Source: a virus. Taken from it: a stretch of 21,398 bases of DNA. This document shows positions 1 through 21,398 of this stretch, one piece after another. Below the pieces are notes generated by a model that did no database searches, was not told where the DNA came from, and was given only the letters and a program-made list of their open reading frames with translations. The DNA lies in IMG/VR virus record IMGVR_UViG_3300031787_009930, positions 1-21,398 of that record, one strand, 5' to 3'. Positions within the stretch are counted from its first letter, which is position 1. Every line of letters starts with the position of its first letter. The position numbers were made by a program, and so were the translations under genes.

Positions 1-26
1 CTGAGTTATTTTAATTTTTTTTTCAT

Positions 27-34
27 TATATTTG
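27..34 (+). promoter_or_regulatory. TAnnTTTG-like -7 box before the peptidase gene
   Basis: TATATTTG matches the Bacteroidota sigma-A -7 consensus TAnnTTTG and ends 4 bases before the ATG at 39. No clear -33 TTG box is present in the few upstream bases, and a transcript from here would have almost no leader, so this is weak evidence. Confidence 0.25.
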
Positions 35-38
35 TAAT

Positions 39-863
39 ATGGAAAAAAATATTGATTTTTTAAAAGAAGTTTTGTCTGTTCCGACAAAAACTTATCAAGA
101 AGATTTAATGATTGAATTTTTGGAAAACTGGTTAACAGAAAATAATTTACCTTTTTTCACAGATAAACATCAAAACATCTACGTAACAAAATTAACTGAA
201 AAAGTTGATGAGGATTTTTATTTTCCTTGTGTTGTTGCTCATACGGATACCGTTCACAAGTTGGACGTAATTAATATCCGAGAAGAAAATTTACCGAATG
301 CTCAGAATGAATTAAAGTTAGCGTTAAAGGCTTACAATAATTTTGACGAACCAACAGGTATTGGTGGTGACAATAAGTGTGGGGTCTTTGCTTGTTTGGA
401 GTTATTAAAGGAATTACCAAATCTTAAAGTTGCATTTTTCGTATCTGAAGAAACAGGTTGTCATGGTTCAAGAATGGCAGATAAAGATTTTTTCAAAGAT
501 GTTGGTTACGCTATTCAGTTTGATGCACCTGAAAATTGGATGGTAACAGAAATCTGTATGGGTACACGATTGTTCAAACGAGATTCCGAGTTTTTTGAAA
601 CTTGTAAATCGGTAATTAATGAAAACTTCAATGGAAGGGAGAAATATGAATCACATCCTTATACCGATGTTTACGCTCTTAAAAACGCCTTTGATTTCGC
701 CTGTATTAATTTCTCAATAGGTTATTATGACTACCATACAAGAAATGAATATGTGGTAGTTGAGGATGTTATTAATGGTATTAAAACAGGTAGGGAACTA
801 ATTGAAAAATTAGGGAATAAATTCTACAAGGAAATATGTAACGATAATCCATATTTCAAATAA
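39..863 (+). CDS. M20/M28-type zinc peptidase, compact form
   Basis: Probable di-zinc aminopeptidase or dipeptidase acting on small peptides in the cytoplasm. The metal-site pattern of co-catalytic zinc exopeptidases is visible in order: H68 and D70 in AHTDTV, D111 in GIGGDNKCG, the E137-E138 pair in SEETGC, D162 in QFDAPE and H233 in YDYHTRNE. At 274 residues it is much shorter than normal M20 enzymes (about 350-450); only about 70 residues separate D162 from H233, so the inserted dimerisation (lid) domain is absent. The start is fixed: an in-frame TAA lies at 12-14 and this is the only ATG after it. It converges on the clp gene, ending 12 bases from the end of that gene. No signal peptide is seen. 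Fold and metal dependence are well supported. Substrate is unknown; the pairing with an unfoldase hints at protein turnover, but this is inference. Confidence 0.8.
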   Translation: MEKNIDFLKEVLSVPTKTYQEDLMIEFLENWLTENNLPFFTDKHQNIYVTKLTEKVDEDFYFPCVVAHTDTVHKLDVINIREENLPNAQNELKLALKAYNNFDEPTGIGGDNKCGVFACLELLKELPNLKVAFFVSEETGCHGSRMADKDFFKDVGYAIQFDAPENWMVTEICMGTRLFKRDSEFFETCKSVINENFNGREKYESHPYTDVYALKNAFDFACINFSIGYYDYHTRNEYVVVEDVINGIKTGRELIEKLGNKFYKEICNDNPYFK

Positions 864-889
864 AAAAAGGGGGTTTATTCCCCCTTTTT
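862..889. terminator. Bidirectional hairpin terminator between convergent genes
   Basis: A5-G5, a 6-base TTTATT loop, then C5-T5 form a 10-bp stem with an A tract on the left and a T tract on the right, so it can end transcription from both sides. The hairpin overlaps the end of the clp gene: the clp stop codon (875-877) lies in the loop, and the last clp codons form one arm. The peptidase stop (861-863) abuts the other arm. Confidence 0.85.
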
Positions 890-2917
890 CTTTCTTGATT
901 TTTTCTGTTTCTCCTCAACAATTTTGATTGTAATCTCATTGTTTTCAACATATAGGATATATGGAATATTTTCTTTCAAGTCACCTTTAAGAACTTCTTC
1001 GGATACATAATCCTCAATTTTGTCTTGAATTGCTCTCTTCAACGGTCTAGCCCCGTAAGTTTCGTCAAATCCGACTTCTGAGATTAAATCAATTACTGAG
1101 TCCTCATAACTGATATTGTATTTTAATGAAACCAATCTACTACAAAGTTTGTCAATTTCAAGTTTAACAATTTTTCTAATATCTTCTTTTTGTAAACTAT
1201 TGAATACAATTACTTCATCAATACGGTTAAGGAATTCAGGTGCGAAAAACTTTTGAAGTTCTTTCTTTAGAATGTCTCTTTTTAATTCTTCTTGAATGTA
1301 AGTATTTGTATCATTTTTGAATCCAATACCGACACCAAACTCTTGTAATTTTTTAGCTCCAATATTTGAAGTCATAATTATTACACAGTTTTTGAAATTG
1401 ATTTTTCTACCTAATCCATCTGTAATATGACCATCATCTAAAACTTGAAGTAATGTTGAGAAGATGTCTTTGTTAGCTTTTTCAATCTCATCAAATAATA
1501 TTACTGAGTATGGTTTGTTTTTAACTTGTTCAGTTAATTGACCACCTTCATCATAACCAACATATCCCGGAGGAGCTCCTATCAATCTTGAAATTGTATG
1601 TTTCTCTTGGAATTCTGACATGTCAATTCTAATCAAATTGTCCTCACTTCCAAAAATTTGTTTTGCCAATTCTTTAGCTAATAATGTTTTACCAATACCT
1701 GTAGAACCTAAAAAGATGAAAGAACCGATAGGTCTGTTAGGGTCTTTAATGCCTAATCTATTTCTTCTAATAGCTTTTGCGATTTTAGATACCGCTGGTG
1801 ATTGACCAATAACCTTATCAGATAAGTTATCCTCAATTGAGGATAGAACTTTTGTTTCGTCAGAATTTAACTTTGAAATAGGAATTTTGGTCATGTTAGA
1901 TACAACTTCATATACCATTTCTAATGTTACTTCTTTCTTTTGAAGAGACATTTCTTCTTCAAACTTTTTCTTCTCTTCATCTAATTTATTTAAGATTTTC
2001 TTTTCTTTATCTCTTAAATTTGCCGCCTCCTCATAATTTTGTTTTTTAACAACTTCAATTTTTAACTTCTTAATATCAGAAGCTTCCAATTTCAATTTTT
2101 CAATTATTTCTGGCATTTTAACATCAACCTGACTTCTTGCACCTACTTCATCAATAATATCAAATGCCTTATCAGGGAATTCTCTATCTGTGATATATCT
2201 TTCAGCTAAATCAACACAAACATTTAGAACTTCATCATTGTATAATACTTTATGATAATCTTCATATCTGTCTTTTGTGTTTTTTAAGATTTCTAAAGTT
2301 TCATCTTTAGTTGCTGCGTCAACAATTACTTTTTGGAAACGTCTTTCTAACGCTCCATCTTTTTCAAAGTTTTTTCTATACTCATCTAATGTGGTTGCTC
2401 CAATACATTGGATTTCACCACGAGCAAGTGCTGGTTTAAAGATGTTAGATGCATCTAATGAACCCGAAGAGTTACCCGCTCCAACAATTGTATGGATTTC
2501 ATCAATGAATACAATGATGTTTGGTGCATTTTGAAGTTCTTCAATAATGACTTTCATCCTTTCCTCAAATTGACCACGATATTTTGTACCGGCAACTATT
2601 GATGTCATATCCAACGATACAATACGTTTGTCCATTAGATTTCTTGGACATTCACCATTGAAGATTTTAATTGCTAATCCTTCAGCAATTGCTGTTTTAC
2701 CACAACCTGGTTCACCAATAATAATTGGGTTATTTTTTTTACGTCTGGATAAAATCTGAGCAATCCTTTGGATTTCTCTTTCTCGTCCGACAACAGGGTC
2801 TAATTTCCCTTGTTCAGCCAACTTGATTAAATCTCTACTAAAATTATCAAGTACAGGTGTTGACGAGTCACCCGCTTTATTTTGTTTTTTACCGTCACCA
2901 TCTACAGATTCAATCAT
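875..2917 (-). CDS. ClpC/ClpA-type AAA+ protein unfoldase without N-domain
   Basis: Hsp100 ATP-dependent unfoldase with two AAA+ modules. D1: Walker A GEPGCGKT at 68-75, Walker B VFIDEIH at 136-142, arginine finger in ERRF near 191-194. A UVR-like coiled segment typical of ClpC lies at about 286-312. D2: Walker A GSTGIGKT at 404-411, Walker B ILFDEIEK at 473-480, sensor-2 GARP at 622-625. IGF at 531-533, after the MTSN sensor strand, matches the loop by which ClpA/C/X dock on ClpP. The usual N-terminal Clp repeat domain (about 140 residues, adaptor and substrate binding) is missing, and this is not a start-choice error: an in-frame TGA lies about 18 bases upstream of the ATG. At 680 residues it is shorter than ClpC (about 810-850). 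No clpP is in the window, so it probably partners with host ClpP (inference). The C-terminus is a basic KKSRKKKGE tail. Confidence 0.9.
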   Translation of the reverse strand: MIESVDGDGKKQNKAGDSSTPVLDNFSRDLIKLAEQGKLDPVVGREREIQRIAQILSRRKKNNPIIIGEPGCGKTAIAEGLAIKIFNGECPRNLMDKRIVSLDMTSIVAGTKYRGQFEERMKVIIEELQNAPNIIVFIDEIHTIVGAGNSSGSLDASNIFKPALARGEIQCIGATTLDEYRKNFEKDGALERRFQKVIVDAATKDETLEILKNTKDRYEDYHKVLYNDEVLNVCVDLAERYITDREFPDKAFDIIDEVGARSQVDVKMPEIIEKLKLEASDIKKLKIEVVKKQNYEEAANLRDKEKKILNKLDEEKKKFEEEMSLQKKEVTLEMVYEVVSNMTKIPISKLNSDETKVLSSIEDNLSDKVIGQSPAVSKIAKAIRRNRLGIKDPNRPIGSFIFLGSTGIGKTLLAKELAKQIFGSEDNLIRIDMSEFQEKHTISRLIGAPPGYVGYDEGGQLTEQVKNKPYSVILFDEIEKANKDIFSTLLQVLDDGHITDGLGRKINFKNCVIIMTSNIGAKKLQEFGVGIGFKNDTNTYIQEELKRDILKKELQKFFAPEFLNRIDEVIVFNSLQKEDIRKIVKLEIDKLCSRLVSLKYNISYEDSVIDLISEVGFDETYGARPLKRAIQDKIEDYVSEEVLKGDLKENIPYILYVENNEITIKIVEEKQKKSRKKKGE

Positions 2918-3022
2918 AAGAAATATTATATATCACAAAAATATGATGTTATCTTTGAAATATCAACCCATTGTTAATTATTTACCATAAGTTTAAATTA
3001 TATATTTTTAAATAAAAAAGTT
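2918..3022. other. Divergent AT-rich intergenic region
   Basis: The 105-base gap between clp (-) and the KTSC gene (+). It holds the clp promoter candidate near its left side. On the plus side I see only imperfect elements: TATTTAC at 2979-2985 and TAAGTTTA at 2988-2995, a 7-of-8 match to TAnnTTTG with poor -33 spacing. No hairpin or RNA gene is apparent. Confidence 0.6.
2936..2943 (-). promoter_or_regulatory. Bacteroidota-type promoter for the clp gene (-7 box)
   Basis: Reading the minus strand, TATTTTTG fits TAnnTTTG. A TTG (plus-strand 2964-2966) lies exactly 20 bases upstream, the spacing expected for a Bacteroidota -33/-7 pair. The box ends 18 bases before the ATG. This is the best host-sigma promoter candidate in the window. 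Confidence 0.45.
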
Positions 3023-3265
3023 ATGGCAATATTAAAAGAAGAAATTAAAGGAACTAAAATCTTTAACGAGATTCAATCAAGTAACATCAGAAAATCTGAA
3101 TATGATACTGAAACTAAAAAACTAATTGTTGAGTTCAATAACGGTCATCGTTATGAGTATGATGAGGTACCACACCAATTATATACATCATTTAGAACTT
3201 CGGAATCACAAGGTAAATTTTTTAATAGTAAAATATCTAAAGTTTTCAAATATAAAAAAATTTAA
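3023..3265 (+). CDS. KTSC-domain small protein
   Basis: An 80-residue protein whose residues 18-75 fit the KTSC domain: SSNIRKSEYD at the start, a beta-rich FNNGHRYEYDEVP centre, and the closing segment SQGKFFNSKISKVF that carries the K-F-F-N core. KTSC proteins are small, common in phages and bacteria, and of unproven function; some are fused to or sit next to RNA- or lysyl-tRNA-related proteins. It is transcribed divergently from clp across a 105-base AT-rich gap and lies 30 bases upstream of the large fusion gene. No Shine-Dalgarno sequence precedes the ATG. The family assignment is good; the role is unknown. Confidence 0.75.
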   Translation: MAILKEEIKGTKIFNEIQSSNIRKSEYDTETKKLIVEFNNGHRYEYDEVPHQLYTSFRTSESQGKFFNSKISKVFKYKKI

Positions 3266-3283
3266 ATAATACTTTAACTCAAA

Positions 3284-3290
3284 TATTTAT
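3284..3290 (+). promoter_or_regulatory. TATTTAT motif (candidate late promoter element)
   Basis: AATATTTAT lies 5 bases before the ATG at 3296. The same string recurs in the plus orientation before most plus-strand genes here. It is the reverse complement of ATAAATA, the core of the T4 late box TATAAATA, so a promoter role is only inferred. The context TATTTATGAGTAATG is almost identical to 11449-11463. Confidence 0.4.
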
Positions 3291-3295
3291 GAGTA

Positions 3296-5608
3296 ATGAG
3301 TAAATTTGAATCTATATTAAAAAGTTTTCATTCTAAAGACAATCTTAATTCTAAGATTTGGAAAGAAAGTGGAAATGACATAACTATTAATCCTACAGTT
3401 AGAAAAAAACTTTTGGAAATTGCTAATGAATTTATTGAATTCCTAAAAGTTGATATTGTAGTTTCTTACATTATTATGACAGGTTCTTTGGCTAATTATA
3501 ATTGGTCAGAATTTTCAGATATTGATTTACATATTGTTGTTGATTTTGAACAATTTAGTAAAGAACAGTTACCATTATATGAAGAACTTTTTAGATTAAA
3601 AAAGACCTTATTCAATGACCAACATGATATCACAATTTATGGTTATGAGGTTGAATTATATGTTCAAAATGAATCAGAATCTCATTTTAGTAGTGGAGTT
3701 TTTTCAGTATTAAACGATGAATGGATTGTTGAACCAAAAAAAGAAGATGTAAAAATTGATATTGGTTTAATAAAAAATAAGGCAGAACAATGGATGAAAA
3801 TTATTGACGGTGTTATTGAAAACGCATCGGATGAACCACTTGATGAAGCTAAAAAAATCATTTCAAAATATAAGGATAAATTAAAAAAATATAGAACCTG
3901 TGGGTTAGAATCAGGTGGGGAATATTCTGATGAAAATTTAGTTTTTAAAATTTTAAGAAGAAATAACTATATTCAAAAGTTATTTGATTTTGAGGTTGAA
4001 ATGGAGGATAAAGAACTTTCTTTAAATGAAAGTAGAATGAAAAAAATAATACTTGAAGGTTCTAAAGATAGTTTAGACCCAAGTGTATTAAAAGCGTTAC
4101 AATCTGTTGAAACTACTTACGGAGTAAAAATAACTGATGATAATGTCAATGATGAATTAGCTCAAGAAAAACAAATCTACCCCGATAATTCAGGAATAGA
4201 TTCTTCAGCGTTATCCCAATTAAAAAAGTTATTATCTGATTTATATTCTAAATTCCCAAATGCACCTGAAGATTCTAACAGTAATTGTGATGGAGTTAAG
4301 GGTTGTGTTTCAGGATATAGAGGATATTCTACACAAGTTAAAACTTTTGGTAGTAAAATCAGTAGAGATGGTGGTGTCTCTAATAGACAAAAATTTTCAG
4401 CTTTACCAGGATTTTCTCAACATCACACAGGTAAAGGATTTGACATATTAAGTGTTGAACCATCATGGTGGAATAAAAATTCTGACATTAAATCATGGGT
4501 TGCTAATAACGTGTGTAAGTATGGATTTAAAGTATCTTATCCAACGGACGGAGTTTTAAGAAGTGCCGAACCTTGGCATTTATTTTATACTGGACAATTT
4601 TGTGGTGGAGATAAAGAAGAAAAAACTGTTGAGAAAGAAAAAACAGTAGAAAAAGAAAAATCATCTGAAATAGTTAAAACTGAAAAAGGTGATTTAATAT
4701 CCGACATAACAAATTTTTCAAAAAGTTCACGAGTATTAACTAATTTAAAAAAAGAAGGTGGTAGATTATCTTTCAATCAGGAAGTTCAAAATTTACAAAA
4801 AGCTTTACAATTTTTAAAATATTCTTTACCAAAATGGGGGGCTGATGGTAAATTTGGTAATGAAACAGAATCAGCATTAAAGAAATTTGAATCCGCAAAT
4901 GGATTAGAAGAAGATGGTAAATTTGATTCTGAAGATGCGGAAATTTTAGTTAAAAAGTTAATTAGTTCAGGATACGAAAAAACTGATGACCAACAAATAC
5001 AAGTAACTCCAAGTGAAGTGGAAAAAGATAAAGTTGTTGCAACTACAACTAATGATGATGAATATGTTGTTTTAATTCCACCAAACTATCAGGGTAAAAA
5101 TGTTCACGTATTATTTGGAGGTTCTCATACATCAGGGTATTCAAAAAATAGTTTTAAAACTGAAGCTATACAAAAATATGGTAATATTTTGAAACCTTAT
5201 GCTACTAACACTATAATTGTGGTAACACATCATATGAATACCGTAAGTAATGTGCAAAAATATGTTAGTGAAAAATACGGTGCAAATGTTACATCTCTCG
5301 CAGGGTTTTCACAAGGTGGTAAAGAAGCTTGGAGACACGCATCAGATAGTTCATATAAATTAGTTGGGTTAATTGACCCATCAACATATCAGACAGATGT
5401 TCAGTTTGGTAGTGGTACTTATTTATACTGCGACCCTAAAAACTGGGGGAAAACAGGATTTTACGGAGAGACAAGGAAAAAATTAGAATGGTATTGTGAT
5501 AACAAAGAAAAATATTCTGGTCACGTAACTTGTTTTGATAAAGGTGGATGGCATATGAATTTTGGTATTTTAAAATCGTTCTACGACACATACGGTTCAA
5601 TGATTTAA
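3296..5608 (+). CDS. Four-domain fusion: nucleotidyltransferase, VanY-like peptidase, peptidoglycan-binding, serine hydrolase
   Basis: A 770-residue protein. (1) Residues ~35-145: nucleotidyltransferase fold with G63-S64 and D75-x-D77 (GSLANYNWSEFSDID). (2) Residues ~295-432: D,D-carboxypeptidase/endopeptidase of the LAS/VanY type, with Zn ligands H376, D383 (SQHHTGKGFD) and H428, and catalytic E425 (SAEPWH). (3) A charged linker with TVEKEK repeats, ~437-462. (4) Residues ~493-555: PG_binding_1 domain (VQNLQKAL, GADGKFGNET). (5) Residues ~588-770: alpha/beta-hydrolase-like domain with nucleophile elbow G670-F-S672-Q-G-G, probable D694 and H753. LNESRMKKIILEG at 243-255 looks like an old N-terminus joined to the first domain. 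No signal peptide or membrane helix. Likely a virion or lysis enzyme that cuts host peptidoglycan; the job of the first and last domains is unknown. Domains 2 and 4 are the firmest. Confidence 0.8.
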   Translation: MSKFESILKSFHSKDNLNSKIWKESGNDITINPTVRKKLLEIANEFIEFLKVDIVVSYIIMTGSLANYNWSEFSDIDLHIVVDFEQFSKEQLPLYEELFRLKKTLFNDQHDITIYGYEVELYVQNESESHFSSGVFSVLNDEWIVEPKKEDVKIDIGLIKNKAEQWMKIIDGVIENASDEPLDEAKKIISKYKDKLKKYRTCGLESGGEYSDENLVFKILRRNNYIQKLFDFEVEMEDKELSLNESRMKKIILEGSKDSLDPSVLKALQSVETTYGVKITDDNVNDELAQEKQIYPDNSGIDSSALSQLKKLLSDLYSKFPNAPEDSNSNCDGVKGCVSGYRGYSTQVKTFGSKISRDGGVSNRQKFSALPGFSQHHTGKGFDILSVEPSWWNKNSDIKSWVANNVCKYGFKVSYPTDGVLRSAEPWHLFYTGQFCGGDKEEKTVEKEKTVEKEKSSEIVKTEKGDLISDITNFSKSSRVLTNLKKEGGRLSFNQEVQNLQKALQFLKYSLPKWGADGKFGNETESALKKFESANGLEEDGKFDSEDAEILVKKLISSGYEKTDDQQIQVTPSEVEKDKVVATTTNDDEYVVLIPPNYQGKNVHVLFGGSHTSGYSKNSFKTEAIQKYGNILKPYATNTIIVVTHHMNTVSNVQKYVSEKYGANVTSLAGFSQGGKEAWRHASDSSYKLVGLIDPSTYQTDVQFGSGTYLYCDPKNWGKTGFYGETRKKLEWYCDNKEKYSGHVTCFDKGGWHMNFGILKSFYDTYGSMI

Positions 5609-5631
5609 AAGTAATTTTTCAATTGCCAATA

Positions 5632-5638
5632 TATTTAT
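5632..5638 (+). promoter_or_regulatory. TATTTAT motif
   Basis: CAATATATTTATATATAAAA lies 31 bases before the ATG at 5670, in the gap after the fusion gene. It could start the 5670-9621 gene cluster. Confidence 0.4.
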
Positions 5639-5669
5639 ATATAAAATAATTTTTTAAATTAAAAAAAAA

Positions 5670-6917
5670 ATGGGAAAACTAAAACCAATTGGTAGTGAGA
5701 AACTACAAGGTATGGATAAAATCAAACGTATGATTGAAATTGCTACGTATAAAGAGAACATTCCTAACCCTTTAAATGAGACTGCATCACACGAATACGA
5801 TATTAAATTAGCTGATGGTAATAGATACCATATAGTTAAAGAAAAATCAGGATACGTTATTAAAAAAGGATTGACTGAATCTACTTCAGATTATGTTGAA
5901 CCTATGAAAGGTAGAAAATATTATTCTTCATATTCACAAGCATTTAAACGTTTAAATTTAATTGCTAAAGAAGTTAATATTAATGAAGGTTTTGAAAAAA
6001 ACATTTCATTATTTAACGAAGGTGATAACGATGAAGTTAAATATTATTTAAAGACCACAACTAATGAACAGGATGTTCCGGCGGAAAACCCAGCTCCTGC
6101 TCCCGCACCGGCTCCAGCTCCCTCACCTGCCCCTGAACCTGAAATGGGTGATATGGGTGGTGAAGAATCTTCTGAAATGGATGACATGGCAGACGAACCA
6201 ATTGGTGGTGAAGAAGACAACAACGAAGAGGAAGTATCTTTTAAGTCAATTCAAAAGTTAACAGGTAAGTTAGCTCAAAAATTAAGAGAATTAATGGACA
6301 GTGAAGACGAAGAAGAAATTTCTTCTAAAGATAAAAAATATGTAATTAATTCAATACTTTCAGCCATTGATTTAGAATCTATGGAAGAAGATGATAAAGA
6401 AGATATTATCGACAAATTAGAAGGTGAAGAAGATATGGAAGGTTCTGAAGAATCTTCTCAAGGTGAAGAAGATATGGATTTTTCAGATGATATGGCAGAC
6501 CAAGAAATTGGTGGTGAGGAAGAAGAAATGGGACAAGAACCAACACCTCCACCAGCACCAATGGAAATGGGAGAAATGTTTGATGAGGAAGATGAATTCA
6601 CACCTCACAGACCAAGATTTAGAAATAAAGTTGGACATAGAAGTATGAATACTGACGATGTATTTGATGGAATGTTTAATGAATCGAAAATAGACAAAGT
6701 ATTAGAAAAATATTTTGAACCAAAAATTAAAAACCAAGTAGATTTAACTTCAAAGATTGAAAGAATTTCTGAAACAACACTACAAGAATCATCAGCTAAG
6801 AGTTTTATTAATAAATTCCCTTCAGCTAAATTGATTGGTAAAAATAAATTAGGTAATATTATTTTTGAAACCAATAAAGGTAGAAAAGGTATAACACCAA
6901 AAGGAACTATCCTATAA
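5670..6917 (+). CDS. Acidic low-complexity phage protein, probable head or core component
   Basis: A 415-residue protein of unknown function. An ordered N-terminus (1-120, with KLKPIGSEKL and a KYYSSYSQAFKRL segment) is followed by an Ala-Pro stretch (~139-155), a long Glu/Asp/Met-rich middle (~157-315) and a basic, ordered C-terminus (~316-415). The acidic part holds a degenerate internal repeat: DDMADEPIGGEE near 172 and DDMADQEIGGEE near 273. Several (L/I)-x-E-(S/G) strings (LTES, INEG, LQES) resemble T4 prohead-protease sites. The acid-rich, methionine-rich composition matches the scaffold at the right end of the window. It overlaps the next gene by one base (TAATG), so the two are probably translationally coupled. 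A core or structural role is inference. Confidence 0.6.
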   Translation: MGKLKPIGSEKLQGMDKIKRMIEIATYKENIPNPLNETASHEYDIKLADGNRYHIVKEKSGYVIKKGLTESTSDYVEPMKGRKYYSSYSQAFKRLNLIAKEVNINEGFEKNISLFNEGDNDEVKYYLKTTTNEQDVPAENPAPAPAPAPAPSPAPEPEMGDMGGEESSEMDDMADEPIGGEEDNNEEEVSFKSIQKLTGKLAQKLRELMDSEDEEEISSKDKKYVINSILSAIDLESMEEDDKEDIIDKLEGEEDMEGSEESSQGEEDMDFSDDMADQEIGGEEEEMGQEPTPPPAPMEMGEMFDEEDEFTPHRPRFRNKVGHRSMNTDDVFDGMFNESKIDKVLEKYFEPKIKNQVDLTSKIERISETTLQESSAKSFINKFPSAKLIGKNKLGNIIFETNKGRKGITPKGTIL

Positions 6918-7324
6918 TGTATTTAATTTATGTTAACGAATTAGGACCAAACTATAAAGGAGATAATATTTACGAATTTATTTTCTCAAAAAGTTTGGAA
7001 AATGTGTGGGGTGATTCATGGGAATCAAAACCAGCAAACGGTTACCCCTCACCACCTGATTTAGAACATATAGATAAAGTTGGAGTTTTGAAGAATGACA
7101 TAATTTCATTGTCAGTAATTCAAAACTCTGATTATTTTTCAATGACTGATGCTCAGGATGGTGTTATAGCATTGGGTTGGGAAAACGAGTCAGAAGATAT
7201 TAATTTTGACTTAAAACAAAGATTAGTTTTCAGATTTGGAGAACCCGAAGAATCTGTAAAAAATAAACTTTATGAACGAGATATCGTTCTTGAATTTGAA
7301 AAAAAAGTTATTTATGAACACTAA
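6917..7324 (+). CDS. Conserved hypothetical phage protein
   Basis: A 135-residue protein with no domain I can name. It starts within the previous stop (TAATG overlap) and its own end overlaps the next gene by 11 bases, so it is the middle of a coupled trio. Visible features are an N-terminal beta-rich MYLIYVNELGPNYKGDNIYE, a Trp/Pro segment (WGDSWESKPANGYPSPP, ~31-47), a GVIALGWEN strand and a C-terminal segment FRFGEPEESVKNKLYERD. It looks globular and cytosolic, with no membrane segment. I have an impression of similar short proteins in other marine or freshwater T4-like phages but cannot confirm it. Confidence 0.6.
   Translation: MYLIYVNELGPNYKGDNIYEFIFSKSLENVWGDSWESKPANGYPSPPDLEHIDKVGVLKNDIISLSVIQNSDYFSMTDAQDGVIALGWENESEDINFDLKQRLVFRFGEPEESVKNKLYERDIVLEFEKKVIYEH
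7309..7315 (+). promoter_or_regulatory. TATTTAT motif overlapping a start codon
   Basis: TATTTATG here contains the ATG at 7314 and lies inside the end of the upstream gene. Because the start codon is part of the match, this may be a chance hit; a transcript from it would lack the start. Confidence 0.15.
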
Positions 7325-8318
7325 CAGAAAAATATTAGATTTGGTAAATCACGGATTTAGCGGTACACTTATTTCAGAATTAAATGAGGGTCAGATAAAT
7401 TCATTACACAAAAGATTAACTGAATCAAAAAAAGAAACTAAGGAACAAACACCACCAGGTGTTAAGGAAATCCAAAAAACAACTAAAGAGTATCAAATCG
7501 ACCCTGGTAAAGAAATGGCACTTGGTAATTATGTAGTTAAAAATCAAGGTGGTAAGGCAGTAGTTAGTACTACAAATGAAAGTGATGATTTAGAAAATAA
7601 TGATATTGCATTAGCCGTTAGTGAAAAAGACCCTAATTTAGGTTTGGCTATGAGTGATGATTTACAAGAAAAATTTGAGTCAAAAGCACAACAAAAATTA
7701 TTTTGGGCAAAATGTGGTGAAGGAAAAACTAAAGAACAAAAAAAATGGTGTAAATTAGCAAGAGAGTTTTCTGATAGTACATCAAAAAAAGAATACAAAA
7801 AAATGCCTGAAAAAATTCATCCTGAAAAAACTGTTAAAGTTGTAAAGAAAGAAAATAAAGAAGGTTATTTAGATATGGTTGGAAAAGCGATGAATAAAAA
7901 TATGATGAATAAAATATCAGATATTAAACCGGGATTAAAATTTGAAAGTCAATTACAAAGTAAAATTGAAAACTTGGTTGAGAAATACGTTTCTGCAAAA
8001 ATCTCAAAAAGAGATTTATTAGAAACAATTAAAGGTAAATCAATGAATGAGGCGGGTAAAGAAGTTGAAACTCCTGTTAAACCCGGTGTTGACACTCCGT
8101 CGAAACCAAAACCTGGCACTCCGTATCAACCAAAACATCAGCCGGCACCTAAAGCGGGTAAAGAAGTTGAAACACCTGTTAAACCGGGTGTTGATACACC
8201 ATCAAAACCTAAACCTGGTACACCTTATCAACCAAAACATCAACCAGCTCCAAAGGCGAAAAAAGAAAAATTACCTACATGGTTGTCGTTTAAATCAATC
8301 GGTATTAATTTAAAATAA
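7314..8318 (+). CDS. Phage protein with DUF3008-like Cys motif and tandem Pro-rich repeats
   Basis: A 334-residue protein. I start it at 7314 (MNTNRKILDL) rather than at an in-frame ATG at 7272, which would add 14 residues deep inside the upstream gene. Residues ~122-168 (SKAQQKLFWAKCGEGKT, then WCKLAREFSD) resemble the short DUF3008-type 'SKAQQ-F' motif common in phage proteins, with two cysteines at 134 and 146. A helical, basic region near 204-240 (KIENLVEKYVSAKISKRDLL) follows. Residues 248-281 and 282-315 are two perfect copies of a 34-residue Pro/Lys-rich unit. LNEG and LTES near the N-terminus are prohead-protease-like sites. The gene is coupled to its upstream neighbour and ends one base before the next ATG. 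Function unknown; a virion or core protein is plausible from context. Confidence 0.6.
   Translation: MNTNRKILDLVNHGFSGTLISELNEGQINSLHKRLTESKKETKEQTPPGVKEIQKTTKEYQIDPGKEMALGNYVVKNQGGKAVVSTTNESDDLENNDIALAVSEKDPNLGLAMSDDLQEKFESKAQQKLFWAKCGEGKTKEQKKWCKLAREFSDSTSKKEYKKMPEKIHPEKTVKVVKKENKEGYLDMVGKAMNKNMMNKISDIKPGLKFESQLQSKIENLVEKYVSAKISKRDLLETIKGKSMNEAGKEVETPVKPGVDTPSKPKPGTPYQPKHQPAPKAGKEVETPVKPGVDTPSKPKPGTPYQPKHQPAPKAKKEKLPTWLSFKSIGINLK
8055..8258 (+). repeat. Two tandem 102-bp coding repeats (34 residues each)
   Basis: Copy 1 is 8055-8156, copy 2 is 8157-8258. The encoded residues are identical in all 34 positions, from GKEVETPVKP to HQPAPKA, yet the DNA differs at 15 third-codon positions. This is an old duplication with its protein sequence strongly held. 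Confidence 0.95.
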
Positions 8319-8319
8319 T

Positions 8320-9621
8320 ATGAGTGCAAATTACAATTACGAAACTGTTTTCAAAATAAAAAACAAATTGGAAAAAAAATCTTTAAATGAAGGTTTAAGT
8401 AAGAATGAAAAAATTCTTTTGGAATCGGTGTATGAAGCACTGAATGAAGCTCCGATTGATTACGAAGGTCCTGAGAGAATGGAACCTGGTATTGAAAGAA
8501 AAATCACATCAAAAGAAACTCCTTACAAAGAACACCCAAGTTTACCTGTAGGTGATAGAGATTTTATTGAATTAATTTCATCTAAAAGGTTTAAAGATTC
8601 TGTTGACAAGGTTAGAAGAGTTATGGGTAACACCGCAGCAATTCAAGGACCAAATCCATTGATGGGATTAATGATGACTGTTATGCAATCTTTACAACAG
8701 ATTGTCAGTATTCAAATGAACAACAAGGAAGCATTAGAAAAATTGGCAGTCGATTTAGTTGTTAAAGAATTAGGTATTCCTGAAGGAAGTTTACAATTTG
8801 ATGCTGAACTTGTTATGCAACCAATGGGTTCTGCTGAAGGAATGAAACCAGAACCTGAAATACCATCAGAAGAAGAGATTGAAGAATTCATGGGTGATGT
8901 TGAAACTTTTAATTTAGAAAGAGCTAAAAGAAGATTTATTAATTCTTTAATTCAAGGAGCGGCGTTTAAAGGTGGACATATGTTCAATTTAGTATCAAGT
9001 GAACTTGATGAGATTAACCCAAGATTGATGAACTTATATACTGTTTCACAAGCATTAATGGAACACGCATATTGGTTATTTCCTGACATGGAAGCTATGG
9101 CTGGAAGTGGTAGTGGTCAAATGGGTCAAGAAGAGGTTGATACTCAAACTGACCCACCGACTGTTAGAGCAAGAGCATTAACTTTTCCATTATTAGTTCA
9201 TGAATTAGTTAAAGGTGTTTATGAAGTATTTGGTACTCACGGTTTACCTGATGACCCAAAAGCTGCTGAAATGGTTATGGGTGCTGAAGATACACTTCCT
9301 TCTGAAATTTGGGATTCAAGATTGGGACCAATTTTTTGGGAAAAATTCCAAGAAGCTTATCCATTAGAACTTTTTGAAGATGATATGAAACACATACAAC
9401 ATCATTTGTTTTTCAGATTCTCTAAATTAGACGCTAAACAATTCTTTAAAGTGAGTAATGCTATTTTAGCAGGTAAACCTGAAGGTATGACATTCATTCA
9501 AAGATTGGTTGATGAAATTGTTTCTGATTTGAAAAAACAAGAATATGAAGATACAATGAAACAATATGGTTCTGATGACGATGATATTGATGATATAGAC
9601 ATTTCAAGTTTAGGATTCTAA
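8320..9621 (+). CDS. Conserved phage protein upstream of terminase, function unknown
   Basis: A 433-residue, mostly helical protein. The first 50 residues hold three protease-like sites (LNEG, LLES, LNEA), then a globular part: a Met-rich helix LMGLMMTVMQSL (~113-124), the segment RAKRRFINSLIQGAAFKGGH (~200-219), and HAYWLFPDMEAM. The tail is very acidic, ending DDDDIDDIDISSLGF, a form seen in proteins that dock on partners through a C-terminal peptide. It starts one base after the previous stop and is closed by a hairpin terminator before the terminase. T4 has the small terminase gp16 at this place, but length and sequence give no support for that. Unknown structural or assembly role. Confidence 0.6.
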   Translation: MSANYNYETVFKIKNKLEKKSLNEGLSKNEKILLESVYEALNEAPIDYEGPERMEPGIERKITSKETPYKEHPSLPVGDRDFIELISSKRFKDSVDKVRRVMGNTAAIQGPNPLMGLMMTVMQSLQQIVSIQMNNKEALEKLAVDLVVKELGIPEGSLQFDAELVMQPMGSAEGMKPEPEIPSEEEIEEFMGDVETFNLERAKRRFINSLIQGAAFKGGHMFNLVSSELDEINPRLMNLYTVSQALMEHAYWLFPDMEAMAGSGSGQMGQEEVDTQTDPPTVRARALTFPLLVHELVKGVYEVFGTHGLPDDPKAAEMVMGAEDTLPSEIWDSRLGPIFWEKFQEAYPLELFEDDMKHIQHHLFFRFSKLDAKQFFKVSNAILAGKPEGMTFIQRLVDEIVSDLKKQEYEDTMKQYGSDDDDIDDIDISSLGF

Positions 9622-9627
9622 AAAAAT

Positions 9628-9649
9628 AAACCCCTCAATAGAGGGGTTT
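9628..9649 (+). terminator. Hairpin terminator before terminase
   Basis: AAACCCCTC, loop AATA, GAGGGGTTT: a 9-bp perfect stem starting 7 bases after the stop codon at 9619-9621, followed by a short T-rich run (TTTCTTATT). It separates the 5670-9621 cluster from the terminase gene. Confidence 0.75.
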
Positions 9650-9670
9650 CTTATTAATGAACCATTATTA

Positions 9671-9677
9671 TATTTAT
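9671..9677 (+). promoter_or_regulatory. TATTTAT motif before terminase
   Basis: TATATTTATTAATAAAGG lies just after the terminator and ends 10 bases before the ATG at 9688. A terminator followed directly by this motif is what a new transcription start would look like. AAAGG before the ATG is the nearest thing to a Shine-Dalgarno sequence in the window. Confidence 0.45.
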
Positions 9678-9687
9678 TAATAAAGGT

Positions 9688-11448
9688 ATGACTAAAGAAC
9701 AAGTAATGATTGAGTATGTAAGATGTATGAAAGATACACCTTATGCTCTTAAAACGTATTTACAAACTTACGATAATACTGTGTCAAGATATGTTCCATT
9801 GGAACTATTTCCTGACCAAATTAGTTTGTTAAAAGATTATGAAGATTATAACGAAAATATTGCTTTAAAATATAGACAGGCGGGTGTATCTACAGTAACC
9901 GCTGCTTGGGTTTCAAAAAAATTAGCATTTGCTAAAAAAATAAAACCTGAAAAGATTTTGATTATTGCCAATAAACTTGATACATCACAAGAAATGGCAA
10001 ACAAAATCAGAGCGTTTATTGGTCAATGGCCCGACTGGGTTGGTATTGATTTTGCCGCTGAAAAAAATTCACAAAAACATTATAAATTAAATAATGGATG
10101 TGAAGTTAAGGCGGTTGCGACATCTAAAGATGCCTTGAGAGGTTTTACTCCGACCATATTGATTTTTGACGAGGCGGCCTTCATTGAGGCCGATAGTGAT
10201 TTTTGGGCGGCTTGTATGGCATCCCTATCTACGGGTGGTAAAGTAATAGTTGTGTCAACACCAAACGGGTATGACCCAATCTATTATGAAATTTACGACC
10301 AAGCAAACAGAAATATGAATGACTTCAAAATTTCTGAAATGTATTGGTATCGTGACCCAAGATACACAAGAGATTTATATATGGTTAAGACAAAAGATAT
10401 TATTCATTATCTTTTGAATAAAGAAGAATATAATGTTAGTGATATTATTAGTTGGGAACCAATAGAATTTTCAGATAGGAACTATGATGATTTAAAAAAA
10501 ATTATTGAGGACGGTTACAAACCATGTTCGGCTTGGTTTGAAAGTATGGTGAAAAAACTTAAGTACGACAAACGTAAGGTTTCTCAAGAGTTAGAGTGTA
10601 ATTTCTTAGGTTCGGGTGATAACGTATTTGATTCTAATATGATGCAAAATATTAGAGAAAATATGATTCGTGAACCACAAAACAAGATGATGGGAAACTC
10701 ATTATGGATATGGAAGGAACCTGTATTAGGTCACAAGTATGTTATGGGTGTTGACGTTTCAAGGGGAGATAGTGAGGACTTTAGTTCTTTCCAAATCATT
10801 GATTTTGATGAGAGAGAACAGGTTGCGGAATTTGTTGGAAAACTACCTCCTGATACTATGGCTGAGATATGTTATAAGTGGGCAAATATGTATTCTTGTT
10901 TCATCGTGATAGATATTACGGGTGGTATGGGTGTTTCCACGTCAAGGAAATTACAAGAAATGGGTTATAAAGATTTATATGTTGATGGTGTTGACACAGC
11001 AAATAAATGGAAATACGACCCAAAGGCAACTGAAAAAATTCCTGGAATCAATTTTAATAATAAACGTGTTCAAATAATTGCGTCGTTTGAAGAGGCATTG
11101 AGACATGAATTTAAAATTTATAGTTCAAGATTGTTCAACGAAATGAATACATTTATTTATGTTAATGGACGACCTGACCACCAAAAAGGACAACATGATG
11201 ACTTGATTATGTCACTAGCTATGGCTTGTTATGTTGCTGAATCTTCATTTACAAGTTTAAAAAGAGTTACCGAACAAACAAAGGCGATGTTGGATTCATG
11301 GAGTGTTGCCAATAACGATAATGTTAGTAAACAAATTGAATTCAATCCTGTAATACCAACTCTTACTGATAATATGAATCAATCAAGTAGGAATAGTTAT
11401 TCAAAAGAGGATTATATGAAATACGGTTGGCTATTTGGAGTTAGGTAA
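9688..11448 (+). CDS. Terminase large subunit (T4 gp17-like)
   Basis: Packaging motor ATPase and headful nuclease. Motifs in order: variant Walker A RQAGVST at 63-69 (no lysine after the glycine; the arginine at the front may replace it, as in many phage terminases), Walker B ILIFDEAAF at 158-165 with D161 and E162, and coupling motif VVSTPNG at 188-194. The RNase-H-like nuclease domain starts at about 350, with acidic residues D356 (MGVDVSRGD), D409 (IVIDITGG) and D504/D505 (GQHDDLIMSLA). The length (586) is close to T4 gp17 (610). It is preceded by a terminator and a TATTTAT motif, and its stop is immediately followed by the next motif and gene. Assignment is secure. No small terminase is recognisable in the window. 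Confidence 0.97.
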   Translation: MTKEQVMIEYVRCMKDTPYALKTYLQTYDNTVSRYVPLELFPDQISLLKDYEDYNENIALKYRQAGVSTVTAAWVSKKLAFAKKIKPEKILIIANKLDTSQEMANKIRAFIGQWPDWVGIDFAAEKNSQKHYKLNNGCEVKAVATSKDALRGFTPTILIFDEAAFIEADSDFWAACMASLSTGGKVIVVSTPNGYDPIYYEIYDQANRNMNDFKISEMYWYRDPRYTRDLYMVKTKDIIHYLLNKEEYNVSDIISWEPIEFSDRNYDDLKKIIEDGYKPCSAWFESMVKKLKYDKRKVSQELECNFLGSGDNVFDSNMMQNIRENMIREPQNKMMGNSLWIWKEPVLGHKYVMGVDVSRGDSEDFSSFQIIDFDEREQVAEFVGKLPPDTMAEICYKWANMYSCFIVIDITGGMGVSTSRKLQEMGYKDLYVDGVDTANKWKYDPKATEKIPGINFNNKRVQIIASFEEALRHEFKIYSSRLFNEMNTFIYVNGRPDHQKGQHDDLIMSLAMACYVAESSFTSLKRVTEQTKAMLDSWSVANNDNVSKQIEFNPVIPTLTDNMNQSSRNSYSKEDYMKYGWLFGVR

Positions 11449-11455
11449 TATTTAT
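11449..11455 (+). promoter_or_regulatory. TATTTAT motif directly after the terminase stop
   Basis: AATATTTATGACTAATG: the motif begins right after the terminase TAA (11446-11448) and ends 5 bases before the ATG at 11461. It matches the context at 3284-3298 at nearly every base. Confidence 0.4.
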
Positions 11456-11460
11456 GACTA

Positions 11461-14400
11461 ATGGGATTTTCATCAAGAAAGAGAACAAAAAGTATTTACA
11501 TGGGGTCAAAGTTAAGTGTCCCTGGTCAAGGTATATATACGGCTAAATTAACTCCGTCTGAAAAGACTCAAGTTAACATACAAACTAATAGAGAACCAAG
11601 ACCATCGTCAACACCAAAACCGGTGGTAAGTTCAACTCCTACACCGACACCAACTCCTAGTACAAGTCCTGTAAGTGTAACACCAACACCAACAGTAACT
11701 ATTTCAGTTACACCTACTTTAACACCAACTATTTCAGTTACACCTACTTTAACCCCAACACCAAGTCCTTCATTTATACCACCAACACCATTTATCGGTA
11801 TATGGAGAACAACAGGGTCTTCTGAAACTATTACATTACCATTCAAAATTAGTGGAACGTATAGTGGAACAATTGATTGGGGTGATGGTAATACATCAGT
11901 TAACTCATATGGTAATAGAATACATATCTATGATACCCCAGGTGACTACACTGTAACAATATACGGAGTGGTAAATGGTTTTGGATATGTGTTTGATGAT
12001 ATTGGAAGTGGTGAAACTTTAAAATTAATAGAGATTCAACAATGGGGGGCCCAATTTAATTTAGGTAGTGATTATAACTATGGTCGTTTTATGGGATGTT
12101 CAAATTTAACTTTAACAGGAGTTACTGATACATTAAATCTTAATGGTACTATTGATATCATGGCAATGTTCTCGGATTGTAGTAATATTACGACAATACA
12201 AAATATTAATAATTGGGACGTTAGTAACATTAACAATCTATTATTTATGTTTAAAGATACACAATTTGACCAAGATATAAGTGGTTGGGATGTTTCAAAC
12301 GTTACTAATATGAGAGGTATGTTTTATAATTCATCATTCAATCAAGATATTAGTGGATGGAATGTGTCGGGAGTTACCGATATGTTTAGTATGTTCCAAG
12401 GTACACAATTTAATCAAGATATAAGTGGTTGGGATGTTTCAAACGTTACTAATATGTCAGGTATGTTTAATAATACACCATTTAATCAAGACATTAGTGG
12501 ATGGGATGTATCCTCTGTGACAAATATGGGTTTTATGTTCCTATCAACACCATTTAACCAAGATATTAGTGGATGGGACGTTTCAAAGGTAACAAATATG
12601 GGTCAAATGTTTCAAAATTCATCATTCAATCAAGATATTGGTAAATGGAATGTGTCTGGAGTTACAGATATGGGTTCCATGTTTTGGTCAGCATTGTCAT
12701 TTAATCAAGATATTAGTGGTTGGGATGTTAGTAATGTAACAAGTATATTCGGTATGTATGGTATGTTTTTTAGTGCCACGTCATTTAACCAAGATTTAAG
12801 TAGTTGGTGTGTACCATTAATACCTTCATTACCTCCATTTTTTGACGATAACACACCTTCTTGGGTACTACCTAGACCAAATTGGGGAACTTGTCCACCA
12901 TTTATTAGTATTTGGAGAACAACTTCACCAAATGAAACTATAACATTACCATACGAAAATACAGGAACATATGATGGTACTATTGATTGGGGTGACGGTA
13001 ACACTTCAGGTAATTCATATTCAAATAGAACACATACTTATTTAACACCTGGTGATTATACAATAACAATATCAGGTGATTGTGTTGGTTTTAGATTTAA
13101 CGATAGTGGTGATGATACAAAAATTAGAGAAATTACTCAATGGGGTAGCAAATTTAGATTAGGTAATAATGGATATTATTTTGCGGGATGTTTTAATTTA
13201 GTTTTAACAGGTGTTACTGATGTATTAAATTTACAAGGAACAGATAACTTAACAAGTATGTTTGTAGGATGTAGTCAAATAACTACTGTTAATAGAATGG
13301 ATGAATGGGATGTCTCAAATGTAATAAATATGAATTCAATGTTCCTTAATGCAACTAGTTTTAATCAAGACATTAGTAGTTGGGATGTTTCTAATGTTAC
13401 GATTATGACAGCAATGTTTTTAGGTACACTATTTAACCAAGACATTAGTAGTTGGGATGTTTCAAGTGTAACAGATATGGGAAGTATGTTCTCATTTTCT
13501 CAATTTAATCAAAATATAAGTTTATGGAATGTGTCAGGAGTTACTAATACTTCATTTATGTTTGCGATTACACTATTTAACCAAGATATTGGAGTATGGG
13601 ATGTCTCAAATGTTACTTACATGTATGGTATGTTCCAAGGTTGTGTACCATTCAACCAAGACATTAGTAGTTGGGACGTTTCTAATGTTACCAATATGGA
13701 TTACATGTTTTATAATACATCATCATTTAATCAAGATTTATCTTATTGGTGTGTAGCATTAATCCCTTCATTACCTGACAACTTTGACACAGGAGCATCT
13801 TCATGGGTATTACCTAAACCAGTATGGGGAACTTGTCCCACACCTCCATTTATTAGTATATGGGACACTACTAAAACTTCAGCAGGGTCATCAAGTTCTA
13901 ATCAGGTGTCTCTACCTTTAGACTCATTTGGAATTTATAATGGTACTATTGATTGGGGTGATGGTAATATTAGTGCGAATACTTTCGCAAATAAAACTCA
14001 TACGTATTCATCACCAGGTGTTTATACAATAACCATATCAGGGACAAGTATTGGATTTGGTCCATTTAATAATGGTGGTGATAGACTTAAATTGATTGAA
14101 ATAACTAAATGGGGAAATTTTACTTTTCAAGGAACTTCTTTACAAGGTTATTGGTTCTCAGGATGTCAAAATTTAAAATTATCTGGAGTTACCGACTCTA
14201 TTACTTTAGGTTTTACAACTGATTTAACTTCAATGTTTAATAATTGTACTTCATTAACTACAATAAACAACTCAAATAATTGGGATGTGTCAAGTGTTCA
14301 ATTTATGGGTAATATGTTTTTAAATTGTAATCAGTTTAATGATTCAGGTATTACATCTTGGGATGTGTCAAACGTAACTAATATGAATGGTATGTTTTTT

Positions 14401-14532
14401 CTTAACACATTATTTAACCAAGATTTAAGTGGGTGGTGTGTTCCATTAATACCGTCATTACCAACAAACTTTGATACCGCCGCAACTTCTTGGGTATTAC
14501 CTAGACCAATTTGGGGAACTTGTCCACCTTAA
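11461..14532 (+). CDS. BspA/DUF285 repeat protein with three PKD-like modules, probable virion adhesin
   Basis: A 1023-residue protein. A basic head (MGFSSRKRTK) with no signal peptide is followed by a Thr/Pro/Ser linker (~48-108) and three modules starting at about 111, 481 and 797. Each opens with FI(S/G)IW, a PKD-like beta domain with TIDWGDGN and GDYT(V/I)TI, then 24-residue DUF285/BspA repeats (FNQDISGWDVSNVTNM type), and closes with a W-C-V ... WGTCP cap whose two cysteines may pair. Repeat numbers are about 8, 6 and 2. Such proteins are usually secreted, surface-attached proteins of Bacteroidota and Firmicutes; here there is neither an export signal nor a sorting domain, and it sits between terminase and portal. 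A capsid- or tail-borne host-binding protein is the best guess (inference). Alternative: a morons-type cargo gene released by lysis. Confidence 0.85.
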   Translation: MGFSSRKRTKSIYMGSKLSVPGQGIYTAKLTPSEKTQVNIQTNREPRPSSTPKPVVSSTPTPTPTPSTSPVSVTPTPTVTISVTPTLTPTISVTPTLTPTPSPSFIPPTPFIGIWRTTGSSETITLPFKISGTYSGTIDWGDGNTSVNSYGNRIHIYDTPGDYTVTIYGVVNGFGYVFDDIGSGETLKLIEIQQWGAQFNLGSDYNYGRFMGCSNLTLTGVTDTLNLNGTIDIMAMFSDCSNITTIQNINNWDVSNINNLLFMFKDTQFDQDISGWDVSNVTNMRGMFYNSSFNQDISGWNVSGVTDMFSMFQGTQFNQDISGWDVSNVTNMSGMFNNTPFNQDISGWDVSSVTNMGFMFLSTPFNQDISGWDVSKVTNMGQMFQNSSFNQDIGKWNVSGVTDMGSMFWSALSFNQDISGWDVSNVTSIFGMYGMFFSATSFNQDLSSWCVPLIPSLPPFFDDNTPSWVLPRPNWGTCPPFISIWRTTSPNETITLPYENTGTYDGTIDWGDGNTSGNSYSNRTHTYLTPGDYTITISGDCVGFRFNDSGDDTKIREITQWGSKFRLGNNGYYFAGCFNLVLTGVTDVLNLQGTDNLTSMFVGCSQITTVNRMDEWDVSNVINMNSMFLNATSFNQDISSWDVSNVTIMTAMFLGTLFNQDISSWDVSSVTDMGSMFSFSQFNQNISLWNVSGVTNTSFMFAITLFNQDIGVWDVSNVTYMYGMFQGCVPFNQDISSWDVSNVTNMDYMFYNTSSFNQDLSYWCVALIPSLPDNFDTGASSWVLPKPVWGTCPTPPFISIWDTTKTSAGSSSSNQVSLPLDSFGIYNGTIDWGDGNISANTFANKTHTYSSPGVYTITISGTSIGFGPFNNGGDRLKLIEITKWGNFTFQGTSLQGYWFSGCQNLKLSGVTDSITLGFTTDLTSMFNNCTSLTTINNSNNWDVSSVQFMGNMFLNCNQFNDSGITSWDVSNVTNMNGMFFLNTLFNQDLSGWCVPLIPSLPTNFDTAATSWVLPRPIWGTCPP
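12211..12813 (+). repeat. DUF285 array 1, about 8 units of 72 bp
   Basis: Units are 24 codons (72 bp), each with W-D/N-V-S ... M-F-F-N-Q-D. Within it, 42 bases at 12271-12312 recur exactly at 12415-12456 (144 bp = 2 units apart), and 24 bases at 12328-12351 recur at 12616-12639 (288 bp = 4 units). Units 2 and 6 also share the NVSGVTDM variant, which suggests block duplications. Confidence 0.9.
13303..13752 (+). repeat. DUF285 array 2, about 6 units
   Basis: Same unit as array 1, mostly as FNQDISSWDVSNVT. Units are more diverged at the DNA level than in array 1. It ends in the cysteine cap of module 2. Confidence 0.85.
14275..14430 (+). repeat. DUF285 array 3, about 2 units
   Basis: The shortest array: two full W-D-V-S units, one with an inserted DSGITS segment, then the cap motif of module 3. 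Confidence 0.8.
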
Positions 14533-14545
14533 AATATTATTTAAA

Positions 14546-14552
14546 TATTTAA
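14546..14552 (+). promoter_or_regulatory. Near-match to the TATTTAT motif before portal
   Basis: AATATTTAAATATAAAG lies 29 bases before the portal ATG, with one mismatch at the last base (TATTTAA). The 49-base gap between genes is otherwise featureless AT-rich sequence. Confidence 0.2.
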
Positions 14553-14581
14553 ATATAAAGATTTAGAATTAAAATTATAAT

Positions 14582-16381
14582 ATGGAAAACAATCAAAATA
14601 ATCAATTAACGGTTTGGCAAAAATTATCCCAAGCATTTGGGCCTAATTCTTTACTGAATCAAGATTATCCAACTTACAAATACGATAAAGAGGAATTATT
14701 AAAAACCACTTCTAAACAAGAATTTGATAAAGAACTTTTACAAGCTCAACAAACATATTATTTAGCAAATCAGTGGACTAAAATTGAAAGTAATTTATAT
14801 ACTCAAGCAGTATATTACGAACCAACTCGTTTAGCGTCGTTCTATGATTACGAGTCAATGGAATATACTCCTGAGATATCTGCAGCTTTAGATATCTATG
14901 GTGAAGAATCAACAACTGTTGACCAAAATGGTTATATGTTACAGATTTATTCTGAATCAAAACGTATCAAATCAATCTTGGCGGATTTATTTAACAACGC
15001 ATTAGACTTAAACACCAATTTACCTATGTGGACAAGAAACACATGTAAGTATGGTGATAACTTTGTTTACTTAAAATTGGACGCTGATAAGGGAGTTGTT
15101 GGATGTATGCAATTACCAAACATTGAGATTGAACGTCTTGAAAGGGGTATGGCTGCAAAATCTCAAAATGTTGACGAACCAAAAGAAAATAAAGGTTTAA
15201 GATTTAAGTGGAAGGCTAAAGACATGGAATTTAATTCATGGGAAATGGCTCACTTTAGATTATTAGGTGATGATAGAAAACTTCCTTATGGTACTTCTAT
15301 GTTAGAAAAAGCAAGACGTATTTGGAAACAATTATTGTTGTCTGAAGATGCGATGTTGATTTATAGAACGTCAAGAGCACCTGAAAGAAGGGTGTTTAAA
15401 GTCTTTGTTGGTAACATGGATGATAAAGATGTTGAACCGTATGTACAAAGAGTTGCCAATAAGTTCAAAAGGTCTCAAGTTGTTGATAGTAACACAGGTA
15501 ATGTAGATATGAGATTCAACCAAATGGCGGTTGACCAAGATTACTTTATACCTGTTCGTGATGCTGCGGCAGCAAGTCCTATTGATACTTTACCTGGTGC
15601 TCAGAACCTTTCTGAGATTGCCGATATCGAATATATCCAAAAGAAATTATTAACAGCTCTTCGTGTTCCTAAAGCGTTTTTAGGGTTTGAAGAAGTAGTT
15701 GGTGATGGTAAAAATTTATCATTACAGGATATTCGTTTTGCAAGAACAATTAACAGAATTCAAAAATGTATGATTGCAGAGTTAAATAAAATTGCAATTG
15801 TTCATTTATTTATTTTAGGATTTGAAGATGAGTTAAATAATTTTACTTTAGCACTTACAAATCCATCGACACAAGCTGACTTACTTAAAATTGACGTTTG
15901 GAAAGAAAAAATACTTCTATACAAAGACGCAGTTACCGCTATTGAGGGTATTGCTCCTGTATCTGTTTCTTGGGCTAAGAAACATGTTTTAGGATTCTCA
16001 GATGAAGAAATTAAACTTGATTTACAACAACAACGTATTGAAAAAGCGGTTGGTGCTGAGTTAACTAACACCGCAACAATCATTGCTCACACTGGAATAT
16101 TTGATAACGTTGATAAACTTTATGGAACTAAGTCAGGTAGTACCTCATCTGCGGGAACCACACCTCCACCACCACCTGGTGGTGAATTAGGAGGAACACC
16201 AACGCCACCACCGGCAGGAGGACCTGAAGGAGGATTACCTGAAAGTGAGAAAAAAGATAATTACAATATTCTTTTAGAATCTGACGGTTTCATTGATGAT
16301 GATTCTTTCATTGATTTATCAAGAGGAAAAAATTATTTAGGTGAGATTGAAGAACAATTGAGTAAAATATTAAGAGATTGA
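14582..16381 (+). CDS. Portal vertex protein (T4 gp20-like)
   Basis: A dodecameric portal that nucleates prohead assembly and forms the DNA channel docked by the terminase. At 599 residues it is slightly longer than T4 gp20 (524). Family-like features: the N-terminal EPTRLASFYDYESMEYTPEI segment with SAALDIYGEES (~80-110), a central wing and stem region, and the conserved TLPGAQNLSEIADIEYIQKK then LLTALRVPKAFLGF (~338-371), typical of gp20 proteins. The C-terminal tail has a Pro/Gly-rich stretch (~523-552), then LPES and LLES, possible prohead-protease cuts, and ends in a helix. It follows the DUF285 gene and precedes an unknown gene at the place where T4 has genes 67/68. Assignment is secure. 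Confidence 0.93.
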   Translation: MENNQNNQLTVWQKLSQAFGPNSLLNQDYPTYKYDKEELLKTTSKQEFDKELLQAQQTYYLANQWTKIESNLYTQAVYYEPTRLASFYDYESMEYTPEISAALDIYGEESTTVDQNGYMLQIYSESKRIKSILADLFNNALDLNTNLPMWTRNTCKYGDNFVYLKLDADKGVVGCMQLPNIEIERLERGMAAKSQNVDEPKENKGLRFKWKAKDMEFNSWEMAHFRLLGDDRKLPYGTSMLEKARRIWKQLLLSEDAMLIYRTSRAPERRVFKVFVGNMDDKDVEPYVQRVANKFKRSQVVDSNTGNVDMRFNQMAVDQDYFIPVRDAAAASPIDTLPGAQNLSEIADIEYIQKKLLTALRVPKAFLGFEEVVGDGKNLSLQDIRFARTINRIQKCMIAELNKIAIVHLFILGFEDELNNFTLALTNPSTQADLLKIDVWKEKILLYKDAVTAIEGIAPVSVSWAKKHVLGFSDEEIKLDLQQQRIEKAVGAELTNTATIIAHTGIFDNVDKLYGTKSGSTSSAGTTPPPPPGGELGGTPTPPPAGGPEGGLPESEKKDNYNILLESDGFIDDDSFIDLSRGKNYLGEIEEQLSKILRD

Positions 16382-16388
16382 TATTTAT
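16382..16388 (+). promoter_or_regulatory. TATTTAT motif overlapping an exact TATAAATA box
   Basis: TATTTATAAATA at 16382-16393 holds both the window's motif and, at 16386-16393, the T4 late-promoter consensus TATAAATA in the plus orientation. It starts at the base after the portal stop and lies 12 bases before the ATG at 16401. Confidence 0.45.
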
Positions 16389-16400
16389 AAATAAAAAGAA

Positions 16401-17117
16401 ATGAAATTCGGTATTTTAAAATCAAAAGTTGATAGAAGATTATTAGAATCTTACTCTAATCAAACTTTCCAAAAAGAATTGAAAACATTCAAAAAATTAG
16501 TTTTGGAAAATTCAAACATAAGTAAATTGTTTTACTTGTATGATGAATTAAAAACTAATCAAGGTTTGAACGAATCTGTTCTTGAAGATTATATTAATGA
16601 GTGTACTAAAATTTATGAGAACACCATTAGTAAAATTAAACCACAATCTATTGAAAAAATCAAAGGTTGGGTTAAGAATATCAATTCAAAAAATGATTAT
16701 GAAGATATTGATAATTTATTCTCAAAAAATGTTCTTACTATTGAATCTAAAATCAAAAGTAAAAATCTTATTAAAGAATCTTTAAGTAAAAAATCTATAG
16801 ATAAAAAAGAACCTATCAAGATTCCAATTTCTTCTATGATTAATGTTGCAAACAACACTATTAAAAATTATATTGAAAATTTAAATGAGACTGAAAAAAA
16901 AGAACTTATTAAATTTTTGAATACTGATGAAAAAGAATTGGAAGTAAAATTTGAAACTTTAAAAGAGAATGTTGTAAAAAAATTAAACGTAATTAAAGAA
17001 TCTGAAAATGATTCAGAAGTTATCACCAAAATTGATGAAACAATTAAGACGGTTAATTCAGAAAAATACGACAAACTTAATTACTTCAAATTATCGGATT
17101 TAAACGATAATCTTTAA
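16401..17117 (+). CDS. Helical phage protein between portal and protease, probable prohead core component
   Basis: A 238-residue, Lys/Glu/Asn-rich, almost wholly helical protein with no known domain. The N-terminus (MKFGILKSKVDRRLLESYSN, then LVLENSNISKLFYLYDEL) looks conserved. Four (L/I)-x-E-S sites are visible: LLES at 14-17, LNES at 56-59, IKES at 124-127 and IKES at 198-201. Position after gp20 and before gp21 corresponds to T4 gp67/gp68, which are prohead core proteins cut by gp21; the high charge and the sites fit that, but sequence homology cannot be shown here. Its stop overlaps the bS21 stop by 3 bases (TTAA), with no hairpin between the convergent genes. Confidence 0.6.
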   Translation: MKFGILKSKVDRRLLESYSNQTFQKELKTFKKLVLENSNISKLFYLYDELKTNQGLNESVLEDYINECTKIYENTISKIKPQSIEKIKGWVKNINSKNDYEDIDNLFSKNVLTIESKIKSKNLIKESLSKKSIDKKEPIKIPISSMINVANNTIKNYIENLNETEKKELIKFLNTDEKELEVKFETLKENVVKKLNVIKESENDSEVITKIDETIKTVNSEKYDKLNYFKLSDLNDNL

Positions 17118-17302
17118 TTCTCGTTTTTCATTTTCTGAACGTAAATTGCCTTATTGATTTGATTTCTACGATTAGTAGATTTTTTAACAAAAGTTTTACG
17201 GTTAATTAATTCCTGACTTTGACGAGTCTTAATAACCTTATTTTTCAATTGTTTTAAGGCTTTCTCTATTGATGTGTTTTTATCTAATTTAACTATTAAC
17301 AT
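17114..17302 (-). CDS. rpsU: Small-subunit ribosomal protein bS21
   Basis: A 62-residue basic protein. The start MLIVKL, a helix with IEKALKQLKNK (12-22), and KT...ELINRKTFVKKSTNRRNQINKAIY (25-54) follow the Bacteroidota bS21 pattern, as does the length (63-64 is usual). In Bacteroidota, bS21 with bS18 and bS6 holds the 16S 3' end so that the anti-Shine-Dalgarno sequence is hidden; Tyr54, which I recall as one of the contacting residues in the Flavobacterium structure, is kept at the same position. Phage bS21 genes are known from several phage groups. This gene is on the opposite strand to the head genes around it, with TAnnTTTG upstream instead of TATTTAT. No Shine-Dalgarno sequence precedes it, unlike the report, from memory, that flavobacterial rpsU has one used for autoregulation. 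Confidence 0.88.
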   Translation of the reverse strand: MLIVKLDKNTSIEKALKQLKNKVIKTRQSQELINRKTFVKKSTNRRNQINKAIYVQKMKNEN

Positions 17303-17318
17303 ATTTTACAAATATCTG

Positions 17319-17326
17319 CAAATATA
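17319..17326 (-). promoter_or_regulatory. TAnnTTTG-like -7 box for bS21
   Basis: On the minus strand TATATTTG lies 16 bases before the bS21 ATG. No convincing TTG -33 box is seen about 20 bases upstream, so it is a partial match only. Confidence 0.3.
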
Positions 17327-17347
17327 AAAAAATTTTGACTTGTAATA

Positions 17348-17354
17348 CATTTAT
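17348..17354 (+). promoter_or_regulatory. Near-match to the TATTTAT motif
   Basis: CATTTAT (one mismatch) lies in the 95-base gap between the divergent bS21 and 17398 genes. The same gap also holds TTG at 17335-17337 and TATTTTTT at 17359-17366, a 7-of-8 match to TAnnTTTG at 21-base spacing, so either type of promoter could serve. Confidence 0.2.
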
Positions 17355-17397
17355 ACCTATTTTTTTAAAAAATAAACTTTAGGAAAAATGAAAATTA

Positions 17398-17859
17398 ATG
17401 AAAAAAGGCAAAACCTCAAAAATACATGGTTTTAAAACAGCTAAAACAATTTACGGAACAGTAGATTCATTTGAATTAAAATCACTGTATTTAAACATTC
17501 AAACATGGGTTGAACCAAAAGAAGAGTTAGAGAATTGGACAAGAGTAGTATCAAACTTAAGTAGAGCCATAAGACATTCAGTATACGAGTCGGTAAACAC
17601 GGGAATATATGACAATAAATTTATTGTTGATTTAGATTTAAGGTCATCAGGATTATCAAAAGGGAAAAAATCATTTTTAAATTTAGAAGTAAATTTATAT
17701 TTGTTAGATACAACTTTAGATTTTAAATCAAAAGAAGTTAAAGATTCTCTTAAAGAAATTTGTAAAAGTATCTTCAAAAATAATTTTTCAAATAACAAAT
17801 ATTTTTCGTTTCACTATTCAAAAACAAATAAAACGAAACCAATAACGACACAAAGTTAA
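17398..17859 (+). CDS. Conserved hypothetical phage protein
   Basis: A 153-residue protein with a basic start (MKKGKTSKIHGFKTAK), a central beta-rich core (SLYLNIQTWVEP, FIVDLDLRSSGL, LNLEVNLYLL) and a helical end. The start is fixed by a TGA two codons upstream; an ATG at 17388 is in another frame and opens only a short frame. AGGAAAA ten bases upstream is a weak Shine-Dalgarno-like run. The gene lies between bS21 and the prohead protease. The order of strands and the double aromatic-Arg segment WTRVVSNLSRAIRHSVYE (47-64) suggest a compact alpha/beta fold. No family recognised. Confidence 0.6.
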   Translation: MKKGKTSKIHGFKTAKTIYGTVDSFELKSLYLNIQTWVEPKEELENWTRVVSNLSRAIRHSVYESVNTGIYDNKFIVDLDLRSSGLSKGKKSFLNLEVNLYLLDTTLDFKSKEVKDSLKEICKSIFKNNFSNNKYFSFHYSKTNKTKPITTQS

Positions 17860-17868
17860 TCTTTTCAA

Positions 17869-17875
17869 TATTTAT
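17869..17875 (+). promoter_or_regulatory. TATTTAT motif before prohead protease
   Basis: CAATATTTATTATATAAACC lies 16 bases before the ATG at 17892. Confidence 0.4.
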
Positions 17876-17891
17876 TATATAAACCATTGAA

Positions 17892-18626
17892 ATGAACTTA
17901 GAAATAATAAAACCTGGTCAAGTTGGGAAAGGAATTCTTATCGAGTACGATGCGGGATATATCAATCCAAAAGAGAACGGTAATGAGAAGATAATTAAAG
18001 AATCTAAAAATTTTTTAGACCACTCAAAACCATTTGAATTTTACGCAGTTTTACAAAAGTATGACACTCCAAATAGAAACGGTAGAATATACCCTGAAAA
18101 AATATTAAAAAGAGAAGCAGACAATTATAAAAAAATGATTGAGAAGGGAACTTCCCTTTCTGAATTAAATCACCCTGAATCGTCATTAATTGACTTAGAT
18201 AGAGTTTCACACATCATCACCGAAGTATGGTGGGATGGAAAAGTATTAATGGGTAAGTTGAAATTGTTAACATCACCAGGATTTCACGAAAGAGGAATCT
18301 GTTCAACAAAAGGTGATTTGGCAGCTAACTACTTAAGACAAGGAGTTACTCTTGGTATTTCTTCTCGTGGTGTAGGTTCATTAAAAAAAGTTGGTGAACA
18401 AAATGAAGTACAAGATGACTTTGAACTTATTTGTTTTGACCTTGTTTCTTCACCATCAACACCTGGAGCATATTTGTTTACAGAACCTAATGAAAGATTC
18501 AACTTTGAAGAGAATTTAGAAGAAGAAAACAAAATGAGAGCAGAAAGAACAACAGGTATGAGCGGAGATTCTATTGATAAACAAAAAGAACTGATGAAAA
18601 AATTGTCCGCATACCTTGATAGATAA
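17892..18626 (+). CDS. Prohead core protease (T4 gp21-like, peptidase S77)
   Basis: A serine protease that in T4 is built into the prohead, activates itself, then cuts scaffold, core and capsid proteins after (L/I)-x-E. Residues 55-203 hold the family pattern: NRNGRIYP (61-68), ELNHP with H94 as the probable catalytic histidine, DRVSHIITEVWWDG (103-116), LGISSRGVGS (154-163) with the catalytic serine at 157 or 158, and FELICFDLVSSPSTPGA (177-193) with D183. The length (244) is near T4 gp21 (212). The C-terminal ~45 residues are charged and may be a removable tail. It stands directly upstream of two small genes and the scaffold. Assignment is secure. Confidence 0.93.
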   Translation: MNLEIIKPGQVGKGILIEYDAGYINPKENGNEKIIKESKNFLDHSKPFEFYAVLQKYDTPNRNGRIYPEKILKREADNYKKMIEKGTSLSELNHPESSLIDLDRVSHIITEVWWDGKVLMGKLKLLTSPGFHERGICSTKGDLAANYLRQGVTLGISSRGVGSLKKVGEQNEVQDDFELICFDLVSSPSTPGAYLFTEPNERFNFEENLEEENKMRAERTTGMSGDSIDKQKELMKKLSAYLDR

Positions 18627-18630
18627 GTTT

Positions 18631-18637
18631 TATTTAT
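18631..18637 (+). promoter_or_regulatory. TATTTAT motif
   Basis: TTTTATTTATTATATTTTT lies five bases after the protease stop and 21 bases before the ATG at 18659. Confidence 0.35.
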
Positions 18638-18658
18638 TATATTTTTAAAAAAAAACTT

Positions 18659-18874
18659 ATGGAAATGGATGAGAAATATTTCGTAGCAAAAATTACCACT
18701 GATATTGTAGATTCAGAATCAGGTAAGGTAAAAAAACAAAAAGAAGAGAAGTTGGTTAGAGGTTACAACCCAACTGATGTTGAAGCAAAAGTAACCAAAA
18801 TTTACGAGAGTTATTCACAAGATTGGAGAATAACATCTATTGTTGAAAGTAAAATTGATGAAGTGATAGAATAA
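18659..18874 (+). CDS. DUF4494-like small protein
   Basis: A 71-residue protein: a beta strand (KYFVAKITTDIVD), a charged turn (GKVKKQKEEKLVRG), a helix starting at NPTDVEAKVTKIYES and a final strand (WRITSIVESKIDEVI). This order and the 'V-x-A-x-x-x-x-E-A-E' type helix start resemble DUF4494, a small family I associate with Bacteroidetes. No function is known for it. It lies between protease and a terminator, where T4-like phages often carry a small core gene. Family call is tentative. Confidence 0.55.
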   Translation: MEMDEKYFVAKITTDIVDSESGKVKKQKEEKLVRGYNPTDVEAKVTKIYESYSQDWRITSIVESKIDEVIE

Positions 18875-18898
18875 TAAAACAATTTTCAATAATACATC

Positions 18899-18928
18899 AA
18901 AGGAGGGTTTTCCCTCCTTTTTTGTTTT
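18899..18928 (+). terminator. Strong intrinsic terminator
   Basis: AAAGGAGGG, loop TTTT, CCCTCCTTT followed by TTTTGTTTT. The 9-bp perfect stem plus T tract starts 25 bases after the stop at 18872-18874. It closes the protease transcript. Confidence 0.9.
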
Positions 18929-18934
18929 ACCGAG

Positions 18935-18941
18935 TATTTAT
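18935..18941 (+). promoter_or_regulatory. TATTTAT motif after the terminator
   Basis: GAGTATTTATGGAATATG: the motif ends 5 bases before the ATG at 18947 and follows the terminator directly, as at 9671. Confidence 0.45.
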
Positions 18942-18946
18942 GGAAT

Positions 18947-19897
18947 ATGAAAATTTCAGTTTCAGAAACACAATACCAAGTAATATTAGAATATTTCAAG
19001 CAAAAAACTGACCCTATAGCAGAACACATACGTCAGATGTTACGTGCGGTATATAAACCGTTGAACAAATACGGTAAACTACCGAACCCTGATGGTAACT
19101 GTGACACTAACGAAGGTGTTATCTATGTGTGGGAACATATTCCTGGTGTAGACCATTGGTCGGTCTTAAATCGTTTCGATACCAATTCAAAAGTTAGAGA
19201 TAAAATCAAAGAACTTTTTACATCACAAAATCCTGGTACAGAAATAACAAACAAAAATTTAATAGATTTTATTACAGACAATAAAGATAGTTTGTTTAAT
19301 GGAGAATATACCGAAGAACTTGTTAACCTTAACAGAGCAACAATTGAAAAGGGTAATCAAAATGAAATGTTTGGAATAAAAATTTTAAAAGATTTTTTTG
19401 GTTCAGATACAAACATAATGAGATTCTGTTCAGGTGATGTAAGAGATACCAAAAAAGGTATGGACCTTATGGTTGAAGCTAACGGAAAACAAATATTCGT
19501 TCAAGTAAAACCTTTTACAAAAGCAACAAGTTTTGTTGATAGAGATGGTGACACATTCTTTGAAGTATCATCTTATAACTTTGACCACACAAAATATTCA
19601 GAAAAAAATGTTCAGGTATTTCTTTACGTGAACACAGAAACAAATGAATATGTGGCGTTCTCAAACAAGAAAAGTAGAATCAAAAAAGAAAATTCAGGTA
19701 TGACAAGATTCTATGAACCATACCTCATGACCAACATGCAATTCGAAGGAAAAACAAAAACAAAACAATACCGTAACAAACCATTAGAAGATGATTTATT
19801 TAAAATGGGAGAGAGAAGACTTCAAAATTTAGAATTCAGAAAATCAGAAATCGAAAAACTTATCGAATTAGAAAAACAAAAATTGGCAAAAAAATAA
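18947..19897 (+). CDS. PD-(D/E)XK-like nuclease (putative)
   Basis: A 316-residue protein. The central part has the order of a PD-(D/E)XK nuclease core: a helix with E140 (NQNEMFGIKILKDFFG), then G171-M-D173, a turn, and FVQVKPF with Q186 and K188. Q replaces the more usual E of the (D/E)xK pair, a known variation. Flanking segments are a charged N-terminus (MKISVSETQYQVI), a segment with W62-E-H and W71 (~60-75), and a Lys-rich helical end. It is set between a terminator and the scaffold gene with its own TATTTAT motif, like a unit inserted into the head block. Possible roles: a free-standing homing-type endonuclease, a host-DNA nuclease, or a virion protein. No intron or intein is seen beside it. 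The nuclease call rests on one motif set. Confidence 0.55.
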   Translation: MKISVSETQYQVILEYFKQKTDPIAEHIRQMLRAVYKPLNKYGKLPNPDGNCDTNEGVIYVWEHIPGVDHWSVLNRFDTNSKVRDKIKELFTSQNPGTEITNKNLIDFITDNKDSLFNGEYTEELVNLNRATIEKGNQNEMFGIKILKDFFGSDTNIMRFCSGDVRDTKKGMDLMVEANGKQIFVQVKPFTKATSFVDRDGDTFFEVSSYNFDHTKYSEKNVQVFLYVNTETNEYVAFSNKKSRIKKENSGMTRFYEPYLMTNMQFEGKTKTKQYRNKPLEDDLFKMGERRLQNLEFRKSEIEKLIELEKQKLAKK

Positions 19898-19948
19898 AAT
19901 TATTTTACCTCAATTACGTGAGAATTAATTTTTTTTTAAAATTAACAA

Positions 19949-19955
19949 TATTTAT
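19949..19955 (+). promoter_or_regulatory. TATTTAT motif overlapping an exact TATAAATA box
   Basis: CAATATTTATATAAATAAAAA: TATTTAT at 19949-19955 and the T4 late consensus TATAAATA at 19955-19962, 16 bases before the scaffold ATG. A highly expressed scaffold gene is where a strong late promoter would be expected. Confidence 0.5.
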
Positions 19956-19978
19956 ATAAATAAAAATAACAACTAAAA

Positions 19979-21398
19979 ATGGCAAAAGAAAAATCTTTAG
20001 TAGAAGAAGCTATCCTTTCAATGAAAAATCTTGAGGAAGCTGTTGCTAACAACGCAAAAGAAATACTTGCTTCAACCATGAAGGAAGAAATTAAAGAATT
20101 AGTAAAAGAATCTCTATCTGAACAAGAAGAAGAAGAGATTGATACAGATGTTGATATGTCTGACGATGAAGATGAAATGTCTATGGATATGGACATGGAA
20201 GATTCTGAAGAAGATATGGATACAGATAACGAAGTTGAAGACATGAGTCCAATCGACTTAAGAGGAAAATCTAACGACGAAATCATCCGTGTGTTTCAGT
20301 TAATGGGTCCTGATGATAACATCATCGTTACAAAAGACGATGCTGGTAATATCAACCTAAAAACTGATGAAGACGAGTATATGATTGTTGGAGAATCTGA
20401 AGAAGAAGAAGGTTGGAACATGGAAGAAGATATGATGGAAACTTGGGATATGGAAGAACAAGAAGAAATGGACATGGACTCAGAAGAGGAAATGGACATG
20501 GATGATTCTGAAGAATCTATTGAAGATATCATTAATTCAGTTTTCAACGATGAATCCGACCTACCAGAATCTCCAACAGGTGGAGAATACGGTGGTGAGT
20601 TTGGAATGTTAGAAATGGAAATGGACGAAGAAGACATGGAAGAGGGTGAGGAAGTTATGTATGAAATCACTTTAGACGAAGAATCTGATTCTGAAGAAGA
20701 TGAAGAGGAAGGTGAAGAAGATGAATCTTACATGATGGAATCTAAAAAAGCTAAAACCCCTAAGACAGGTAAAGCGTCAAGTTTCAAATATAGCACTAAA
20801 CCAAATATGGACGGTGGTTTTGAAACACCAAAAAGAAAGAAAGCAAACACAACTATGGGCACAGGTTCAGCTAAAAAAGTTGACGTGTACAAAGATGACG
20901 AAACTCTTGATGGTAAAATGAAAATAGTAAAAGGTAAAAAAGCCGAAACAAAAGAAGCGTCTCGTACTTATGCTTCGGGTTCTAAAAAAGGTCGTGGTCT
21001 AAGAAAAGGAATCACTCCTAACAGAAATTTAGAATTCCCAATCAAAGAGAGCGTATACGGTGAGGAAGTACAAATCCTAAGAGAGAAAAATGAAGAGTAC
21101 AGAAAAGCACTTAACGTATTCAGAAACAAACTAAACGAAGTGGCTGTGTTTAATTCAAACTTAGCTTACGCAACTCGTTTGTTCACTGAACACTCAACAT
21201 CTAAACAAGAAAAAATTAACATCTTGAAAAGATTTGACGGTGTGGAGTCTCTTAAAGAATCTAAAAATTTGTACAAGACAATCAAAGATGAACTTTCAAT
21301 TAAAACAAGTCAACCAATGAACGAATCAATTGAACGTAAAATTGAAAACGTTCAAAACACAGGTTCAGCAGTTAACTTGATTGAGTCTAAAACTTACG
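19979..21398 (+). CDS. Acidic prohead scaffold/core protein (T4 gp22-like), incomplete at right edge
   Basis: The reading frame opens at ATG 19979 and stays open to the window end (at least 473 residues). A helical N-terminus (AKEKSLVEEAILSMKNLEEA) is followed by a very acidic Glu/Asp/Met/Ser region (~46-255) interrupted by a small ordered stretch (DLRGKSNDEIIRVFQLMGPD), a basic Lys-rich linker (~256-350), and then an ordered helical region (ILREKNEEYRKALNVFRNKL, then NLAYATRLFTEHS) that looks like the conserved scaffold part. Protease-like sites LPES, IKES, LKES and LIES are present. Position right after the protease and composition fit gp22; gp23 would be expected next. Two long minus-strand open frames across its acidic part are antisense shadows. 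Confidence 0.75.
   Translation, partial: MAKEKSLVEEAILSMKNLEEAVANNAKEILASTMKEEIKELVKESLSEQEEEEIDTDVDMSDDEDEMSMDMDMEDSEEDMDTDNEVEDMSPIDLRGKSNDEIIRVFQLMGPDDNIIVTKDDAGNINLKTDEDEYMIVGESEEEEGWNMEEDMMETWDMEEQEEMDMDSEEEMDMDDSEESIEDIINSVFNDESDLPESPTGGEYGGEFGMLEMEMDEEDMEEGEEVMYEITLDEESDSEEDEEEGEEDESYMMESKKAKTPKTGKASSFKYSTKPNMDGGFETPKRKKANTTMGTGSAKKVDVYKDDETLDGKMKIVKGKKAETKEASRTYASGSKKGRGLRKGITPNRNLEFPIKESVYGEEVQILREKNEEYRKALNVFRNKLNEVAVFNSNLAYATRLFTEHSTSKQEKINILKRFDGVESLKESKNLYKTIKDELSIKTSQPMNESIERKIENVQNTGSAVNLIESKTY

Follow-up and report, generated by a model that had tools for sequence, protein, structure and literature searches.

The stretch of DNA analysed, referred to here as the window, is the 21,398 nt of IMG/VR record IMGVR_UViG_3300031787_009930 (positions 1 to 21,398 of this 21.4-kb virus record), from a phage with a terminase, a portal and a head maturation protease of T4 type. 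Its terminase shares less than 30% identity with its best matches among the isolates of the collection, those with names being led by a Microcystis phage and by phages of Flavobacterium (about 27%). The phage belongs to a lineage of uncultivated T4-like phages whose hosts are probably Bacteroidota. Inside its head gene cluster, adjoining terminase, portal and prohead protease, is an open reading frame (3296-5608, + strand), uninterrupted over 770 codons, whose 770 aa product comprises, in order, a nucleotidyltransferase (NT), a VanY peptidase, a peptidoglycan-binding (PGB) domain and an alpha/beta hydrolase. The neighbours identified around it so far are head genes. The features relevant here are:

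3023..3265, + strand: KTSC-domain protein of 80 aa, in relatives almost always the gene just before the NT (PF13619, E=8e-19; synteny)
3296..4030, + strand: NT of Pol-beta type, aa 1-245 (Pfam NTP_transf_2, phrog_36119, model, invariant residues)
4022..4033, + strand: joint of the domains, with a putative site (site 1) for the prohead protease, L243-N244-E245 then S246 ([ILV]xE motif in 38/38 fusions)
4037..4057, + strand: remnant of an earlier N-terminal tag (MKKIILE, aa 248-254), with putative site 2 at its end, I252-L253-E254 before G255 (free-lysin alignment; L105 gene)
4058..4603, + strand: VanY / M15-type zinc peptidase, aa 255-436 (PF02557; LdcB/DacB and VanX/VanY structures matched by sequence)
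4604..4750, + strand: variable linker with KEKTVEKEKTVEKEK repeats, aa 437-485 (dN/dS 0.36-1.09)
4751..4975, + strand: PG_binding_1 domain, aa 486-560, with GADGKFG at 515-521 (PF01471, E=1e-12)
5036..5605, + strand: compact, esterase-like alpha/beta hydrolase, aa 581-770, with S672 (in GFSQGG), H753 and, as acid, D713 or D694 (model, Foldseek, VIA, 11 homologues)
5670..6917, + strand: conserved downstream gene (MGKLKPIGSEKL...NPLNE), following the NT directly or after one variable gene at nearly all loci
17892..18626, + strand: head maturation (prohead) protease, candidate for cutting the joint (phrog_207, E=4e-43)

Among NT relatives the order is near-constant, with the KTSC gene, the NT, at some loci a variable gene, the MGKLKPIGSEKL gene, whose product is a probable head protein with an LxE propeptide-like N-terminus, three small genes and then the terminase. 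The variable gene (L036, L042-L055) encodes Thr/Pro-rich, lectin-like proteins with a conserved C-terminus (QLNAITLGGFNGLNN). A Clp-type ATPase gene directly before the head cluster (875-2917, - strand) is conserved in nearly all relatives. Between terminase and portal is an unusual insertion in the cluster, a gene (11461-14532) for a 1023-aa protein, BspA-like by eye, that has a Thr/Pro-rich stretch and many FNQDISGWDVSNVTNM repeats.

Four domains under constraint

The same four-domain ORF is present in two contigs from other metagenomes, L003 (96% identity) and L002 (93%). The earlier note had envisaged that related phages might carry the parts as separate genes, the joined form then being an assembly error; separate genes do occur in relatives, as dealt with below, and an assembly error is ruled out because the same protein recurs in independent contigs, with dN/dS well below 1. 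Among the three alleles dN/dS is 0.03-0.05 for the NT, 0.04-0.08 for VanY, 0.06-0.09 for PGB and 0.04-0.09 for the hydrolase, so that all four are constrained and purifying selection acts on each domain of the fusion; for the linker (aa 437-485) the same alleles yield 0.36-1.09.

The NT matches NTP_transf_2 over aa 45-128 (23.7 bits, with the Pfam cut-off at 21) and phrog_36119 at E=2e-41. It has the Pol-beta arrangement, G-S-x(9-13)-D-x-D with a third carboxylate on a neighbouring strand, in the form GS(63-64)-x10-DID(75-77) and E120, the last being absent from the earlier residue list. Across 21 aligned NT relatives, down to 34% identity, no change is seen at G63, D75, D77 or E120, and hardly any at S64. 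This part is modelled at pLDDT mostly 80-94 and its acids lie on adjacent strands; its C-terminal half is helical and conserved (GEYSxENLVFKxLRR), the domain ending in DKELSLNE. With respect to function, searches of Pfam, NCBIfam, PADLOC, PDB and cellular homologues yielded generic NT matches only. The best PDB sequence match, the AMPylating domain of DrrA/SidM (E=0.0016), and the MntA antitoxin (E 0.03-0.08) share GSx10DxD and the third acid, though these matches are weak, confined to the catalytic core, and not such that a substrate can be read from them. The PHROG 36119 family is widespread in phages, Maribacter phages, Lak phages and cyanophages included, and in cyanophages the NT sits among replication genes. 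The context of NT relatives on five genome contigs, some of them phage-derived by gene content, was uninformative. Two homologues (L099, L100) are on long contigs of Gastranaerophilales MAGs, with neighbours that look bacterial by eye (response-regulator-like and export-apparatus-like). A jumbo-phage review (PMC7824862) lists RlaP, a family of Pol-beta NTs, under RNA repair and describes KTSC as RNA-binding, and by analogy, given the KTSC gene next door, RNA is also a possible target of the NT.

The PF02557 match of VanY (aa 337-433, E=5e-19, 68.9 bits as against a cut-off of 25) contains the zinc ligands H376, D383 and H428 and the catalytic base E425 expected of a VanY / M15B zinc peptidase, all four invariant among VanY homologues. 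These residues are held in common with the VanY/LdcB carboxypeptidases (MEROPS M15B), and LdcB/DacB structures match by sequence; the differences are that the window domain is embedded in a phage multidomain protein and that, on the NCBIfam LdcB/DacB L,D-carboxypeptidase profile NF041194, it scores 52.7 bits, under the cut-off of 275. Peptidases of VanY/LdcB type trim or cut stem peptides, and those of VanY type are often carboxypeptidases, which leave the wall unopened. For PGB, the PF01471 match (aa 495-546, 48 bits with a cut-off of 23) places it in PG_binding_1, with anchoring as its putative role in the fusion, and VanY and PGB together constitute the predicted muralytic and wall-binding pair of a phage endolysin.

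No Pfam family was matched by the C-terminal domain. In the whole-chain model VanY and PGB are poor, mostly with pLDDT below 50 (MAFFT had aligned lysin-only rows to the NT), and for this reason fold claims are taken from a separate model of the hydrolase domain. Built with 11 homologues, it has mean pLDDT 88.7 and pTM 0.88, and is an alpha/beta hydrolase with a central sheet, a nucleophile elbow (GFSQGG), D713 and H753; Foldseek against PDB relates it to esterases and cutinases at E about 4e-6. The VIA matches were obtained with the whole-chain model, whose fold-match list is filled by hydrolase-domain rows, with none for the NT, and the best has Z 13.8 with 3.8 A over 175 residues. CE1 feruloyl esterases are among its top rows (Z 13-13.8), tied with S-formylglutathione hydrolase, Ag85C and other esterases. 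S672, D694, D713 and H753 are all invariant in the 11 homologues. In model numbering, S672 begins the helix after strand 93-100, D694 comes after strand 118-122, D713 after strand 137-141 and H753 after strand 173-175. The catalytic acid of alpha/beta hydrolases is usually located after the second strand beyond the nucleophile, and since D713 follows the strand next after that of D694, which is the usual place, the model makes S672-D713-H753 the more likely triad. What the enzyme removes would, as a guess, be an ester, acetyl groups of glycans in the wall or on the surface being one example. In isolated phages no match to this domain was found by tblastn at E<=1.

The proposal in the earlier note of four domains with conserved catalytic or binding residues (G63-S64/D75-D77 in the NT, H376/D383/E425/H428 in VanY, GADGKFG in PGB) is borne out by Pfam matches, residue invariance and the hydrolase model, with profile searches by segment placing NTP_transf_2, PF02557 and PF01471 over their cut-offs and leaving the C-terminal segment without a Pfam family. 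For the triad S672/D694/H753 that it gave, the invariant serine and histidine stand, while D694 as the acid is doubtful, D713 being the better fit to the fold.

Exchangeable wall enzymes on one nucleotidyltransferase

At this locus an NT without a partner, 240-255 aa long, is the majority state (most of 63 distinct rows). The sets of wall enzymes on the others are M23; M23-PGB (L050; M23-PGB-X in L041); M23-PGB-hydrolase (L103 and L106, at the same locus); PGB-M23-lysozyme-VanY (L091, where PGB, M23, tail lysozyme and VanY are on the NT in one 888-codon ORF with a TTG start); and VanY-PGB-hydrolase in the window. An M23-seeded search yielded 28 NT-M23, 14 NT-M23-PGB, 13 NT-M23-PGB-X, 7 NT-M23-PGB-hydrolase and 5 NT-PGB ORFs, not all distinct. 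A tree built from the 63 distinct NTs requires no fewer than 5 changes in wall-enzyme state and 11 in architecture, counts in which gain cannot be distinguished from loss. The window fusion, for whose set of domains the earlier note knew of no described enzyme, is on sequence relationships one of a series of NT fusions with exchangeable wall enzymes, one of several architectures in which the NT carries them. An unrelated, non-wall domain of 180 aa is fused to the NT in L051, L057, L059 and L071, at the same joint and with an [ILV]xE motif there too, and L078 has an N-terminal extension. L074:6001-6822 and L075:4385-5269 appear to be in-frame deletions of the M23 part, in which NT and PGB tail remain.

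The origin of the window fusion can be followed in relatives where its parts are separate. In L105, the NT (248 aa) and a PGB-hydrolase (346 aa) are two genes at the same locus, with a 17-base overlap and in different frames, the second gene beginning MKKIIKLTELDLERIVKRVISEQ (start MKKIIKLTE). Away from this locus, L086-L090 have free-standing VanY-PGB-hydrolase genes of 526-527 aa that start MKRLIISESEK..., and in the one such phage checked (L089, an 84-kb record) the NT is a separate gene. These free lysins have the last three domains of the window protein in the same order (VanY 57-59%, hydrolase about 60%) and differ in lacking the NT, in having a short N-terminal tag of their own and in genomic place. 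MKKIILEG at 248-255 matches their N-terminus, and because the window aligns gap-free from E254 on with the free lysins from LLTE (then K), MKKIILE is taken to be a shortened N-terminal tag. That a gene fusion had left a former N-terminus here was a suggestion of the earlier note, now upheld by this alignment and the separate gene of L105; the split homologues whose existence it had raised are found at this locus in L105 and at another place in L086-L090. In L086 the free VanY lysin is immediately followed by a tagged gene (L086:2479-3252; GGYYNPNWH...GETMFGIDRKHGG) whose product is muramidase-like by eye, with no confident Pfam family.

The domains of the window protein have different nearest relatives. 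For its NT (69%), PGB (54%) and hydrolase (66-68%), the nearest relatives are proteins of NT-M23-PGB-hydrolase type or those of L105, the PGB being specifically nearest to that of L106/L103 (54%). For its VanY (59%) the nearest is a free lysin, and the PGB of this lysin resembles the window's at only 36%. On this sequence pattern, VanY probably replaced M23 in an NT-M23-PGB-hydrolase ancestor. The present-day proteins of that type (L103, L104, L106-L108, L148-L150) share with the window the locus and the three domains at the identities just given, and differ in having M23 where the window has VanY and in a joint that has no MKKIILE tag remnant; no description of these proteins of uncultivated phages was found in the literature searched. 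Nor was a description of an NT-lysin fusion found in the open-access literature searched.

As each domain is from a known family or fold, the fusion falls among modular phage lysins, with a small esterase-like domain added to known lysin parts. What sets it apart is the repeated attachment of an NT to different wall enzymes together with the joint motif considered next; the papers searched describe no NT that is repeatedly joined to several wall enzymes with a protease motif exact at the joint.

The joint motif and the prohead protease

At the joint, 38/38 distinct fusions have [ILV]xE with Q, S, A, G, T or V as the next residue; the figure for NT-only tails is 4/31, one of these four being the deletion remnant L074. 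The motif occurs in 12.5% of random 30-aa windows, and any formal probability for its presence at the joint is inflated by kinship, the 38 fusions being related rows. The E of LSLxE is part of the C-terminus proper to the NT family, which leaves as independent evidence only the spacing and the P1' residue. In M23 parts, both free and fused, [ILV]xE is at the same spacing a few residues before IGGxF (18/18), the free genes having tag-LITE then GKEVIGG, or KKIISE then GSTNIGG, and the fused ones LSLKE then STTNIGG. The leaders of the terminase-adjacent protein vary in length and sequence and all end in [ILV]xE before APIDY or QIDY (18/18). The capsid protein has LINE then A, with the motif at E60, close to the position at which the T4 capsid protein is cut. 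In these two proteins [ILV]xE likely marks the ends of propeptides. With [I/L]xE before the mature protein and a protease gene present, the fusion has the sequence features of a substrate of a T4-type prohead protease.

At the N-terminus, many small proteins of the lineage that are otherwise unrelated, transglycosylase-like and PGB proteins included, share the motif MKK(I/V)I(K/R)LTESxLxxIVKRVIxEQ (L128, L132, L133 and L142, which are pieces of a 322-kb record, and other loci). As a mark of head proteins only, the tag is not clean: 13/326 ORFs in this 322-kb relative carry it at E<=0.01 (a control search gave one match among 248 internal segments), many of them small and away from head genes, and so it may not mean head targeting.

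The exactness of the joint motif suggests that one chain is made and then cut in two inside the new particle, and the reading preferred here, judged about evenly poised between right and wrong, is that the fusion is a polyprotein of head-packaged enzymes. The NT-lysin chain would be made together with head proteins and enter the prohead, where the protease would cut the joint at LNE before S, at ILE before G, or at both. Mature NT and mature wall hydrolase would then travel in the virion and exit with the DNA, the hydrolase helping to open the host wall and the NT transferring a nucleotide to a host target.

Of the alternatives, the best surviving, though unlikely, is an ordinary endolysin or tail-associated lysin that is never cut, with the NT as a passenger that acts independently of the wall enzymes. 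VanY, M23 and PGB are indeed standard lysin parts, and wall modules appear and disappear across the NT tree, with the deletion look of L074 and L075 in keeping with this. However, the locus is in the head cluster and the exact joint motif is left unexplained. Further, in the 80.6-kb record of L061/L121, whose phage has an NT-M23-PGB-X fusion, another PGB protein is encoded apart from it, untagged and GH19 endolysin-like by eye (L121). With this second lysin, and with two more genes in the 322-kb relative that are tagged and wall-enzyme-like, lysis need not be the task of the fusion.

Distinctly less probable is an uncut bifunctional effector, in which the NT modifies the attached hydrolase, or in which wall binding carries the NT to something in the envelope, for instance a surface polymer, a lipid-linked precursor or a protein. 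That one NT is found time and again with a range of wall enzymes, and that selection is strong on all domains in cis, would fit, but the NT is mostly solo, also in phages that have no fusion, and the linker is long and fast-evolving and the joint protease-like. Least probable is that the NT part functions above all as a propeptide for capsid targeting, replacing the short MKKIIxLTE tag, its catalysis incidental to the fusion, as a whole NT does stand where free lysins have only a short tag, at a joint kept to the residue, but its catalytic residues are invariant with dN/dS of 0.03-0.05, and solo NTs retain theirs as well.

To return to the polyprotein reading, the NT, which the earlier note thought could tag or switch off a partner, probably has a target of its own, separate from the wall enzyme, since it is usually solo, is among replication genes in cyanophages, and is joined to its partners by a protease-like site. 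Its cyanophage location also means that it need not be a virion protein, and a VanY with carboxypeptidase activity, frequent in its type, would not serve to open the wall, which likewise counts against the polyprotein reading. More tentatively, and with the odds against it, the fusions may represent a class of virion polyproteins in which the NT is both capsid-targeting leader and ejected host-modifying enzyme, and the exchangeable wall hydrolases are released by the prohead protease. If the polyprotein reading is right, [ILV]xE at a domain joint or N-terminal tag would be a testable rule for virion-packaged enzymes in uncultivated T4-like phages, and the PHROG 36119 NT family would be a candidate host-modifying enzyme.

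The nearest parallel is with T4, whose head and internal proteins have propeptides and capsid-targeting leaders that are cut by the same kind of protease (PMC9026906). The difference from the T4 internal proteins is that the leader here would be a whole enzyme domain. In common with them, with their capsid-targeting sequence and gp21 cleavage (PMC9026906), the window has an N-terminal leader ending in [I/L]xE and a prohead protease gene nearby.

Follow-up and report, generated by a model that had tools for sequence, protein, structure and literature searches.

Why would a T4-like phage carry a protein of bacterial surface type between its terminase and portal genes, and what would such a protein do there? 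The question arises from a window of 21,398 nucleotides, the whole stretch of DNA that we analysed, which covers only 21 kb of the phage genome. An earlier sequence-only reading had placed an open reading frame (ORF) at 11461..14532 (+ strand, ATG start, 1,023 amino acids) in this position, had described it as a PKD plus DUF285 (BspA-type) protein without an export signal, and had suggested that it was a captured host adhesin for coating the virion or binding surfaces. It was correct about the ORF, which we recover exactly, about the domains, and about the missing signal, and it was probably right about virion display as well, so far as sequence comparisons can tell. We give about two chances in three to the reading that this ORF encodes a virion-displayed adhesin of an uncultured T4-like phage, with an N-terminal peptide for docking and an exchangeable tip.

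Table 1. Organization of the terminase–portal junction in the window.
Feature	Position	Strand	Evidence
Terminase large subunit, T4-type	9688..11448	+	PF03237 1.6e-14; phrog_2 6e-40
Conserved N-terminal anchor peptide (about 45 amino acids), residues 1–45	11461..11595	+	stand-alone homologues; HMM; dN/dS
Pro/Thr-rich stalk, residues 46–110	11596..11790	+	composition: P or T = 39/65 residues
Payload unit 1, residues 111–480: PKD + DUF285/BspA + C-terminal cap	11791..12900	+	
Payload unit 2, residues 481–794: PKD + DUF285/BspA + cap	12901..13842	+	
Payload unit 3, residues 795–1023: PKD + short DUF285/BspA + cap, stop codon	13843..14532	+	
Portal protein	14582..16381	+	phrog_213 3e-66

The ORF starts 12 bases after the terminase and ends 49 bases before the portal. 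Pfam finds DUF285 in seven stretches (E = 3e-178, far beyond chance), along with PKD_4 (E = 3e-11) and PKD (E = 2e-7). The match to PF03382, the family of the BspA-like/DUF285 repeat proteins, scores 582 bits (cut-off 25), and the repeat period is 24–25 residues, within the expected range of about 24–26. DUF285 and PKD are the only families among the Pfam matches, with no Ig families; PKD domains have an Ig-like fold. The sequence-only reading missed the 45-residue N-terminal peptide, the 65-residue Pro/Thr stalk, and the threefold arrangement of the units (Table 1). Each unit ends in a cap whose last residues are W-G-T-C-P (in unit 1, W-V-L-P-R-P-N-W-G-T-C-P). At the DNA level, there is a 30-bp tandem repeat in the stalk (11697-11759) and a 72/144-bp tandem array in unit 1 (12246-12729). 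Because three further viral contigs (L006, L008, and L037), from metagenomes with different numbers, encode the identical 1,023-residue protein, an assembly artefact is unlikely. An AlphaFold model of unit 2 (pLDDT 78, pTM 0.75) had no Foldseek match to the PDB below E = 0.9, while its leading matches in BFVD are mostly viral BspA-type, PKD, or surface proteins.

The secretion signal that would be expected of a BspA-like bacterial surface adhesin is absent. We found no stretch resembling a signal peptide at the N-terminus, where the highest mean Kyte-Doolittle hydropathy over 19 residues is just 0.29, and what stands there is a phage anchor. The genes around the ORF (terminase, portal, and prohead protease) form a head and packaging block. 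Within that block lies a small ORF on the opposite strand (17114-17302) that weakly matches the ribosomal protein S21 family (phrog_21469, E = 1e-4); an S21 gene is annotated in this region of Microcystis phage Mel-JY01 too. Elsewhere in the window, the opposite strand encodes a ClpA/ClpB-type AAA+ ATPase (875-2917; phrog_4871, 9e-239), and an unusual endolysin-like fusion of 770 amino acids (3296-5608) joins a nucleotidyltransferase-like N-terminus to a VanY peptidase and a peptidoglycan-binding domain.

In T4 itself, genes 18 (sheath) and 19 (tube) do lie between genes 17 and 20, as the sequence-only reading had it. The idea that our ORF has replaced them is wrong, because in this lineage both genes lie elsewhere, with or without the ORF. 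For example, in the cultured Flavobacterium phage immuto, the terminase and portal are directly adjacent and the sheath and tube are elsewhere, and in the uncultured relatives where we found them, the sheath and tube are tens of kb away.

The sequence-only reading had proposed checking this position in related phages. A scan with the terminase gave 510 relatives, and we examined the terminase–portal gap in the best 80 of the 510, most of whose contigs are fragments. The gap is 40–72 bp (empty) in one set and about 181–238 bp in most; in others it is 0.8–3.5 kb, and in one 272-kb contig it reaches 11 kb. In L060 the gap is only apparently long, as the portal gene is interrupted. (The insertion, at 9963-12707, is in frame and intein-type, begins CIHGDTKIATPNG and ends ATDSIFSHN, includes endonuclease-like sequence, and splits DYESMEY from TPEISAALD.) The long gaps hold a protein that starts with the anchor peptide and continues with a Pro/Thr stalk and a payload. 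PKD plus DUF285 is the payload in the window and in L007, L009, L010, and L126; L276 and, more weakly, L279 have propeller-like sequence ahead of it. L119 carries a beta-propeller. LamG-like payloads (L058, L035, L041, L103, and L114) are a weak assignment, with one sub-threshold Pfam match (Laminin_G_3 in L035) and an AlphaFold model of pLDDT 43. L120 and L121 have a second domain that looks lectin-like by eye and has no Pfam match, and L115 has repeated segments that we judged by eye to be Ig-like in appearance. Finally, L117, L118, and L123 have the stalk alone. Stalk length varies across the family. If the stalk acted as a recombination joint, long stretches of shared DNA might mark it; the longest DNA words that relatives share there are 10–22 bp, not clearly longer than those in the PKD segment.

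The gaps of about 200 bp in relatives are filled by something much smaller: stand-alone peptides of 42–56 amino acids with the consensus MGLVxRKKSGKKFNGSKLNVPGQGIS.. The first 45 residues of the window protein have the corresponding motif (M-G-x-x-x-R-K..G-S-K-L-[NS]-V-P-G-Q-G-I), and its N-terminus is basic, with 9 K/R and 2 D/E among the first 50 residues. An HMM built from 33 stand-alone peptides, with all extended forms left out, matches the N-terminus of the window protein (E = 4e-12) and all 24 of 24 extended proteins, the window included (E = 6e-21 to 4e-12); the best unrelated control frame gave E = 0.99. For a scan with an anchor alignment we used a 7-row subset, as the 16-row alignment was too varied. 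Long contigs with the anchor have one clear copy per genome, at the terminase–portal junction (a further G007 match, weak at 12 bits, is left out of this count). Some long contigs, the 165-kb G002 among them, lack the anchor over their full length; like a decoration protein, it is therefore accessory. The consensus, as a query of only 41 amino acids, had no match among 50,697 deposited phage records, and we found no description of the peptide in open-access papers. We propose a new and, as far as we can tell from sequences and this literature, previously undescribed family: a peptide of about 45 residues at an N-terminus at the terminase–portal junction, alone or fused, as in the window. The interchangeability of its payloads appears to be unusual. 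Where the anchor stands alone it has nothing to display, which suggests that the peptide also has a role of its own.

Several comparisons indicate how this locus evolves. On a terminase tree of 79 rows, extended forms with differing payloads fall in several separate, well-supported groups, and the near-identical terminases of L155, L120, L117, and L115 are accompanied by different payloads. (The tree's counts of "none" and "head-only" are off by two rows, because L070 and L114 are labelled as anchorless and both carry the anchor.) The dN/dS ratio is 0.03–0.04 for the terminase, about 0.05 for the portal, 0.06–0.13 for the anchor (with few changes behind the anchor values), and 0.28–0.43 for the payload unit. 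By these ratios the anchor appears to be strongly conserved and the payload much less so. Within the window protein, units 1 and 2 share 62% identity, and either is about 50% identical to unit 3, while the PKD part of unit 3 is 82–87% identical to the single unit of the nearest relatives (L007/L009/L010/L126). These identities imply either a gain of two units from another lineage or a loss of them in the relatives. Comparison of the relatives shows the locus to be a plug-in site: phages retain the anchor, while the stalk and tip become longer or shorter or are swapped from one phage to another.

Did the payload come from the host? BspA/DUF285 proteins with PKD domains are common in Bacteroidota genomes, which speaks for a surface adhesin captured recently from Flavobacteriia and carried as cargo; the sequence-only reading had asked for a phylogeny of the modules against Flavobacteriia proteins. 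A tree of the PKD/first-LRR segment places every one of the window's three units in one starred group of 50 rows, which consists of 46 viral rows, the three from the window, and a single "bacterial" row; with the window, 49 of 50 are viral. The exception, L191 (CAIWBA010000291.1), is a contig of 254 kb that was assigned to a Bacteroidetes MAG, and the genes around its DUF285 protein are phage-like as judged by eye; it is probably a phage genome that was binned with the MAG. The units thus group with viral modules and not with those of Flavobacteriia, and the protein begins with a phage anchor instead of a signal peptide. We reject recent capture on this tree and find it barely credible overall. 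The tree was made quickly from best-scoring loci only and has many open forks, so it argues against a recent capture but is compatible with an ancient bacterial source, in which the units would derive from cellular BspA proteins.

How might the protein work? The basic N-terminal peptide would dock onto the particle, at the head shell or the neck if the gene block is a guide. Because homologues of the anchor have no known location, we infer docking from the position of the gene and from analogy with pb10 and Hoc. The composition of the stalk suggests that it keeps the payload off the surface, and the domain families suggest that the three PKD plus BspA-type units at the tip bind something external: perhaps glycans or proteins of the host surface, or particles and mucilage of the habitat. 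As the relatives show, phages retain the anchor while they swap stalks and tips at the plug-in locus. We favor display because a short anchor, a stalk, and exchangeable domains of binding type occur together within a head and packaging block. Fibre-like genes in the gap of relatives and related units on further large phage proteins point the same way, as does a LamG-like payload on a stalkless ORF about 10 kb from the sheath gene in G015.

Fibre-like genes and shared modules could also be taken to mean that the protein is a fibre or tail appendage, such as a baseplate or neck whisker, with the peptide attached to a protein of the tail or neck and the payload serving as a receptor- or co-receptor-binding tip. 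Fibre-like ORFs lie within the same gap in L111, L142, L115/L123, and L119; by eye they are of a low-complexity "PLSGGTVTG" type, with YadA head repeats in L119, and PHROGs gave no firm function for them. In G007, the PKD/DUF285 module is near tail-fibre-like genes, on another large protein whose N-terminus is unlike the anchor and has no match in deposited phage records. Against this, the gene block is one of head and packaging, and many relatives have nothing in the gap, so the protein is not an essential receptor-binding protein in them. We consider a tail appendage unlikely.

A protein that never joins the particle would be consistent with the absence of an export signal and with a stand-alone anchor that has no known structural role. 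It might act inside the cell or be released by lysis, in host takeover, as a decoy, or as glue for biofilms or aggregates, and the anchor would be an unrelated small phage protein that became fused to it. Yet one short N-terminus has been joined repeatedly, in separate terminase lineages, to a stalk and binding domains of extracellular type, which is hard to explain without a place of display. So we think that this is improbable.

Several such proteins can stand in a row. In the 272-kb contig, the space from terminase to portal is taken up by five ORFs in succession, the majority with a stalk or DUF285 repeats. The gap in G013 has five successive ORFs: an anchor protein and then four with a second, different short N-terminus (..ITFYPCSGGSINIGE..), one of which is only 69 amino acids long and has a 67-residue relative that stands alone in L115 and L123. 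Several stalk/DUF285 proteins in L359 (7322-15307) begin with a second family of short anchors (..ITFYPCSGGSINIGE..GTYxIYV), and the end of the final ORF resembles a Hint/intein domain. More broadly, it is an even bet that a large uncultured T4-like group uses one virion-docking peptide of about 45 residues and exchanges whole tips (BspA, LamG-like, or propeller) behind a stalk, with a five-ORF array in at least one phage. If display is correct, then these phages use a very short peptide as a natural tag to display payloads of up to about a thousand residues on the particle, and the locus is a record of the surfaces that environmental phages adapt to bind. The family is also a testable set, with one anchor, several natural payloads, and many naturally "empty" relatives as controls.

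Similar arrangements are known. In pb10 of phage T5, the N-terminal part binds the capsid, followed by a poly-Pro linker and an exposed C-terminal Ig domain (PMC5292684). The likeness to our protein is in the short conserved N-terminal part, the Pro-rich linker, the exposed C-terminal domain, and the status of a dispensable accessory. However, pb10 has 164 amino acids, a helical domain at its N-terminus, and a single Ig-like domain (PMC5292684), whereas the window family has an anchor of about 45 residues, which is alone in many relatives, and many unrelated payloads; here pb10 and the anchor are compared by description. T4 Hoc also combines a conserved attachment domain with variable exposed domains, for which environmental binding has been proposed, and a Hoc variant has its attachment domain at the N-terminus and a lipase-like payload (PMC10385173). 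The Hoc gene is in the head region too, but Hoc usually attaches by a C-terminal domain and has Ig-like tips, and no Hoc family is among the PHROGs matches of the window protein. DUF285 repeat domains occur on large proteins of Vibrio phage pir03 (PMC7765460), Aeromonas phage D3, and Synechococcus phage ACG-2014f as well; the anchor consensus does not match these in the deposited phage records, and we found no statement that they are in virions. Gut-phage adhesins with Ig, BACON, or PKD domains are modular, are encoded near structural genes, and confer adhesion when displayed on phage, according to one report, which deals with these three domains only and in which we found no description of a common short anchor at a set position (PMC13370021). 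By analogy, the window protein most likely works like Hoc or pb10, and we do not claim homology to either. Phage decoration and adhesin proteins are already known as a kind; the new element is the anchor, together with the exchange of what it carries.

Follow-up and report, generated by a model that had tools for sequence, protein, structure and literature searches.

A Shine-Dalgarno-less bS21 gene in the head block of a T4-like, probably jumbo, phage and its possible replacement of host bS21 in Bacteroidota ribosomes

Ribosomal protein bS21 is reported as the commonest ribosomal protein encoded by viruses, and the locus studied here raises the question of what a phage bS21 does when its gene is embedded, on the opposite strand, among head genes, and whether it is subject to the feedback control of its host counterpart. 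We analysed a 21,398-nt stretch of viral DNA (IMG/VR record IMGVR_UViG_3300031787_009930; hereafter the window), for which a preliminary description made from the letters alone had claimed a phage bS21 that lacks a Shine-Dalgarno (SD) sequence, escapes autoregulation and may be expressed at a different time from the head genes, and had proposed a profile search, an alignment and a tree as checks. The features of the locus are collected in Table 1.

Table 1. Features of the bS21 locus and its surroundings (positions in the window)
Feature	Position	Strand	Basis
Terminase large subunit	9688..11448	(+)	Profile matches
TATTTAT, putative late-type motif of terminase	9671..9677	(+)	
T4-like portal protein (gp20)	14582..16381	(+)	Pfam-type profile match
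ORF16401, conserved head-block protein, converges on bS21	16401..17117	(+)	ORF, relatives
TTAA in which bS21 (-) and ORF16401 (+) overlap tail-to-tail by 4 nt, shared by both stop codons	17114..17117	(.)	
Phage bS21 gene, two predicted helices (12-36, 41-61), Tyr54	17114..17302	(-)	ORF, profile matches, alignment, AlphaFold2
Divergent intergenic region bS21/ORF17398; SD-less bS21 leader	17303..17397	(.)	
TATATTTG, host-like -7 box of the preliminary description	17319..17326	(-)	Found here only in closest clade
TTTTGAC (GTCAA core on bS21 strand), assigned to ORF17398 promoter	17333..17339	(+)	
TATAAATG, candidate ancestral bS21 -7 box, degenerate here	17348..17355	(-)	Inferred
TATTTTTT, candidate -7 element of ORF17398 promoter	17358..17365	(+)	Inferred
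AAATAAAC, conserved in ORF17398 leader, kept also without bS21	17370..17377	(+)	
ORF17398, bS21_CN of Chen et al.; conserved, without known family or confident fold match	17398..17859	(+)	
TATTTAT, putative late-type promoter motif of protease gene	17869..17875	(+)	48/48 distinct leaders
Prohead protease (Peptidase_S77)	17892..18626	(+)	Profile matches

The gene, a 62-aa ORF with an ATG start, proved to encode bS21, as had been claimed. In the profile search, it matched Pfam PF01165 above the cutoff (E = 5.4e-8; 32.9 bits against 27 bits; residues 4-56 on positions 2-54 of the 55 of the profile) and PHROG 21469 'ribosomal protein S21' (1.1e-4), and a phmmer comparison aligned it end-to-end, from residue 1 to 60, with F. 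johnsoniae bS21 (PDB 7JIL chain z, 1e-7). Homology is taken from this single-sequence 7JIL search; the PDB profile search with A2, which includes the F. johnsoniae sequence, is partly circular. The score against TIGR00030, the bacterial equivalog of NCBIfam, was 24.7 at a cutoff of 28.95, which is compatible with a divergent copy of bS21. The AlphaFold2 model (pLDDT 92) shows the two-helix fold of bS21.

Compared with F. johnsoniae bS21, the phage protein retains Tyr54 and a basic second half and diverges in helix 1 and the 21-37 region, largely as previously described, with the changes R21N, F23V, D24I, G27R and T28Q; it is ~39% identical to the Flavobacteriales rpsU product. Phage-specific residues occupy positions 21-28 in the family alignment, the first helix and loop being of the KSKVIKTRQS type in phage bS21 versus KRKFDKTGT, and position 54 among 42 phage representatives is Tyr in 34, His in 7 and Phe in 1. 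In the tree, which for a 62-aa protein is poorly resolved within groups, these 42 sequences are separated by a 100/100 branch from 22 bacterial ones, in line with the separate clustering found by Chen et al. (2022; PMC9723584). The gene is under purifying selection, with a median dN/dS of 0.15 over 111 pairs of relatives.

In the head block, bS21 is flanked by the convergent ORF16401 and the divergent ORF17398 and is encoded on the strand opposite to the portal, ORF16401, ORF17398 and protease genes, which bears out that it is transcribed against the head genes. The opposite-strand gene together with ORF17398 and the protease was found in 58/59 portal relatives with enough downstream sequence, and the TTAA stop-codon overlap with ORF16401 is kept in 29/30 distinct relatives; a terminator-like site was sought at the ORF16401/bS21 junction and none was found. 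This core arrangement is already published. Chen et al. (2022) described jumbo myophages of Bacteroidota (clades a-e), with predicted freshwater Bacteroidota hosts, in which bS21 is reversed among the terminase, portal and protease genes, and reported the aromatic residue 54/Tyr54, the divergent N-terminal helix, the divergent neighbour bS21_CN and a proposal that host bS21 is replaced. No difference in kind from their phages was found in the window, where bS21 is likewise reversed, with a hypothetical gene on either side and TerL, portal and protease nearby, and has an aromatic residue 54, a divergent N-terminal helix and bS21_CN beside it; in size, the window, as a fragment, has 21 kb, the contig of the L038 relative 322 kb and their genomes ~293-331 kb. 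The swap into host ribosomes, the reverse-strand site, Tyr54 and the N-terminal divergence in the preliminary description had therefore been published before; the last three are also seen here, and the swap stands as a proposal. The present analysis adds the absence of the SD, a split in promoter motifs and relatives that keep bS21_CN without bS21. The words 'promoter' and 'autoregul' have no occurrence in PMC9723584, and neither promoter or SD work on phage bS21 nor the SD/regulatory contrast described below was found in the literature searched.

ORF17398 is highly conserved and is predicted with a pLDDT of 89; the family search placed it in no known family, its one match being an uncharacterised myovirus protein, and the fold search against the PDB gave no confident match (top Z 7.5, within the usual background). 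Six distinct related phage loci (L293-L297 and L299; L158 is the same contig as L293) have no bS21, retain ORF17398 with its TTTTGAC leader and carry a terminator-like hairpin at the usual place of bS21. Therefore, bS21_CN is not strictly tied to bS21, and that six related phages manage without bS21 is a counterpoint to its replacing the host protein. A related phage bS21 in another gene context (L070:6001-6198 (+)) has neither the GTCAA motif nor an adjoining ORF17398. The constant position of bS21 in the head block would also suit a protein without ribosomal action, either a virion component, since packaging into virions was raised by Chen et al., or a moonlighting RNA-binding protein kept beside the head genes; this we consider very unlikely, given the purifying selection, the conserved bS21 residues including Tyr54 and a leader devoid of the head-gene motif described below.

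The regulation of the gene was approached through its leader, the pairing energy of the 25 bases 5′ of the start codon with AUCACCUCCUUUCU being used as the measure of an SD. At −1.1 kcal/mol, the bS21 leader of the window has no SD, just as the preliminary description had stated, and this extends across the family, as 59 distinct phage bS21 leaders had a mean of −2.4 kcal/mol, a best value of −7.3 and none below −8. In contrast, 69 distinct Flavobacterium rpsU leaders had a mean of −19.8 kcal/mol, and 69/69 fell below −13 kcal/mol, the level taken to mark an SD-autoregulated rpsU and not reached by the window gene. Among the broader Bacteroidota, 4/9 rpsU leaders lay below −13 kcal/mol in a small sample picked by Pfam score, so that the argument from feedback presupposes a host resembling Flavobacterium. 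The genes of the 322-kb relative averaged −1.6 kcal/mol versus −1.3 for shuffles, with no notable SD excess, and phage genes are in general SD-less. Comparison of the SD energies thus shows that the phage bS21 leader resembles those of other phage genes and is unlike host rpsU; a selection of phage mRNAs through their SDs is unsupported, since these genes are SD-less. Two genes of the same relative do have very strong SDs, L242:6228-6920 (-) at −13.6 and L257:8221-8643 (-) at −14.7 kcal/mol, the former encoding a homing-endonuclease-like protein that was perhaps recently acquired.

The significance of this contrast comes from F. johnsoniae, in which rpsU, with its extended SD, reaches its best translation on bS21-free ribosomes, and bS21-free or Y54A ribosomes favour rpsU'-gfp (McNutt et al., 2023; PMC9976891). 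The autoregulated Flavobacteriales rpsU and the phage gene both encode a bS21 with Tyr54, but the host gene has an extended SD of about −20 kcal/mol by our measure and the phage gene none. Phage bS21 is therefore without the element on which the reported autoregulation in F. johnsoniae depends. The earlier claim of escape from autoregulation holds as far as this known feedback element is concerned; escape itself would be a further step, because the missing SD bears on the element only.

The intergenic region from which bS21 and ORF17398 diverge is strongly conserved among relatives. The host-like -7 box TATATTTG assigned earlier to bS21 does exist at 17319, but it is confined to the closest clade and was rejected as a conserved promoter; in the window, TANNTTTG occurs 50 times versus 35.7 expected by chance. 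Where the window has TATAAATG, many relatives carry TATATTTG/TATATTTA on the bS21 strand, and this upstream TATATTTG/A box was present in ~45% of loci with bS21 versus 0/6 of those without it (Fisher p 0.04, uncorrected for relatedness), which is only suggestive of its being the bS21 promoter, distinct from the 17319 box. The most constant intergenic element is GTCAA, found on the bS21 strand in 58/59 leaders. Because the six bS21-less phages keep it, as TTTTGAC, 5′ of ORF17398, where they also have AAATAAAC (with a base change in one phage), the GTCAA element belongs to ORF17398, upstream of which a TTGACT-17-TATTTT match is also found. GTCAAAA was accordingly discarded as an element of the bS21 leader or a site for a regulator, being kept by these six phages and not enriched in phage genomes.

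Two recurrent upstream motifs were found in the leaders of the 322-kb relative (L242-L257): a host sigma-A-like TTTG-N19-TATCTTTG, and TATTTATA(A), located ~20 bases before the start and without a conserved -35, and their sequences suggest host-type and phage-specific promoters, respectively. When TATTTA[TA] was scored within 50 bases of the start in head-block leaders of relatives, it was found in 48/48 distinct protease leaders and at frequencies of 0.96, 0.89 and 0.51 for ORF16401, portal and terminase, so that portal, ORF16401 and protease leaders together had it in 146/154. The bS21 leaders had it in 7/56 (0.12; shuffles 0.14), which is no excess, and ORF17398 leaders in none, at or below shuffles; Fisher values comparing these counts ignore the relatedness of the loci. 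The upstream motifs of bS21 are thus unlike those of the head genes. From its position and the genes that it precedes, TATTTA[TA] is putatively termed late-type, a label thinly backed by the finding that genes with the other, sigma-A-like motif include a primase-like and an SPFH-domain gene.

This result reopens the question of when bS21 is expressed. Chen et al. took bS21 as late, as its reads are high where those of capsid genes are high, and together with the head-block location this speaks for their proposal that it helps a burst of structural protein synthesis late in infection. Yet their expression level is the total bases mapped per gene, without a strand term; as ORF16401 runs into bS21 with no terminator, antisense read-through could count toward bS21. 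Such a contribution does not prove the late reading wrong, and bS21 could be early or late, but with the head-gene motif no more frequent in bS21 leaders than in shuffles, we regard a late helper as unlikely. The different timing hinted at in the preliminary description gains indirect support from the same motif result and conflicts with the published late reading.

Taken together, we favour, with a probability of roughly 60%, that the gene encodes a functional bS21 of a T4-like Bacteroidota jumbo phage that takes the place of the host protein, leaves the anti-SD hidden and, being without the known feedback element, escapes feedback. Phage bS21 would occupy the bS21 site of host 30S subunits, and the anti-SD end of 16S rRNA would stay hidden, as expected from the retained basic C-terminal helix and aromatic residue 54, leaving ribosomes blind to SDs. 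Such ribosomes would suit a phage whose own mRNAs are SD-less, while the strongly SD-dependent rpsU mRNA would remain poorly translated, so that the host could not restock its ribosomes with host bS21; the phage gene, having no SD, lacks the element through which feedback is known to act. The diverged first helix and loop may in addition alter which SD-less mRNAs start well. A more far-reaching version, which we hold only tentatively and think rather doubtful, is an open-loop replacement in which the SD-less gene, standing outside the head-gene promoter class, would supply a protein that loads onto ribosomes, keeps the anti-SD hidden and thereby silences host rpsU, so that ribosomes stay locked in their phage form until infection ends.

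Entry of a phage bS21 into ribosomes has a precedent in Pelagibacter phage HTVC008M, whose bS21 was shown to be incorporated into ribosomes of E. coli (Mizuno et al., 2019; PMC6375957). Like the present protein, it is encoded by a myovirus, but its lineage and host are Proteobacterial, and the literature examined holds no such ribosome-entry test or demonstration for a phage bS21 in a Bacteroidota ribosome. Because the E. coli ribosomes with pelagiphage bS21 made ~5% of the control protein in vitro, poisoning instead of redirection is conceivable, phage bS21 then entering ribosomes mainly to inhibit host translation as a shut-off factor; this would also fit the residues of helix 1 and the loop that are peculiar to the phage proteins, and a leader without the head-gene motif, which would permit expression before the late phase. 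We nevertheless judge poisoning improbable, in that the large late output of the phage demands working ribosomes, the E. coli experiment was made across phyla, with incompatibility put forward by its own authors, and Tyr54 and the C-terminal helix are kept as for normal function. For replacement, the SD contrast makes ribosome hijacking directly testable, the question being whether phage bS21 keeps rpsU off while itself escaping control, and F. johnsoniae offers an established assay based on the preference of bS21-free ribosomes for rpsU mRNA.

Other genes of the window were also recorded. The gene at 875-2917 (-) encodes a ClpC-like double AAA+ ATPase, which has a UVR motif and, similar to a ClpP-docking loop, a GIGF stretch; phage-encoded proteolysis of host bS21 had been speculated on by McNutt et al. 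(PMC9976891). Between terminase and portal, 11461-14532 (+) encodes a 1023-aa repeat protein that contains PKD-like stretches and numerous FNQDISGWDVSNVTNM-type repeats, which by eye are DUF285/BspA-like, and the product of 3296-5608 (+) is a fusion protein in which a nucleotidyltransferase-like N-terminus is joined to a VanY-type peptidase and to a peptidoglycan-binding domain.
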